From the NCBI GenBank assembly GCA_015655335.1, contig JAATFF010000093.1, forward strand, positions 1 through 61,379: DNA of 61,379 nucleotides, read 5' to 3'. The notes beneath the pieces were generated by a model. That model was given only the letters and a program-made list of their open reading frames with translations, was not told where the DNA came from and made no database searches. The DNA is from Lysobacterales bacterium. GTDB taxonomy: Bacteria; Pseudomonadota; Gammaproteobacteria; Xanthomonadales; Rhodanobacteraceae. Below, in pieces: positions 1-61,379 of this stretch. The position numbers and the translations under genes were made by a program. Positions within the stretch are counted from its first letter, which is position 1. The number at the start of each line of letters is the position of its first letter.

Positions 1-1536
1 GCGATCCGCGCCAACCTGGAACACGCGGTTGACGTTGGTGTAACTGGCCTGGCCGAAATCGGCGTAGGTGCCGACGTACGCCGGACCCGAATGCCAGGTC
101 AGGTAGCCGATACCAGTCAGCGCCTGCAAATCGTAGCCGCCGCCACCGCTGACATCGGCATAGTGCTCACCAATGCCGAGGCCGACACCTGCAGAGAAAT
201 TGTCGTTGATACGCACGTCAGCACCGGTGGTCAGATCCACGTTGTTGCTGGTGGTTTTCGGCGCGCCGGCACTCTGATCGAACTGTTGGTTCGAATAGTT
301 GATGCTGGCGAACGCACGTGTTCCGCTACCGAAGTTATCCGCCATCATCTGATTGCGAATGGCCGCCGTCTGCGTGGTGACGGCAGCAAGCGGCGCTTCC
401 GCCAGCAGCGAGATCTGTTGCGGTGCTGCCAGTTCGGATAGCACCACTTGGCCGAGCATCTTGTCCGCGGCAGTGGTGGGATGGACGCCGTCGGCGAACA
501 GGTAGGACTGGTTCGTACCCGGTGCGTAGGTATACGGCAGGCCGGAACCTTGCGGACCGCACGCCACCGAACTGGAGCCCACGCCGCATGCCGGTACCGT
601 GACGTTGGTGAACCCATAAGCACCCGGATTGGCGATCACCTGGTTGAGCAGCGCGAAGGTGTTGACCGGAATGATGCCCTTGCCCAATTGGCCTAAGCCC
701 GCATTGAGCTGACCATTGAACACGACACTCAGCAACGTCAGCGACGATGCAGCCGAAGCACCTTGTTCAGTGGCTTCCGGCGTCAAGCCGATATTCGGCA
801 AATTGAATACCAGGATGTTCTTCGCGCCAGCCTTCTGCAGCGCGCCGATCAACTTCACTTCCTGCTGTGCCGCCGTCACGATGCTGGCCTGAGCTTGCGC
901 GGCCGTTTGCAGGCTTGCCACGCCGGCTTGTGCAGCAACAGCCGCTTCCACCTGCTGCGTTACCGTAGGCGTAATTTGGGCGATGAACGCCGCAATCACT
1001 GCCGGATTGTTGGGAATGACGCCTCCCGCAATGGCCTGCGCGACTTCGCTTTGAATAGTCTGCTGGATCAACTGCGGCACCACAGCGGCGGCACCTGCCG
1101 CCGTCGCGGCGTAGAAAATATCATTGGCGCCACCCCAGACCGAGTAGAGCGCATTGCTCTTGACCGAGTTGGTGGCCAGATAACCGTCAATCTGAGCCGT
1201 CAGCGTCGGAACGATCGACGGCGTGCCCGGCGTGTTGTTAAGCACACCCGCACCACCCCACGCGTAGTCGCTGCCGCCAGCCAACGAGGCCGTCAAGGAA
1301 TGACCGAGGCCGGTGGCAACGTTCTGAACGACGACCGCGCCGGGATTCGTGGTGAATTCCAGCGGCGGCTGTACGCTCGGATTGGTCGCTAGCGAGATGT
1401 TGCCGGCGTCGCTCAAGCTGTCGCCGAAAACGATCACGCTGCTGAACGTCGAGTTGGGATTGCCAGTAGCCTGGGCGGTGCCAATAAGGCCGAGAGCCAG
1501 CGCAACGGCGCCGGCGAGCTTGCGGGGTTGAACCAT
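1..1536 (-). CDS. GDSL autotransporter esterase, C-terminus cut by window edge
   Basis: Open reading frame of 512 codons running off the left edge with no stop. Residues 1-23 look like a signal peptide ending AQA. The SGNH/GDSL lipase blocks are visible: GDSLSDAGN near residue 38 (Ser40 nucleophile), GGANDIF (block III Gly/Asn) and DGVHPT (catalytic Asp and His). From about residue 400 (AFASINYSNQQFD onward) the sequence becomes the alternating beta-strand pattern of an autotransporter barrel, which is incomplete here. Families of this build (EstA-like) anchor an esterase on the outer face of the outer membrane. An AGGAG ribosome site precedes the ATG. Substrate cannot be told. Confidence 0.9.
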   Translation of the reverse strand, partial: MVQPRKLAGAVALALGLIGTAQATGNPNSTFSSVIVFGDSLSDAGNISLATNPSVQPPLEFTTNPGAVVVQNVATGLGHSLTASLAGGSDYAWGGAGVLNNTPGTPSIVPTLTAQIDGYLATNSVKSNALYSVWGGANDIFYAATAAGAAAVVPQLIQQTIQSEVAQAIAGGVIPNNPAVIAAFIAQITPTVTQQVEAAVAAQAGVASLQTAAQAQASIVTAAQQEVKLIGALQKAGAKNILVFNLPNIGLTPEATEQGASAASSLTLLSVVFNGQLNAGLGQLGKGIIPVNTFALLNQVIANPGAYGFTNVTVPACGVGSSSVACGPQGSGLPYTYAPGTNQSYLFADGVHPTTAADKMLGQVVLSELAAPQQISLLAEAPLAAVTTQTAAIRNQMMADNFGSGTRAFASINYSNQQFDQSAGAPKTTSNNVDLTTGADVRINDNFSAGVGLGIGEHYADVSGGGGYDLQALTGIGYLTWHSGPAYVGTYADFGQASYTNVNRVFQVGADR

Positions 1537-1677
1537 GGTGCCTGCTCCTGCGTTTGTTATAGGGAAGTTACGTTAATGCATGCCATACGTCCGCGCATGC
1601 TGCGCTGCAAGCAAACGGCCTCGCCGCAAGAAATTGAGCGGCTTTGGCTGAGCATTTGGGCCATCCCCACGGGCGTC

Positions 1678-1704
1678 GAATCAGGCTTTTGCCAAGCCTG
1701 ATTC
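1678..1704. terminator. Perfect 11-bp inverted repeat after tex
   Basis: GAATCAGGCTT and AAGCCTGATTC flank a 5-nt loop, 9 nt past the tex stop codon. No T-tract follows on the minus strand, so it may be a mRNA 3' stabiliser or a Rho-type end rather than a classic intrinsic terminator. Confidence 0.55.
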
Positions 1705-1712
1705 ACGTCAAA

Positions 1713-4046
1713 TCAATGCTTTAGAGCACGCGACAGGGCATCTGCGAAAGCACTGTTGGCGGGTGCGGCCGCCGGTTTTGGTGGATGGGAGGCGCCCGGG
1801 CGCGGCCCCCTGTTTTCACGGGATCCGCCGCGCGAATCATTGGCACCGGCTGCCGGGCGCGCTCCGCGAGCCTGCCCTGGCTCGTCATCCAGGCGCATGG
1901 AAAGGCCAATGCGCTGGCGTGGAATGTCCACTTCCATCACTTTCACTTTGACGATGTCGCCAGCTTTCACCGCGTCGCGCGGATCCTTTACGAAAGTGTG
2001 GGACAACGCGGACACATGCACCAAACCATCCTGATGCACGCCGATATCGACGAAGGCGCCGAACGCGGCCACGTTGGTGACGCGTCCTTCAAGAATCATC
2101 CCGGGTTTGAGATCTTTCAGATCTTCCACGCCTTCGGCAAAACTCGGTGCGACAAATTCGGGGCGCGGATCGCGACCGGGTTTTTCCAGTTCCTTGAGAA
2201 TGTCGCGCACCGTCGGTACACCGAAGCGCTCGTCGGTGTACTGCTCAGGCTTCAAGCTGCGCAGGAAGCTTGTGTCACCGATGATGCTTTTCACTTCGCG
2301 ACCGCACTGGGCAATGATGCGCTCGATGACCGGATACGCTTCCGGATGCACAGCGCTCGCGTCCAAAGGATTGTCGCCGCTGGGCACGCGCAAAAAGCCC
2401 GCGCATTGCTCAAACGCCTTGTCGCCTAAACGCGGCACTTTGAGCATCGCTTTGCGATTGGCGAACGGACCGTTGGCGTCGCGGTGCTTTACGACATTCT
2501 CTGCCACGCTGGCAGACAAGCCCGCCACGCGCGAAAGCAGCGCGGCCGACGCAGTGTTCACGTCGACACCCACCGCGTTGACGCAGTCTTCCACTTTCGC
2601 GTCGAGTGCGCGCGCAAGCTTCACCTGATTCACGTCATGCTGATATTGGCCCACGCCGATGGCTTTGGGTTCAATCTTTACCAGCTCGGCGAGTGGATCT
2701 TGCAAGCGTCGCGCGATGGATACGGCGCCGCGCAAGCTCACGTCGAGATCGGGAAATTCTTTGGCGGCCGTTTCGGATGCGGAATACACCGATGCGCCCG
2801 CTTCACTCACGACGATCTTGGAAAGCTTGAGTTCGGCGTGCTTCTTCATCAGCTCGCCGGCTAGCTTATCGGTCTCGCGCGACGCCGTGCCATTACCGAT
2901 CGCAATCAGGTTGACGCCGTGTTGCTTGCTCAACACAGCAAGGCGAGCGAGTGATTGATCCCACTGCTTACGCGGTTCATGCGGATAGACGGTGTCGGTG
3001 GCTAGCAGTTTGCCGGTAGCATCGACCACTGCCACCTTCACGCCGGTACGGATGCCGGGGTCAAGGCCCATCACTGTTTTTGCACCGGCCGGAGCGGCCA
3101 GCATCAAGTCCTTGAGGTTGTCGCCGAATACGCGGATGGCTTCGTCCTCGGCGCCTTCGCGCACGCGGCCAAACAGATCCAGCGTCAGATGTAAATGCAG
3201 TTTCACGCGCCAAGTCAGGCGTACGGTTTCGCGCAGCCATGCATCGGCCGCGCGACCGCGATCGAGAATGCCGGCCTGCGCGGCCACGCGACCTTCGCCT
3301 TCCAAATGACCTTGTTCGGCCTCTGCGGCCGGCGCAAGTTCGAGTTCGATGACGCCTTCGTTGCGTGCGCGCATCAAAGCGAGCAAGCGGTGCGACGGAA
3401 TCTTGCCGATCGCTTCCACGTGATCGAAGTAATCGCGGAATTTCGCGCCTTCGTTTTCCTTGCCTTCGACGACCTTGGCACGAATTTGACCTTTGTCCCA
3501 CAACCAGTCGCGCAATTCGCCCAGCAGTTGCGCATCTTCGGCGATGCTTTCCATCAGGATGGCGCGCGCGCCATCGAGCGCGGCGCGCGCGTCCGCCACA
3601 CCCTTTTCGGCGTCGACGAACGATTCGGCGAACGCTTCCGGCGATTGCGTCGGGTCGTTTCGCAAACCAATAGCGAGCGGCTCCAAGCCGGCTTCGCGCG
3701 CGATCTGCGCCTTGGTGCGACGCTTGGGCTTGTAAGGAAGATAGAGATCTTCCAGTCGCGCCTTGGTATCGGCAGCGAGAATGTCGCCTTTCAATGCATC
3801 GGTGAGCTTGCCCTGTTCCTCGATGCTGGAGAGGATCGCATCGCGGCGCTCCTCCAGTTCGCGCAAATAGCGCAAACGCTCTTCAAGCAAGCGCAGTTGC
3901 GTGTCGTCCAGACCACCCGTGGCTTCTTTGCGATAGCGTGCGATGAACGGCACGGTCGCGCCGCCATCAAGCAGTTCTACAGCAGCGCGTACTTGCTCCG
4001 TCTTGGCGGCGATGTCCTGGGCAATGCGTTGTTCGATGCTAAGCAT
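1713..4046 (-). CDS. tex: Tex family transcription accessory / S1 RNA-binding protein
   Basis: 777 residues, the usual length of Tex. The N-terminal half is the helical Tex region (starts [15 protein letters not shown], with [15 protein letters not shown]), followed by a YqgF/RNase H-like fold around residues 320-450 ([16 protein letters not shown]) and helix-hairpin-helix segments. An S1 domain lies at about 649-720 ([16 protein letters not shown]). The last 57 residues are a basic Gly/Arg/Pro tail. Tex binds nucleic acid and has been linked to transcription and stress tolerance in several bacteria; its exact activity is unsettled. It is a single gene, separated from the RDD gene upstream by a terminator. 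Confidence 0.95.
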
Positions 4047-4172
4047 GAGACTGAAGAAATTCCTTGGTTTTCGTGTTGCGACAGATGTTCAGCGAAAATG
4101 GGGTGTTCGAATTGCCCATGATATCAAGCGGCGTGGATAAGCCGCGTTATGCGCTATTGGTCCGTGAGCATG

Positions 4173-4209
4173 AAAAGAAAACGGCGCCAACCTCATTGGG
4201 TCGCGCCGT
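4173..4209 (-). terminator. Intrinsic terminator of the RDD gene
   Basis: On the minus strand ACGGCGC pairs with GCGCCGT and an inner CAA/TTG extension is possible. The stem is followed by TTTTCTTTTC. It sits 16 nt past the RDD stop, between that gene and tex. Confidence 0.75.
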
Positions 4210-4225
4210 CCGTATGTCGGTATGT

Positions 4226-4990
4226 TCAGGCGTTGAAGCTGCTGTGATCGTTGCTGGGCTGGGCTCGTTGTGGCGGCAGTTCCTGAGCGGTGCCGTTGAG
4301 TACGAATGTGCTGGCCATGAGATCGTGCAGGCCCTGCTTACGCTGCGTCCACGCGACGGCGATGTAGCAGATCACCGGAATCAGTCCGAAGATCAACGCA
4401 GACAATCGAACGACGTTACGCGCTGCCGCACGACCCAGCGTGACGCGTTTTCCGTTGATGTCCGTAACGCGCAAGCGGAGTGCGAGTTTGCCTGGCGTCG
4501 CCTGCCATTTGGATGCTTCGAAGAACACGTAATAGAAGAACGCGATGAACAGCGATGCCACCGAGGAGCTTTCTGTCGCGGTGCCATATTCGCGTATGGC
4601 CGCACTCATATCGCTGCCGCTTTGCAGCTGCTCGAGCAGATGCTTGTACGCTTCCATGCCACCGAGCAGATACATGACGATCATCGATGGAATGGTCAGG
4701 ATGATCAGATCGATCACCCAGGCGCCGAAGCGCTGCCAGAAACCGGCGTAATCGAACGCGGTTGCCGTTGCCGGTTGCTGCTGCAGCGGCGGAGGGGCGT
4801 AGGCGCTGGGCGCAGGCGCTTCGGCGGGTTTGTCTTGGGGGAACAGGACCGAGAGCGGCTGCCAATCCGCCAGTCCGTCGTACCAGCCCAGATCGTCGCG
4901 GCTCAATTCGCCGCTGCGCAGCCATTCCCGTACCTGTTCTTCCTGATAGGGGCCGTGACGTTCGCCCTGTCGACCGATCCAGACTTCCAT
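4226..4990 (-). CDS. GYF_2-RDD membrane protein
   Basis: 254 residues. Residues 1-50 match the GYF_2 (DUF4339) pattern: a W-x-G start, GPYQEEQVREWLRSGEL, and WYDGLADWQPL. A Pro/Ala/Gln-rich linker follows to about residue 78, then an RDD domain with hydrophobic segments and the typical motifs FGAWVIDLIIL near its start and RNVVRLSALIFGL. The function of RDD proteins is mostly unknown; some act as transporters. GYF_2 domains are thought to bind proline-rich peptides. A GAGGAA ribosome site supports the start. It is a single gene. Confidence 0.85.
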   Translation of the reverse strand: MEVWIGRQGERHGPYQEEQVREWLRSGELSRDDLGWYDGLADWQPLSVLFPQDKPAEAPAPSAYAPPPLQQQPATATAFDYAGFWQRFGAWVIDLIILTIPSMIVMYLLGGMEAYKHLLEQLQSGSDMSAAIREYGTATESSSVASLFIAFFYYVFFEASKWQATPGKLALRLRVTDINGKRVTLGRAAARNVVRLSALIFGLIPVICYIAVAWTQRKQGLHDLMASTFVLNGTAQELPPQRAQPSNDHSSFNA

Positions 4991-5058
4991 CGCGCATTCC
5001 TCGATAAGCAGGAGCGCATGATGCCATGCGTCTGCGATGGATTGGACCTAGGCGATTG

Positions 5059-6936
5059 TCAGGCGGCGGCGCGGCGTTTCAGATGAACCAGCAGCAGCGA
5101 AATCGCTGCGGGCGTCACCCCGCTGATGCGTGCTGCCTGGCCGATGGTGGCCGGCAGGCTGCGCTTGAGCTTCAGCAGTACTTCGGCCGAAAGGCCGCGT
5201 ACTTTGTCGTAATCGAAGCTGTGCGGAATGGCGGTGTTCTCGTGGCGGCGCTGGCGCTCGATTTCCTCACGCTGGCGTTCGAGGTAGCCGGCGTATTTGG
5301 TCTGCACTTCGACCTGCGCCGCGACATCCTCGCGCGCGACCGATGGGCCCAATTGGGGTACGGAAGTCAGCTTGGCGTAATCGAGTTCAGGGCGGCGCAA
5401 CAGATCCAGCGCGTTGGTTTCGCGGCTCACCGCAATGCCCAGCTGGCGCTCGATGGACGCGCCCAGCGCATTGTTCGGAGCCGCCCACAGCGCGCCGAGC
5501 CGTTGTACCTCTCGCTCGACCGCTTCGCGCTTGGTGCGCAGCGCATCGAAGCGTGCCTGTGAAACGACGCCCAGGGCGTGACCGGTTTCGGTCAGTCGCA
5601 GGTCGGCGTTGTCTTCGCGCAAATGCAGCCGGTATTCGGCGCGCGACGTGAACATGCGGTAGGGCTCGATGGTGCCATTGCTGGTCAGGTCGTCGATCAG
5701 CACACCGACATAGGCTTCGTCGCGCCGCGGATACCACGGCGTCTTGCCCTGCACGGCCAGCGCGGCATTCAGGCCGGCGATCAAGCCCTGCGCGGCAGCC
5801 TCTTCATAGCCGGTGGTGCCGTTGATCTGGCCGGCGAAATACAGGCCTGGAATGGCTTTGGTTTCCAGCCACGGGTGCAGGCCGCGCGGATCGAAATAGT
5901 CGTATTCGATGGCATAGCCGGGCCGCGTAATGTGCGCGTGCTCGAACCCTTTGATCGAATGCACCAGGGCCAGCTGCACGTCGAACGGCAGCGAAGTGGA
6001 GATGCCGTTGGGGTAGATCTCGAAGCTGTCCAGCCCTTCCGGCTCGATGAAGATTTGATGCGAGGCCTTGTCGGCGAAACGCACCACCTTGTCCTCGATC
6101 GAGGGGCAGTAGCGCGGGCCGATGCCCTCGATCTGGCCGGTATAGAGCGGGGAGCGATCCAGGGCGCCGCGGATGATCTCGTGGGTACGCTCGCTGGTCT
6201 GGGTGATCCAGCAACTGATCTGGCGCGGATGGTCCTCGCGCGAGCCCAGGTAGGAGAACACCGGGGCTGGATCGTCGCCCGGCTGTTCGTCCAGGCCGCT
6301 GAAGTCGATGCTGCGCAGGTCGATGCGCGGGGGCGTGCCGGTTTTCAGGCGATCCGCCGCCACCGGCAGCTCGCGCAGGCGCTGGGCAAGCGTCGTGGCA
6401 GGTGGGTCGCCCGCGCGTCCGCCCGCGTATTGGGCCGGTCCGATATGGATCTTGCCGGCCAGAAAAGTGCCCGCCGTGAGCACAATGGACCTGGCGCGGA
6501 AAGAAAGGCCCATTTGCGTCACTACCCCGGTGACGCGACCTTGCTCGATCAGAAGATCGTCCACCGCCTGCTGGAACAGGTCCAGATTGGGCTGGGTTTC
6601 GACCATCCGGCGGATGGCTGCCTTATAGAGCACCCGATCGGCCTGGCAGCGGGTCGCGCGTACCGCCGGCCCCTTGGACGCGTTCAGCGTGCGCCACTGG
6701 ATGCCCGCCCGATCAGCCGCCTGGGCCATGGCGCCGCCCAATGCGTCGATTTCCTTGACCAGATGGCCTTTGCCGATACCGCCGATGGCGGGATTGCAGC
6801 TCATCTGGCCGATCGTTTCGATGTTGTGGCTCAGCAATAACGTGCGTGCGCCGCAGCGCGCCGCGGCCAAAGCGGCCTCGGTGCCGGCGTGGCCGCCGCC
6901 AATCACGATTACGTCGTAGGAGCTGGGATGGAGCAT
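5059..6936 (-). CDS. mnmG: tRNA uridine-5-carboxymethylaminomethyl modification enzyme MnmG
   Basis: 625 residues (family about 630). MnmG (GidA) works with MnmE to install the carboxymethylaminomethyl group on U34 of certain tRNAs, using FAD and methylene-THF. The FAD-binding motif [12 protein letters not shown] lies near residue 10, and family signatures [14 protein letters not shown] and [17 protein letters not shown] are present; the C-terminal helical MnmE-binding part is complete. The frame is open for another 35 codons upstream, but homologues begin at the hydrophobic beta strand, so ATG at 6936 ([11 protein letters not shown]) is chosen. The usual neighbour rsmG is not adjacent here. 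Confidence 0.97.
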
Positions 6937-7049
6937 CGGGATGCGCAAAATCAGGTGGAGACAAAGGCTTATGGTAATGCGCCCGGGGGTTGCAGGACAT
7001 CCCTTACACCAAGCTGGCATGTTTTCTGCTTTAAGCTTCACCGCACTTT

Positions 7050-7156
7050 CACGGGCAGATGCCGCGCTTCGCGCGCTGAGAAAGGACGACAGGGGTCCTT
7101 TCGCGTACCGGGACAGGAAGCAAGACGGCGCCCCTCGGGGCGCCGTCGTTATTTTT
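7050..7156 (+). ncRNA. Candidate small RNA ending in an intrinsic terminator
   Basis: Consecutive plus-strand hairpins: CGCGC-TTC-GCGCG (7063-7075), AAAGGAC-7 nt-GTCCTTT (7081-7101), and an 11-bp stem GACGGCGCCCC-TC-GGGGCGCCGTC (7124-7147) followed by GTTATTTTT. No plus-strand coding gene lies upstream, because mnmG points away, so the terminator has no protein gene to end. The 5' end is arbitrary and no good promoter was recognised. The same hairpins could instead belong to an antisense transcript. Confidence 0.35.
7124..7156 (+). terminator. Orphan intrinsic terminator
   Basis: Perfect 11-bp GC-rich stem, 2-nt loop, then GTTATTTTT on the plus strand only. See the candidate small RNA. Confidence 0.75.
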
Positions 7157-7175
7157 GCGATCTCTAAAGAGAGAT

Positions 7176-7236
7176 CTGGCGCCCGGCGGTCTCAGGAACA
7201 GGGGGAATCCAGGATGACCGTATTGCCGGGCGCCAG
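7176..7236. repeat. Long stem-loop, 12-bp perfect inverted repeat
   Basis: CTGGCGCCCGGC (7176-7187) is exactly complementary to GCCGGGCGCCAG (7225-7236). An inner GGTC/GACC pair extends the stem past a GTATT bulge. It is flanked on the left by a second hairpin, GATCTCT/AGAGATC (7159-7176). Role unknown. Confidence 0.7.
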
Positions 7237-7401
7237 AAACTGAAGCAATCGAGGGCTGCGCGGCTGGCGCTCCACCCCCTTGGCGTGGACGGATCATCGC
7301 CCCAAACGCGTGAACACGGGGTGACTGAAACGCAAATTTATGCCGGTGTACGGCAGCTGCTGACACAAAAGGTCACAGCGTGATTGAGAGCAAAAATGTT
7401 G

Positions 7402-7417
7402 TGTGAACTACATCACA
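7402..7417. promoter_or_regulatory. CRP/Clp-type palindrome
   Basis: TGTGAACTACATCACA is a perfect TGTGA-N6-TCACA dyad, the consensus of CRP, also recognised by xanthomonad Clp. It ends 3 nt before the -24 element of the sigma-54 promoter, a position more suited to repression or modulation than to classical activation. Confidence 0.7.
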
Positions 7418-7420
7418 AGC

Positions 7421-7436
7421 TGGCACGTCTGTTGCA
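7421..7436 (+). promoter_or_regulatory. Sigma-54 (-24/-12) promoter
   Basis: TGGCACGTCTGTTGCA matches the RpoN consensus TGGCAC-N5-TTGCA at every defined position, with GG and GC correctly spaced. The predicted start point near 7447 gives a leader of about 24 nt to the ATG at 7471. An enhancer-binding protein site further upstream was not identified. Confidence 0.8.
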
Positions 7437-7470
7437 GCGTCTGGGTGCAGGCAAAAGCAGGAGACGAGTC

Positions 7471-7656
7471 ATGGATAACTGTAACGAGTTCGCACCGGTA
7501 TACATGCGGCACGACCTGATGATCGAGATTGGTCGCCTGGAAATGGCGATGGATCATCTCGTCCAGCGCGAGCCGGCACAGCAGCAACAGCTGCGTCCGC
7601 GCCTGGAATCGCGCATGAGTCATTTGCTCAGTGAGCTGGATCACCTTCCGGCCTGA
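7471..7656 (+). CDS. 61-residue protein of unknown function under a sigma-54 promoter
   Basis: ATG at 7471 is chosen over upstream in-frame starts because AGGAGACGAG sits just before it and the sigma-54 start point falls between the upstream starts and this one. The product is small, probably soluble and helical, with an acidic N-terminal half (IEIGRLEMAMDHLV) and a Gln/Arg-rich centre. There is no signal peptide or membrane segment. No family is recognised. It is a single gene flanked by its own promoter and a terminator, which argues that it is real. Confidence 0.7.
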   Translation: MDNCNEFAPVYMRHDLMIEIGRLEMAMDHLVQREPAQQQQLRPRLESRMSHLLSELDHLPA

Positions 7657-7682
7657 GCATCGCCTTTCAATGCCGCCCAGCG

Positions 7683-7706
7683 ACGGCGACCCTTAGGGGT
7701 CGCCGT
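7683..7706. terminator. Bidirectional hairpin between the 61-aa gene and pepN
   Basis: Perfect 10-bp stem ACGGCGACCC-TTAG-GGGTCGCCGT between convergent stops at 7656 and 7723. Only a short TTT follows on the plus strand. Confidence 0.65.
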
Positions 7707-7722
7707 TTGCGAAAGATGGCTA

Positions 7723-10368
7723 TCAGTGTTGCAACACGTTGCCGATGATCTCGCTGAGATTGCGCGACAGGCCTTGCCGCTGAGCCAACCCATCCAACGC
7801 AGCATGAGCCGCCTCGCGGCGAATCGGCTCCAATCGTTGCCATCCATTGAATGCGGTCGCCAAGCGTGCCGCGATCTGCGGATTCAACGCATCCAGTTGC
7901 GCAAGCCGTTCGGCGAGCAACCGGTAACCGGCGCCGTCCGTGCGATGGAACCCACTGGGATTGTTGCTGGCGAAGGCGCCAAGCAGGGCGCGCGCGCGAT
8001 TCGGATTTTTTAGCGTGAACGCGGGATCGCTTTCGAGTGCCAGGACCGCGGCCAGTGCGGGTTCGCCCGGTACTTGCGCCTGCACGGCGAACCACTTGTC
8101 CAGGGCCAGCGGGTTGTCCGCATAGCGTTGGCGGAAATCCTTCAGCGCGACGGAGGCCTGCGGCGCGCGATCGCGCACCAAGACGCCGAGTGCGGCCACG
8201 CGATCGGTCATGCCTGGCGCGGTTTCGCACTGGCGAATGGCTAGCGCATGCGCCTGTTCCAAATCCAGCAGCGCCAACAATTCGAGCACGCGACGCTTAA
8301 GTCGACGCTTGGCCTGGTTGGCGGCATCGAGCGCCGGGCTGGTATCCGCCGCCAAGGCGCGATAACGATCGAGCAAGGCCGGCGCGCCAATACGCGCGGC
8401 CAAGCGGCGCTGCAGATCCTGGCGTTGTGCGTGAATCTTCGTTGGATCCACATCGCCCTGACGATCGGCGAATTCGATTTCGCCCGGAGGTGTCAGCAGA
8501 TCCGCCAACAGTGCGTCGTCGATGGTGTGACCCTCGAACAGCGCATTTAGCGCATCACACCACGCTTTGCACGCGCTCGAATCGGTGCCGCCATGCAAGC
8601 TGTCGAAGGCCAGGATGGCCAGCTGCTGGCCGGCTTCCCAGCGATTGAAGCCATCGGCGTCGTGCGTCAGCAACAGAGCCAGTTCCGCCGGGGTGTAGTC
8701 GTAATCCAACACCACCGGTGCCGAAAATCCGCGCAACAACGACGGCACAGGCTGCGTGTCGACATCGCGGAAAACGAAACGCTGCAAAGCCTTGTCCAGC
8801 ACGACCACTTTCTCGGTCTCTACCGGTTGATCGTCGCAATGAAGCGGCAGCATCTTTCCGTGAGCATCGAACAGCGACAATTTCACCGGTATCGGCAGCG
8901 GCACTTTTTCCGGTTGTCCGGGCGTGGCGCGCGTTTGTTGGGATAGCGTGAGCGCGTATTCGCGACGTTCCGCATCGTATTCGCCTTTGGCGTGCAGGCG
9001 CGGCGTGCCCGATTGCGCATACCAGGCCAAGTAAGGCATCAGGTCGATGGCGTTGGCATCGCCCAGCGCGGCGAGAAAATCCTCGATGGTCGCCGCCTCG
9101 CCGTCATGGCGTTCGAAGTACAGATCCATGCCGCGTCGAAAACCGCTTTGACCGAGCCGGCCGGCAAGCATGCGCACCAGCTCCGAACCTTTCTCGTATA
9201 CGGTTGCCGTGTAGAAATTATTGATCTCGCGATATTCGACGGGACGCACCGGATGCGCCAACGGGCCGGCATCCTCGGGAAACTGCGTGCGGCGCAGCAG
9301 CGATACGTCTTCGATCCGTTTTAGCGGCGGTGAATTCATTTCCGCGGAAAACTGTTGTTCGCGGAATACCGTAAGGCCTTCCTTCAGCGACAGTTGGAAC
9401 CAGTCCCGGCACGTCACGCGATTGCCGGTCCAGTTGTGGAAGTACTCGTGCGCCACCACCGCTTCGACCGCGCGATATTCCTCGTCGGTGCTGCTGTCTG
9501 GATCGGCAAGCAGGTACTTTGCGTTGAAGATGTTGAGCCCTTTGTTCTCCATCGCGCCCATATTGAAATCGTGCGTGGCGACGACGTGGAATACATCCAG
9601 ATCGTAGTTGCGCCCGTAGGTGCGTTCGTCCCAGCGCATCGAGCGTTCCAACGCATCGAGTGCGTAGTGGCAGCGGTCGATGACATGGGCCTCGGACCAC
9701 ATCACCAGCTTTACGGTGCGACCGTCGGCCGTGACGAGATCGCGCCGGATACTCTCCAACCGTCCCGCAACCAGGGCGAAGAGGTAACTTGGTTTGGGAT
9801 GCGGGTCGACAAAACGCGCCCAATGGCGGCCATCCGCAAGTTCGCCCGCGCCATCGGGGTTGCCGCCGGCAAGTAGCACGGGAAAGCGCTCGCGCTCCGC
9901 ACGCAGCGTGACGGTAAAGCGGGTTAGCACGTCCGGGCGGTCGGGGAAAAACGTGATGTGGCGAAACCCCTCGGCCTCGCATTGCGTCAACAGGAATCCC
10001 GCTTCGCGCGATCCCGACAGATACAAGCCCTCCAGCGCCGTATTCGCAGCCGGCATGACTCGCACGCGCGTTTCCAGCACGCTGCCGTCGTGCACCTGGT
10101 CCACCTCCAGCGCGCCGTCTTTGTAGCGGTAGCCATTCGCATCGAGTGCGCGGCCATCGAGCGAGATCGCCAGCAGCTCGAGCCCTTCGCCATCCAGGCG
10201 CAGCGGTAGCGATTGCGAGGCATCGCGCCGTAAGGTGAGCCGTGAGGTGATCTCGGTGGTATCGATGCCCAGGTCGACGTCGAGTTCTGCGGCATCCACC
10301 GTCCATGCGGGACGGCGATATTCATGTAGGCGGACGGGGGTAATGGCGGGTTCGTTGGCAACGGTCAT
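7723..10368 (-). CDS. pepN: Aminopeptidase N (alanyl aminopeptidase, M1 family)
   Basis: 881 residues, close to E. coli PepN (870). It is a cytoplasmic zinc exopeptidase of broad specificity. The substrate-binding GAMEN motif is near residue 271 (GAMENKGLNIF), and the zinc site HEYFH is near 307 with the third ligand in LKEGLTVF about 20 residues on. Long C-terminal helical repeats follow. The frame opens three codons earlier with GTG; the ATG at 10368 (MTVANEPAITP) is preferred. It is transcribed divergently from the epimerase gene with a 66-bp gap. Confidence 0.96.
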   Translation of the reverse strand: MTVANEPAITPVRLHEYRRPAWTVDAAELDVDLGIDTTEITSRLTLRRDASQSLPLRLDGEGLELLAISLDGRALDANGYRYKDGALEVDQVHDGSVLETRVRVMPAANTALEGLYLSGSREAGFLLTQCEAEGFRHITFFPDRPDVLTRFTVTLRAERERFPVLLAGGNPDGAGELADGRHWARFVDPHPKPSYLFALVAGRLESIRRDLVTADGRTVKLVMWSEAHVIDRCHYALDALERSMRWDERTYGRNYDLDVFHVVATHDFNMGAMENKGLNIFNAKYLLADPDSSTDEEYRAVEAVVAHEYFHNWTGNRVTCRDWFQLSLKEGLTVFREQQFSAEMNSPPLKRIEDVSLLRRTQFPEDAGPLAHPVRPVEYREINNFYTATVYEKGSELVRMLAGRLGQSGFRRGMDLYFERHDGEAATIEDFLAALGDANAIDLMPYLAWYAQSGTPRLHAKGEYDAERREYALTLSQQTRATPGQPEKVPLPIPVKLSLFDAHGKMLPLHCDDQPVETEKVVVLDKALQRFVFRDVDTQPVPSLLRGFSAPVVLDYDYTPAELALLLTHDADGFNRWEAGQQLAILAFDSLHGGTDSSACKAWCDALNALFEGHTIDDALLADLLTPPGEIEFADRQGDVDPTKIHAQRQDLQRRLAARIGAPALLDRYRALAADTSPALDAANQAKRRLKRRVLELLALLDLEQAHALAIRQCETAPGMTDRVAALGVLVRDRAPQASVALKDFRQRYADNPLALDKWFAVQAQVPGEPALAAVLALESDPAFTLKNPNRARALLGAFASNNPSGFHRTDGAGYRLLAERLAQLDALNPQIAARLATAFNGWQRLEPIRREAAHAALDGLAQRQGLSRNLSEIIGNVLQH

Positions 10369-10434
10369 GCGGCACACGGGAATAGCAAAGTCGGATCAGG
10401 CTAACATGCGGTTCTTTCCCGCCAGGACAAGCGG

Positions 10435-11442
10435 ATGACCGCATTCAGCATCGAACCGTCGCGGCTGGGGTCGCACGACATCCTCATTCTCAGCGATGTC
10501 GAGCGTGGGCGCTGCATCCGCCTGGCCTGCCGTGGCGCCACCCTGATCGGCCTGGAGCAAACGGTGGATGACACCGTGCATCAGCTTGCGGACGGCTATC
10601 GCGACGCCGCGGAACTGGAGAGCCGACCCAGTTCGCGTTTCGCGATCATGGCGCCTTTCGCCAACCGTATTGCCGACGCCCGATACACGTTCGACAGTCA
10701 GTCGCACGATCTGCAGCCAGGCGTGGAAGGTGCGCAACGCGCCAGTCGGCACGGCTTCGTGCGGGGCGTGGATTTCGATGTGGCGATCCAGCACGTCGAT
10801 GCCGACGGCGCGCATGTCACGTTTGCGACGTCCGTCATACGGCCCGGGGCATTTCCCGGCTATCCGTTTGCCATCGACCTGACGGTGACTTATACGCTCG
10901 ACGCGCGAGGTCTCTCCCTGCGCGCCAACATGCGCAATGTTGGCGAAACGGCAGCGCCGTGCTTCTTCGGATGGCACCCGTATTTTCGATTGGGCGACAG
11001 CATCGTCGATACGTGGGAACTGCAGATTCCGGCGGCGACGCTGGTGCGCACCGACGCCGATTACATCCCTTTCGCGGGAGCGGCAGCTTATCAGCCACTG
11101 GACGAAGCGCCGCCTGCACTGGATTTTCGCCGTGCCAAGCCGATTGGCCGCACCGAAATCAATCATGCCTACGTCGATCTCGTGCGCGATGCGGATGGGC
11201 GTGCACGCACGCGCTTGCGTGATCCGGCGACGGGGATGGGTGTCAATCTTTGGCAGGAACACGGCGTCCTGCTGGCATTCACCGCGGATACGGTAACTCG
11301 CGATGTGCGACGTTCGATCGCACTGGAGCCCATGGAAAGCATGTCAGACGCGTTCAATCGACCCGATTGCGCCAGCGCCATTCGCTTGGAGCCGGGTGCG
11401 GAGAGATCGTTTGGTTTCGGCGTGGAGATCGACTTCGCATGA
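10435..11442 (+). CDS. Aldose 1-epimerase family protein
   Basis: 335 residues with the galactose mutarotase-like fold pattern: RFAIMAPFANRIADARYTF early, a histidine in RHGFVRG, GWHPYFRLG in the middle, and an acidic residue in the C-terminal part (ALEPMESMSD). These enzymes interconvert alpha and beta anomers of sugars; the real substrate is unknown. AGGACAAGCGG precedes the ATG. Its TGA overlaps the ATG of the next gene (ATGA), so the two are probably translated together. Confidence 0.85.
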   Translation: MTAFSIEPSRLGSHDILILSDVERGRCIRLACRGATLIGLEQTVDDTVHQLADGYRDAAELESRPSSRFAIMAPFANRIADARYTFDSQSHDLQPGVEGAQRASRHGFVRGVDFDVAIQHVDADGAHVTFATSVIRPGAFPGYPFAIDLTVTYTLDARGLSLRANMRNVGETAAPCFFGWHPYFRLGDSIVDTWELQIPAATLVRTDADYIPFAGAAAYQPLDEAPPALDFRRAKPIGRTEINHAYVDLVRDADGRARTRLRDPATGMGVNLWQEHGVLLAFTADTVTRDVRRSIALEPMESMSDAFNRPDCASAIRLEPGAERSFGFGVEIDFA

Positions 11443-12389
11443 AAGTGCCGTTACCCAGCCTCGATCACATTCGCGACGCCGCCGCGCGCATTGCGCCTTA
11501 CGCCACGGTGACGCCGGTATTGCGCAGCGATGCGCTCGACGCGATGGTCGGTGCGCAATTACATTTCAAATGCGAAAACCTGCAGCGTGGCGGCGCATTC
11601 AAATTCCGCGGCGCTTGCAACGCCGTGTGGTCGTTGACCGCAGAGGAGGCCGCGCGCGGTGTCGTGACGCACTCGTCCGGCAACCACGGCAACGCACTCG
11701 CCATGGCTGCGGCGACACGCGGCATTGCGGCGCATGTCGTGGTCCCCGACGGCGCGGTGCGCGCCAAGCTCGAGGCCATCGAACAGGCTGGCGCGATATT
11801 GCATCGTTGCGCGCCAACCATCGCTGCGCGTGAAGCGAAAGCCGCTGAAGTGCAGCGCGACACGGGCGCGATCATGGTTCATCCGTATGCCGATACGCGC
11901 GTCATGGCCGGCCAAGGCACCTTGGCGCTGGAGCTCTTGCAACAATGCGAGCACCTGGATGCGCTGATCACACCCATCGGCGGCGGCGGCCTCGCCGCAG
12001 GATGTTCGATCGCCGCGCATGGCATCCAACCATCCCTGGCTATCTATGGTGCAGAACCCTCAGGTGCCGCCGATGCCGCGCAATCACTGATGCGCGGTAC
12101 GCGTATCGATCACTTTACCCCCGACACCATTTGCGATGGCCTGCGTGCGTTGATTGGCGAATCGAACCTCGACGCACTGCGCATGCACGCTGTCGATGTC
12201 ATCACCGTCAGCGATGACGAGATCATCGCCGCCACGCGGCAATTGTGGCAGGCGCTCAAGCTCGTCGTCGAAGTGTCGAGCGCAACCGTATTCGCCGCGG
12301 TGATCAAGCAGCGCGAGCGTTTTGCCGGCAAACAGGTAGGTCTGGTGCTTACCGGTGGCAACGTGGATCTGGATGCGTTGCCCTGGTAG
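11439..12389 (+). CDS. PLP-dependent serine/threonine dehydratase or racemase
   Basis: 316 residues, the short form with no C-terminal ACT domain. The PLP lysine motif is AFKFRGACNA, with SSGNHGNALAMAA after it and the glycine-rich cofactor loop TPIGGGGLAAGCS. By length and motifs it fits the serine racemase / L-threonine dehydratase / threo-3-hydroxyaspartate ammonia-lyase group; sequence alone does not separate these. It is a second enzyme of this fold besides the biosynthetic IlvA at 22.1 kb. ATG at 11439 overlaps the stop of the epimerase. Confidence 0.85.
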   Translation: MKVPLPSLDHIRDAAARIAPYATVTPVLRSDALDAMVGAQLHFKCENLQRGGAFKFRGACNAVWSLTAEEAARGVVTHSSGNHGNALAMAAATRGIAAHVVVPDGAVRAKLEAIEQAGAILHRCAPTIAAREAKAAEVQRDTGAIMVHPYADTRVMAGQGTLALELLQQCEHLDALITPIGGGGLAAGCSIAAHGIQPSLAIYGAEPSGAADAAQSLMRGTRIDHFTPDTICDGLRALIGESNLDALRMHAVDVITVSDDEIIAATRQLWQALKLVVEVSSATVFAAVIKQRERFAGKQVGLVLTGGNVDLDALPW

Positions 12390-12399
12390 CAACGCGTCC

Positions 12400-12417
12400 A
12401 GCACGCTCAAGCGTGCT
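12400..12417 (+). terminator. Hairpin after the racemase/dehydratase gene
   Basis: AGCACGCT-CA-AGCGTGCT, 8-bp stem, 10 nt after the stop, followed by TAT only. A weak terminator at best. Confidence 0.45.
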
Positions 12418-12586
12418 TATGAAGAAGCGGCGATCATTCGAAATTTCATGCACAAATTACGCCACGAGCGGTGTGGCTCTTTATGCGCTTGATGAATCTT
12501 GATGCCAATCACGCTTTGGCTTTTCAAAATCGCTCATCCTGATTGCTCACAATTTGAATACCAGCATCGAGCAACAGGGGGGCCTT

Positions 12587-13378
12587 ATGGTCGAGCTGGA
12601 AATACAGGTCCTCTCTGACCGTCGAGAGGGCTTGCTCACCGAGCTTGGGTGCGTTGTCGTCGCCAACAGTTTTTCACTCATACGCCAGCGGCTGACGCAG
12701 GACAATCGTGGCGCATGGCTGGCCATGATCGTGCGTGGACCGCCAGAACAACGTCTTGCGTTGGAGGAGATGCTGGGCACGCATAGTCGTGTGCTCAGTT
12801 TCGAAGCAGCGTTGTCGGGCGAAACCACCGCCATCGCGGCCAGTCCCGCGAAAACGGTGTCGCCCATCGCATTTGCGCCTTCGCCGGAACCTGCGCCCGT
12901 ATCCGAGCCGCCCGTTGTGCCATCCACGGCCGTCATGCCCGATGTGGCACGTGTCGAACATATTCTGCCCAAGCTTGCGCAGGATTATCCGCAGATCTAT
13001 CCATGGCTGGTGGCGCTGGAAAACAGCGTCGACGATGCGGTGCGCGAGGCATCGTTGATGTTGGCAGGGCGGCGCACGGGTGCATGGGTGTACAAGCGCG
13101 ATTACGCACTTGGCGCCAAATTGAGTCTCGCCGATGCCATCAAGCGCATTGGCGTGCCGGCTTTGCGCTTGCTCGCCGATATCGAACAGCACGGCGTGCA
13201 CGTGCATATCCTCAATAGTCCGCTGTGCGCGCCGGGCGTTCGCTCAGGTTGCCGATTCTATGGCGGTTATGTGGAAGGTCTCTTGAGCGGATCGGTCGCG
13301 CCTAAAAAAGTATTTGTGCGTCATCTGAGCTGCCGAAGTACCGGTGCCGCACATTGCAGTTTGGAAATTTCACACTAA
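12587..13378 (+). CDS. ACT-like / V4R (4-vinyl reductase-like) two-domain protein
   Basis: 263 residues. Residues 1-75 look like an ACT regulatory domain of the glycine-cleavage-repressor type (VELEIQVLSDRREGLLTEL). About 76-125 is a Pro/Ala/Val linker, and 130-263 fits the V4R domain, ending with the typical small-ligand signature (YGGYVEGLLSG, then C-x6-G-x3-C as CRSTGAAHC). V4R domains bind small hydrophobic or tetrapyrrole ligands in XylR-type activators. No DNA-binding or catalytic domain is present. ATG at 12587 with a G-rich site before it is preferred to an in-frame TTG at 12554. It is followed 25 nt later by the MHYT gene, likely one operon. Confidence 0.65.
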   Translation: MVELEIQVLSDRREGLLTELGCVVVANSFSLIRQRLTQDNRGAWLAMIVRGPPEQRLALEEMLGTHSRVLSFEAALSGETTAIAASPAKTVSPIAFAPSPEPAPVSEPPVVPSTAVMPDVARVEHILPKLAQDYPQIYPWLVALENSVDDAVREASLMLAGRRTGAWVYKRDYALGAKLSLADAIKRIGVPALRLLADIEQHGVHVHILNSPLCAPGVRSGCRFYGGYVEGLLSGSVAPKKVFVRHLSCRSTGAAHCSLEISH

Positions 13379-13403
13379 GAACGTCACTTCAGGGGAAGTC
13401 GAC

Positions 13404-14147
13404 ATGTCTATGCAACTCAGTTACGACTGGCTGCTCGTGCTGCTTTCGTATGCCGTTTCGGTACTCGGCTCGTTCACGGCATTGCAATTGGCCGTTGCCA
13501 TTCCGCTTGTCACCAACCATCACCAGAAGACCGCCGCGGTCGCCATGGCCGGCGGCGCCATGGGATTGGGCGCCATCTGGGCCATGCATTTCATCGCCAT
13601 GCTGGCGTGCGACACCGGCATGCAAGTGACGTATGACCCCTCGCTTACCGCCTTGTCGGCGCTCGTTGCCTTCGCAGCGTGTTCGGCGGGGTTGATGATC
13701 GTCGGTAGCGGACGCTTCAGCGGGTTGAAGTTGCTTGCAGCGGGTACTTGCATGGGGCTGGGCGTGGGTTCCATGCACTATCTGGGAATGCGGGCGATGA
13801 TGATGTCCGCGATCCTCAGCTACGACACGGGCTTGGTCATGCTGTCGCTGGTCATTGCTATCGTGGCCTCGATGGTCGCCTTGTGGCTCGCCTTCAATTT
13901 GCGCGGCCCCTGGCAGATGAGCGCCAGTGCATTGGTGATGGGGGCGGCAGTTTGCGGCATGCACTATACCGGCATGAAGGCGGCCAGCTTCTACGACAAT
14001 GACGGGCAGCTACCCGATGGCTATGCAGACGGTCTACGCGGCGGCGATCTCGGGCTGACCATCTTTGCCATCGCGACAACCCTGTTGGTGCTGATGCTGG
14101 TGCTCTATTACTGGCGGCAGCGTTATCGATCGAGCCTGAGTATCTGA
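13404..14147 (+). CDS. Stand-alone MHYT-domain integral membrane sensor
   Basis: 247 residues, nearly all hydrophobic helices (about seven). The three MHYT signature repeats are at residues 61 (MHFIAM), 124 (MHYLGM) and 186 (MHYTGM). MHYT domains are proposed to bind copper through His and Met and to sense O2, CO or NO. They are usually fused to GGDEF, EAL or histidine kinase outputs; here there is none, and the chain ends after the last helix with a short basic tail. AGGGGAAG before the ATG fixes the start. The ACT-V4R protein directly upstream is a possible partner. Confidence 0.85.
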   Translation: MSMQLSYDWLLVLLSYAVSVLGSFTALQLAVAIPLVTNHHQKTAAVAMAGGAMGLGAIWAMHFIAMLACDTGMQVTYDPSLTALSALVAFAACSAGLMIVGSGRFSGLKLLAAGTCMGLGVGSMHYLGMRAMMMSAILSYDTGLVMLSLVIAIVASMVALWLAFNLRGPWQMSASALVMGAAVCGMHYTGMKAASFYDNDGQLPDGYADGLRGGDLGLTIFAIATTLLVLMLVLYYWRQRYRSSLSI

Positions 14148-14202
14148 CCAGCGCGGCGACGTGAGTTATTCTGCTCTTCCGCAGAAGCCAATGAGAGCAG
14201 CC

Positions 14203-14787
14203 ATGACGACACGCATTCGCTGCCATTGGGCGGCCGATGGCGAACTGATGCAGGCCTATCACGACAGTGAATGGGGCGTGCCGTTGCATGACGACCGCGC
14301 TTTGTTCGAGTTTCTGTGCCTTGAGGGCGCGCAAGCCGGATTGTCGTGGCGCACAGTGCTGCATAAGCGCGATAACTATCGCCAAGCGTTCCATAATTTC
14401 GACATCGCGCGCGTTGCCGCCATGAAAGATCGCGAGCTGGAAAAGCTGCTGCTCGATCCGGGCATTATCCGCAATCGCTTGAAAGTGTCCTCCACGCGCG
14501 ACAATGCGAAGGCTGCCCTCGAAGCGATCGACGAATTTGGCAGCCTCGACGCCTACCTGTGGTCATTTGTCGACGGCAAGCCGATTCAGAATAGCTGGCA
14601 TGGCAAAGGCGATGTACCGGCCAGCACGCCGTTGTCCGATCGCATGAGCAAGGACCTGAAAAAGCGCGGTTTCCGCTTCGTCGGCACCACCATCTGCTAT
14701 GCCTTCATGCAAGCCACCGGCATGGTCAACGATCACCTCGTGACGTGTTTCAGGCACAAGGCGCGCGGTGGAAAGCACAAGTCATGA
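14203..14787 (+). CDS. tag: DNA-3-methyladenine glycosylase I
   Basis: 194 residues. Excises 3-methyladenine from DNA as the first step of base excision repair. It lines up along its length with E. coli Tag: RCHWAADGELMQAYHDSEWG at the N-terminus, CLEGAQAGLSWRTVL, GIIRNRLKV, KKRGFRFVGTTICYAFMQA and a C-terminal His/Cys zinc-site region (VNDHLVTCFRH). ATG at 14203 gives the best match; in-frame GTG 14161 and ATG 14191 lie upstream. It is convergent with bioC. Confidence 0.95.
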   Translation: MTTRIRCHWAADGELMQAYHDSEWGVPLHDDRALFEFLCLEGAQAGLSWRTVLHKRDNYRQAFHNFDIARVAAMKDRELEKLLLDPGIIRNRLKVSSTRDNAKAALEAIDEFGSLDAYLWSFVDGKPIQNSWHGKGDVPASTPLSDRMSKDLKKRGFRFVGTTICYAFMQATGMVNDHLVTCFRHKARGGKHKS

Positions 14788-14813
14788 CCTTCGCTGCGCA
14801 TGGATGGCAACGT

Positions 14814-15695
14814 TCAGCGACGTCGTGAACCGCGCAGGCTGTCGATGGAAAAACTCGCGATCTCGCCACCGTCTTTTGCACGACGCGATTGGCCTGGCGG
14901 CGGCCCCCACGCGTGCGCAGTGACCACTTCCCACGTGGCAGGAATACGGCCGTCAACCCGCATTCCCTCATAGGCGGCGAGCATGCGCTGAAAGTGGTGC
15001 TTACCAGTTAGGCCGCGCTCGCGGCCCCGGTCGGCGTGCGTTGCGCCAAGACCTTTCAATTCGCGTAGCAGCGCCTTCGGCTCGCTGTAGGTAAGCGTGT
15101 AACGATCCACATCGAGAACCGGATCGCGCAAGCCTGCATTGAGCATGGCGTCGCCCAGATCGTGCATATCGAGAAAGCGGCTGACATGGGAATGCTCGTC
15201 CACAGAGGCCCATGCCGCGCGCAGTTCGCGCAAGGTGTCGGGGCCGAACGTCGAGAACAGCACGATGCCGCCGGGTTTCAGCACACGCGCGCATTCGCCA
15301 AACAAAGCGGGCAGGTCGTCGATCCACTGAAAACATAGGTTGGAATGCAGCACATCGACGCAGTGATCCGGCAATGGCAGTGCTGTGGCCTCGCCGCATA
15401 CGCGGAGAAATGGCTTGAGCCATCCCGCATGCGCCTTCGCTGCGCGCAACATCGGCCACGCGGCGTCGACCGCGAGCACTTGCGCCTTCGCATAGCGCTT
15501 CTTCAGTAGCGCGGTGCCACGACCCGTCCCTGCACCGACATCGATGACACGCTCCGGCTGCTGCAAGTAGAAATCCAGGCGTTCAAGCAGCAGTTGCTGC
15601 ACTTCGCGTTGCAAGGCGTCGTGCTGTTCGTAGCTGTTGGCAGCGTGGCTGAAGTTGGCGCGCACGCGGCGGGTATCGACGTGGAAGTCGTTCAT
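14814..15695 (-). CDS. bioC: Malonyl-ACP O-methyltransferase BioC
   Basis: 293 residues. Methylates malonyl-ACP so that it can enter fatty acid synthesis and become pimeloyl-ACP. The class I SAM-methyltransferase motif VIDVGAGTGRGTALL is near residue 50, with LPLPDHCVDVLHSNLCFQW and GGIVLFSTFGPDT further on, typical for BioC. Its ATG overlaps the bioH stop by 4 bp. It is the last gene of the biotin cluster, giving the same order (bioH then bioC) in which the two enzymes open and close the methyl-ester cycle. Confidence 0.93.
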   Translation of the reverse strand: MNDFHVDTRRVRANFSHAANSYEQHDALQREVQQLLLERLDFYLQQPERVIDVGAGTGRGTALLKKRYAKAQVLAVDAAWPMLRAAKAHAGWLKPFLRVCGEATALPLPDHCVDVLHSNLCFQWIDDLPALFGECARVLKPGGIVLFSTFGPDTLRELRAAWASVDEHSHVSRFLDMHDLGDAMLNAGLRDPVLDVDRYTLTYSEPKALLRELKGLGATHADRGRERGLTGKHHFQRMLAAYEGMRVDGRIPATWEVVTAHAWGPPPGQSRRAKDGGEIASFSIDSLRGSRRR

Positions 15696-16465
15696 CGATG
15701 AGCCTCGAGCCAGGGCAGCAGCGTTTGCGCGACAGCGTCGGCGTGGCTGAGAAAAGGTGCATGTCCCGCGTGTGCGATTACGTGAAATTCACCTTGGCAT
15801 GCCGAGGCAGACCATTGCATGGCGTCGGGATGTACTAGTCGATCGAGCCGGCCGGCGCTCCACCAGCTTTTGGCGTCGTGCAAGCGCGAAAGATCGGCGC
15901 GCAGATCGGTCTGATCGAGTATGCGAATGCCTTCCTGCAGTACACGCAAGTTCGGCTCTCCGCGCGAAAATACCTCCGCACGCAATCGACGCAGTTCACC
16001 GCGCGGGTCAGGGCTGCCCATCACTTCCAGCGCCAGAAAGCGCTCGATCGTGGCGTGATAGTCGGTTTCCAGATCGGTCGCCAACTGCTGCACGAGTGCA
16101 GCATCCCGCCCGTATGGCCAATGGGCAGCGCTGACGAAGCGCGGCGTGGCGCACAGCATGGCCAGTCCGCGAACGTGTTCGGGTATGTCCAGCGCGGCGC
16201 GCAACGCAACCAGTCCGCCCATCGACCAGCCCAGCCATGCTGCGGGCGGCGTGGCGTCGGCGATGGCGCGAGCGCAAGCCTGCGGCTCCAACGGCAAAGC
16301 ACACTCGCGTGAGTAGCCGTGTCCAGGCAGGTCGACCACGTACATGGTGCAGTGTTCGGTCAGGGCATCGACCAGCGGTGCAAACACGCCGCCATGCATC
16401 GCCCAGCCGTGAATCATCACCAGCGGCATCGGGCCGCTGCCGTGGACTTCGATATGCAGGCTCAT
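15692..16465 (-). CDS. bioH: Pimeloyl-ACP methyl ester esterase BioH
   Basis: 257 residues, alpha/beta hydrolase. Removes the methyl group from pimeloyl-ACP methyl ester. The nucleophile elbow is GWSMGG with Ser81; [10 protein letters not shown] forms the oxyanion loop and the catalytic His is in HAGHAPFL near the C-terminus. The GWSMGG elbow and location between trhO and bioC support BioH rather than a general esterase. It overlaps both neighbours by 4 bp. Confidence 0.92.
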
Positions 16466-17238
16466 GCGTCCGCGACCTTTGCTTCATCTGCCTCTTCGGG
16501 AGGCGATGGAAGCGAAGGCGCGAGCGTTTTATCGACGGCACCGCGTTCGTCGAACACAAAACAATCGCCGTGCCAGCGTGCGCCACCGACTTCTTCGAAG
16601 TACTTCAATATGCCACCTTCCAGCTGGTATACGCGATCCATGCCGACGTCCTGCATATACAGCACGGCTTTCTCGCAGCGGATACCGCCAGTGCAATACG
16701 AAACCACGGTTTTGTCGGCATAACGGACCTGATCGGCAGCCAGTGCTGCAGGTAGTTCGGTAAAGCTGGCAATGCGGTAGTCGACGGCCTGGGGGAACAT
16801 GCCCACGTCGGTTTCATACGCGTTGCGTGTATCGAGCAGCACAACGTCGCGACCGTCATCGTCGTGCCCCTGATCCAGCCAACGCTTGAGCGTGGCAGCA
16901 TCTACCGACGGTGCGCGGCCGCCTTCGGGACGAATGGTGGGATGGCGCAGCGTGATGATTTCTTTCTTCAGCCGCACGCGCATGCGCTGGAAGGGGGCGT
17001 CCTCGGAGAGCGATTCCTTCGCGTGCAAACCTGCAAAGCGCGAATCTTCATGCAGCCATGCCATGAACGCGTCGATCGCTTCGCGCGGACCGGCCAGGAA
17101 TAGATTGATCCCTTCGGGCGCCAACAGAATGGTGCCTTTCAACGCCAACGCGTGGCATTGCGCGAGCATGCGTTCACGCAGCGCGGGCAGATCGTCCAGG
17201 CTGACGAAACGGTAGGCGGAGATGTTGAGGGTCGACAT
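16462..17238 (-). CDS. trhO: tRNA uridine(34) hydroxylase / rhodanese-domain protein TrhO
   Basis: 258 residues of the TrhO (YceA) family, which makes 5-hydroxyuridine at position 34 of tRNA with oxygen and prephenate-derived cofactors. An N-terminal ferredoxin-like domain ([13 protein letters not shown]) precedes a rhodanese domain with the active cysteine in [12 protein letters not shown]. The C-terminal zinc-like Cys region of longer family members is mostly absent; the chain ends in an acidic tail. ATG at 17238 ([11 protein letters not shown]) is preferred to the upstream in-frame start. It sits inside the biotin cluster and its stop overlaps the bioH start, so the two are translationally coupled. 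Confidence 0.9.
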
Positions 17239-17264
17239 AAGTAAGTTGGGGCGTTCGAACGCCA

Positions 17265-17270
17265 ATTATA
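17265..17270 (-). promoter_or_regulatory. TATAAT -10 element in front of trhO
   Basis: A consensus -10 box on the minus strand lies at the bioF stop codon, 26 nt before the trhO ATG, followed by the palindrome GGCGTTCGAACGCC. The -35 region inside bioF is poor. It may let trhO-bioH-bioC be transcribed apart from bioBF. Confidence 0.45.
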
Positions 17271-18450
17271 CCGGCGCTTGGGCCAGCTGCAGGGATGCGA
17301 GCGCCTGCAGCAGCCGATCAACATGTTCTTCTTCGTGCAGCGCCGACAGTGTGATGCGCAGGCGTGCTTGGCCTTGCGGCACGGTAGGCGGCCGAATCGC
17401 AATCGCCAGCAAGCCTTGTGTTTCCAAACCGCGCGAGACTTCCAGCGCGTGCTGCGCATCGCCGAGCAACAGAGGCTGGATGGCCGTGCGCGATGGCATC
17501 AGCGGTAGGCCAAGCTGCGTCGCGCCATGACGGAAGCGTTGGATCGCATGGGCGAGTTTTTCGCGACGCCAGTTTTCGCGGCGCGCGAGGGCGACCGCGC
17601 AGCGTGCCGCCGCTGCCAAGGCCGGTGGCATCGCGGTGGTGTAGATGTAGGTACGTGCGAACTGAGTCAGTCCGTCGATCAGCGCGGCGGAGCCGGCGAC
17701 AAACGCGCCACTGCAGCCCAGCGCTTTGCCTAGCGTGGCCATCAGGATGGGCACGTCGCGCTCGCTCAGGCCGGCCTCCGTTATGCTGCCGGCGCCTTCG
17801 CTGCCCAGTACGCCGAGGCCATGTGCATCGTCCACCATCAATGTGGCACCTTCGTCGGCGCATAGCTCGGCCAGCTCGCGCAGCGGTGCGATGTCGCCAT
17901 CCATGCTGAATACGCCGTCGGTGGCCAGCAACGCGCGGCTTTCTGCATGGCTACGCAACTGACGCCTGGCAGCATCGGCATCGGCATGCGGGTATCGTTT
18001 CAACGTCGCTCCGGCCAATTGCGCGCCGTCTAGCAGGCAAGCGTGGTTGAGCTTGTCCTGCACGCACAGTTCATCGCGCTGCAGCAAGGCCTGCATCACG
18101 CCGAGGTTGGCCATGTAGCCGGTGGAGAACAGCAGCGCACGTTCACGGCCGGTCCATTCGGCGAGTGCTTCTTCCAGCACTGCGTGCTCGCGGTGATGAC
18201 CGCAGATCAAATGCGCGGAGCCGCTACCGACGCCGTGGGCATCGGCCGCGTGTTTCAGCGCGGCGATCAGTTGAGGGTGTTGCGCGAGACCCAGGTAGTC
18301 GTTGCTGCAAAAGGCGAGAAGGCGCTGTCCGTTGCTCTCCACCCAAGGTCCTTCGGCGTGCGTAATCGTGCGCAGGTGTCGCTGCAACTGAGCCTGCGCA
18401 CGTTCGGCCGTCTGGACGGCCAACCGTTCGAGCAGATCAGGCCGCGGCAC
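17266..18450 (-). CDS. bioF: 8-amino-7-oxononanoate synthase
   Basis: About 394 residues. PLP enzyme joining pimeloyl-ACP and L-alanine. Family motifs: [36 protein letters not shown] and the PLP lysine in [12 protein letters not shown]. The C-terminus has [20 protein letters not shown] as in E. coli BioF. Start is uncertain: GTG at 18450 ([10 protein letters not shown]) is given, and GTG at 18477 is also possible. Either overlaps the end of bioB. Confidence 0.95.
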
Positions 18451-19480
18451 TGCAGCCACAGCCTTGGCCGCAACCACTCGCTTCCGTTTCCATGATGTCG
18501 GCGTGCACGGTGCCGGCCTCCTCGACCACTTCCAGTGCATGCAGATCGAGACGGCGGAACAGCGCGCGGTCGTGTTCCACATCGGGGTTGCCGGTGGTCA
18601 GCAGTTTTTCACCGTAGAAAATCGAGTTGGCGCCGGCGAAGAAGCACAGTGCTTGCACGGCGTCGTCCATTTGCTGGCGGCCGGCGGACAAACGCACCAT
18701 CGAAGCGGGCATCAGGATGCGTGCGACAGCGATCGTGCGCACGAACTCGAACGGATCCAGCGCTTCAGTACCGTGCAGCGGCGTACCTTCCACTTGCACT
18801 AGTTGGTTGATCGGCACCGACTGAGGATGTTCGGGCAGCGTGGCGAGCGTCTGCAGCAGGCCGGCACGTTGCGCGCGTGTTTCGCCCATGCCGACGATGC
18901 CGCCGCAGCAGGTTTTCAGGCCGACTTCGCGGACGTGTTCGAGCGTGTCCAGGCGATCCTGGTATTCGCGCGTGTGGATGATCTCGCCGTAGAACTCCGG
19001 CGCGGTATCGAGGTTGTGGTTGTAGAAGTCGAGGCCGGCCTGCTTGAGCGTCTGCGCCTGGCTGCCGCTAAGCATGCCGAGCGTGGCGCAGGTTTCCAGG
19101 CCCAGCGCCTTCACCGCGGAGACGATTTCGGCCACCTGGGCCACGTCGCGATCTTTCGGGCTACGCCAGGCGGCACCCATGCAAAACCGGCTGGCGCCGG
19201 CGCTCTTGGCGGCCTGGGCGCGGGCGACCACGGCGTCCACCGACATCAATTTTTCCGCCTTCACCCCGGTGCTGTAGCGCGCTGCTTGCGGGCAATAGGC
19301 GCAATCTTCCGGGCAACCGCCGGTCTTGATCGACAGCAGGGTGGAAACCTGGACCGCATTCGGATCGTGGTTAGCGCGATGCGTGCTGTGTGCCCGGTGC
19401 AGCAGCTCGTTGAACGGCAGAGCGAACAGTGCGGCGACTTCGTCGCGGGTCCAGTCATGGCGAAGAGCGGCTACGGACAT
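18437..19480 (-). CDS. bioB: Biotin synthase
   Basis: 347 residues. Radical-SAM enzyme inserting sulfur into dethiobiotin. The radical-SAM cluster is CPEDCAYC (Cys56, Cys60, Cys63); [12 protein letters not shown] and GGIVGMGE are family signatures. The start at 19480 ([10 protein letters not shown]) agrees with homologues; the frame is open 48 codons further upstream. The last residues are cysteine-rich ([13 protein letters not shown]), which E. coli BioB lacks. It leads the operon and is preceded by a TTGACA promoter overlapping a possible BirA site. Confidence 0.97.
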
Positions 19481-19535
19481 GGGCTTGGGATTCCAGAAAA
19501 CACGCGGCTTATAAGTGTGGAAGTGGCCCGGAAGG

Positions 19536-19569
19536 CTGTCAACTGGATACGGGTGAGAATGGTTGACGG
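19536..19569. promoter_or_regulatory. Possible BirA operator with divergent -35 boxes
   Basis: CTGTCAACT-N16-GGTTGACGG matches the BirA consensus TTGTAAACC-N14/16-GGTTTACAA at 6 of 9 positions in each half. The left half contains TTGACA on the minus strand, followed after 17 nt by CACACT, a plausible bioB promoter. The right half contains TTGAC on the plus strand. Two divergent -35 boxes alone would also give such a repeat, so this is tentative. Confidence 0.4.
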
Positions 19570-19622
19570 ATCGGCTGTCACACCCATTACCATGGCCTTT
19601 CCACCATCGAAGGAAGCGATCC

Positions 19623-19829
19623 ATGAGTGCAGGTCAGGGCAGCGCCGGCAACGTCATCGCCGCAGTGTGCAGTTTCTTTATTCCGGGCCTGGGCCAGTTG
19701 GTGCAAGGGCGCGTGCTGAAGGCGGCCATTATGTTTGTGCTGGCCGCGGCGCTATGGGTGATATGGATGGGTTGGATCATCCACCTTTGGTCCATCATCG
19801 ACGCTGCGCTGTTCAAGCCGGGCAGTTAA
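19623..19829 (+). CDS. Small two-helix membrane protein
   Basis: 68 residues. Two hydrophobic segments: about 9-27 ([19 protein letters not shown]) and 32-58 ([19 protein letters not shown]). The FIPGLGQ-x-x-x-G pattern is common to short TM2-like bacterial membrane proteins of unknown role. ATG at 19623 follows GAAGGAAGCG, a good ribosome site. It lies 17 nt before comF and may share its transcript. Confidence 0.75.
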
Positions 19830-19845
19830 ATCGGCCTGCTCGCGC

Positions 19846-20556
19846 ATGGATGCGCCCAGATCCCTGCTGACCGCCTTGCGCCGGTGGCTGTTGCCGTGGC
19901 GTTGCCTGCTATGCGGCGATGCTGGCGCGGAAGGCGTGGATCTATGCGCCGCGTGTATCGCAGAGCTGCCGCGCAACAAGTGTTGCTGTGAACGTTGTGC
20001 GTTGCCGCTGCCGATATCGGCCCCGCTATGTGGCCGTTGTCAACGCAAGGCGCCACCATGGGATGCGGTGTGGGCGCCTTTCCGTTATGCATGGCCACTG
20101 GATCGGCTGGAGACGCGTTTCAAATTCAGCCACGATCTTGCTGCTGGTCGCGCACTCACTGCGTTGTGGCATAAGGAAACACCGCCGGCGCTGCCGCAAT
20201 GGATTCTCGCGGTACCGCTGCATCGGCGGCGTCTGCGCGAGCGCGGCTACAACCAAGCGCTGGAACTGGCTAAACCGCTCGCGCAGACGTTGAATATCCC
20301 TCTTCGGCACGACGTCTTGCGACGTGTTCGCCACACGGAAGCCCAGACGGGATTGGATGCCAACGAGCGCCGTCGCAATCTTCGCGCGGCCTTTGCGCTG
20401 CGCGAAGGTGTGGTTTTGCCCGCACACGTTGCCATCGTGGACGACGTATTCACGACCGGCATGACATTGAGCGAATGCGCACGCGTACTAAAACGTGCCG
20501 GCGTCGAGCGGGTCGATGTCTGGGCGCTCGCACGAGCGCCTATGCCGGGTCGCTGA
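19846..20556 (+). CDS. comF: ComF family phosphoribosyltransferase-like protein
   Basis: 236 residues. An N-terminal double zinc ribbon (CLLCGDAG, CAAC, CERC, CGRCQ) precedes a type I PRTase fold with RERGYNQALELA and the PRPP loop VAIVDDVFTTGMT. It resembles E. coli GntX/YhgH and ComFC. ComF proteins assist DNA uptake in competent bacteria, though no other competence gene is nearby. The Cys pairs near residues 21, 34, 47 and 61 are complete. Confidence 0.9.
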   Translation: MDAPRSLLTALRRWLLPWRCLLCGDAGAEGVDLCAACIAELPRNKCCCERCALPLPISAPLCGRCQRKAPPWDAVWAPFRYAWPLDRLETRFKFSHDLAAGRALTALWHKETPPALPQWILAVPLHRRRLRERGYNQALELAKPLAQTLNIPLRHDVLRRVRHTEAQTGLDANERRRNLRAAFALREGVVLPAHVAIVDDVFTTGMTLSECARVLKRAGVERVDVWALARAPMPGR

Positions 20557-20567
20557 AGTGTTGCGAA

Positions 20568-21593
20568 TCAGCGCAAAGCAAGCGCCAGCGCGATGCCGAC
20601 CCACAACGTGAGTCCCAGCCAATTGTTGTGCCGGAACGCGGCAAGGCAGGCATTGCGCTCGCGATGGCGAATCAGCCATTGCTGCCAGCCGAACAGCCCG
20701 ACGGTGACGACAATGGCCAGCCAATACGGCCAGCCCAGCTTGGCACGCGTGCCGATCATCACCATCGCCATCAAAAAAGTGCCCATCAGCACGCCGATGA
20801 TCGGAATGTCAGCATCGCCAAACAGGATGGCAGTAGAGCGCGCGCCGGCCTTAAGGTCGTCTTCGCGATCCACCATGGCGTACTCGGTGTCGTAGATCAC
20901 CGACCAGAGAATGTTAGCGATAAACAGCAGCCAGCCCAGCGCCGGCACGGTGTTCTGCACGGCGGCGAAGGCCATGGGTATCGACCAGCCGAACGCTGCG
21001 CCGAGAACGACCTGCGGCAGGTCGGTGTAGCGCTTGGTGAAGGGATAGAGCGCGGCCAGCGCGGCGCCGATGAAGGACAGCTTGATGGTCAGCGGGTTGG
21101 TCAGCAGCACCAGCAGGAAAGCGAATACCAGCAAGGCGGCGAAGACGACCAGGGCTTCACGCGGTGTCACTCGCCCCGATGCGATCGGCCGTCCGGCGGT
21201 CCGGGCGACCTGGGGATCGAGTTTGCGATCGGCGTAGTCGTTAATCGCGCAACCGGCCGCCCGCATGGCGAACACGCCCAGCGTAAATATCAGCAGCATC
21301 TTCCAGGGCGGGAAATCGCCGGCTGCCAGCCATAGCGCCCACCAGGTCGGCCACAGCAGCAATAAGGCGCCGATGGGCCGATCCATGCGGGTAAGTACCA
21401 GAATATCGTGCGCTTTCTGGCGATATCGGTCGGGCAGCTTCTGCAGCAGCCAATCCAGCACGCGGGAGGCGCGCGTGGAACTGTCGGCCGGCCGTTGCGC
21501 TCGTCCGGCCGGGGATGCGGCGGCGGGGCGTGCGCGAGTTACGGCCGGCGCCGATGGAGTGCGCCGCTGGCGCTTGCGAGGAGTCGTGGCCAT
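20568..21593 (-). CDS. ubiA: 4-hydroxybenzoate octaprenyltransferase
   Basis: 341 residues, longer than E. coli UbiA (290) because of a basic Ala/Arg/Pro-rich N-terminal extension of about 45 residues. Attaches the polyprenyl tail to 4-hydroxybenzoate in ubiquinone synthesis, in the inner membrane. The two Asp-rich motifs are NDYADRKLD (from residue 118) and YDTEYAMVDREDD. Several hydrophobic helices follow. GGAGG precedes ATG 21593. A shorter form starting later cannot be excluded, but no better start is seen. Confidence 0.95.
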   Translation of the reverse strand: MATTPRKRQRRTPSAPAVTRARPAAASPAGRAQRPADSSTRASRVLDWLLQKLPDRYRQKAHDILVLTRMDRPIGALLLLWPTWWALWLAAGDFPPWKMLLIFTLGVFAMRAAGCAINDYADRKLDPQVARTAGRPIASGRVTPREALVVFAALLVFAFLLVLLTNPLTIKLSFIGAALAALYPFTKRYTDLPQVVLGAAFGWSIPMAFAAVQNTVPALGWLLFIANILWSVIYDTEYAMVDREDDLKAGARSTAILFGDADIPIIGVLMGTFLMAMVMIGTRAKLGWPYWLAIVVTVGLFGWQQWLIRHRERNACLAAFRHNNWLGLTLWVGIALALALR

Positions 21594-21724
21594 GCCCTCC
21601 AGTGTAACGTGCCGCCATGGCACCGAAACGGTGCGTTGCGCCACTTGGCCGCAGCGGAATACGTTGCCCGCGCCTAGGAGATCAGACTAGGATCGTGCAG
21701 CGCGTTTGGGGGGTGGAGTCATTC

Positions 21725-22105
21725 ATGGTCACGTCTATCAGTCACATTGCACTGATCGTGCGTGACCCTGCGCGCACCGCAGAATTGTTCGCTGGGGTAC
21801 TCGGCGCCCATGTGGTCGCCAACCCGCCCGACGACGACGGCCACCCGCAAAGCTTGGCGAAGTTGGGCGGGGTATGGTTCGTGCTGCGGCAGGGCACCGG
21901 TCCGTCGTGCCGCAATGGCGATCACATCGCGCTCGAAGTCAGTGCCGACGAACTGGCGGTGTGTGCCGGCAAGCTGCTGACCTTCGACGTCGAACACTTC
22001 ATGGCGCGGCAGGATACCGCGTTGTATTTCATGGACTACGACAACCACGTTTTCGAGCTGGACGCCGGCGGCTCGATCGACGAAGCGCTGACCTGTCGCA
22101 CCTAG
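21725..22105 (+). CDS. VOC-family protein resembling fosfomycin-resistance FosX
   Basis: 126 residues, a single glyoxalase/bleomycin-resistance fold. The order of motifs matches FosX: SHIALIVRDPARTAELF at the start, GDHIALEVS in the middle, and YFMDYDNHVFELDAG at the end. The expected metal ligands (His in SHI, His in DHI, Glu in FEL) are present. FosX hydrates the epoxide of fosfomycin, while FosA/B use thiols; many relatives in environmental bacteria have other roles. It is divergent from ubiA and convergent with ilvA. The fold is certain, fosfomycin activity is inference. Confidence 0.7.
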   Translation: MVTSISHIALIVRDPARTAELFAGVLGAHVVANPPDDDGHPQSLAKLGGVWFVLRQGTGPSCRNGDHIALEVSADELAVCAGKLLTFDVEHFMARQDTALYFMDYDNHVFELDAGGSIDEALTCRT

Positions 22106-22121
22106 CGCGGCCGATAACCCG

Positions 22122-23687
22122 CTACGCGCGTAAGAGCAATCGATAAGCAGGATTGTCGCTCTCGTCCACGTGCGGGTAGCCCAGTGCGCCAAGAAAATCC
22201 CGCAACAGCGCATGCTCGCTGGGTGGCACCTGCATGCCGACCAAGATGCGCCCGTAGTCGGCGCCATGATTGCGATAGTGGAACAGGCTGATGTTCCAGT
22301 CCGGATGCATGCGTTCCAGAAAGCGCGCGAGTGCGCCGGGGCGTTCGGGAAAGTCGAAGCGATAAAGCCGCTCGTCGCGCGCGCGCGGTGAGCGGCCGCC
22401 GATCATGTGCCGCAGGTGCAATTTGGAAAGTTCGTCATCGGTGAGATCGAGCACGCCAAAGTCATTGGCGCGGAATGCATCGGCCAATGCATGGCGTTCG
22501 TCGCGTTGCGCCGTTTGAATGCCGACGAAGATATGCGCCTCGCGCGCGTCGCCAATGCGGTAATTGAATTCGGTGATCGCATGTTGACCCAAAGCACTGC
22601 AGAAGCGACGGAAGCTGCCGCGCTGTTCGGGAATGGTCACGGCGAACACGGCCTCGCGCTGTTCGCCGACTTCCGCGCGCTCGGCCACGAAGCGCAGGCG
22701 GTCGAAATTCATGTTGGCGCCGGAGACTATGGCAATGAGTGCGCCGCCGCTCGCGCCATGCGTAGCCACGTACTGCTTGAGTCCGGCCAGTGCCAACGCA
22801 CCGGACGGTTCCGGAATGCTGCGTGTGTCCTGATAGATATCGCGGATCGCGGCACAGATGGCATCGGTATCCACGCGCAGGATGTCGTCGACGTATTGCT
22901 GACATAGGGAAAAGGTCAGCGCGCCCACTTGTTTGACGGCGGTGCCATCGGCAAACAAGCCCACTTCGTCCAGCGACACACGCGTACCGGCATCGAGCGC
23001 GCGCGCCATCGAATCCGCATCGCTGGCTTGCACGCCGATCACGCGTACATCGGGTCGTCGCGCCTTGATCACCGCTGCGATGCCGGAAATCAAACCGCCG
23101 CCGCCGATCGGCACGAACACCGCATGCAACGGTCCCGGATGTTGCGCCAGAATTTCCAGCGCAATAGTGGCCTGACCCGCGATGACATCGAGGTCGTCGA
23201 AGGGATGCACGAACGTGGCATCGAGCGCGTCGCGCAGTTTCAACGCTTCGGCCTGGGCGTCGCTATAGGAATCGCCGGCCAGCACAACTTGGGCAAAACG
23301 GCCGCCAAAACGGCGTACGGCATCGACCTTGACCTGCGGTGCGGTGACCGGCATCACGATCGTGGCCTGTATCTCCAGCCGCGACGCCGCCAGGGCCACA
23401 CCTTGCGCGTGATTGCCGGCCGACGCGGCAATCACGCCGCGGGCGCGCTCGGTTTCATCCAGCTGCGCCATGCGGTTGTACGCGCCGCGCAGTTTGAACG
23501 AAAACACCGGTTGCTGATCTTCGCGCTTGAGCAGCACGGTTGAGCCCAGCCGCGCGGAGAGAAGCGAAGCCCGTTCAAGCGCCGTGTTTTGCGCCACTTC
23601 ATACACGCGTGCTGCTTCGGCCCGACGCAGCACGGCAGCGGCTGTCGGCGTGGCTTCGCCATCCCGTTGCGCCAGTCGCGCGTTCAT
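22122..23687 (-). CDS. ilvA: Threonine ammonia-lyase, biosynthetic
   Basis: 521 residues (E. coli IlvA 514). Converts threonine to 2-oxobutanoate, the entry to isoleucine. The PLP lysine is in [10 protein letters not shown], with [14 protein letters not shown] and [12 protein letters not shown]. The C-terminal third holds two ACT-like regulatory domains ([19 protein letters not shown] and [16 protein letters not shown]), so feedback control by isoleucine is expected. Last gene of the leu-ilv operon; its ATG overlaps the stop of the small subunit gene. Confidence 0.97.
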
Positions 23688-23923
23688 GCCTGCGCCGGAT
23701 GTTCGACCTGCAATACGTCAACCAGTTTGCGCGTCTGTTGCAGTATCTGCGTAAGCGTTGCGTCGTCGCCACGCACTGTCAGCGTAAGGCGGGACACGGA
23801 GGGATCGTTGGTAGCGGCAACCGTCAATGTATCGATGTTGTGGCCGCGCGCGGCAAACAATCCAGCAACGCGGACCAAGGCACCGGCTTCGTTCTGCAGC
23901 AAGATGGAGAGTGTGTGTTGCAT
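23684..23923 (-). CDS. ilvM: Acetolactate synthase small (regulatory) subunit, short form
   Basis: 79 residues, a single ACT domain ([40 protein letters not shown]). The sequence looks like the first ACT domain of IlvH, but its length is that of IlvM, so the second half of IlvH is missing. ATG at 23923 with GGAACTGG before it is preferred; ATG 23950 would add nine residues. Sits between the large subunit gene and ilvA, overlapping the latter by 4 bp. Confidence 0.85.
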
Positions 23924-23964
23924 AGCCAGTTCCAGTGGGTGATGGTTCATTCGTTCGGTGCCGA

Positions 23965-25833
23965 TCAGAAACTGTCCGAAGTCGCGATGTCGCCGATAGG
24001 CGAGGTTTCGCGCGAGGGTATAAAGTCGCCGGTAATCATCTGCGAGTAATTGGCGCCAGGTCCTACCATGGGATAAACGCCGGCATCCGGATCGATCATC
24101 ACTTCCAGAAAAGCCGGACCATTGAAGGCGAGAAATTCGGCGATGGTGGAAGCCAGTTCATCGCGACGTTCCAATCGGCGTGCCCAAGAAAACCCGTCCG
24201 CTTCGGCAGCACGTACGAAATCTTTGCGATGCAGGCTCTTATCCGATGACGCAAAGCGGCCCTTGAAGAACAGCTTCTGCCACTGTCGCACCATGCCGTC
24301 GCCGACGTTATTCAGCACGACGATCTTCAACGGAAGGCCGTAGGTGGTGACGGTCTCCAGCTCGCCCAAATTCATGCGAATGCTGGCATCGCCATCGATG
24401 TCGATGACCAGCGCATCCGGCCGCGCAAACTGTGCGCCGATAGCGGCAGGGAGGCCGAAGCCCATCGTGCCCATCGATCCGGATGTCAATAAGTGGCGCG
24501 GCGCACGGAAGTCCAGGTATTGCGCCGCCCACATCTGATGCTGGCCCACGCCGGTGCTGATGATGGCGCGCCCCTGCGTATGCCGATTGATTTCTTCCAG
24601 CACCGCATAGGGTTGAATCAGTGCGCTGTCGCGGTCGTAGTTCAATGCATGCGTTTGCTTGAGCGCGCGGATATGCGCATGCCAATCGCTCAGCGATGAA
24701 CGGTGATTGTGAGCTTGGCCGTACTGCGTGATTCGCTGCAATGCGCGATCCAGCGGCCCAACGTGATGCCAGTCGGTGTGTTTGACTTTGTTGATCTCCG
24801 CCGGATCGATATCGATATGCGCAATGAACTTTGCGCGGGGTGCGAATTGGGTGGGAACACCTGCAACACGGTCGTCGAAACGTGCGCCAAGCGCAAACAG
24901 GAAGTCACAGTCTTCCACGGCGTAATTGGCGTAAGCCGTGCCGTGCATACCAAGCATATGCAGTGCCAGCGGCTCAGTAGTGTCGTAGCCGCCGATGCCC
25001 ATCAACGTGGTGGTGACGGGCAAGCCGAAGGCATCGACAAAGGCGCGCAGTGCTGGCGCGGCACCACCGGCGACGACGCCACCGCCGGCATAGATCAACG
25101 GGCGCTTTGCGCGTGCTAGAGCGTCGAAGAAACTCTCGCACTCCGCATCGCTAAGTGTTGCGCTTTCCACCGCGCGCAGTCGCGCGCGATAGCCCGGCAG
25201 CGGTAGCTCGCCGTGGCCCTCGAAACGAACCATGGCGTTCTGGATGTCCTTGGGTACATCCACGACCACGGGACCGGGACGCCCACTTCGCGCCAGCGTA
25301 AAGGCGGTGCGCATGGTGGCTTCAAGCTGCGTGGCGTCGGTGACCAGGAACACATGCTTGGCGCACGCACCCATGATGTTGCTGATTGGCGCTTCCTGGA
25401 ACGCGTCGCTGCCGATCGCCTGCGTGGCGACCTGTCCGCAGATGACGACTAACGGAATCGAATCGGCGGTCGAATCGCGCACCGGCGTCACCATGTTGGT
25501 GGCGCCAGGGCCGGATGTGACGACTGCGACGCCCACTTTGCCCGACGCGCGCGCATAGCCGGCGGCCATGAAGCCGGCGCCTTGTTCGTTGGCCGGCACG
25601 ATCAACGGCATCGGCTCGCTGCCGTCGGGTTTTACATGTTCTGCGTTATGGCGAAACACCGCGTCGTAGACCGGCAGGATCGCTCCGCCGGAATAACCGA
25701 AAAGCACTTCGACGCCTTCGTCAGCCAATACTTGTACGACGACATCCGCACCGCTCAGGTCCTTTCCTGATAGCGGATGATGCGCGACGCCGGCTTCGGC
25801 GTCGGCAGCGAAGGATGGTTGCAGCAATGGCAT
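23965..25833 (-). CDS. ilvB: Acetolactate synthase large subunit
   Basis: About 622 residues, some 40-50 longer than usual because of an N-terminal stretch before [20 protein letters not shown]. ThDP-dependent enzyme making acetolactate and acetohydroxybutyrate. The catalytic Glu is in [17 protein letters not shown]; the ThDP/Mg motif is [19 protein letters not shown] and a FAD-binding middle domain is present. ATG 25833 is chosen; ATG 25890 and 25947 lie further up, within or beyond a hairpin that separates it from ilvC. Confidence 0.95.
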
Positions 25834-25890
25834 GTTCACTACGGTCCCTTGGTGATGATCGAAGCGTGCTGATGACTGCATAAGGGCCAT

Positions 25891-25933
25891 GCGGCGCTCC
25901 CCCGCCGGAGATGGGGGTAAGGGAGAGCGCCGC
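25891..25933. repeat. Hairpin repeat in the ilvC-ilvB gap
   Basis: GCGGCGCTC and GAGCGCCGC close a stem around an inner CCCCC/GGGGG pair. It resembles, more loosely, the pyrimidine/purine-rich hairpins at 30.4 and 40.2 kb. It starts 7 nt after the ilvC stop seen on the minus strand and may set the relative expression of genes on either side. Confidence 0.55.
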
Positions 25934-25939
25934 ATGGGG

Positions 25940-26956
25940 TCAACCAACCTTTTTCAGCTGCGGCTGTTCGGCTTTTGCACCGGTTTGCAGCCACGGCATC
26001 CGCGCACGCAGCTTCGCGCCGACTTGTTCGATCGGGTGATCGAGGTCGGCTTGCTTCAGGCGCTTGTAATTGGGCAAGCCGGCGTTGTACTCGGCGATCC
26101 AGTTGCGCGCGAAGGTGCCGTCCTGGATGTCCTTTAGCACGCCCTTCATGCGCTCCTTGGTGGCGTCGTCGACAATGCGCGGGCCGCTGACGTAGTCGCC
26201 GTATTGCGCGGTTTCGGAGACGAACTCCAGCATGCGGGTGATGCCGCCTTCGTAGAACAGGTCAACGATTAGCTTTAGTTCGTGCAGCACTTCGTAATAG
26301 GCGATCTCGGGCTGGTAGCCGGCTTCGACCAGGGTTTCGAAACCCTTCAGCACCAGTTCGCTGGCGCCGCCGCACAGCACGGCCTGCTCGCCGAACAGAT
26401 AGGTTTCGGTTTCTTCCTTGAAATCGGTCTTGATCAACACGGCGCGCGCACCGCCGATACCGGCTGCGTAGGCCTTGGCCTTCTCTTCCGCGTGACCGCT
26501 CTTGTCCTGCTGCACGGCGTAGACGCAAGGCACGCCGCGGCCGCGTTCGTATTCGCTGCGTACGAGTGCGCCGGGACCCTTCGGTGCCACGAGGATCACG
26601 TCGATGTCGGCGCGCGGTTCGATCTGCTTGAAGTGCACGTTGAAGCCGTGCGCGAACAAGAGTGCAGCGCCGGGCTTGATGTTCGGCTCGATCGATTGCT
26701 TGTACAGCGTCGGCTGCACCATGTCGGGGGTCAGCACGGCGACCAGATCCGCGCCGCTCACGGCTTCGGCCGGCTCGACCACATGGAAGCCATCGGCGAC
26801 GGCCTTGTGCCAGGTGGGGCCGTTCGGACGCAGGCCGACCACGACATCCAGGCCGGAGTCCTTGAGGTTGAGGGCGTGCGCGCGGCCTTGGCTGCCGTAG
26901 CCGAGAACGGCGATGCGCGCCTTGGCGAGCGTATCGGTGGTGGCGGTGCTGCTCAT
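25940..26956 (-). CDS. ilvC: Ketol-acid reductoisomerase (class I)
   Basis: 338 residues, the short class I form. Isomerises and reduces acetolactate with NADPH and Mg. Rossmann motif [15 protein letters not shown] near residue 18; metal-binding and catalytic residues in [16 protein letters not shown] and [22 protein letters not shown] 26956 overlaps the ilvD stop by 4 bp. In many proteobacteria ilvC is transcribed alone; here it is inside the operon. Confidence 0.97.
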
Positions 26957-28671
26957 GCGGTAACTCCTGCGGTGGTCTTTGTCGTGGTGTGTTGTGCGTG
27001 CGGCCGTGGGGACACGGCGGTGTTCGGATGCGTGGTGGCGCCGTCGGAGGCGGAGCCGACCAGCCTGGCGTATTTGGCGAGCGCGCCGTGCGTGACTTTC
27101 GCGGGCGGAGCGACCCATGCGGTGCGGCGGCTTTCGAGGTCGGCATCGGTGCGCAGTTCGCGATGGTCGCCATCGATGAAGATGCGATCGCCGTCGCGCA
27201 ACAACGCAATCGGGCCGCCGCGCGCCGCTTCAGGGGCGATGTGTCCAACCATGAAGCCGTGCGTGGCGCCGGAGAAACGTCCGTCGGTGATCAGGCCGAC
27301 GTCGTTGCCGAGACCGCGACCGACGAGCGCGGCGGTGACGCCGAGCATCTCGCGCATACCGGGGCCGCCGGCGGGGCCTTCGTTGCGGATCACGATCACG
27401 TCGCCGGGTTTGATCTTGCCGCCTTGCACGGCGGCGAAGGCTTCTTCCTCGCTCTCGAATACGCGTGCAATGCCTTCGAAATGATTCGCGCCTTTGCCGG
27501 CGAGTTTCAGGATGCAGCCTTCAGGCGCGAGATTGCCGTACAGGATCGAATAACCGCCGCGTGGTTTCAGCGGCTGCTTCACCGGATGCACCACATCCTG
27601 TGTTTCAGCACGCGGTGCGGCGGCGCATTCTTCGTAAAGGCTGCGACCGGTCACCGTGGGGCGATCCTCGAGCATGCCTTCGGCAATCAATTCCTGCGCG
27701 ACGCGTGCGCTACCACCGGCACCGAACAACTCGACGGCGGTGTATCGGCCGCCTGGCAACAGATCAGCGATAACGGGCGTGTGCACAGAAGCGGGTTCGA
27801 AATCTTCGATCGTCCACGGCACGCCGGCTTCGCGAGCAATCGCGAGCAGATGCAACACCGCATTGGTGGAACCAGCAGTGGCCGCGACCATGCGCGCGGC
27901 GTTTTGGAAAGCCGTGCGATCGAGAATATCCAGTGGCTTGCGCTGTTGGCGGAAGCAATCCATCACCAATTCGCCGCAACGGAATGCTGCGCTCGCTTTG
28001 GCTGGATGCGTGGCAGGAATGTCGTTGAAGCCCATCGGCGACAAACCCAATGCCTGCATGACCATCGCCATCGTGTTGGCGGTGAACTGGCCGCCACACG
28101 CACCTGCGCCGGGGCATGCGTCTTTTTCGACGGCTGCGAGTTCTGCATCGTCGATCTTGCCCGCGCCATGAGCGCCGACTGCCTCGAACACTTGCTGGAT
28201 GGTGATCGGATGATTGTTGTGCGTGCCGTGCGCGATGCTGCCGCCGTATAGTGCGACGGCGGGGATGTTCAAACGCGCCATCGCCATCGCCGCTGCCGGA
28301 ATGGTCTTGTCGCAACCGCACAGCACCACCATCGCGTCGAGGCAATGACCATCGACGGCCAGCTCGATCGAATCGGTGATCACTTCGCGGCTGATCAGCG
28401 ATGCGCGCATGCCGGGCGTCCCCATCGCGATGCCGTCGGTCACGGCAATCGTGTTGAACTCGATCGGCGTGCCGCCCGCGGCGCGAATACCCGCTGCGGC
28501 ATGTTCGGCCAGTTCGCGCAGGTTGAGGTTGCACGGGCTGACGTTGGACCAGGTGTGCACCACGGCCACCAAAGGCTTGCTGATGTCGGCATCCTGCAGG
28601 CCCGTGGCGCGCAGCATGGCGCGTGCGGGAGCGCGGTCGGGGCCGGTTTTGATCAGATCACTACGCATCAT
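26953..28671 (-). CDS. ilvD: Dihydroxy-acid dehydratase
   Basis: 572 residues. Iron-sulfur enzyme forming the 2-oxoacids that precede valine and isoleucine. Cluster cysteines in CGCDKT and [16 protein letters not shown]; the C-terminal [15 protein letters not shown] signature is intact. ATG 28671 ([10 protein letters not shown]) with GTGAGAAC upstream is chosen over the longer frame. The C-terminal tail is Thr/Pro/His-rich and longer than needed. It follows leuB after 8 nt. Confidence 0.96.
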
Positions 28672-28679
28672 GTTCTCAC

Positions 28680-29771
28680 TTATCCGCACGCACGCAAGCC
28701 GCACAAAAAGGCGGGCGTGGCAACATCGTCCAGTGCCTTGATCACCGCATCGCGCAGCTCGGTCGTGCCGGCTTTGCCACCGATGTCGCGGCTGTGCGGG
28801 CCGTTGGTCAGCACGTGGCTGACGGCGGCTTCGATCGTCGTCGCTTCGATTTCCAGGCCCAGCGAATGACGCAGCAGCAGCGCGGCGGAGAGAATCGCGC
28901 CGAGCGGATTGGCAACGTTCTGTCCGGCGATATCCGGAGCCGACCCGTGGATTGGTTCGTACAGTCCAACCTTGCCTTCCCCCAGTGATGCCGACGGCAG
29001 CAGGCCGAGCGAACCGGCCAATGCGGCAGCTTCATCGGTGAGAATGTCGCCGAACAGGTTTTCGGTGACGACCACGTCGTAGCGCGACGGTTGCGTCAGC
29101 AGCAGCATCGCCATCGAATCGACCAGCTGGTGTTCCAGCTTGACATCCGGATAGTCCGCGGCAATGCGTGTAACGGTGCTGCGCCACAGGCGCGATGTTT
29201 CCAGCACGTTGGCCTTGTCTACCGATGTGACGTGCTGGCGGCGATCGCGAGCCAGTTCGAATGCACGGCGTGCAACGCGTTCGACTTCGGCCACGGTGTA
29301 CTTGCACTCGTCGGTGGCAGTGTCGATGGTGCGGGTCTTCGCGCCGAAGTACGCGCCGCCAGTCAGCTCGCGCACGAACAGTACGTCGACGTTCTTCAGC
29401 TTCTCGTTCTTCAGCGGCGACAGCGAGGCCAGTGCGGGATGCACTTGCAGCGGACGCAGATTGGCGAAGACGCCGAGTGCAGCGCGCAGTGCGAGCAGAC
29501 CTTGTTCCGGGCGCACAGGTGCGTGCGGATCGGACCACTTCGGGCCACCGACGGCGCCGAGCAGCACTGCATCAGCGTGCTTGCATGCTTCCAGCGTCTT
29601 CGCCGGCAACGGCTCGCCCGTCGCATCGATCGCGCAACCACCAATGGCGTGCGCTTCAAACTCGAAGGTGTGACCGCTGCGCTCCGCGACAGCTTCCAGT
29701 ACGGCAACCGCCGCGTCGATGACTTCCGGACCTACGCCGTCGCCGGGCAGGGTAACGATGCGCGCTTTCAT
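28680..29771 (-). CDS. leuB: 3-isopropylmalate dehydrogenase
   Basis: 363 residues. Oxidises and decarboxylates 3-isopropylmalate with NAD. Motifs: [10 protein letters not shown] at the start, [32 protein letters not shown] and [18 protein letters not shown] 29771 overlaps the leuD stop by 4 bp. Confidence 0.97.
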
Positions 29772-30352
29772 GCCGCCTTCTCCTGTTGCTGTTCGTATTG
29801 CGTGATGGCCTCGGCCTGCTGCAGCAGGAAGCCGAGTTGGTCGACGCCGTTGAGCAGGCAATGCCGTGCGAACGGTTCGAGCCGGAAGTGGATGCGTCCG
29901 CCGTCGGGCAGTTCGATGACCTGCTCGCGCACGTCGATGGACAGTTCGGTGCCCGGGTTGCTCAGCAACCAGCGGTGTTCTGCTTCGTCAAGCACGATGG
30001 CGAGCAGGCCGTTCTTCAGCGCATTGCCGCGGAAGATGTCCGCGATTTCGCTGCACAGCACCGCCTGGATACCGTAGTCGAGTAGCGCCCACGGCGCATG
30101 CTCGCGCGACGAGCCGCAACCGAAGTTACGTCCGGCGACAAGGATGTTGCAACCGCGCGCTTCGGGCTTGTTGAGCGGGAAGTCGGGGTTGTCGCCGCCG
30201 TCCTGGCGATAGCGCCAATCTTGAAACGCGTACTTGCCCAGGCCGCTGCGCTCGGTGGTGGTGAGGAAGCGTGCGGGGATGATGCGATCCGTGTCGATGT
30301 TTTCATCGACGAGCACGGCGGTGCGCGAGTGAATGCGAGTTACGGATTGCAT
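29768..30352 (-). CDS. leuD: 3-isopropylmalate dehydratase small subunit
   Basis: 194 residues. Partner of LeuC, forming the swivelling domain of isopropylmalate isomerase. [15 protein letters not shown] and [17 protein letters not shown] are the family signatures. GAGGTATTTC before ATG 30352. It is separated from leuC by a 174-nt gap filled with repeats, one of the two largest breaks in the operon. Confidence 0.96.
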
Positions 30353-30378
30353 TATGAAATACCTCGCTTGTTGCGTTC

Positions 30379-30516
30379 GCCTCCTCTCCCCTTCGGGGAG
30401 AGGATTGAGGTGAGGGGCAAAGGCTTGCCATGAGGCATACCGAAGCCTGCTTTGATGAGGCAGTGAGGCCAGGTTGGCCCCTCACTCCAGCCTTCTCTCC
30501 GAAGGGGAGAGGGAGC
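30379..30516. repeat. Inverted pair of hairpin repeats inside the leu operon
   Basis: Two copies of a 40-bp unit in opposite orientation, about 30379-30418 and 30477-30516, each with a CTCTCCCCTTCGG-GAGAG hairpin followed by TGAGGTGAGGGGC or a close variant. The spacer is near 58 nt. Same arrangement as at 40137-40252. It lies in the leuC-leuD gap. Confidence 0.75.
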
Positions 30517-30526
30517 GAGATCGCGT

Positions 30527-31939
30527 TCATGCCGCCACCTCCTGCAAGTACTCGCGTGGATCGGCAATGGCGCCGGCAATCGCGGACGCGGCGGCGGTGG
30601 CGGGGCTGGCCAACACGGTGCGTGCGCCCCTGCCTTGGCGACCTTCGAAGTTGCGGTTGGAGGTGCTCACGACGAGCTGGCCCGGTTGTGCGAGATCGCC
30701 GTTCATCGCGATGCACATCGAACAGCCCGGGATGCGCCACTCCGCACCGGCGGCGAGAAACACCTCATGCAAGCCTTCACGCTCCGCATCGCGGCGCACG
30801 GCTTCGGAGCCCGGAACCACCAGCATGCGCACGCCATTGGCGACGTGCCGTCCGCGCAGCACACTCGCCGCTTCGCGCAGATCCGACAAACGCGAATTGG
30901 TGCAGCTGCCGATGAACACGACATCGACAGCCGTGCCCTGCATCGGCTGGTTCGGCTTGCCTTGCATGTAATCCAGCGCACGCTGTTCCTGCGCGTTGCG
31001 TGCGGCGGGAACGGGCTTGTCCATCGCAATGGCCATGCCCGGATGCGTGCCGTAGGTGACGGTCGGGCGAATCTGACCGGCATCGATGCGCACTTCGCGG
31101 TCGTACGTCGCGTCGGCGTCGCTATGCAGATTGCGCCAACGCTGCACGGCGGCGTCCCATGCGGCACCTTGCGGCGCGTTGGGACGTCCCTTCAACCATG
31201 CGAAGGTGGTTTCATCCGGTGCAATCAACCCTGCGCGTGCACCGGCCTCGATCGACATGTTGCACACGGTCATGCGTTCTTCGATCGACAACGCTTCGAT
31301 GGCAGCGCCGCGATATTCGAGCACGTGGCCCGTGCCGCCATCGACGCCGATCTCGCCGATGATGTGCAGGATCAGATCCTTCGCGCCGACGCCGCGCGGC
31401 AGCTTGCCGTCGACGTGGATGGCGAAGGTTTTCGGCTTGCGCTGCAGCAGGCACTGCGTGGCCATCACATGGCCGACTTCGGTGGTGCCGATGCCGAACG
31501 CCAACGCACCGAATGCGCCATGCGTCGAAGTGTGGCTGTCGCCGCAGACGATGGTCATGCCTGGCTGCGTGGCGCCGAGCTCGGGGCCGATCACGTGCAC
31601 GATGCCGCGATCGCTGCTATCCCAGCCATAGAGTTTTACGCCAAATTCGCGGCAGTTCGTTTCCAGCTGCGCGACCTGTGCCTTGGCTTCCGCATTTGCA
31701 TATGGACGCTCGCCGTTTGGCAATGCGGGCAGGGTCGGCGTGGAATGGTCGAGCGTGGCCAGCGTGCGGTCGGGGCGGCGCAGTTTCAGGCCGCGCTCGC
31801 GCAATTCGCTGAATGCCTGCGGTGAGGTGACTTCGTGCACCAGGTGCAGGTCGATGTAGATCACCGCCGGCGTGTCGGTGGTCTCGGGGGCGACGACATG
31901 GGAGTCCCAGATTTTTTCGAACAACGTGCGGGCGCTCAT
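30527..31939 (-). CDS. leuC: 3-isopropylmalate dehydratase large subunit
   Basis: 470 residues. Aconitase-like enzyme moving the hydroxyl of isopropylmalate. The [4Fe-4S] ligands are in FIGSCTNSR and CSMC, with [21 protein letters not shown] in the middle. ATG 31939 overlaps the ilvE stop by 4 bp. Confidence 0.97.
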
Positions 31940-32874
31940 GCGGCCTCCTCGGCGCGGGTGTTTTCTACGTGGGTGAGCCAGCCGTAGCGGTCTTGCGTAC
32001 GGCCGTTGAACAAACCGAAGAAGGCGTCGCGCAATGCGCGCGTGATCGGGCCAGGTGTGCCGGTGCCGACTTGCTTGCGGTCGACCGAGCGCACGGGCGT
32101 GATCTCCGCCGCAGTGCCGGTCATGAACACTTCGTCAGCGCTGTACAGCGCTTCGCGCGGCAGATCGCGTTCTTCGGCAGCGATGCCCAGATCGGCGGCC
32201 AGCGTGATCACCGTATCGCGTGTGATGCCGGCGAGGATGCCCGCGCTCGACGGTGGCGTGAGCAATTTGCCGCGCTTGACCAGAAACAGGTTCTCGCCCG
32301 CGCCTTCGCTGAGCAGGCCGTTGTGGCCCAGCGCGATGCCTTCATCGAAACCGCCGCGACGTGCTTCCAGGCCGACCAACTGGCTATTGAGGTAGTTGCC
32401 GCCGGCCTTGGCCCAGCTCGGAATGGTGTTGGGCGCGGGGCGATTCCACGACGACACGCAGACGTCTGCCCCCACTTCGGCCGCTTCGCCGAGATAGGCG
32501 CCCCATCCCAAAGCCATGATCGCGACGTCGACGGGCGCGCCGTCCCTGGGGAGAACGCCGAGCCCGCCGGCGCCGCGAAAGACAATCGGTCGTACATAGG
32601 CAGATGCCATCCGGTTGGCGCGAATCAATTCCAGGCAAGCGTTGTCGATCTCTTGCTCGCTGTAGCCGATCTCGATCTCGTACACGCGCGCCGATTCGAA
32701 CAGGCGGCGCGTGTGATCGGCGAGGCGGAAATAAGCCGGCCCCTGCGGTGTGGCGTACACGCGTTCGCCTTCGAACACGGACGAGCCGTAGTGCAGCGCA
32801 TGCGTGCTGACGTGAACGGTTGCTTCGGCCCAGGGCTTGATCCGCCCGTTATGCCAAAGGAAGGGCGTGCTCAT
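31936..32874 (-). CDS. ilvE: Branched-chain amino acid aminotransferase
   Basis: 312 residues, fold type IV PLP enzyme. Makes Leu, Ile and Val from their 2-oxoacids. The PLP lysine is in [27 protein letters not shown] and [14 protein letters not shown] are diagnostic. It overlaps leuA upstream and leuC downstream by 4 bp each, placing the shared final step of all three pathways near the head of the operon. Confidence 0.96.
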
Positions 32875-34478
32875 GCGGAAACTCCTTGCGGCTCCAGGAC
32901 CTCGACAGGTTGTTCACCGGTCTGCCGTTCGATGCGATTGACGATGGCGAGCGCGGCGTGCGCCGTCGCTTCGATGATGTCGGTGCTCACGCTGCTGCCG
33001 TTCCAATCGCGCTGCGCATGCCGAGCGGTGAGTTGCGCGTGGCCTTGCGCATCGCCGCCTTCGCTCATCGCGCGAACCTGGAAGCGGGTCAGCACCATGT
33101 CGGTGCCGGTGGCACGTTCGATCGCGCGCAGCACGGCGTCCACGGGGCCATCGCCGATGGCGGCTTCGCCCACTTCGCGGCCGTCCTCATGGCTCAGCTT
33201 GACGTTGGCCGATGCGCTGCCGCCCAGGTGCGAGCTGGTGTTGAGTTGATCCAAGTGCCACGGACCCGTGGCATCCGGGTCCAGACCAAGCGCCAGTGCT
33301 TCCAGGTCCTCGTCGCGGATATCGCGCTTGCGGTCGGCAAGCGCTTTGAAGCGCTTGAAGATGCTTTCCATGGCTTCGTCGTCCAACGTATGCCCCAGCG
33401 TTTCCAGGCGCTGACGCAGCGCGTGGCGGCCGGAATGCTTGCCCAGCACCAAGGTCGTCGCGGCGATGCCGACGTCTTCCGGGCGCATGATTTCGTAGGT
33501 GCCGCGATGCTTGAGCATGCCGTGCTGGTGAATGCCCGATTCGTGCGCAAAGGCGTTTTCACCCACCACCGCCTTATTGCGTGGCACGGCTTGGCCAGTG
33601 ATCTGAGTCAGCAGACGCGAGGTGGGATACAGCTTGCGCGTGTCGATGCGCGTTTGCAGGCCGAAGTGCGGCGCGCGCACTTTCAGCGCCATCACGATTT
33701 CTTCCAGCGCGGCGTTGCCGGCACGCTCGCCGATGCCGTTGATGGTGCATTCCACTTGGCGTGCGCCTGCACTGACCGCAGCCAGGCTGTTGGCGACCGC
33801 CATGCCCAGATCGTCATGGCAGTGCGTTGAGAACACGGCCTTGTGTGCGTCGCGTACGTGGCTACGCAGGTAGGTGAAGAGTTCGACCATTTCTGCCGGC
33901 GTGGTGTAGCCCACGGTATCCGGTGCGTTGAGCGTGGTCGCGCCAGCGGCAATGGCGGCGCTGAACACTTCGACCAGGAATTCCGGCTCGGTGCGGAGTG
34001 CGTCTTCGGCGGAAAACTCCACGTCTTCGCAGTATTTGCGGGCGCGTTCGATGGACGCGATCGCCGTATCCATCACTTGCGCTTTGCTCATGCCCAGCTT
34101 GTGTTCGCGATGCAGCGGGCTAGTGGAGAGGAACAGGTGAATGCGCGAATGTCGTGCGCGCTCCAGCGCGCGCGCAGCGGTATCGATATCGCCGTTTTGA
34201 CATCGCGCGAGCGCGCACACGGTGGTGTTGCGCAACGTTCGCGCGATTTCTTCCACTGCCGCGAAATCATCGGGCGAAGCTTGCGGAAAGCCCGCTTCGA
34301 TGATGTCCACACCCAGCGTTTCCAGGGCTTGTGCCATGCACAATTTGGCCCGCCGGTCCATGGAAAAACCGGGTGCCTGCTCACCGTCGCGCAAGGTGGT
34401 GTCGAAGATGCGTACGCGATCTTCGGCGCTTTCACCGCCTTCGCGGGTGTCGTTGGGTTGTGCTGTTTCGGGGGTCAT
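32871..34478 (-). CDS. leuA: 2-isopropylmalate synthase
   Basis: 535 residues. Condenses acetyl-CoA and 2-oxoisovalerate, the first committed step to leucine. [17 protein letters not shown] opens the TIM barrel; [17 protein letters not shown] holds metal ligands, and the C-terminal LeuA dimer domain expected to bind leucine is complete. GGAGCCAGC precedes ATG 34478. First structural gene of the operon, 34 nt after the attenuator terminator. Confidence 0.97.
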
Positions 34479-34511
34479 GCTGGCTCCGTTTGGGCGGGGC
34501 CGAGGGGCAAC

Positions 34512-34544
34512 AAAAAACCCCGCATCCTTGTCGGGTGCGGGGTT
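34512..34544 (-). terminator. Attenuator terminator of the leu-ilv operon
   Basis: Minus strand: AACCCCGCA, 11-nt loop, TGCGGGGTT, then TTTTTT. Its first arm contains CCCGCACC (34534-34541), exactly complementary to GGTGCGGG in the leader (34594-34601), so an antiterminator can form instead. Confidence 0.9.
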
Positions 34545-34589
34545 CTTCGGGGTATCTAGGTTAAATCTGCTTCACCTTGACACACGCCC

Positions 34590-34664
34590 TCAGCCCGCAC
34601 CTCCGTTGGTAATAAGGAGTACGAGTACAAGGGTAAGAAGAAGGAAGCCGCCGAAGGGCAGCAT
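34590..34664 (-). CDS. Branched-chain amino acid leader peptide
   Basis: 24 codons starting at ATG 34664 (GGTGA five nt upstream) and ending at the antiterminator arm. The core FLLLTLVLVLLIT has six Leu, two Val, one Ile and two Thr in 13 residues. Leu codons are CTT and CTC, unlike the CTG preferred by the flanking genes. Stalling here would keep the leader from pairing CTCC with GGAG and free GGTGCGGG to sequester the terminator. An in-frame ATG at 34727 would give 45 residues but lies at the expected transcription start. Confidence 0.85.
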   Translation of the reverse strand: MLPFGGFLLLTLVLVLLITNGGAG

Positions 34665-34734
34665 GTCCGTCACCGTAGGGGGACGGATAGCACGGGTGGT
34701 GTAGCGGTGGCTGTTGCGCTGCGGCATGTCGTCG

Positions 34735-34764
34735 ACCCTAAGGCACGTCGTTGCAGCGTGTCAA
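34735..34764 (-). promoter_or_regulatory. Promoter of the leu-ilv operon
   Basis: TTGACA (34759-34764), 18 nt, TAGGGT (34735-34740) on the minus strand, with an AT-rich stretch directly upstream. The predicted start near 34728 gives a leader of about 250 nt to leuA, containing the peptide and the attenuator. Confidence 0.7.
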
Positions 34765-34811
34765 CCGTTTTTTAATGAAAAATTTTCCGAACCGCCAATG
34801 CGTTCGCGTAC

Positions 34812-34827
34812 GGACGGCTGGACGTCC
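34812..34827. promoter_or_regulatory. Tandem 8-bp boxes upstream of the leu-ilv promoter
   Basis: GGACGGCT-GGACGTCC, followed by ATAT. It shares the 14-mer CTGGACGTCCATAT (34818-34831) with the site before the aminotransferase gene at 38876. It looks like MetJ boxes (AGACGTCT repeats), but the regulator is unknown. The rest of the 34765-35067 gap shows only AT-rich DNA. Confidence 0.4.
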
Positions 34828-35067
34828 ATATGTACCAACGAATTAGAAATAATTTGTTTCATTCGCAACCAATGTGCAAATCTCCGTGGCACGCGTTTTT
34901 CCATGAATTCGTCGCACAAAAATGATCTCTATGTGCGTTCGGCGTCATGCTGCCTTTACGCCTAGGCAGGTTATAGACCCACAAGAATGGACGCCAATCC
35001 ATGATTACTGCCTGCCCCATTTGTGCTTGATGATGGACAACGTACTTTCAGGGCGGCGTCCATTCTG

Positions 35068-35556
35068 ATGAATATTCTTGCTGCCATTGAGCAATGGGTG
35101 ACGGTGGCGCGACGCCGGTATCCGGATTTCCCGGCCGAATGGGCCGCGATTTTTGCATCGATCAAACGCATCGACAGAGAGATCAATCAGGGTGCCGATG
35201 CATTGCTCCAGGCATGGGGCATTACCTATGCCGAATACAGCATGCTGCTCGTGCTGTACGGCACGGAAGGCGGTGCCTTGTCCGCAACGTCCCTGGGCGA
35301 GGTCGTAAGTGAGACATCGATCCATATCAGTCGTGCAGGGCGCCAGCTATGCGAAAAGGGTCTGCTGGTGCGAAGCGTCGATACGACGGACCGGCGCAAC
35401 ACCTTGTTCACGCTCAATCATGCCGGGAAGAGCTTGCTGGATCGCTTGTTGCCCATATTGACGGGCTTGCTTCAGCATAAAACGCAGGCGTTCGAGTTCG
35501 GCGAAATAACGGAGTTGTCGCGGCTGTTGAAACAGCTCATGCATAAGTTGGGCTAG
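35068..35556 (+). CDS. MarR-family transcriptional regulator
   Basis: 162 residues. Winged helix-turn-helix pattern with GITYAEYSMLLVLYG, LSATSLGEVVSETSIHISRAGRQLCEKGLLVR and the wing VDTTDRRNTLFTLNHAG. MarR proteins are dimeric repressors that usually respond to small phenolic or oxidising ligands and often control a neighbour. ATG 35068 is taken; a GTG at 35023 would add 15 residues. No operator was recognised. The next gene, pssA, is 111 nt downstream on the same strand. Confidence 0.85.
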   Translation: MNILAAIEQWVTVARRRYPDFPAEWAAIFASIKRIDREINQGADALLQAWGITYAEYSMLLVLYGTEGGALSATSLGEVVSETSIHISRAGRQLCEKGLLVRSVDTTDRRNTLFTLNHAGKSLLDRLLPILTGLLQHKTQAFEFGEITELSRLLKQLMHKLG

Positions 35557-35667
35557 TGGATATACGGGCGCCGCCCGGCACAGCCCGAGCAACGTGACGC
35601 TTGTGCATGCATCGCTCGTCGCCTGCTGCCTGCAGGTGCGATCTGCCCGACCCGTTACCATGGCAGC

Positions 35668-37068
35668 ATGATGAATGCTCGCAACCCACTGAAGCCGCGG
35701 CGGCTCGCCCGTCGTCTGTTGCCTTTGGGGCGTTTCGCGCGGCCGCAGCCTGGGGCGTTGGACGCGTTTTCGGTCCCCGCCAGCGACATTCGTGTGCTGG
35801 ACGACCCAGCGGCCTTTCGCCATACATTGCTGACGTTGATCGCGGGGGCGAGGCGGTGGATCGTCATCGTTGCCTTATACCTGCAGGACGATGACGCGGG
35901 ACGCGAGGTGCTCGATGCACTTTATGCAGCGCGCAAGGCGCAACCCGCGCTTGAAGTGGAAGTTTATGTCGATTGGCATCGCGCTCGTCGCGGCTTGATC
36001 GGCAGGGCCGTCAACGAAGGAAACGCCGCGCTATATCGCGACTATGCATCACGGCTGGGTGAAGGGGTGGCCATTTACGGCGTTCCGGTGCAAACCCGCG
36101 AACTGTTCGGTGTGCTGCATCTGAAAGGCTTCATGATCGACGACGACGTGTTGTACAGCGGCGCCAGCATCAACGACGTATACCTCGCGAAGCACGGGCG
36201 CTATCGGCTCGATCGTTATCATCTTATTCGGCATGCCGGTTTGACGCAGAGCATGACTACCTTTGTGCGGAAGTATTTTCGCGATAGCGAAGCAGTCACG
36301 CGGCTCGATCAGTCACCTTTGCCGTCCACGCGAGAGCTGCAAAATGCGATCCGCCATCTGCGCCGACCATTGCAGCGTGCGCACTACGATGTCCCGCGCG
36401 AATCGCCGCCGGAAGGCACGGTAGCCGTGACGCCGCTGCTCGGTTTTGGTCGCAGCGACAATCAGCTCAACGACGTGCTGCTTGCTTTGCTGCGGGATGC
36501 TCGGCGGCGCGTGGTGTTGTTCACGCCGTACTTCAATTTGCCTCGTCCCGTGCGCACGGTGTTGGGTAACTTGCTGCGCCGCGGATGCGTGATTGACATC
36601 ATGGTCGGCGACAAGACCGCCAATGATTTCTACATTCCGCCGCAGGAACCGTTTCGCAAGATCGGTCTGCTGCCCTATCTGTACGAAAGCAATCTGCGGC
36701 GGTTCGCACGTTCCCATCGCAAGCATATGGAACGCGGTCAGCTCAATCTCTGGCTCTGGCGCGATGGCAACAACAGCTATCATCTCAAGGGCTTGCTGAT
36801 CGACGACGAAGTCGCCCTCGTCACAGGCAATAATCTCAATCCGCGCGCGTGGGCGCTGGATCTGGAAAACGGGCTGTTATTGCGCGATCCGTCCTGCCGG
36901 CTCACGGCACGGCATGAGGCCGAATGGGCTGCACTGCGCAGCCACGCCACGCGGCTGGACGATTACCACGCGCTCGATAATCCGCGTCGATATCCCACCG
37001 AGGTGCGCCGGCTGCTGCGCCGGCTCAGTCGGGTGCGGCTTGATCGTTTGCTCAATCGCCTGCTTTGA
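35668..37068 (+). CDS. pssA: Phosphatidylserine synthase, type I (phospholipase D fold)
   Basis: 466 residues; lines up along its length with E. coli PssA (451). Forms phosphatidylserine from CDP-diacylglycerol and serine at the inner membrane. The two HKD motifs are VLHLKGFMIDD and YHLKGLLIDDE, each followed by the expected SGASINDVYL or TGNNLNPRAW. VGDKTANDFYIP and a basic C-terminus (RRLLRRLSRVRLDRLL) are shared with E. coli. No membrane helices, as is known for type I enzymes. Its last 17 nt overlap the convergent GNAT gene. Confidence 0.94.
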   Translation: MMNARNPLKPRRLARRLLPLGRFARPQPGALDAFSVPASDIRVLDDPAAFRHTLLTLIAGARRWIVIVALYLQDDDAGREVLDALYAARKAQPALEVEVYVDWHRARRGLIGRAVNEGNAALYRDYASRLGEGVAIYGVPVQTRELFGVLHLKGFMIDDDVLYSGASINDVYLAKHGRYRLDRYHLIRHAGLTQSMTTFVRKYFRDSEAVTRLDQSPLPSTRELQNAIRHLRRPLQRAHYDVPRESPPEGTVAVTPLLGFGRSDNQLNDVLLALLRDARRRVVLFTPYFNLPRPVRTVLGNLLRRGCVIDIMVGDKTANDFYIPPQEPFRKIGLLPYLYESNLRRFARSHRKHMERGQLNLWLWRDGNNSYHLKGLLIDDEVALVTGNNLNPRAWALDLENGLLLRDPSCRLTARHEAEWAALRSHATRLDDYHALDNPRRYPTEVRRLLRRLSRVRLDRLLNRLL

Positions 37069-37663
37069 GAGGGCTAAGCCGGGTCAGCCGCATCGCCAGC
37101 CAACGCGATACATCCGGCCACTCGCTGGCGATGATGGAGTAGCACACGGTATCGCGCAGCGTGCCGTCTGGGCGACGCTTGTGGGCGCGCAACATACCGT
37201 CCCTGCGTGCGCCGAGGCGCTCGATGGCCCGCTGTGAATCGAGATTGCGACCATCGGTATGGAATTCGACCGCGACGCAATCCAGCGATTCGAAAGCATA
37301 TTTGAGCAACAGCCGCTTGCAGGCCGTGTTCAGATGGCTTTTTTGCCAACGCTTGGCATACCAGGTGTAACCGATCGCGATACGCGGTAGCGCTGGATCG
37401 AATTCATAGAATCGCGTCGTGCCGACGATATCTCCGCTACGTTTCTCGCGCACGGCAAACGGCAACATCGTATTCGCCGCGAGGCCCTCGAGGGCCTTCT
37501 CGATATAAGCACGCGCTTGTCCCGGCGCGGGGGCGCTGGTGAACCAGAGGTTCCACAGCTCGCCATCGGCGGCGGCGGCTTCCAGATCGGGTGCATGGTG
37601 CAGACCAAGGGGTTCGAGCAGGACGTGGTCGTCCTGGAGAGAAACCGGGGACAGTGCGGGCAT
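37052..37663 (-). CDS. GNAT family N-acetyltransferase (RimJ/RimL-like)
   Basis: 203 residues. Acetyl-CoA-binding pattern with DIVGTTRFYEFDPALPRIAIGYTWYAKRWQKSHLN, then FHTDGRNLDSQRAIERLGARRDGMLRAHKRRPDG, close to the RimJ/RimL-type proteins that acetylate ribosomal protein N-termini or small molecules. The true substrate is unknown. It follows the DUF465 gene after 5 nt, so the two form a small operon. Confidence 0.88.
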   Translation of the reverse strand: MPALSPVSLQDDHVLLEPLGLHHAPDLEAAAADGELWNLWFTSAPAPGQARAYIEKALEGLAANTMLPFAVREKRSGDIVGTTRFYEFDPALPRIAIGYTWYAKRWQKSHLNTACKRLLLKYAFESLDCVAVEFHTDGRNLDSQRAIERLGARRDGMLRAHKRRPDGTLRDTVCYSIIASEWPDVSRWLAMRLTRLSPLKAGD

Positions 37664-37668
37664 CGGAT

Positions 37669-37875
37669 TCAGGCGTCGAGGTCGGGGATCAGCTTGCTTT
37701 CAAGCCGGGCAATGGTGTCTTTCAACAACAGCTTGCGCTTCTTCATGCGGGTGATCTGCAGTTCGTCGCGGCCGATGGATGCGGCCAATTGGTCGATCGC
37801 TGCATCCAGGTCGCGGTGCTCCTGACGCAGTTCAGCCAGAAGATGGGCGATCTGGGTGGGATCCTGAGCCTGCAT
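37669..37875 (-). CDS. YdcH-family (DUF465) small protein
   Basis: 68 residues, one long amphipathic helix or coiled coil. The DUF465 signature is DELQITRMKKRKLLLKDTI. Function unknown in the family. ATG 37875 gives the usual family length; the frame continues upstream through the divergent ttcA start, which is ignored. Confidence 0.85.
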   Translation of the reverse strand: MQAQDPTQIAHLLAELRQEHRDLDAAIDQLAASIGRDELQITRMKKRKLLLKDTIARLESKLIPDLDA

Positions 37876-37940
37876 GAGGATGGCAAGGGCGGCGATGAAG
37901 GTCCAATTGTAGCGCGCCGGAACGGGGCCGGTGGGGCGGG

Positions 37941-37946
37941 TACAAT
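37941..37946 (+). promoter_or_regulatory. -10 box of ttcA
   Basis: TACAAT about 30 nt before the ttcA start, inside a G-rich stretch. No good -35 is visible at the right distance. Confidence 0.4.
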
Positions 37947-37975
37947 AGTCGCTTGCCCGTTCGATGCATGTCGCC

Positions 37976-38860
37976 ATGTCCGCCCAGCCCGAGGTCGTCC
38001 AACCCGAAATCGCCCGCAAGCAGGCTTACGAAGCCGGCAAGCTGGCCAAGCGCCTGCGTCATCAGGTGGGTCAGGCGATCGCCGACTTCGGCATGATCGA
38101 AGACGGCGACAAGGTCATGGTGTGCCTTTCCGGGGGCAAAGATTCCTACACGATGCTGGACGTGCTGCTGTCGCTGCAGGCAAAAGCACCGGTGCGTTTC
38201 GAGCTGATCGCGGTGAATCTCGATCAGAAGCAACCGGGGTTTCCGCAGCACGTGCTGCCGCAGTACCTCACCGAACGCGGCGTGCCGTTTCACATCATCG
38301 AGCAAGACACTTACAGCACGGTGACCCGGGTGATTCCCGAGGGCAAGACGATGTGCAGCCTGTGCTCCCGGCTGCGCCGCGGTGCGCTGTATCACTGGGC
38401 GGCGGCCAACGGCGTTACCAAAATCGCGCTTGGCCATCATCGCGACGATATTCTCGGTACGTTCTTTCTGAATATGTTCTATCAGGGCAGCCTCAAGGCC
38501 ATGCCGCCCAAACTGCGCTCGGACGACGGGCGTCATGTGGTGATCCGCCCGATGGCTTACTGCAAAGAAAGCGACATCGCTGACTACGCCACGCACAGGC
38601 AGTTTCCGATCATTCCCTGTAACCTTTGCGGCTCGCAGGAAAATCTGCAACGCAAGGCGGTCAGCCGCATGTTGCACGAGTGGGAGCGTCAGCATCCCGG
38701 ACGCAGCGAAACCATTTTCCGCGCGCTCGGGAATGTGGCACCCTCGCAGTTGGTCGATCGCCAGTTGTTCGACTTTGCGTCGTTGGGTACTCGCGAAGGC
38801 GCGCAGCGCGCCGATGCACACGCCTGGCTTGCAGGAACCGAAAGCGACAACCATTCTTAG
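37976..38860 (+). CDS. ttcA: tRNA 2-thiocytidine(32) synthetase TtcA
   Basis: 294 residues. ATP- and iron-sulfur-dependent enzyme that thiolates cytidine 32. PP-loop [14 protein letters not shown] near residue 46; cluster cysteines in [13 protein letters not shown] and [31 protein letters not shown] is diagnostic. ATG 37976 (MSAQPEVVQ) is chosen; ATG 37964 would add four residues. It is a single gene. Confidence 0.96.
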
Positions 38861-38869
38861 CATTCCGGC

Positions 38870-38889
38870 GGACGTCTGGACGTCCATAT
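38870..38889 (+). promoter_or_regulatory. Tandem GGACGTCY boxes before the aminotransferase gene
   Basis: GGACGTCT-GGACGTCC (38870-38885) then ATAT. Two adjacent 8-mers differ from the MetJ box AGACGTCT by one and two bases. The last box and its flank (CTGGACGTCCATAT) recur exactly at 34818-34831. It ends 28 nt before the GTG start, a good position for a repressor. Confidence 0.5.
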
Positions 38890-38917
38890 CTCCATCTATC
38901 CTTTATCGAGTAAAGCC

Positions 38918-40117
38918 GTGTCCCTCTTTGCATCCGTAGAAATGACCCCGGGCGATCCGATCCTGGGCCTCACCGAAGCTTTCGTGGCCGATACGCGTCC
39001 GGGCAAAGTCAACTTGGGCGTGGGCATCTACTACGACGAAGCCGGCCGCATTCCTGTGTTGCGCGCGGTGCGCCAAGTGGAAGAAACGCTCGCACGCGAG
39101 TCCTGGCCGCGCGGCTATCTGCCGATCGATGGCTTGCCGGCCTACACCCAAGCCACGCAAAAGTTGGTTTTCGGCCCTGATTCGCCGCTGCTGGCAGCTG
39201 GCCGTGTTGCTACGTCGCAGACAGTCGGCGGTAGCGGTGCGTTGCGCGTCGGCGCGGATCTGCTGAAGAAGGCGCTGCCGAAAGCCAAGGTAGCCATCAG
39301 CAGTCCCAGTTGGGAGAATCATCGGGTCGTCTTTACCGCCGCGGGTTTTGACGTGGTGGAGTACGCCTATTACGACGCGGCGACGCACGGACTCGATTTC
39401 CCGGGCATGCTGGCTGACCTCGGCAAGCTGGAACCCGGCACCGTCGTGCTGCTGCATGCCTGCTGCCATAACCCTACGGGCGTGGATCTCACGGTCGAAC
39501 AGTGGAAGCAGGTGGTTGCGCTGGTGAAGGATCGCGGTTTGCTGCCCTTTATCGACATGGCCTACCAGGGCTTCGACAAGGGCATCGATGCGGATGCGGC
39601 AGCGGTGCGCCTGTTCGCCGAATCGGGCATCGAGTCCTTTGTGGTCGCCAACTCCTATTCCAAGTCGTTCTCGCTGTATGGCGAACGCGTGGGCGCACTG
39701 TCCATTGTCGGCGCCCATCGCGAGGAAGCACTGCGCGTACAGTCGCTGGTCAAGCGCATCATCCGCTCCATTTATTCCAGCCCGTCCACGCATGGCGGCG
39801 CACTGGTTGCCGGCGTGCTCAACAGTGCAGAATTGCGCGCTGTGTGGGAGCAGGAGCTAACGGAGATGCGCGAGCGCATTCATGCGATGCGCGCCGGCAT
39901 GGTGGAAAAGTTGGCCGCGAGCGGCGCGCCGCAGTTCGGTTTCATCCAGAAGCAGGCAGGCATGTTCTCGTACTCCGGCCTAAGCAAGGCGCAAGTGGAC
40001 CGATTGCGCGAAGAGCACGCGATCTACGCCATCGGCACCGGTCGCATCTGCGTGGCTGCGCTCAATCGCGCCAACCTCGACAAGGTGGTTGACGCGGTCG
40101 CCGCCGTTAGCCGTTAA
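38918..40117 (+). CDS. tyrB: Aromatic / aspartate aminotransferase
   Basis: 399 residues, fold type I aminotransferase close to TyrB and AspC. PLP-lysine segment NSYSKSFSLYGERVGAL; NPTGVDLT and the C-terminal arginine in GTGRICVAALNRANL binds the substrate carboxylate. Family members take tyrosine, phenylalanine, aspartate, and in methionine salvage the 2-oxo precursor of methionine. The start is GTG at 38918, since the next ATG lies inside the conserved region. TyrB rather than AspC is a guess. Confidence 0.85.
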   Translation: MSLFASVEMTPGDPILGLTEAFVADTRPGKVNLGVGIYYDEAGRIPVLRAVRQVEETLARESWPRGYLPIDGLPAYTQATQKLVFGPDSPLLAAGRVATSQTVGGSGALRVGADLLKKALPKAKVAISSPSWENHRVVFTAAGFDVVEYAYYDAATHGLDFPGMLADLGKLEPGTVVLLHACCHNPTGVDLTVEQWKQVVALVKDRGLLPFIDMAYQGFDKGIDADAAAVRLFAESGIESFVVANSYSKSFSLYGERVGALSIVGAHREEALRVQSLVKRIIRSIYSSPSTHGGALVAGVLNSAELRAVWEQELTEMRERIHAMRAGMVEKLAASGAPQFGFIQKQAGMFSYSGLSKAQVDRLREEHAIYAIGTGRICVAALNRANLDKVVDAVAAVSR

Positions 40118-40136
40118 CTTCCACGTCACCCAATGT

Positions 40137-40252
40137 GCTCCCTCCCCTGCTTGCAGGGGAGGGTTGGGGAGGGGTTGCACAATCTTGCTTTAAGGCGCGC
40201 TTGCGTGTGTGAAACCCCCTCCCAGCCTCCCCCTGCATGCAGGGGGAGGAGC
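40137..40252. repeat. Inverted pair of 40-bp hairpin repeats
   Basis: Unit 1 (40137-40176) holds CCCTGCTTGCAGGGGAGGG and unit 2 (40213-40252) its inverted variant CCCCCTGCATGCAGGGGGAG; a 36-nt spacer separates them. In each, the hairpin is followed by a G-rich GGGGAGGGG tail. Same build as the element in the leuC-leuD gap. It lies between tyrB and rdgC and may act as a terminator for tyrB. Confidence 0.75.
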
Positions 40253-40301
40253 TAAAGCAAACTCGCGCTGCTTGCAGGGCGAAAATAACGACAAGGTCTT
40301 C

Positions 40302-41219
40302 ATGTTTTTTCGAAACCTCACGCTGTTCCGCTTTTCTCCCGCCATTGCCGAAGATTTGAAACGCCTCGATGAGGCGATGGGCGATCATCGTCTAAGGCCC
40401 TGCGGCCCACTGGAAATGGGCACGCGCGGTTTCGTGCCGCCCGTCGGTCGCGGTGAAGAAGCACCGCTCACGCACGCCGTAAACGCATGCACGTTGCTCA
40501 CCGTCGGCGGCGAGGAAAAGTTGTTGCCCGCCGCGGTGGTGAACGACGAGCTACAGCGCAAGGTGCAAAAGATCGCCGAAGAAGAAGGCCGCAAGGTCGG
40601 TGGCCGCGAGCGCAAGCGCATCAAGGAAGACTTGCTTACCGAACTGCTGCCGCGCGCCTTTGTGCGCAGCTCGCGCATGTCCGCGTATGTCGACCGCAAG
40701 CATGGCTGGCTAGTGCTCGATACGGCCAGCCGCAAGTCGGCCGAGAACGCGCTCACGCAGGTTCGCGAAGCGCTCGGCAGTTTTCCTGCCGTACCGCTCG
40801 CGCCGGAAGAAGGTCCGCGCGTGCTGATGACCGATTGGCTCGCCAGCGGCAAGCTGCCTGGCGGTCTGGTGCTTGGCGACGAATGCGAATTGCGCGATCC
40901 GGCCACCGCCACCGGTGCCATCGCGCGTTGTCGTCGTCAGGATCTGGATGCCGAAGAGGTGAAGGAGCATCTGCGTAACGGCAAGCAGGTGTTCCAGCTG
41001 GGCCTGGTTTTCGACGACCGCATCAGCTTCGTGCTTGGCGAAGACTTAGTGCTGCGCAAGCTGAAATTCCTTGATGTGGTGCTGGATGAATTGGGCGACA
41101 GCCAGCAGGACGCCGCTGCCGAGCTGGATGCCCGGTTCGCCCTGTTGACCCTGGAATTGGAGCGTTTGCTGGCCAAACTGGAAGAATGGTTTGGCCTGCC
41201 TCGTCCCAGCGACAGCTGA
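40302..41219 (+). CDS. rdgC: Recombination-associated protein RdgC
   Basis: 305 residues (E. coli 303). Ring-shaped dimer that encircles double-stranded DNA and limits RecA activity. MFFRNLTLFRF at the start and the central IKEDLLTELLPRAFVRSSR, plus GKQVFQLGLVFDDRISFVL, are typical. ATG 40302, preceded by AAGG, is chosen; the frame upstream passes through the repeat element and is not coding. Confidence 0.95.
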   Translation: MFFRNLTLFRFSPAIAEDLKRLDEAMGDHRLRPCGPLEMGTRGFVPPVGRGEEAPLTHAVNACTLLTVGGEEKLLPAAVVNDELQRKVQKIAEEEGRKVGGRERKRIKEDLLTELLPRAFVRSSRMSAYVDRKHGWLVLDTASRKSAENALTQVREALGSFPAVPLAPEEGPRVLMTDWLASGKLPGGLVLGDECELRDPATATGAIARCRRQDLDAEEVKEHLRNGKQVFQLGLVFDDRISFVLGEDLVLRKLKFLDVVLDELGDSQQDAAAELDARFALLTLELERLLAKLEEWFGLPRPSDS

Positions 41220-41347
41220 GACGCGCGCTGCGCGGGGCCTCCCGAGGACTAGGCAAAAAAGCCCTTGCGCGGCCACCCCGGTGCCCCACATTCTGCCTGG
41301 ACCCGGAGGCCATTCTGGCCCTCGGCGGTAGTACCGAAGGCAGGATC

Positions 41348-42115
41348 ATGGCGTATCTCGACGGCGACTGGCTGGAGCTGGCAACACTCAGCGGCAACAC
41401 GATTCGCGTGCTCAAAGCCGCGCACCCACGGGCGCGCAGGCTGCGCCTCACTGTTTCTCCGAAAGGTGCGCGGATCACGTATCCGCAGGGTACGCATCCG
41501 TCGCAGGTCAACGCTTTTCTGCGCCACAACGCGGACTGGCTGGAAAAGAAACTCGACGAATTGAATTTGGTTACCGAGCCGCAGCCACCGTTGCGTGTCG
41601 GCAATCCCATCGAATTTCTGTTGCGCGGCGACACGGCGACACTGGATTGGGCCGAAGGTGCTTATCCACGTGTCGTCGCTTACGACGGTGGCCTTACGCT
41701 GGAAATTCCGCGTCCGCATAGCCGGGCGTTACCAGTCGCGCGTGGTTTGCTGGCGTCGTACTTCGAAAGCCAGATCCGTCGCGATGTCTCGCGCTGGCTC
41801 GCCGGATACGTACCGCAGCTTGGCCTTGCGCCGACGGCCTTACGCATCCGTCCGATGAAAAGCTTGTGGGGCAGCCTCGATACGCGCGATCGCATCAACC
41901 TCGATCTCGCATTGGCGCTCGCACCGCCGGCAGCCTTGCGCTATGTGCTGGCGCACGAACTTTGCCATCTGAAAGTACGCAACCACTCGCCGCGCTTTTG
42001 GGCTCATGTGGAATCGATCTTTCCCGATTGGCACGAACAACGCGACTGGTTGCGCCAGAACGGCGCCACGCTCAAGGCGGAATTGGACCGGCTGATCGCC
42101 GACGTCGCCGATTGA
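41348..42115 (+). CDS. YgjP-type metalloprotease (WLM/DUF45 family)
   Basis: 255 residues. Zinc motif HELCHLKVRNHSPRFW (HExxH plus downstream His) near residue 201, preceded by the family signature SLWGSLDTRDRINLDLALA. YgjP and relatives are SprT-like peptidases of unknown substrate. It follows rdgC by 128 nt; that gap shows no gene. The 5' extension of the frame overlaps rdgC and is rejected. Confidence 0.87.
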   Translation: MAYLDGDWLELATLSGNTIRVLKAAHPRARRLRLTVSPKGARITYPQGTHPSQVNAFLRHNADWLEKKLDELNLVTEPQPPLRVGNPIEFLLRGDTATLDWAEGAYPRVVAYDGGLTLEIPRPHSRALPVARGLLASYFESQIRRDVSRWLAGYVPQLGLAPTALRIRPMKSLWGSLDTRDRINLDLALALAPPAALRYVLAHELCHLKVRNHSPRFWAHVESIFPDWHEQRDWLRQNGATLKAELDRLIADVAD

Positions 42116-42145
42116 GCACGTAACACGCAACGCGAGGAGGTGGCG

Positions 42146-42724
42146 ATGTCGATTCCATTCGGATACCTGTTCGGCGGCGCGTGGCTGCTTTGGCTGGCGT
42201 ACTGGGGCATCAGTGCCCTCCATGTAAAAAGCGCCGTTCGCGTTGAATCGGCGGGCTCTCGTTTTGGCAAGTACGCGCTACCGCTTATCGTGGCGGTGTT
42301 ATTGCTGCAGAACTTCAGAGCACTCAACGGCACTTTCCTCAACGACCGTTTCGTTCCCGCCGAACTGTGGATCGTGTGGCTGGGCTTTTTTCTTACGATC
42401 GCAGGCCTTGCTTTCACCTGCTGGGCGCGCGTCATTCTGGGGCGCAACTGGAGCGGTGTCGTGCAGCTGAAAGAAGACCACGAGCTGATTGTGCGCGGCC
42501 CTTACAGCATCGTGCGCCATCCGATTTATACGGGGCTTCTGTTGGCGTTTCTGGGCACGGCGCTGGCGATCGGCGCCTGGCGCGGATTGATTGCCACCGC
42601 CATTGTCGCTGTCTCTTTTTGGCGCAAGTTGCGGCTGGAAGAACGCTGGCTTTGCGAATTGTTCGGCGAGCAATATGCCGACTACATGCGTCGCGTGAAA
42701 GCGCTTGTGCCTTGGGTGCTTTGA
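42146..42724 (+). CDS. Isoprenylcysteine carboxyl methyltransferase-like membrane protein
   Basis: 192 residues with four or five hydrophobic helices and the ICMT/PEMT signature RGPYSIVRHPIYTGLLLAFLG followed by EERWLCELFGEQYADYMRRV. These are SAM-dependent membrane methyltransferases; in bacteria the substrate is generally unknown. GAGGAGG six nt before ATG 42146 sets the start. It follows the YgjP gene by 30 nt, likely one transcript. Confidence 0.85.
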   Translation: MSIPFGYLFGGAWLLWLAYWGISALHVKSAVRVESAGSRFGKYALPLIVAVLLLQNFRALNGTFLNDRFVPAELWIVWLGFFLTIAGLAFTCWARVILGRNWSGVVQLKEDHELIVRGPYSIVRHPIYTGLLLAFLGTALAIGAWRGLIATAIVAVSFWRKLRLEERWLCELFGEQYADYMRRVKALVPWVL

Positions 42725-42759
42725 GCAGGCTGCAAGTGCTATATCACCTTGCGAAACGC

Positions 42760-42783
42760 CCCTGCTCTCCGCGAAGAGCAGGG
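42760..42783. terminator. Bidirectional terminator hairpin
   Basis: CCCTGCTCT-6 nt-AGAGCAGGG, a 9-bp stem between the convergent ICMT-like and hydrolase genes. No long T-tract on either side. Confidence 0.6.
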
Positions 42784-42797
42784 CATTGGCCGCCTCA

Positions 42798-43793
42798 TTA
42801 GTGCTGCAGTGCAAAGCTGGTCAGCACTTGCGCGAACTCCTGCGGTTTCTCCATCTGCGGCATATGATTGCAGCCGTTGAGCACGCTGGTGCTGATGGCT
42901 GGCGCATGGGTCAATCCGCTGCGTAGATTATCGAGCGCCGAGGGGTCGATGATCTTGTCGTCGTGACACCACATGCCCAGCGTCGGCATGGTCAGCTTGT
43001 CGAGACGGCTCTGCAGCGATAACACTTGCGAATCTTCGCGCAGTTCATTGAACGTGTTTTCGATGAAGGCGCGATTCTTGATGTTGTCTTTCACCAACAC
43101 ATCGATAAAACGCCCCGGAATATTCGGCACGTGTTCGAAGGCCAATGCATTGGCGCGCAGGAAGCCGGCACGGTCGTTGAAGATGAAGGGATCTTTGCCG
43201 CTCATCGCTTCCTTGGCGAATTCGTTTTCCTTGAATTTCAGGCCGAAGGAATCGACCAGCGCCAGTTCGGCGACGTCCTCGGGATGCTCGGAGGCATACA
43301 CGCCGGCAATCGCGCCGCCCATCGAGTGACCTACCAACAGAGCATGTTGGAGGTGCAGCGTTTGCACAAAATCGTTCAGACGTGCTGCCTGGTTGTCGAT
43401 GTTGTAGCTGGCATTGGGAATGCGTGAGGACTCGCCCCAGCCGGGCAGATCCGGAATGACGACGCGAAAGTGCGCGGTAAGCATGGGCGCAACTTTCAAC
43501 CACACTTCCTTGCTCGCCGCGAAGCCATGCAGAAGCACGATGGTCGGACCCTGGCCGCCTTCGTAGTACACCCAACGCGTATCGCCGGCTTGCACCGAAT
43601 GCTTTTCGAGTTGCGCATTCATCGCCTCGTGCATGTTGTAGCCGTCGAGCAGCCACTGCGGCGCGAACAAGTAACTGCCGCCCAATAGCACGACTATCAG
43701 TGCTGCAATGATGCCGATGAACTTCAAGCGGCGGATCAGCAAGCGCTGCCACAGCGGGCGGGAGTTGGTGTTTGCAGGTGTATTCATTTCCAT
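42798..43793 (-). CDS. Membrane-anchored alpha/beta hydrolase
   Basis: 331 residues. One transmembrane segment near residues 26-46 (IGIIAALIVVLLGGSYLF) suggests an N-terminal anchor with the enzyme facing the periplasm. The hydrolase part has HGFAASKEVW, the nucleophile elbow GHSMGG (Ser near 158) and a C-terminal His in NGCNHMPQ. Activity (lipase, esterase or other) cannot be told. It follows the M1 aminopeptidase gene by 73 nt. Confidence 0.88.
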   Translation of the reverse strand: MEMNTPANTNSRPLWQRLLIRRLKFIGIIAALIVVLLGGSYLFAPQWLLDGYNMHEAMNAQLEKHSVQAGDTRWVYYEGGQGPTIVLLHGFAASKEVWLKVAPMLTAHFRVVIPDLPGWGESSRIPNASYNIDNQAARLNDFVQTLHLQHALLVGHSMGGAIAGVYASEHPEDVAELALVDSFGLKFKENEFAKEAMSGKDPFIFNDRAGFLRANALAFEHVPNIPGRFIDVLVKDNIKNRAFIENTFNELREDSQVLSLQSRLDKLTMPTLGMWCHDDKIIDPSALDNLRSGLTHAPAISTSVLNGCNHMPQMEKPQEFAQVLTSFALQH

Positions 43794-43817
43794 GTCTCGC
43801 GATAGACGGCTGTTCGT

Positions 43818-43847
43818 GCGTCATTCCGATGGATGTCGAGATGACGC
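43818..43847. repeat. Stem-loop between the M1 peptidase and hydrolase genes
   Basis: GCGTCAT and ATGACGC with a 16-nt loop; no T-tract. The CGTCATTCC motif also occurs in the hairpin after nagA. Confidence 0.4.
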
Positions 43848-43866
43848 GCGTGAGGTACGTCGTGTG

Positions 43867-45723
43867 TCAGTGCTTGCTCGTTTTGGCTTTTGCAAACAAT
43901 GCCTGCACGGCTTGTTGCGTCAGCGGGTGATAGCCATCTTTCGCTTTGGCATACACCTGCTCGGCGAAGGCCAGGCCTTCCGGCGTTTTGCTGAGAGCGA
44001 CGTAAACCGGCATGGTCAGATACAGGCGGCCGATGCGCGTCATATGCTCGGCGGCGGCCGGCCACACGGCCTTGTCGCCTGCTGCGATGGCGTGCACGTA
44101 CCAGCGCATGCCGATTTCCGCATTCGGCGTGCCGGTGAGATGCCACGCGGCATCGATGGCCTGCATCTTGTCCAACGACGGTACATCCGGCAGGCGGTCC
44201 AGGAAATACATCCACTCTTGCGTGTTCCAGCCTTTCGCATCGAGCTTGTCGGCGGTCAGCGTGCCGGCGAGAAACGCGCTGCGCTCTTTATCGATCGCGT
44301 CAAAGCGCGGCGAATCCGGGATCGGCGCATCCTTGGGGATGCCGGTGCCGTAGACCCAATCCTTCACTTCGTCCCAGCTCATCTTGCCGGGATATTTGTC
44401 GATCAAATTCGGCTTCAAGTAATCGAGCATCTGTTCGGTGGTGATGCTCTGGAAGGCGAAGTGATTGAAATAGCCCTTCAGATAATTATCGAACGTGTCG
44501 CGACCGAAGCGCTGTTCCAGCGTGCGTAGAAACCAGGAGCCTTTGTTGTAGGCGACATCGGAGAGCGAATCGTCCGCGTCGACGCCGCCGGGTTTCGGGG
44601 CAAGTCGCTGCGTGTTCGCTGGCATCGTGCCGACTTCCTTCTGCAGGGTGTGGATGTCGAGCAGCGCTTCTTCGTCGGCCTGACGCTTACCGTATAGCAC
44701 CTCGGTGATGCGGCCTTGCACGTAGGTAGTGACACCTTCGTTGAGCCAGATGTCGCGCCACGAAGCGGCAGTGACCAGGTTGCCCGACCACGAATGTGCC
44801 AGCTCGTGGGCGACCAGCGAGACCAGGCTCTTGTCGCCCACCAGCACCGTCGGCGTGGCGAAGGTCATGTTGGGGTTTTCCATGCCGCCGTAGGGAAAGC
44901 TCGGCGGCAGCACCAGGATGTCGTAACGGCCCCAGCGGTACGGGCCGTACAGCTTCTCGGCGGTATCGATCATCTTCTCGGTGTCTTCGAACTCATGCGC
45001 GGCTTTGGCCGCCACCGAGGGCTCTGCATACACGGCCGAGCGTGGGCCGGTTTCCTTGACGGCAAGATCGCCCGCGGCGATCGCCAGCAGATACGAGGGA
45101 ATCGGGTGCGTCTGATGGAAGCTGAAATCACCGTTCAAGGCGTGCTTCGGATCGTTCGGCGCACTCATCGCCACGCGCGCGTCTTGCGGCGCGGTGACGT
45201 GCGCGTCATAGGTAAAGCGGATCGCCGGCGAATCCTGCAGCGGCACCCAGGAGCGTGCGTGGATGGATTCGGACTGCGAGAACATGAAGGGCTGCTTCTT
45301 GTCCGCCGTCTGTGCGGGTGGCAACCATTGCAGGCCCGATGCATCCGGCGAGGTGGTGTAGACGATGCGCACCTCATGCGGGCGCTGCGGCGTCTGGATG
45401 ACCATCTTGCTGCCGAGCTGCTTGTCGCGCGACGCCAGCGTGTACTGCAGCGCCGCCGTCTTGCCCTGGGCGTCGACCGCTTCCACGCTGGCGATGTTCA
45501 GGTCGCGCGTATCCAGCACCAGTGAAGTGGCCTTGGGATCCTTCCAGTCCAGCGTCAATGTGGCCTGGCCGTCGAGCTGACGATGCGGGAAATCGACCCT
45601 TAGCTTCAGATCGAGATGGCTGACGCGCACCTCATCGGGCTGCGCATAGGAATACGGATCGTTGGCATAAGCCGCCAGGGGCAGCAACAAGGCGCCAAGG
45701 GCCAGGGTACGGAGCGGGAACAT
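43867..45723 (-). CDS. Exported M1 aminopeptidase, leukotriene A4 hydrolase type
   Basis: 618 residues. Signal peptide at 1-20 (LALGALLLPLAAYA then ND). The substrate motif is GGMENP rather than the GAMEN of PepN, and the zinc site is HELAHSW with the third ligand in LNEGVTTYV, which marks the LTA4H-like branch. It carries the C-terminal helical domain. Probably a periplasmic peptidase for scavenged peptides. ATG 45723 is chosen because the signal peptide starts there. Confidence 0.92.
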   Translation of the reverse strand: MFPLRTLALGALLLPLAAYANDPYSYAQPDEVRVSHLDLKLRVDFPHRQLDGQATLTLDWKDPKATSLVLDTRDLNIASVEAVDAQGKTAALQYTLASRDKQLGSKMVIQTPQRPHEVRIVYTTSPDASGLQWLPPAQTADKKQPFMFSQSESIHARSWVPLQDSPAIRFTYDAHVTAPQDARVAMSAPNDPKHALNGDFSFHQTHPIPSYLLAIAAGDLAVKETGPRSAVYAEPSVAAKAAHEFEDTEKMIDTAEKLYGPYRWGRYDILVLPPSFPYGGMENPNMTFATPTVLVGDKSLVSLVAHELAHSWSGNLVTAASWRDIWLNEGVTTYVQGRITEVLYGKRQADEEALLDIHTLQKEVGTMPANTQRLAPKPGGVDADDSLSDVAYNKGSWFLRTLEQRFGRDTFDNYLKGYFNHFAFQSITTEQMLDYLKPNLIDKYPGKMSWDEVKDWVYGTGIPKDAPIPDSPRFDAIDKERSAFLAGTLTADKLDAKGWNTQEWMYFLDRLPDVPSLDKMQAIDAAWHLTGTPNAEIGMRWYVHAIAAGDKAVWPAAAEHMTRIGRLYLTMPVYVALSKTPEGLAFAEQVYAKAKDGYHPLTQQAVQALFAKAKTSKH

Positions 45724-45799
45724 CGTGCGGCATCCGGAGGGGATTGGGGAGCGGCGAGTATGCCACTCCCACCCCTTTCCTGGCCCATGGCGGAGGTCG

Positions 45800-46441
45800 T
45801 CAGGGCAGTTCGCCGGCGCTAAACGGATCGTCCGAATACGGATACGTGGTTGCCAGGAACCCGGGTTGCGACTTGATCCGTTCGATCCAGGCGCGGATGT
45901 GCGGATACGGCTCCAGCGAGAGGCCCGCTTCTTCGGCGCGACTGCCATAGGCGAACACGGAAATGTCCGCGATGCTGTAGCCGTGAGCGGTCAGGAAGGG
46001 GCGTTGGGTCAGCTCGCGCTCCAGGGTCTGCAACGTGCCCTGTGCGGCCTTGTGCTTCATCTCGACCAGGACCGGCGGCCGGCGCTCCCGTTTGCCGGTG
46101 AGTGTCCAATGGCGGAGCGAACCGATCACCGATTCCACCCGCTCCTGCTCGAAGCTGAGCCATTGCTGCACCTTCGCGCGGCCAAAGGCATCGTCTGGCA
46201 GGTACGGTGTATCGATGGCGAGATAAAACAGGATGGCGTTGGATTCGGACAACGCGCAGCCGTCGTCGAGCTGGATCGCGGGCACGGTGCCGGTGGGGCT
46301 GATGCGCAGATAGTCGGCGGTGCGGCCTTCGCCTTCGAAGATGCTGACATGGACCGTGTGGTAGGGCCGCTGCAGATGCTGGAGCAGCTGGCGGATTTTC
46401 CAGGCGTTTTGCGAGGCGGGATAGTCGAACAAGGTAAGCAC
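45800..46441 (-). CDS. Glutathione S-transferase family protein
   Basis: 213 residues. N-terminal thioredoxin-like domain (LFDYPASQNAWKIRQLLQHL, with TGTVPAIQLDDG and the glutathione-binding LSESNAILFYLA) and a helical C-terminal domain (GYSIADISVFAY). A Ser or Asn near residue 10 is the likely catalytic position. Substrate unknown. Confidence 0.9.
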   Translation of the reverse strand: MLTLFDYPASQNAWKIRQLLQHLQRPYHTVHVSIFEGEGRTADYLRISPTGTVPAIQLDDGCALSESNAILFYLAIDTPYLPDDAFGRAKVQQWLSFEQERVESVIGSLRHWTLTGKRERRPPVLVEMKHKAAQGTLQTLERELTQRPFLTAHGYSIADISVFAYGSRAEEAGLSLEPYPHIRAWIERIKSQPGFLATTYPYSDDPFSAGELP

Positions 46442-46446
46442 GGGGC

Positions 46447-46541
46447 GTCATCCAGAATGGGGATGACTTACTTTCCGACAACGCCGGCGCACGAGATATC
46501 CGGTTTTTGCGCCAAGATCATTTCTGCTTGCACAGGAATGA
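46447..46541. repeat. Two hairpins in the gap after nagA
   Basis: GTCATCC-7 nt-GGATGAC (46447-46467) and TCATTTCTG-6 nt-CAGGAATGA (46518-46541, one G-T pair). Both resemble REP-like GTCATTCC elements; they may end the nag transcript before the GST gene. Confidence 0.45.
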
Positions 46542-46557
46542 CGGCATACGCTTTCGA

Positions 46558-47718
46558 TCAACCTATCGGATAGGCAACGCCGGCCACCCAGGTTTCGCGC
46601 ACGGTCAGCGAATCGTCCAGCACGGCAAAGTCGGCGCGATAGCTTGCAGCGATGCGGCCGTGCGTGCGGCCCAAGCCGATCCACTCGGCCGGATAAGCAC
46701 TTGCCATCCGCGATGCCTCTGCCAACGGCAAGCCGAGCATCTGCACCGCATTGCGCACGGCACCGGCCATATCGAGCGCGGAGCCCGCCAATACACCCGC
46801 CTCGCTTTGGCAAATGCCGTCGCGCATCACAATGGTCTGTCCATTGAGTACGTAATCCGGTCGATCGCTGCCCACTGGGGGCATCGCATCGGTCACCAGC
46901 ACGCACTTGCCACGTGCTTTCGCCGCGACCGCAACGCGCAACGTCGCCGGATGCACGTGATGACCGTCGACAATCAAGCCGCACCAACTGTAAGGATCAT
47001 CGAGCGCGGCGCCGACCACGCCGGGATCGCGGCTGCTCAGCGGTGTCATTGCGTTGTACAGATGCGTGAAGCCACACACGCCCGCATCGAGCGCAGCGCG
47101 CGTGGTGGCGTAGTCGGCGCCGGTATGACCGGCGACCACGATGACACCGGCCTCGCTCAGGCGCGCAATGACTGCCGGGGACACTTGGTCGGGCGCCAGC
47201 GTCAGCATCACCGGGCCACGATGTGGTGCGGTCAGTATTTCGATATCACTGGCATCGGGCTGCCGGAACAAATCGGCGTTGTGGATGCCCTTGCGTGCGG
47301 TGGCGAGAAAAGGGCCTTCCACGTGAATGCCCAGAATGCCCGGAATCTGCTGCTCGATCGCCTCATCGACCGCCGTCAGCGCGGCATGCATTTGCTCGGC
47401 CGTATCCGTGATCAGCGTGGGCAGCATGCCCGTGGTGCCGTATTTGCGATGTGCCTCGGCGATGCCGCGCAGCGTTTCTACCGTCGGTGCGTCGTTGAAC
47501 AGCAGGCCGCCGCCGCCGTTCACTTGCACATCGATAAAGCCGGGCAGCAACAGGCGTCCTTGCAGATCATGTCGTCGTGCGTCGGCAATGCGTGCATCGT
47601 CGTGCGCAACAATGGCCACAATGCGTTTGCCGCGCACGAGCACGACGTCGCCATCACGCGGACCGTGATCCCCGAGTACGCGGCCATTGACGAGAGCAAT
47701 CAGCGGATTGGCGGGCAT
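46558..47718 (-). CDS. nagA: N-acetylglucosamine-6-phosphate deacetylase
   Basis: 386 residues. Removes acetate from GlcNAc-6-P. Amidohydrolase motifs: GFIDVQVNGGGG, HVEGPF, GHTGADYATTRAALDAG, HLYNAMTPL, VDGHHVHP and the catalytic Asp in VTDAMPP. ATG 47718 shares one base with the stop of the deaminase gene (TAATG). Last gene of the nagP-repressor-deaminase-nagA arm. Confidence 0.96.
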   Translation of the reverse strand: MPANPLIALVNGRVLGDHGPRDGDVVLVRGKRIVAIVAHDDARIADARRHDLQGRLLLPGFIDVQVNGGGGLLFNDAPTVETLRGIAEAHRKYGTTGMLPTLITDTAEQMHAALTAVDEAIEQQIPGILGIHVEGPFLATARKGIHNADLFRQPDASDIEILTAPHRGPVMLTLAPDQVSPAVIARLSEAGVIVVAGHTGADYATTRAALDAGVCGFTHLYNAMTPLSSRDPGVVGAALDDPYSWCGLIVDGHHVHPATLRVAVAAKARGKCVLVTDAMPPVGSDRPDYVLNGQTIVMRDGICQSEAGVLAGSALDMAGAVRNAVQMLGLPLAEASRMASAYPAEWIGLGRTHGRIAASYRADFAVLDDSLTVRETWVAGVAYPIG

Positions 47719-48752
47719 TACACGGTCTCCGTGACCTTGCGCAAATGCGGCGGCACATCGGGATCGTAACCACGCGCGAGCGAAAGTGCGCTGGCGGCGC
47801 GATAGAAACTTTGCACGGCGAGCAGCGGCGTCACGATCGGATCGATGCCGGTAGGAAGCGGCAACGCATCATTGCCATCCACACCCGGTGCGGCGACCCA
47901 CACGCGTACGCCGCGCGAACGGAATTCGGCGGCGACGGACAAAGTGTTCTCCAGCGTGCCGTCGTCCTGGCCCAGGAACAGCACCGGAAAATCCGGGCCG
48001 ACGATGGCCATCGGACCATGCTTCACTTCCGCCGCACTAAACGCCTCGGCATGCAAACCGCAGGTTTCCTTCAGCTTGAGCGCCGCTTCCAACGCGGCGC
48101 CGAAACCGTAGCCGCGACCGACCACATACAGGTTGTGCACATCGACCAGGCCGCGTTCGAGCGGACTCCAATCGCCTTCCCAGCCGCGGCGCAGATCGTC
48201 GGGCAGGCGGGCGATAGCGGTATGCAATGCGTGATCGTTCGTCCAGTGCGCGGTCAGCTGCAGGATTGCCGCCAGCGTGGCGAGATAACTCTTTGTGGCG
48301 GCGACGCTGCGTTCCGGACCGGCGCGCAGCGGGATGACGGTATCGGCCAAGTCGGCAAGCGGCGAATCTTCCACGTTGACCATGGCCACGACGTAAGCGC
48401 CCGCTTCTTTCGCCGCTTGCGCGCTGCGCAGCAGATCGGGGCTTTTGCCCGATTGCGAAATCGCTACGAACAGCGCGCCATCGAGCTTGAGGTCCGCATC
48501 GTAGATCGAGGAAATCGAGGGCGAGGCCGACGCCGTGATCAAGCCGAGCTTTGTTTCGAATACGTACTTCGCATAGGCCGCTGCATGATCGGAACTACCG
48601 CGTGCGCACGTCACAATGAAGCGCGGCGGTTGGGCGCGCAGTCGTTCGCCAAGCGCTTGCAATAGCGACGCATTCTGCGCCAGCTGGCGCTCGACGGTCA
48701 CGGCGCTTTCCTGCGCCTCGTTGTACATCAGTGTGTCACGAGCGGATTTCAT
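47718..48752 (-). CDS. nagB-II: Glucosamine-6-phosphate deaminase, SIS type (NagB-II)
   Basis: 344 residues, two SIS domains without the glutaminase domain of GlmS. Turns GlcN-6-P into fructose-6-P and ammonia. Sugar-phosphate loops: CARGSSDHAAAYAKYV, AISQSGKSPDLL and ETCGLHAEAFSAAEVKHGPMAI. This isomerase-type deaminase replaces classical NagB in Shewanella and xanthomonads. ATG 48752 (MKSARDTLMYNEA) fits the family; the frame upstream runs into the repressor gene. Confidence 0.93.
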   Translation of the reverse strand: MKSARDTLMYNEAQESAVTVERQLAQNASLLQALGERLRAQPPRFIVTCARGSSDHAAAYAKYVFETKLGLITASASPSISSIYDADLKLDGALFVAISQSGKSPDLLRSAQAAKEAGAYVVAMVNVEDSPLADLADTVIPLRAGPERSVAATKSYLATLAAILQLTAHWTNDHALHTAIARLPDDLRRGWEGDWSPLERGLVDVHNLYVVGRGYGFGAALEAALKLKETCGLHAEAFSAAEVKHGPMAIVGPDFPVLFLGQDDGTLENTLSVAAEFRSRGVRVWVAAPGVDGNDALPLPTGIDPIVTPLLAVQSFYRAASALSLARGYDPDVPPHLRKVTETV

Positions 48753-48891
48753 GGGGACTCCGAGGAAAAGGTAAAACGCAGCGATGCGTCCGTGCGCATC
48801 CAACAACGATGCGCACGACGACGGCTCGCCGTGCACGATGGCGAAGACAAATAAGAAGCGCGGTGGCGCATGGCGCTCACCGCTATGCGGA

Positions 48892-49920
48892 TCAAGTCTG
48901 GCGTGGCGGCGCGGTCGAACCGCGCACCACCAACTCGGGCATGAAGCCCTCGTTGGCCGGTTCGGCACGCTGGTTCTGCAATCCGCTGATCAAGCGCAAT
49001 GCGGCGTGTCGTCCGATCTCGCTGGTCGATTGCCGTGCCGTGGTCAACGCGGGCCAGGCCTGTTTGGAAAACGGGCTGTCCTCGAAGCCGGCGATGGACA
49101 GATCCCAAGGTACATCCAGCCCCGCCGAACGCGCTGCGGCAAGCACGCCCGCGGCAATTTCGTCGTTGCAACCGAAGATCGCCGTGGGTGGCTCCTTCAG
49201 CGCCAGCAGCTTGCGTGCGCCGCGAAAGCCATCGTCGAATGCATAACGCCCAGGCAGGATCATTTTGCGATTGATCGCGATGCCGTAATCCTTCAGCGCA
49301 TCTGCGTAGCCTTGATAGCGCTCCGGGCTCGAACGGTGATGCGGCTCGCCCCACAGGAATCCGATACGCGTGTGGCCGAGCTGGATCAGATGCTCGGTGA
49401 TCGCGTACGCCGCATCGTGATCGTCCACATAGACGCAGGGCATGCCGTCCTGCGGATCTTCGCGCGCGGCGATGATGCGCACGAAGGCCACGTCGTGTTC
49501 TTTCAACGTAGCCAGCAACGCGGATTGCTCCGACATCGGCGGCGCCAGAATCAGCCCCGCCAGACGCGCACGCTGCACCAGCGACACCAGCTCTTCCGCC
49601 AGATTCGGCACGGTCGAATCGCAGGGGTAAATCTGCAAGCCGAAACCACGTTCCCGACACGCCGACAGCACGCCGTTCTGCATGTCGATCACGTAATGCG
49701 CGTTCGGGTTGTCGTAGACCAGGCCGATGGCATACGAGTGCGAGCTGCTGCGCAAACTGCGCGCGGAGGGATCCGGGTGGTAGCCGAGCTGCTCGATCGC
49801 CCGCTCCACCTTCTCGCGGGTCTCCGGGCGCACCGCAGCCTCGTGGTTGATGACGCGGGAAACCGTCTTCAGCGAGACGCCGGCGTGCTTGGCGACATCC
49901 TTGATGGTGGGACTGTGCAA
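48892..49920 (-). CDS. LacI-family repressor of the GlcNAc genes
   Basis: 342 residues. LacI helix-turn-helix TIKDVAKHAGVSLKTVSRV, hinge, and a periplasmic-binding-like sensor domain. The start is taken as TTG at 49920: GGGAGGAT lies eight nt before it and the encoded residues begin right at the helix-turn-helix, while the frame upstream has only a GTG at 49965 with a poor site. Located between the permease and deaminase genes, it very likely binds the two TGACARCGTTGTCA sites at 51.4 and 51.6 kb. NagR/NagQ are names used in related bacteria. Confidence 0.88.
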   Translation of the reverse strand: MHSPTIKDVAKHAGVSLKTVSRVINHEAAVRPETREKVERAIEQLGYHPDPSARSLRSSSHSYAIGLVYDNPNAHYVIDMQNGVLSACRERGFGLQIYPCDSTVPNLAEELVSLVQRARLAGLILAPPMSEQSALLATLKEHDVAFVRIIAAREDPQDGMPCVYVDDHDAAYAITEHLIQLGHTRIGFLWGEPHHRSSPERYQGYADALKDYGIAINRKMILPGRYAFDDGFRGARKLLALKEPPTAIFGCNDEIAAGVLAAARSAGLDVPWDLSIAGFEDSPFSKQAWPALTTARQSTSEIGRHAALRLISGLQNQRAEPANEGFMPELVVRGSTAPPRQT

Positions 49921-50017
49921 CGAGGGATCCTCCCGGGTGTCGGGTGGGCATCGTAGCCCAGTCACCGGGTCGAGTGGTGGCCGCAGGGGTGCCGGCGCTT
50001 GACATCACAAGTATGCC

Positions 50018-51304
50018 TTAGGCCGCGTGGTTGCCCACGTTATGGCCGCGCAAGCCGTAATAAAGGATGTATAGGTAGCACGGCACGATGACAATTAAGA
50101 AAGCGAGCTGGAAATCGATGTGCTGCTTGAGGTGGACGAATGCCTGCGGAAGCAGTGCGCCACCCACGATGCCCATGATCAGCAGCGCCGAACCCGTCTC
50201 GGTATGACTGCCCAATCCCTTGATGGCGAGCGGGAAGATCGCCGGCCACATCATGGCGTTGGCAAAACCCAGTGCGGCAACAAAAGCGACCGACGTATAA
50301 CCGTGCGTGACAAAGGCGCCGAACGCAAACAGCACGCCAAGCACCGCCGACACGGCAAGGTAGCTTTGCTGCGAAATGAAGCGGGGAATCAATGTCGAAC
50401 CGAGCAGATAGCCCGCCAGCATCGACACCATGGTGTACGTGGTGAAGTGCGACGTCACCTGCAACGGCAGACCGAAGCCCTGGCCATACGTGTTGATGGC
50501 GTCGCCCGCCATCACTTCCACGCCCACGTAAAGAAACAGGCACAGCACGCCCAACCACAAATGCGGGAAGCTGAAAATGCCGCCTTTGCTATGACCGATC
50601 GAACGTTCGTTGTTGGCGCCGGACGGTTTGATTTCCGGTAGCGAGGAAAGAACGATCCAGATCGCGAGTACGACCAGCAGGCCCGCCAAGGCCATATAAG
50701 GCCAGAAAACGCGTGCCGCGAAGTCATTGAGCAGGGCATCGCGCGCCGGGCCGTCGGCCATATGGGTTACTTGGCCCAGGAACGAATCAATGCCCGTCAT
50801 CACCAGTGCACCGAACGCCAGCGGTGCCAGCGCGCCGGCTACCTTGTTGCAGATGCCCATCAAACCGATGCGCTGCGCAGCGCTTTCGATAGGACCAAGA
50901 ATGCTGATGTAGGGGTTGGATGCCGTTTGCAGTAACGACAGCCCCGCGCCGATCACGAACAAGCCGACCAGGGCGCCGGGATAAATGCGTATGCGCACAA
51001 ATTCACCGAACACCGCCGCTCCGAGGGCCATGATGAAAAGGCCCAACACCATGCCTTTTTTCATGCCGGTGCGCTTGAGCACGGCGCCTGCGGGCAGCGC
51101 GAGGAAGAAATAGGAAACGTAGAACGCAAAAGGCACTAGGAAAGCGTTGATGTCATCGAGCGTAAAAGCCACCTTCACAAACGAAATCAGCGGTCCGTTG
51201 AGCCAGGTGAAAAATCCCATGATGAAGAACAGCACGCCGATGATCATCATCGGCAGCAAAGTCGACGTGCGTGGCGCGTCGGCGGTGTACGTGGTGGACG
51301 ACAT
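50018..51304 (-). CDS. nagP: GlcNAc permease, FucP-type MFS transporter
   Basis: 428 residues with about twelve membrane helices. Belongs to the fucose:H+ symporter branch: GVLFFIMGFFTWLNGPLISF, YVSYFFLALPAGAVLKRTGMKKG, LQTASNPYISILGP and GFANAMMWPAIFPLAIKGLG. NagP of this branch carries N-acetylglucosamine into the cytoplasm without phosphorylation, so a separate kinase is needed. GGGGAA precedes ATG 51304. First gene of the minus-strand arm. Confidence 0.9.
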   Translation of the reverse strand: MSSTTYTADAPRTSTLLPMMIIGVLFFIMGFFTWLNGPLISFVKVAFTLDDINAFLVPFAFYVSYFFLALPAGAVLKRTGMKKGMVLGLFIMALGAAVFGEFVRIRIYPGALVGLFVIGAGLSLLQTASNPYISILGPIESAAQRIGLMGICNKVAGALAPLAFGALVMTGIDSFLGQVTHMADGPARDALLNDFAARVFWPYMALAGLLVVLAIWIVLSSLPEIKPSGANNERSIGHSKGGIFSFPHLWLGVLCLFLYVGVEVMAGDAINTYGQGFGLPLQVTSHFTTYTMVSMLAGYLLGSTLIPRFISQQSYLAVSAVLGVLFAFGAFVTHGYTSVAFVAALGFANAMMWPAIFPLAIKGLGSHTETGSALLIMGIVGGALLPQAFVHLKQHIDFQLAFLIVIVPCYLYILYYGLRGHNVGNHAA

Positions 51305-51368
51305 GAACGATTCCCCGTGACAGACCCGATGTCGACGACTGTGCGACATCACCGTAGCGATCTTTATT

Positions 51369-51392
51369 GTCCTCAAGGCACAACGTTGTCAA
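51369..51392 (-). promoter_or_regulatory. nagP promoter with operator 1
   Basis: On the minus strand TTGACA (51387-51392), 18 nt, AATAAA. The palindrome ACAACGTTGT (51380-51389) overlaps the -35 box, so a bound repressor would block polymerase. A further half-site, GACAACGT, lies at 51415-51422. Confidence 0.6.
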
Positions 51393-51610
51393 TCGATGAC
51401 GCAGTCGGCGCACCGACAACGTACGTCATTTTGACTCATTTGGCTTGAATTCGTGGTGCGGCGCAGCACCCTAAAAACCGGGCCGATTGTCCTAGTCGAT
51501 AGCCCATAATTATCAATTAATTCAGATGATTGGATATTTCCAGCAATAGGCGCCTAGTGAGGCGTTTCGCAACGCGACAAACACGCTTTGAAGACATTCT
51601 TTACGACCTG

Positions 51611-51639
51611 TTGACAGCGTTGTCATTCGTGACCAGACT
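51611..51639 (+). promoter_or_regulatory. glk promoter with operator 2
   Basis: TTGACA (51611-51616), 17 nt, CAGACT. The near-perfect dyad TGACAGCGTTGTCA (51612-51625, one mismatched pair) covers the -35 box. It shares ACARCGTTGTCA with operator 1. The rest of the 51305-51719 gap is AT-rich and has no gene. Confidence 0.6.
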
Positions 51640-51719
51640 CCGTCATCAGAGTCGCGCAGTAGAGGGCAAGCTCCACGAATCGTGTGGGGCAGGTGCGACG
51701 GAAAATGTGAGGAGGGGGC

Positions 51720-52751
51720 GTGGCTCAGGCTGTTATACGTGGCAATGCGCAATCGGTGCCGTCACCGGAACTGGCCTTTTTGGCCGCCGATGTCGGTGGC
51801 ACCCATGCGCGTATTGGCCTGGTTAGCCCGCGTCCAGACGGTCGCCGTCCCGTGACGGTGTTGGAATATCGCCGCTATGCCTGCGCCGAATGGCCCAGCC
51901 TTACGGCGGTGCTGAAAGATTTCGTGGCGCAGCTGAGTGTCGGCACGCACGTGGAGCAATGCGCCGTGGCCAGTGCTGGCTATGTGCTGGGCGACACCAT
52001 CGTCAACGACAACCTGCCGTGGCCGGTGTCGATCCGCGACATCCGCGAAACGCTCGGCATTGCCAATCTTGCGGTCATCAACGACTTCGAAGCCGTGGCC
52101 TACGCCACGCAATTCATGACCCAGGCCGATACCACGTCGGTCATTGAAACGAGTTCGCCGCAGGTCAACGGTCCCGTGTTGGTGATGGGGCCAGGTACCG
52201 GGCTCGGTTCAGCGGTACTGCTTCCGGGTAAGCCGCATGCCACGGTGCTCGCCACCGAGGCAGGGCAGGTTGCGTTGGCACCCGGTAACGAACTCGAAAT
52301 CGAAATCCTGCGACTGCTGGCGCGCGAACGCACGCATGTGTCTTTCGAACACGCGCTGTCCGGTCCCGGGCTCGTCAATCTTTACAACGCGATCTGCACA
52401 CTGCGCGGCATCACGCCGACCTTGCGCATTCCGGCGGATGTGACACGCAGCGCGGTGGAACAAACCGACGCGGTAGCCGTGGAAGCACTGAACGTGTTCT
52501 GCGGTTTGCTCGGCAGTTTCGTCGGCGATCTCGTGCTGCTTTATGGCGCGCGCGGCGGCGCGTATCTCGCTGGCGGCATTTTGCCGCAGATTCGCGATCT
52601 GCTGTTGTCCAGCACATTCGCCGAACGTTTTTTCAACAAGGGCGTGATGCGCCCTTTTCTGCAGCAAGTACCTGTACGACTGATGGAGCACGGCCAGCTC
52701 GGTGTCATCGGCGCTGCTGGCCTGTATTTGGACAGCCAGCATGCTCATTGA
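51720..52751 (+). CDS. glk: Glucokinase-family sugar kinase, probable GlcNAc kinase
   Basis: 343 residues, Glk family (not ROK). Phosphate loop AADVGGTHARIGLV, INDFEAVAYA, MGPGTGLGSAVLL and a C-terminal YGARGGAYLAGGILPQ. E. coli Glk is specific for glucose, but this is the only sugar kinase in the GlcNAc locus and its promoter carries the nag operator, so phosphorylation of GlcNAc or of both sugars is likely. GTG start at 51720, right after GAGGAGGGGGC. Confidence 0.85.
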   Translation: MAQAVIRGNAQSVPSPELAFLAADVGGTHARIGLVSPRPDGRRPVTVLEYRRYACAEWPSLTAVLKDFVAQLSVGTHVEQCAVASAGYVLGDTIVNDNLPWPVSIRDIRETLGIANLAVINDFEAVAYATQFMTQADTTSVIETSSPQVNGPVLVMGPGTGLGSAVLLPGKPHATVLATEAGQVALAPGNELEIEILRLLARERTHVSFEHALSGPGLVNLYNAICTLRGITPTLRIPADVTRSAVEQTDAVAVEALNVFCGLLGSFVGDLVLLYGARGGAYLAGGILPQIRDLLLSSTFAERFFNKGVMRPFLQQVPVRLMEHGQLGVIGAAGLYLDSQHAH

Positions 52752-52878
52752 CGGGCTTGCCGAGGGGATTTTAGAAGTGTCGTTTTGAATTGAACCGGGC
52801 GCAAGCCCATACGCCACACAGCACGGGCATGCCGCGAACATTTTCCGTTGCTGAAAACGCCTCTGAGGGGAGGAAGCC

Positions 52879-55743
52879 ATGTCACATCGCAAGACCCTGC
52901 TTGCCGCGAGCATCATCGCGGGACTCTGTTTGTCTGGTACCGCTTATACGCAGGACAACAGCCAGACGACCACCACGACCAGCACTCAAACCAGTCAGCA
53001 GAAACAGAAAGCCAATGCTGCGCAGGCCAAACAGCTGGACACCGTTACCGTTACCGGTATCCGTAATTCGCAAGCCATGTCGTTGGATCTGAAGAAGACC
53101 TCCGACTCACACGTTGAAGTGGTCACCGCCGAAGACGTCGGCAAGTTGCCAGCCAAGAACGTGGCCGACACACTGGCGCAGCTACCCGGTGTGAACATCG
53201 CTGACGCTGGCGGCACCGAAGGTGCCTTCGACGAAGCCGACCGCGTCAGCCTACGCGGCCTCTCTCCGTCGCTGACCTTGACCACGGTCAATGGCCACTT
53301 CGTCGGTTCGGGCGACTGGTTTGTGCTCAACGACAATGCGGGCCGCAGCGTCAGCTACAGCCTGTTCCCGTCGGAAATAGTGAGTGAAGTGGTGGTGCAC
53401 AAGACTTCCCAGGCAGACCAGCTGGAAGGTGGTACCGCCGGTACGGTCGACATCATCACTCGCAAGCCGCTGGAGTTCGACAAAGATGTGTCGGGAGAAG
53501 CCTCCCTTGGTGGTGTTTACTCCGATCTGCCGGGCGACACCAAGCCGCAGTTCAACGGCCTGTTCAACTGGAAGAACAGCGACAACACCTTCGGCGCGAT
53601 GATCCAGGGCTTCTATGAAGAGCGCAACCTGCAACGCGATGGCCAGGAAATGCTCGGCTATTCGTACATACCGACCGGCTCAGCGCTGGCCACGGCGTAT
53701 CCGAATCTGGCTGGCAAGTACTACCCCAACCTGCCGGGCGCCGCACTGTTCGAGCAGCAGCGCAAGCGCAAAGGTGGCACGATTGATCTGGAATGGAAGC
53801 CGCTCGACAATCTGACGTTAGATCTCAACGGTTTCTACTCCAAGCTGGATGCGACCGACGTCAACTACAACTACATGCTGTTCAACTACAGCCATCTGCC
53901 GACTCTGTCATCGTTGTCGGGTTACAACGTGCAGAACAACGTCCTGACCAATGTGTCGATGCCTGGTGTGGCCGGTGCTACGCCGGGCATCTACGACCAG
54001 ATCTCGCGTCCTGGCGAGTCCGAGTCGAGCGAGTACCTCACGCTTGACGCCGACTGGAAAGTCACCAGCGACCTGAGCTTCAAGTTCCAGGGCGGCACGA
54101 CCAGGGGCACGGGCAATACCCCCACGCAGGACGTCATGGAGATGAACACCGGCAGCGGTCAGTCCGCAGGCTACGGTCTTAACGGCGTCAGCACGCCGGC
54201 CAACTGGATGCTTGGTGGTACCAACAATGCCAACAGCGCGGGCAATACGTTCAGCTGGATCTTCGGTGATCAGGACATCCATATCATCGACAAGGAAAGT
54301 TGGGCCAAGGCTGATGGCGAATTCGACTTAGACGATGCGGGTGCGCTGTCCTCGTTCGAATTTGGCGCACGTTATTCCTACCACACGCAGGAGAGTCTGA
54401 CGGCGATCGGTCAGGGTCCGCTTGGTACTGTGGATGCCGCCCTGTTGCCCGCCGCCGGCGGCAACTATCCCGGCAACTTTGCCAATCAACTTGGCGTGGG
54501 TTCGATGCCGTCCAACATCTGGTACTGGACGCCAGGCCAGCTGGCGGCGCTGAATGCGCAGTATTCCAATCGCAATCCGGTAACCCGCAACGACTGGAAC
54601 TCGCTGTATGAGGTAAACGAGCATGATACGGCCGCCTACTTCCAGGCCAATTTCTCCAGCGACAACTGGAGTGGCAACGCCGGCCTGCGCTACGTCACCA
54701 CTCGGGAGGACGTCTCCTATACCAGTGCTTCCGCATTGGAGGCCAACTACAGCGGTCCCTATGAGGGTTCGGCGTTCGGTCCTTACTATTGGAACTCCTA
54801 CCAACACACCTACGGCAAGCTGTTGCCGAGCTTCAACCTCAAGTTCAACCTCAACCAAGATGGCAGCCTGCTGGCCCGCTTCGCGGCTTCGCAGACGCTT
54901 ACGCGTCAGGATTACAGCCAGTTGGCCGGTCCGGTGACCTTGGATGACCCCCGCGCTGTGGGTGACCTTGGCGGTGGTTCGGGCAGCAACCCCTACCTGA
55001 AGCCGCTTATCTCCACCAATTTCGACGCATCGCTGGAGTGGTACTTCTCCACACGCGGCCTGTTGTCGGCCAGCGTGTACAACATGAACCTGCATGACTA
55101 CTATGACTACGGTGCAACGACGCGTACCTATCTCAATAACTATCTGACCTACAACCCGGCGACCAACCCGACGAGTACGCCGGTCTACAGCAACTACCTG
55201 GTCAGCGTTCCGGTCAACGTCAACGGTACCATTACGGGTACCGAGCTGAACTACATCCAGCCGATCGGCGACAACTTCGGCACATCGGTCAACTGGACCT
55301 ACACCAGTGGCCATGAAGAAGGCGGTTCGCTGCTTTACAACCCCAATGGCACGGTGGCTAGCAATCTGGCGGCAGGTGACCGTCCACTGATCGGCAATTC
55401 CAAGAACACGGTCAACGTTTCCGGCTTCTTTGAGGACGAGCGTTGGAACGCGCGAGTCAGCTACACCTACCGCTCTGCGTTTTATGACGGCATGCAGACG
55501 GTCGCCACGGGCAACATACCGCTGATCCCGTACTGGCAGGAGGGTATCGGTGTCGTATCGCTGTCGGCGGGTTACAAGCTCAATGACTACGTGAGCTTCT
55601 CGTTCGATGCCATGAACCTCAACAATCCGAAGTACCGTTATTACGACGACGGCTACCAGGCTGGCTTGGGTTTCGGCAAGGTGCCTGAGGCGTTCTATAC
55701 GAATGGTCGCCAGTACTACTTCAACGTGAACTTCAAGTTCTAA
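52879..55743 (+). CDS. TonB-dependent receptor, probable chitooligosaccharide/GlcNAc importer
   Basis: 954 residues. Signal peptide 1-25; a Gln/Thr-rich stretch; TonB box LDTVTVTGIR near residue 54; plug domain to about 190 (VTAEDVGKLPAKNVADTLAQLPG, GGTAGTVDIITRKPL); then a 22-strand barrel ending in aromatic Phe (YYFNVNFKF). It is of the large Caulobacter/Xanthomonas sugar-receptor type. GAGGGGAGGAAGCC precedes the ATG. It lies 127 nt after glk and is closed by a strong terminator. The substrate is inferred from its neighbours. Confidence 0.9.
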   Translation: MSHRKTLLAASIIAGLCLSGTAYTQDNSQTTTTTSTQTSQQKQKANAAQAKQLDTVTVTGIRNSQAMSLDLKKTSDSHVEVVTAEDVGKLPAKNVADTLAQLPGVNIADAGGTEGAFDEADRVSLRGLSPSLTLTTVNGHFVGSGDWFVLNDNAGRSVSYSLFPSEIVSEVVVHKTSQADQLEGGTAGTVDIITRKPLEFDKDVSGEASLGGVYSDLPGDTKPQFNGLFNWKNSDNTFGAMIQGFYEERNLQRDGQEMLGYSYIPTGSALATAYPNLAGKYYPNLPGAALFEQQRKRKGGTIDLEWKPLDNLTLDLNGFYSKLDATDVNYNYMLFNYSHLPTLSSLSGYNVQNNVLTNVSMPGVAGATPGIYDQISRPGESESSEYLTLDADWKVTSDLSFKFQGGTTRGTGNTPTQDVMEMNTGSGQSAGYGLNGVSTPANWMLGGTNNANSAGNTFSWIFGDQDIHIIDKESWAKADGEFDLDDAGALSSFEFGARYSYHTQESLTAIGQGPLGTVDAALLPAAGGNYPGNFANQLGVGSMPSNIWYWTPGQLAALNAQYSNRNPVTRNDWNSLYEVNEHDTAAYFQANFSSDNWSGNAGLRYVTTREDVSYTSASALEANYSGPYEGSAFGPYYWNSYQHTYGKLLPSFNLKFNLNQDGSLLARFAASQTLTRQDYSQLAGPVTLDDPRAVGDLGGGSGSNPYLKPLISTNFDASLEWYFSTRGLLSASVYNMNLHDYYDYGATTRTYLNNYLTYNPATNPTSTPVYSNYLVSVPVNVNGTITGTELNYIQPIGDNFGTSVNWTYTSGHEEGGSLLYNPNGTVASNLAAGDRPLIGNSKNTVNVSGFFEDERWNARVSYTYRSAFYDGMQTVATGNIPLIPYWQEGIGVVSLSAGYKLNDYVSFSFDAMNLNNPKYRYYDDGYQAGLGFGKVPEAFYTNGRQYYFNVNFKF

Positions 55744-55755
55744 ATCTTCCCCGCC

Positions 55756-55789
55756 AAGGACCTGGCGATGATTGCCAGGTCCTTTTTTT
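55756..55789 (+). terminator. Strong intrinsic terminator after the TonB receptor
   Basis: AAGGACCTGGC, 7-nt loop, GCCAGGTCCTT, then seven T. Twelve nt past the stop codon. Confidence 0.92.
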
Positions 55790-55845
55790 CCCGAGGGGAG
55801 ATCCGGCGGGAAGGGTGGGTGGAAAAATGGTTCTCATATAACCCG

Positions 55846-55875
55846 CTGCGATGCCGGTACCCGCCGGCATCGCAG
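55846..55875. repeat. Perfect 12-bp inverted repeat in the receptor-cupin gap
   Basis: CTGCGATGCCGG-6 nt-CCGGCATCGCAG, followed by ATTTTGT. It could be a second terminator or an operator for the cupin gene. A weaker repeat, GTCTGT-19 nt-ACAGAC (55885-55915), follows. The gap 55744-56052 has no gene. Confidence 0.7.
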
Positions 55876-56052
55876 ATTTTGTATGTCTGTCTGGGGTATG
55901 TTCAGCGATACAGACCTGAAACAGTTTTAGCCTCGCCTGAATAGTTGATGCCTTGAATTGAATATGCAACAAACCGGGGCAGGCCCATGGCTCGTTCGAT
56001 GAGCGGGCAAGCGCTGGATATGGACTGCTCTGAAAAGAGTGGAGAAGTAGTC

Positions 56053-57087
56053 ATGAGCGAAGATGTTGACGCGATGCCCGTGCCAACCGCGATCGATGAA
56101 TATCGTGTCGCCGATGGGCGGCCGTTCGGTCTCGAAGATGTCGTGGGTCGTGATCGCCCGCTGGTGATTCGTGGCCTCGTACGCGAATGGCCGATTGTGA
56201 AGCTGGCGCTGCAGTCGGACACCGCCTTCGCGCAAAACCTGGCCGGGTTGGACAACGGCGCCGATGTGAGCACCCTGTTGCTGGCGCCGGAAGCGGAGGG
56301 CGTCATCGGCTATACGTCCGACATGAGCGGCTTCAATTATCAGCACTTCAAGTTGCCCGTATCGATGGGCCTGCAACGACTGGCCAAGTACAGTCGGCGG
56401 GAAAATACACCCGGTGTGGTGATCCAAAGCGCGCGGATTCGCGATTGCTTGCCCGGATTCCTCGACGACCACGCACTGCCTTTCCTCGACCCGAGTGTGG
56501 AGCCGCGACTGTGGATGGGCAATCGGGTTACCACGCCTACGCATTTCGATTCGCAGCACAACATCGCCTGTGTGGTGTGCGGTACGCGTCGCTTTACGCT
56601 GTTTCCGCCCGAGCAACTGCCCAACCTTTATATCGGGCCGTTGGATTTCGCACCGAGCGGCGCCGCGATTAGCATGGCCCGTCTGGACCGCCCGGACGAT
56701 CCGCGTTTCCCGCGCCTGAAACGCGCACTGGCTGCGGCGCAAGTAGCCGAACTGCATCCGGGAGACGCGATCTACATGCCGCCATTGTGGTGGCACAACG
56801 TCGAATCGTTGGACAAGCTTAACGCGTTAGTCAACTACTGGTGGAATTCGGTGGATACGGACGGTTACCACGTCGGCCACGCAAAGACCGCCCTTTATCA
56901 CTGTCTCCTCGCCTTTCGTGCGCTGCCGCCCGCTGAGCGGGCCAACTGGCGTAACCTACTTGACTACTACGTATTCGGTGATGAGAAGAACGTGGCACAT
57001 ATCCCAGAGCATCGCCTAGGCGTGCTCGGTCCATTAACGCCCGAGTGCCTGGAGCAGTTGAAACAGGGAGCGCGTCTCTATCTATGA
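56053..57087 (+). CDS. Cupin_8 / JmjC-like protein of the sugar-uptake locus
   Basis: 344 residues. Fe(II)/2-oxoglutarate oxygenase fold with the iron triad visible as His164 and Asp166 (THFDSQHNIACVV) and His248 (MPPLWWHNVESL). FTLFPPEQLPNLYIGP is typical of the family often found beside TonB receptors in Xanthomonadales, Caulobacter and Shewanella, with an unproven role. ATG 56053 with GGAG upstream is chosen; the frame is open for 22 more codons. Confidence 0.88.
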   Translation: MSEDVDAMPVPTAIDEYRVADGRPFGLEDVVGRDRPLVIRGLVREWPIVKLALQSDTAFAQNLAGLDNGADVSTLLLAPEAEGVIGYTSDMSGFNYQHFKLPVSMGLQRLAKYSRRENTPGVVIQSARIRDCLPGFLDDHALPFLDPSVEPRLWMGNRVTTPTHFDSQHNIACVVCGTRRFTLFPPEQLPNLYIGPLDFAPSGAAISMARLDRPDDPRFPRLKRALAAAQVAELHPGDAIYMPPLWWHNVESLDKLNALVNYWWNSVDTDGYHVGHAKTALYHCLLAFRALPPAERANWRNLLDYYVFGDEKNVAHIPEHRLGVLGPLTPECLEQLKQGARLYL

Positions 57088-57154
57088 GCAGCCGTGGTTT
57101 CAACGCGCCGGTTGTATGCGTGTCCATCCTGCTTTAGGCGGAAAGGCGAGCCAA

Positions 57155-57265
57155 ATGGCTCACAACGCTGGTCACGCTTCCATGCGCCGCGACTTGGCAC
57201 GCAACCACTGCATGTATCGGGCTGTCGACGCCGCGATCATGTCCTCCATCTGGGAACGTCTTTAA
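57155..57265 (+). CDS. Possible 36-residue ORF coupled to the hexosaminidase gene
   Basis: ATG follows GGAAAGGCGAGCCAA, a fair ribosome site, and the TAA shares its last base with the ATG of the hexosaminidase (TAATG). The peptide is basic, Arg/His/Met-rich, with no recognised motif. It may be a translational coupling leader or chance. Confidence 0.25.
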   Translation: MAHNAGHASMRRDLARNHCMYRAVDAAIMSSIWERL

Positions 57266-59550
57266 TGAGAACTGCGGGTTTCATTTTCTGCTTCGTTGTA
57301 CTGGGCACAGTTCGCGCGGCCACGCTACCGTTGCTACCCATGTCGGCACAAGTACAAGTCGCCAGCGGCACATTGGTGATCGACAATGACATGCGGGTCG
57401 TCGTACCCGCGCATGACGCGGCCACGCGGCAGACCGCGCAATACCTCGCCGACTTGCTCGCGCGCACGCGCGGCTTGCAGTTGAAGATCACGGAAGAAAG
57501 CACGGCGGACAACGCCATAGTGTTCCGTAAAGATCCCAAGGCGACGGTAACGCAGGCTGAAGGCTACACGCTGGATGTTACGCCACACGGCATCCGCATT
57601 GATGCGCGCGACGACGCGGGTCTCTTCTACGGCGCCGTAACACTGTGGCAACTGCTGACGCCGAACGCGCAGCAAGGTCCGGTGAAAGTGCCTATGCTGC
57701 ACATCAACGATTGGCCGCGTTTCGCGTGGCGTGGGCTTATGCTCGATTCCGCGCGACATTTCCAGTCGGCGACCGACGTCGAGCGTTTGCTCGATCAGAT
57801 GGCGCAGCACAAGCTCAACGTATTGCATTGGCATCTCACCGATGACCAGGGCTGGCGCATCGAGATCAAGCGCTATCCCGAACTCACGCGCATTGGCGCA
57901 TGGCGCACGCCGCCCGATGCGGGGCACGATGGCGAGCCTCTGCGCTATGGCGGCTTTTACACGCAAGACCAGATTCGCGACGTTGTGGCGTATGCCGCTG
58001 CGAGACACATCATCATCGTTCCGGAGATCGACATGCCCGGCCACGCGCAGGCCGTCGTGGCGTCGTATCCGCAGTTCGGCGTGACAGGCAAGCGTCCACC
58101 GGTGTCGGTGGATTGGGGCGTCAACCCATATCTCTACAACGTCGACGATGCGACGTTCCAGTTCGTGGACAACGTGCTGGATGAAGTCATGGTGTTGTTT
58201 CCTTCGCACTACATCCATGTCGGCGGAGACGAAGCGGTCAAGGATCAGTGGAAGGCGTCGCCGGCTGTTCAGGCCAAGATGCATGCCCTGCATCTGAAAG
58301 ACGAAGACGCGTTGCAAGGCTGGTTCATCGGTCGCGTCGGTACGTATCTCGCTGCGCACGGTCGCCGATTGATCGGTTGGGACGAAATCCTCGACGGCGG
58401 CGTGCCCGCCGATGCCACGGTCATGTCATGGCGCGGCACCGACGGCGCGATCAAGGCGGCGCAGGCCGGTCATGATGTCGTGATGTCTCCGTCGCCCGAT
58501 CTGTATCTGGACAATGCCCAGAGCGATCGTGCGGACGAGACGACAGGCCGTATGCCGGTACGCGACCTGGCGAGCATTTATGCCTTCAACCCGATACCTG
58601 CTGTGTTGAGCACGGCGCAGGCAGCGCATGTCTTGGGTGCGCAGGCTAACGCGTGGACCGAGCACATGCCGACCATGCGCCATGTGGAACATGCGGTGTT
58701 CCCGCGACTGGATGCCTTGAGCGAAGTCGTCTGGTCGCCAGCCGCGATGCGCAACTGGAACAACTTCCTTTCGCGCCTGCCTGCACAGTTCGAGCGCTAT
58801 GCCGATCAGGGCGTGAGTTACGCCGACAGCGCGTTTGCGCCGAGCATCCAAACGAACGACAACGTGGCGTTGAAGCGCGGGAAGGCCACGATCACGCTAT
58901 CGGATCAGGCCGGCTATGGCGCGATTCATTACACCGTAGATGGCAGTGCGCCGGACCTTCATGCGCCGGTTTATAGCGCCCCCTTTACGGTCAACGTGCC
59001 GACCACGATCAACGCGGCCACCTTCGCCGATGATGGCAGCATGCTCGCTACACCACGCACGCGTGTGCTCGACCGCGCGAATCTCTTGAGCCGCGAGGGC
59101 GTGACGTTACCCAATTGCCCCGGTAGCGATTTCCGCTTGCGCATACAGCCGATGCCGGATGCCACCAGCATGACGCCGGTCTATGCGATCAATGTATTCG
59201 ATACCTGTCAGCAGTTTCCCGCAGCACCGCTCGACGGTGTTACGACGATCCGAGCCGATGTGGTGCGGTTGGAGCGCAACTACGCGCTGGCACATGAAGC
59301 GAAGCTGGTGGTGTCGCGTCCGCACGGCACGCCGCATGGCGAATTCGTCGTACATATGGATAGCTGCGACGGTCCCACGTTAACGAGCATCCCGTTGCCC
59401 GATCCTGCCACCAGCGCGCGGCATTTCTCGCTCCATGCAATGCTCCCTGTGCAACATGGCGAGCACACGCTTTGTCTTCTATTCACGGCGCCCACCGATG
59501 GACCGCTCTATGCGATTGGGCGTGTGTCGTTGGAGACATCCAAGCCGTGA
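57265..59550 (+). CDS. Exported beta-N-acetylhexosaminidase, GH20
   Basis: 761 residues. Signal peptide 1-20. Domains: GH20b (about 25-150), catalytic barrel from WRGLMLDSARHF on, with the Asp-Glu pair at 322-323 (HVGGDEA), and a C-terminal CHB_HEX_C-like sandwich (YTVDGSAPDLHAPVY) followed by about 170 residues with no clear family. Removes terminal GlcNAc/GalNAc from chitooligosaccharides or glycans in the periplasm or outside. ATG 57265; only GGGAA lies before it. It supplies GlcNAc to NagP. Confidence 0.93.
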   Translation: MRTAGFIFCFVVLGTVRAATLPLLPMSAQVQVASGTLVIDNDMRVVVPAHDAATRQTAQYLADLLARTRGLQLKITEESTADNAIVFRKDPKATVTQAEGYTLDVTPHGIRIDARDDAGLFYGAVTLWQLLTPNAQQGPVKVPMLHINDWPRFAWRGLMLDSARHFQSATDVERLLDQMAQHKLNVLHWHLTDDQGWRIEIKRYPELTRIGAWRTPPDAGHDGEPLRYGGFYTQDQIRDVVAYAAARHIIIVPEIDMPGHAQAVVASYPQFGVTGKRPPVSVDWGVNPYLYNVDDATFQFVDNVLDEVMVLFPSHYIHVGGDEAVKDQWKASPAVQAKMHALHLKDEDALQGWFIGRVGTYLAAHGRRLIGWDEILDGGVPADATVMSWRGTDGAIKAAQAGHDVVMSPSPDLYLDNAQSDRADETTGRMPVRDLASIYAFNPIPAVLSTAQAAHVLGAQANAWTEHMPTMRHVEHAVFPRLDALSEVVWSPAAMRNWNNFLSRLPAQFERYADQGVSYADSAFAPSIQTNDNVALKRGKATITLSDQAGYGAIHYTVDGSAPDLHAPVYSAPFTVNVPTTINAATFADDGSMLATPRTRVLDRANLLSREGVTLPNCPGSDFRLRIQPMPDATSMTPVYAINVFDTCQQFPAAPLDGVTTIRADVVRLERNYALAHEAKLVVSRPHGTPHGEFVVHMDSCDGPTLTSIPLPDPATSARHFSLHAMLPVQHGEHTLCLLFTAPTDGPLYAIGRVSLETSKP

Positions 59551-59702
59551 ATACTGCGATGCGCTGAATCCGCCTAGCGTCTTTGTCGTCCAATGGGTAA
59601 TGCCGCTCGCCGCACGGAGCATGATGTTCTAGCAGTTGTCACGAAATTGCAGTGCGATTCGACAACCATGATGCACTTTCTTGTCTTCATCAGGAATGCT
59701 GC

Positions 59703-61043
59703 ATGCGTCGCTCGCTGTTTGCGTTGTCGCTAGGATTGTTCGCTTGCTTGTGCGCCACGCAGGCCGTCGCCGAACCCGTGCTCTTGATATCGATCGACGG
59801 GCTTCGCCCCGCTGATGTACTGCAGGCGCAACAGCGCGGGCTGCATTTGCCGAACCTGGAAGCGTTTTTGCAGCGAGGCGCGTATGCCAGCAATGTGCGT
59901 GGCGTGCTGCCTACGTTGACCTATCCCAGCCACACCACGCTGATAACAGGCGTGTCGCCCGGTGTGCACGGTATCGGCGCCAATTTCACCTTCGATCCGT
60001 ACAACAAGAATCAAGAAGGTTGGTATTGGTACGCCAGCGATATTCGCGTGCCGACGCTGTGGGATGCCGCGCATGCAGCCGGTCTTTCGACGGCCAATGT
60101 GCACTGGCCAGTCAGCGTTGGCGCGAACATCGACTGGAATCTGCCGCAGATCTGGCGAACCGGCATGGACGACGATCGCAAGCTGCTGGCCGCACTTGCC
60201 ACACCGGGTCTGCTGCCATCGCTGGAAAAGGACCTCGGTCCCTACGCCAATGGCATCGACGAAGACCTGCCTGGCGATCAGAACCGCACACGCTTTGCGA
60301 TCAAGTTGTTGGAGACACGCAAGCCGACATTCATGACGGTGTACCTCACCGCGCTCGATACCCAACAGCACGCCAGCGGTCCGGACACGCCCGCTTCGCG
60401 CGATGTACTGGAACACATCGATCAGTTGATTGGCCAACTAGTGGCGACGGCTGAGCGCGTTCATCCGGAGGGCGCCATCGCGGTCGCTTCCGATCATGGC
60501 TTCGCATCGGTGCAGCATGACGTAAACCTCTATCTGCCCTTTATCAAGGTCGGATTGATCACGCTCAAAGACGGCAAGGTGACGGATTGGCAGGCCATGC
60601 CGTGGTTCGCCGGCGGTAGCGCAGCGATCGTATTGCGCGATCCCGCCAATGCTGCTGTGAAGGCGCAGGTATCGGCGCTGTTGGCAAAGCTTCAATCCGA
60701 TCCGCTGTTCGCTATCGCCCATGTGCTCGATCACGAGCAGGTCGTCGCGCAAGGTGGCATCGCCAAGGCCGAGTGGTTTGTGCAGTTCAAGCTTGGCTAC
60801 GAGATGGCGCTGACGATGGATACGCCGCTGCCGTCGCAAGGCAGCCATTATCGCGGCATGCATGGCTACGATTCGGCACTTCCCGAGATGCGTTCCACGT
60901 TCCTGGTGATGGGCAAGCACGTGCCCGCTGCACGCAACTTAGGTGAAGTGGATATGCGCGATATCGCACCGACGCTTGCGGCGCTGCTTGGCACAAGCTT
61001 GCCGCAGGCACAAGGTAAGGCGTTGCTGCCGGTCGCGCCGTAG
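59703..61043 (+). CDS. Exported nucleotide pyrophosphatase/phosphodiesterase (NPP) family protein
   Basis: 446 residues, alkaline phosphatase superfamily. Signal peptide 1-23 ending AVA. Metal and nucleophile motifs: LLISIDGLRPADVL, LPTLTYPSHTTLITG (catalytic Thr), LTALDTQQHASG, VASDHGF and a late His in HGYDS. Members cleave nucleotide sugars, NTPs or glycerophosphodiesters outside the cytoplasm. The ATG follows AGGAATGCTGC. It lies 152 nt after the hexosaminidase gene; its role in the sugar locus is unknown. Confidence 0.9.
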   Translation: MRRSLFALSLGLFACLCATQAVAEPVLLISIDGLRPADVLQAQQRGLHLPNLEAFLQRGAYASNVRGVLPTLTYPSHTTLITGVSPGVHGIGANFTFDPYNKNQEGWYWYASDIRVPTLWDAAHAAGLSTANVHWPVSVGANIDWNLPQIWRTGMDDDRKLLAALATPGLLPSLEKDLGPYANGIDEDLPGDQNRTRFAIKLLETRKPTFMTVYLTALDTQQHASGPDTPASRDVLEHIDQLIGQLVATAERVHPEGAIAVASDHGFASVQHDVNLYLPFIKVGLITLKDGKVTDWQAMPWFAGGSAAIVLRDPANAAVKAQVSALLAKLQSDPLFAIAHVLDHEQVVAQGGIAKAEWFVQFKLGYEMALTMDTPLPSQGSHYRGMHGYDSALPEMRSTFLVMGKHVPAARNLGEVDMRDIAPTLAALLGTSLPQAQGKALLPVAP

Positions 61044-61207
61044 GTTCGCCGCAGGCAGAGAGCATGAAACACACCTAAGTGTTTCAAACGTTGAAAAGAC
61101 GTTTACGCATGCGCATGCACGACTGAACGACGCGACTCACATGCAACGCCCTCGCTACGGCAACGTCCCAGCTATGATCGACGTACACGTCTGTGCGGAG
61201 ATTGGGC
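61044..61207. other. Gap after the phosphodiesterase gene, with one hairpin
   Basis: TGAAACAC-6 nt-GTGTTTCA (61065-61086), an 8-bp stem with no T-tract, 22 nt past the stop. The rest shows no gene. Confidence 0.5.
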
Positions 61208-61363
61208 ATGTCCATCACCCATAGCCTGCTCGCAAGGGGCCGCTTTCGCGCTCCGTTGCCTCGGGCCGCGCTATATATACTGGCGACGTATTACGCAGTG
61301 CTGTGGCTGATCGCCTGCTCGGTCGAGCGAGGGCCCACGGCAGTCACTGGCGAGCAAGGCTGA
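61208..61363 (+). CDS. 51-residue single-helix membrane protein
   Basis: GGAGAT nine nt before ATG. Basic N-terminus (Arg-rich, residues 10-19), then one hydrophobic segment (LYILATYYAVLWLIACSV) and a short tail; positive-inside rule predicts the N-terminus in the cytoplasm. Two nt after its TGA another gene appears to start, so the two are probably co-transcribed. Family not recognised. Confidence 0.5.
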   Translation: MSITHSLLARGRFRAPLPRAALYILATYYAVLWLIACSVERGPTAVTGEQG

Positions 61364-61364
61364 G

Positions 61365-61379
61365 ATGATTACTCCCGAA
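61365..61379 (+). CDS. Start of next gene, cut by window edge
   Basis: ATG at 61365 with five codons (MITPE), directly after the 51-residue ORF. Too short to identify. Confidence 0.35.

Follow-up and report, generated by a model that had tools for sequence, protein, structure and literature searches.

The window, the whole stretch of 61,379 nucleotides that was analysed, carries a set of leu and ilv genes for branched-chain amino acid (BCAA) biosynthesis on its minus strand. The first structural gene is leuA (32871..34478), which encodes 2-isopropylmalate synthase and starts with an ATG at 34478. It is followed by ilvE (31936..32874), leuC (30527..31939), leuD (29768..30352), leuB (28680..29861), ilvD (26953..28704), ilvC (25940..27118), the gene for the large subunit of acetolactate synthase, ilvB/ilvG (23965..25947), and, at the far end, ilvA of the type with two C-terminal domains (22122..23687). 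These nine genes were named by NCBIfam. For three of them the coordinates are limits of the open reading frame (ORF); the best family match begins at residue 34 in leuB and 58 in ilvC, and the match in ilvB/ilvG at residue 64. The tenth, an ORF of 88 amino acids (23684..23950, minus strand), was named by position, since it occupies the place of an ilvM/ilvN-like small subunit. A resembling sequence follows ilvB in loci L077-L080, which belong to the source's own family (Rhodanobacteraceae). A merged leu-ilv operon of ten genes had been proposed in an earlier, sequence-only reading of this DNA. The gene content bears this out, and the ten genes are probably co-transcribed as leuA-ilvE-leuCDB-ilvDCB(M)A. 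Divergent from the operon lies an ORF of 177 amino acids (35023-35556, plus strand) with no NCBIfam match, which by eye is a putative MarR-type regulator.

Ahead of leuA, on the same strand, lies a short leader. Its ORF (34590..34727) has 45 codons (MPQRNSHRYTTRAIRPPTVTDMLPFGGFLLLTLVLVLLITNGGAG), starts with an ATG at 34727, contains the peptide core FLLLTLVLVLLIT and ends in ...FLLLTLVLVLLITNGGAG. An internal ATG at 34664 (codon 22) was rejected as the start, being common to just 2 of 18 aligned peptides. A TTGACA hexamer, the -35 element (34764-34759), ends 31 nt before the leader ATG. The putative -10 element TAGGGT (34735..34740) follows it after an 18-nt spacer, 7 nt before the ATG, and matches the consensus at 3 of 6 positions. 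Codons 29-39 (34611..34643) read CTT CTT CTT ACC CTT GTA CTC GTA CTC CTT ATT, that is, seven leucine codons, two for valine and one for isoleucine. Inside the last leader codons lies arm 2, GGTGCGGG (34594..34601), the 5' arm of an antiterminator. It is the exact complement of arm 3, CCCGCACC (34534..34541), which serves both as the 3' arm of the antiterminator and as the 5' arm of a terminator. Arm 4, GGATGCGGGG, together with six T (34512..34527, the T run at 34517-34512), completes an intrinsic terminator between the leader ORF and leuA, and 33 nt separate the T run from the leuA start.

All of the elements that the sequence-only reading had named here, namely TTGACA, leader ORF, terminator and six T, are thus present on the minus strand, as is the exact complementarity that it had described between leader and terminator arm. 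It had also suggested folding the leader, and the predicted fold is more stable than those of shuffled sequences (z = -2.91). A generic scan of the window for promoters and terminators listed neither the leader promoter nor the leader terminator, and no Rfam family, RF00512 Leu_leader included, matched the window at its gathering threshold. An ORF with a run of control codons, a complementary arm, and a hairpin with six T ahead of ten leu and ilv genes together suggest a ribosome-mediated attenuator.

Conservation of the leader

Loci were first picked by LeuA alone. This protein matched in 123 of 200 genomes of the order, and the best 30 of the 123 were taken as loci. In all 25 of these that belong to the source's own family (L002-L026), the leader peptide is found with a corresponding start and end, as expected from the sequence-only reading, which had proposed aligning the leader in relatives. 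The other five, from other families, have no leader ORF adjoining leuA. Of the 233 genomes of the family, 157 match a single 45-amino-acid query (E up to 0.01).

In other families, seven weak profile matches lie 3-7 kb upstream of leuA, and most of the remaining ones are noise-like. The distance arises because those families have ilvD or ilvC as the first gene of the operon, with the leader ahead of it. Of 20 regions retrieved, 19 were examined and all 19 contain a leader ORF; three of which are from the source's own family, and one of which (L063) is leuA-first. Gene order thus differs between families, being ilvD- or ilvC-first in L062, L064-L076 and L081 versus leuA-first in L002-L026; the leader stays frontmost. 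One of these regions also holds a TPP riboswitch (L076:837-937, Rfam 66.1 bits).

Further regions of other families were chosen by the position of leuA (L114-L141), and 25 of the 28 have related leaders, 20 found by a detector of codon run and terminator and five using a promoter rule. The remaining three, L131-L133 of family f12, gave no leader, and no gene beyond ilvE was recognised there. Altogether the detector missed seven leaders. L025 was found through the LeuA-chosen set without any promoter criterion; the other six (L089, L118, L119, L121, L122 and L126) were found by the promoter rule widened to 29-33 nt and are therefore no evidence for that rule.

The set used for the comparisons below comprises 114 leaders. 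It omits 11 loci of genomes already counted as well as L030, a near-leuA stretch with a candidate ORF of 24 amino acids and TTGAC at 30 nt. Most of the 114 were obtained through a peptide or weak profile match, while L002-L026 and L114-L141 were chosen by leuA alone, although L124 among the latter had a weak profile match beforehand. The first gene begins within 700 nt of the leader in 112 of the 114; it is leuA in 81, ilvD in 18, ilvC in 12 and ilvB in one. The remaining two stretches (L095 and L128) end 360 and 107 nt past the leader stop.

A collection of genome contigs was also searched with a pattern built from arms 2, 3 and 4 and five T. The pattern matched at least 118 stretches, some of them from genomes already counted. 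The matches listed include Dyella, Rhodanobacter, Luteibacter, Xanthomonas, Stenotrophomonas, Pseudoxanthomonas and Luteimonas.

Control codons and alternative pairing

Codon use in the last 28 codons of the 114 leaders was compared with that in the nine named genes of the window's operon. The share of CTT among leucine codons is 0.394 in the leader ends versus 0.051 in the genes, that of GTA among valine codons 0.545 versus 0.072, and that of ATT among isoleucine codons 0.844 versus 0.204. The sequence-only reading had pointed to CTT and CTC in place of CTG, and the core agrees: none of its seven leucine codons is CTG, which makes up 0.516 of the leucine codons of the operon. One CTG occurs earlier in the window's leader, at codon 23. 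Judged by its codons, one leader would sense leucine, valine and isoleucine jointly.

The placing of these codons relative to arm 2 is also regular. Of 106 leaders, 93 have ATT as the final BCAA codon ahead of arm 2, and in 79 of the 106 this final codon ends 12 nt before GCGGG. In 27 of 106 the distance from the start of the arm-2 GCGGG to the stop codon is 11-22 nt instead of 6 nt, so masking of the arm by a ribosome at the stop may be incomplete there.

Arms 2 and 3 covary. Over 42 distinct terminator arms, the cognate pairing score is 21.5 versus 19.1 for non-cognate arms, the leader's own arm scores above the non-cognate mean in 37 of 42, and none of 2000 permutations reaches the observed value. 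Examples of covarying pairs are GGTGCGGG/CCCGCACC, GGCGCGGG/CCCGCGCC and GGTAGCGGG/CCCGCTACC. Most of the covariation comes from other families, because the two arms are nearly invariant within the source's own. Arm 2 makes 7.2 pairs with arm 3 on average versus 5.6 for a shuffled arm 2, a modest difference, so it is the permutation test that carries the claim. In minimum-energy folds computed before the 3' arm of the terminator emerges, at least five 2:3 pairs form in 102 of 114 leaders. Weak helices occur as well, with five pairs each in L026 and L110 and none convincing in L134. The permutation test and the folds support an antiterminator (2:3) that is exclusive with the terminator (3:4).

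This covariation also bears on another explanation of the locus, that a small ORF and a terminator stand ahead of leuA by chance. The generic scan, which lists neither element, would fit such an explanation. It is contradicted by the conservation of the leader in all 25 loci and 157 of 233 genomes of the family, by the permutation test and by the at least 118 pattern matches, and is hardly conceivable.

Pairing of segment 1 with arm 2 behaves differently from 2:3 pairing. The sequence-only reading had named compensatory changes in both pairings as support and had proposed that CTCC in the leader codons pairs with GGAG to form a 1:2 protector. Covariation supports the 2:3 pairing. The CTCC:GGAG helix is present in the window but in only 51 of 114 leaders, and was dropped as a conserved element. 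In a covariation test of 1:2 pairing with 25 arm-2 variants, 1633 of 2000 permutations score at least as high as the real pairs. Segment 1 pairs slightly above shuffled sequence (mean z 1.14, with z >2 in 16 of 79). Another 1:2 helix, CTCGTAC:GTGCGGG, appears in the fold of the window and may form; it too lacks covariation.

A different possibility is that the peptide itself has a function, in the membrane or in trans, and that the terminator is an ordinary upstream one. The conserved N-terminal MSQRNSH and hydrophobic tail speak for it, as does the Sinorhizobium meliloti trpL leader peptide, which acts in trans (PMC7298713). The pattern of change within the ORF speaks against it. At codons 5 and 6 the second base is variable (1.50 and 1.66 bits), whereas the third remains C (0.63 and 0.68 bits), a constancy to which a GC-rich codon bias contributes. 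Some synonymous codons are fixed although they are otherwise unusual, and the conserved C-terminal NGGAG codes arm 2. A peptide function in place of attenuation is thus very improbable; one beside attenuation may exist.

Promoter spacing and the start of the leader mRNA

The distance between promoter and leader ATG was determined in leaders that had been detected by codon run and terminator only. In all 79 leaders with a single in-frame ATG, the TTGAC(A) hexamer ends 29-32 nt ahead of it, and in each of 35 leaders with several ATGs exactly one fits this spacing. Among control ATGs of the same loci, 10 of 7107 fit. The spacing is absent from all 38 large, non-overlapping ORFs that were mechanically found in the window (at least 220 codons). 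A spacing of 33 nt is found in L119 and L219. A Shine-Dalgarno tetramer (AGGA, GGAG or GAGG) at -16 to -5 is present in 2 of 114 leaders, and C stands at -1 of the leader ATG in 103 of 114.

The -10 element is less informative. In all 25 loci of the source's own family, TANNNT lies 6-8 nt from the ATG with a spacer of 17-18 nt; in other families it is poorly conserved and matches more loosely. The putative -10 would place +1 at or next to the A of the leader ATG, and because it is weak it does not by itself pin down the start site.

The beginning of the ORF has features of its own. The A+C content of codons 2-10 (34698..34724 in the window, conserved across the 114 leaders) is 0.697 versus 0.509 in codons 11-25, and it is the higher of the two in 112 of 114 leaders. 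Large window ORFs with an ATG start show a smaller tilt, 0.593 versus 0.494, higher in 10 of 17. The first 40 nt of the leaders fold less than shuffled sequences (-4.4 versus -6.0 kcal/mol). According to a review (PMC9031893), leaderless translation is enhanced by CA repeats that follow the start codon and is inhibited by structure. The A+C-rich codons 2-10 probably aid leaderless initiation.

The pattern matches provide a contrast. The promoter-ATG spacing is present in 97 of the 118 listed (69 of 80 in a subset of 80). Thirteen of the 21 listed without it are enterobacterial leaders ending ...VVVIIPPCGAA.G, ilvL-like by eye, from eight Providencia, three Morganella, Xenorhabdus and Arsenophonus; the spacing occurs in 0 of these 13. 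In L143, L176 and L197 the ORF starts at or beyond the edge of the stretch, and the rest are L219 with its 33 nt, L183, L198, L204 and L242. Taken together, the fixed TTGAC-ATG distance, the near absence of Shine-Dalgarno tetramers and the enterobacterial contrast indicate that the leader mRNA is probably leaderless, with a layout unlike that of E. coli and common to most relatives checked.

Alternatively, the locus may be a classical attenuator with a short 5' UTR, in which transcription starts farther upstream and the Shine-Dalgarno sequence is weak or absent. Leaders of E. coli have a 5' UTR, and the 13 enterobacterial ilvL leaders share the same pattern without the TTGAC-ATG spacing. The weak -10 would leave room for such a start, and an AGG stands 10 nt ahead of the window's ATG, inside the putative -10. 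This arrangement is nevertheless unlikely given a spacing of 29-32 nt in every single-ATG leader, the two Shine-Dalgarno tetramers among 114 leaders and the prevailing C at -1.

Some metagenome bins assigned to broader or other groups carry the leader as well. Four titled only Gammaproteobacteria or Pseudomonadota (L170, L180, L186 and L221) have it with the spacing; it precedes leuA in the first three and ilvC or a nearby ilv gene in L221. A bin titled Chromatiales (L239) has a leader with the same promoter-ATG spacing, and another (L204) has no BCAA-run ORF at the threshold used. Lysobacterales-like leaders in a Polyangiaceae bin (L156) and an Eremiobacteraeota bin (L184) may reflect mis-binning or transfer.

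Leaders for other amino acids were sought by the same spacing. Upstream of aspartate kinase genes, TTGACA lies 29-32 nt before an ATG in 9 of 45 loci, all nine among 15 f2 loci and 0 in the other set of 30. Eight of the nine ORFs are Thr/Ile-run leaders of 43-50 codons (for instance L348), and the ninth (L350) is a Thr-rich ORF of 23 codons. The leaders upstream of thrA-type genes in L343, L345, L346, L348, L349, L351, L355 and L357 have TTGACA 30-32 nt before the ATG. One more Thr/Ile leader, in L292 of the set of 30, has TTGAC at 30 nt and lies outside the stretch searched for that count. From their sequences, the f2 Thr/Ile leaders, with L292 included, are probably leaderless thr attenuators. 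The Dyella loci examined have no thr leader of this kind. Upstream of hisG, 2 of 53 loci fit the spacing: L285 has a true His leader, MNINLIALHHHHHHFIMDGAC, whose ATG lies 29 nt after TTGACA and 169 nt upstream of the hisG match, and L316 has an ORF of 104 amino acids that is not a His leader. With one His-run leader in 53 loci, control of his genes by such a leader is not general here.

Mechanism and relation to known attenuators

The claim of the sequence-only reading that this is a ribosome-mediated attenuator with a leader peptide gains support from conservation, 2:3 covariation and codon enrichment. The parts of the leader, their conservation, this covariation and the fixed promoter-ATG distance emerge directly from the sequence comparison. 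We consider it highly probable that the ten-gene operon is controlled by a ribosome-mediated attenuator whose leader mRNA starts at, or within 1-2 nt of, the leader ATG.

In such a mechanism, a 70S ribosome would initiate at the AUG on the 5' end, with no Shine-Dalgarno sequence, and then move along behind RNA polymerase. When leucine, valine and isoleucine are ample, it would reach the stop codon and cover arm 2 (GGTGCGGG, just before the stop), so that arms 3 and 4 would form the terminator. If one of the branched-chain aminoacyl-tRNAs ran low, the ribosome would stall on the CTT, CTC, GTA or ATT codons. Ribosomes usually cover the mRNA to about 12-13 nt beyond the first base of the codon in the A site; with a stall at the last control codon (ATT), arm 2 would begin about at this expected edge. 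The freed arm 2 would then pair with arm 3, and the ten genes would be transcribed. The start site, the stalling and the response of read-through are thus predicted from the arrangement of the parts.

Known systems close to this one include the attenuators of E. coli ilvGMEDA (ilvL) and leuABCD (leuL), together with Rfam RF00512 Leu_leader. They share with it a leader peptide with a run of BCAA codons, an antiterminator/terminator alternative and a BCAA operon downstream. The sequence-only reading had equated the locus with this E. coli logic. That holds for the attenuator, the leader peptide and the 2:3 versus 3:4 alternative. It is not supported for the 1:2 protector or the layout: as the leader is probably leaderless, the locus does not simply follow the E. 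coli scheme. Here one leader serves both pathways, the 5' UTR and Shine-Dalgarno sequence are probably lacking, and arm 2 lies inside the last codons with a 1:2 protector unsupported. Among the loci, Rfam at E up to 5 gives only sub-threshold matches over leaders: L002 reaches 23.7 bits for Thr_leader (55 needed, E 2.9), and L070 reaches 25.2 bits for Trp_leader (41 needed, E 0.57).

Vitreschak et al. 2004 reportedly predicted proteobacterial BCAA, thr and his leaders by comparison, and these may include ilv and thr leaders of Xanthomonas; we know of no remark on leaderless starts there. Schmidtke et al. 2012 are said to have mapped start sites in Xanthomonas and to have found many leaderless mRNAs with a poor -10 and no Shine-Dalgarno sequence. 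The titles and abstract openings listed by literature searches, a scope that leaves subscription papers mostly outside, contain no report of this leader or of leaderless attenuators in Lysobacterales.

Leaderless attenuators as such are already known. In Corynebacterium glutamicum, ilvBNC transcription starts one nucleotide from the leader start codon and is discussed as leaderless (PMC11857589). This attenuator shares the BCAA leader peptide and the leaderless-type start, a likeness by description; it is actinobacterial, has a peptide of 15 amino acids and a three-hairpin model, and controls ilvBNC only. In S. meliloti, the first nucleotides of the trpL attenuator RNA are the leader's ATG (PMC7298713); this is a tryptophan attenuator of an alphaproteobacterium with a 14-amino-acid peptide. 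Mycobacterial polycysteine uORFs (Canestrari 2020, cited in PMC9031893) are likewise leaderless, short and amino-acid-sensing; they differ in sensing cysteine and are described as acting on downstream translation. Next to these systems, what appears new is the leu-ilv case of Lysobacterales.

A wider reading of the same comparisons, which we favour with some reserve, is that ribosome-mediated attenuation as a rule works through leaderless leader peptides in the whole of Lysobacterales (ilv-leu, thr and sometimes his) and probably in some other Gammaproteobacteria. One ancestral ilv-leu leader would have stayed at the operon front through rearrangements of gene order. Being leaderless, it would make amino-acid sensing depend on 70S initiation at a 5'-terminal AUG and not on Shine-Dalgarno loading.

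The textbook case of attenuation is that of E. coli, in which ribosomes load at a Shine-Dalgarno sequence in the 5' UTR. If the present reading is true, a whole gammaproteobacterial order attenuating without a 5' UTR would reveal this loading step as dispensable. Start-codon annotation would be gained for ORFs of about 45 codons, which are easily missed, and read-through would provide a built-in reporter for studying leaderless initiation.
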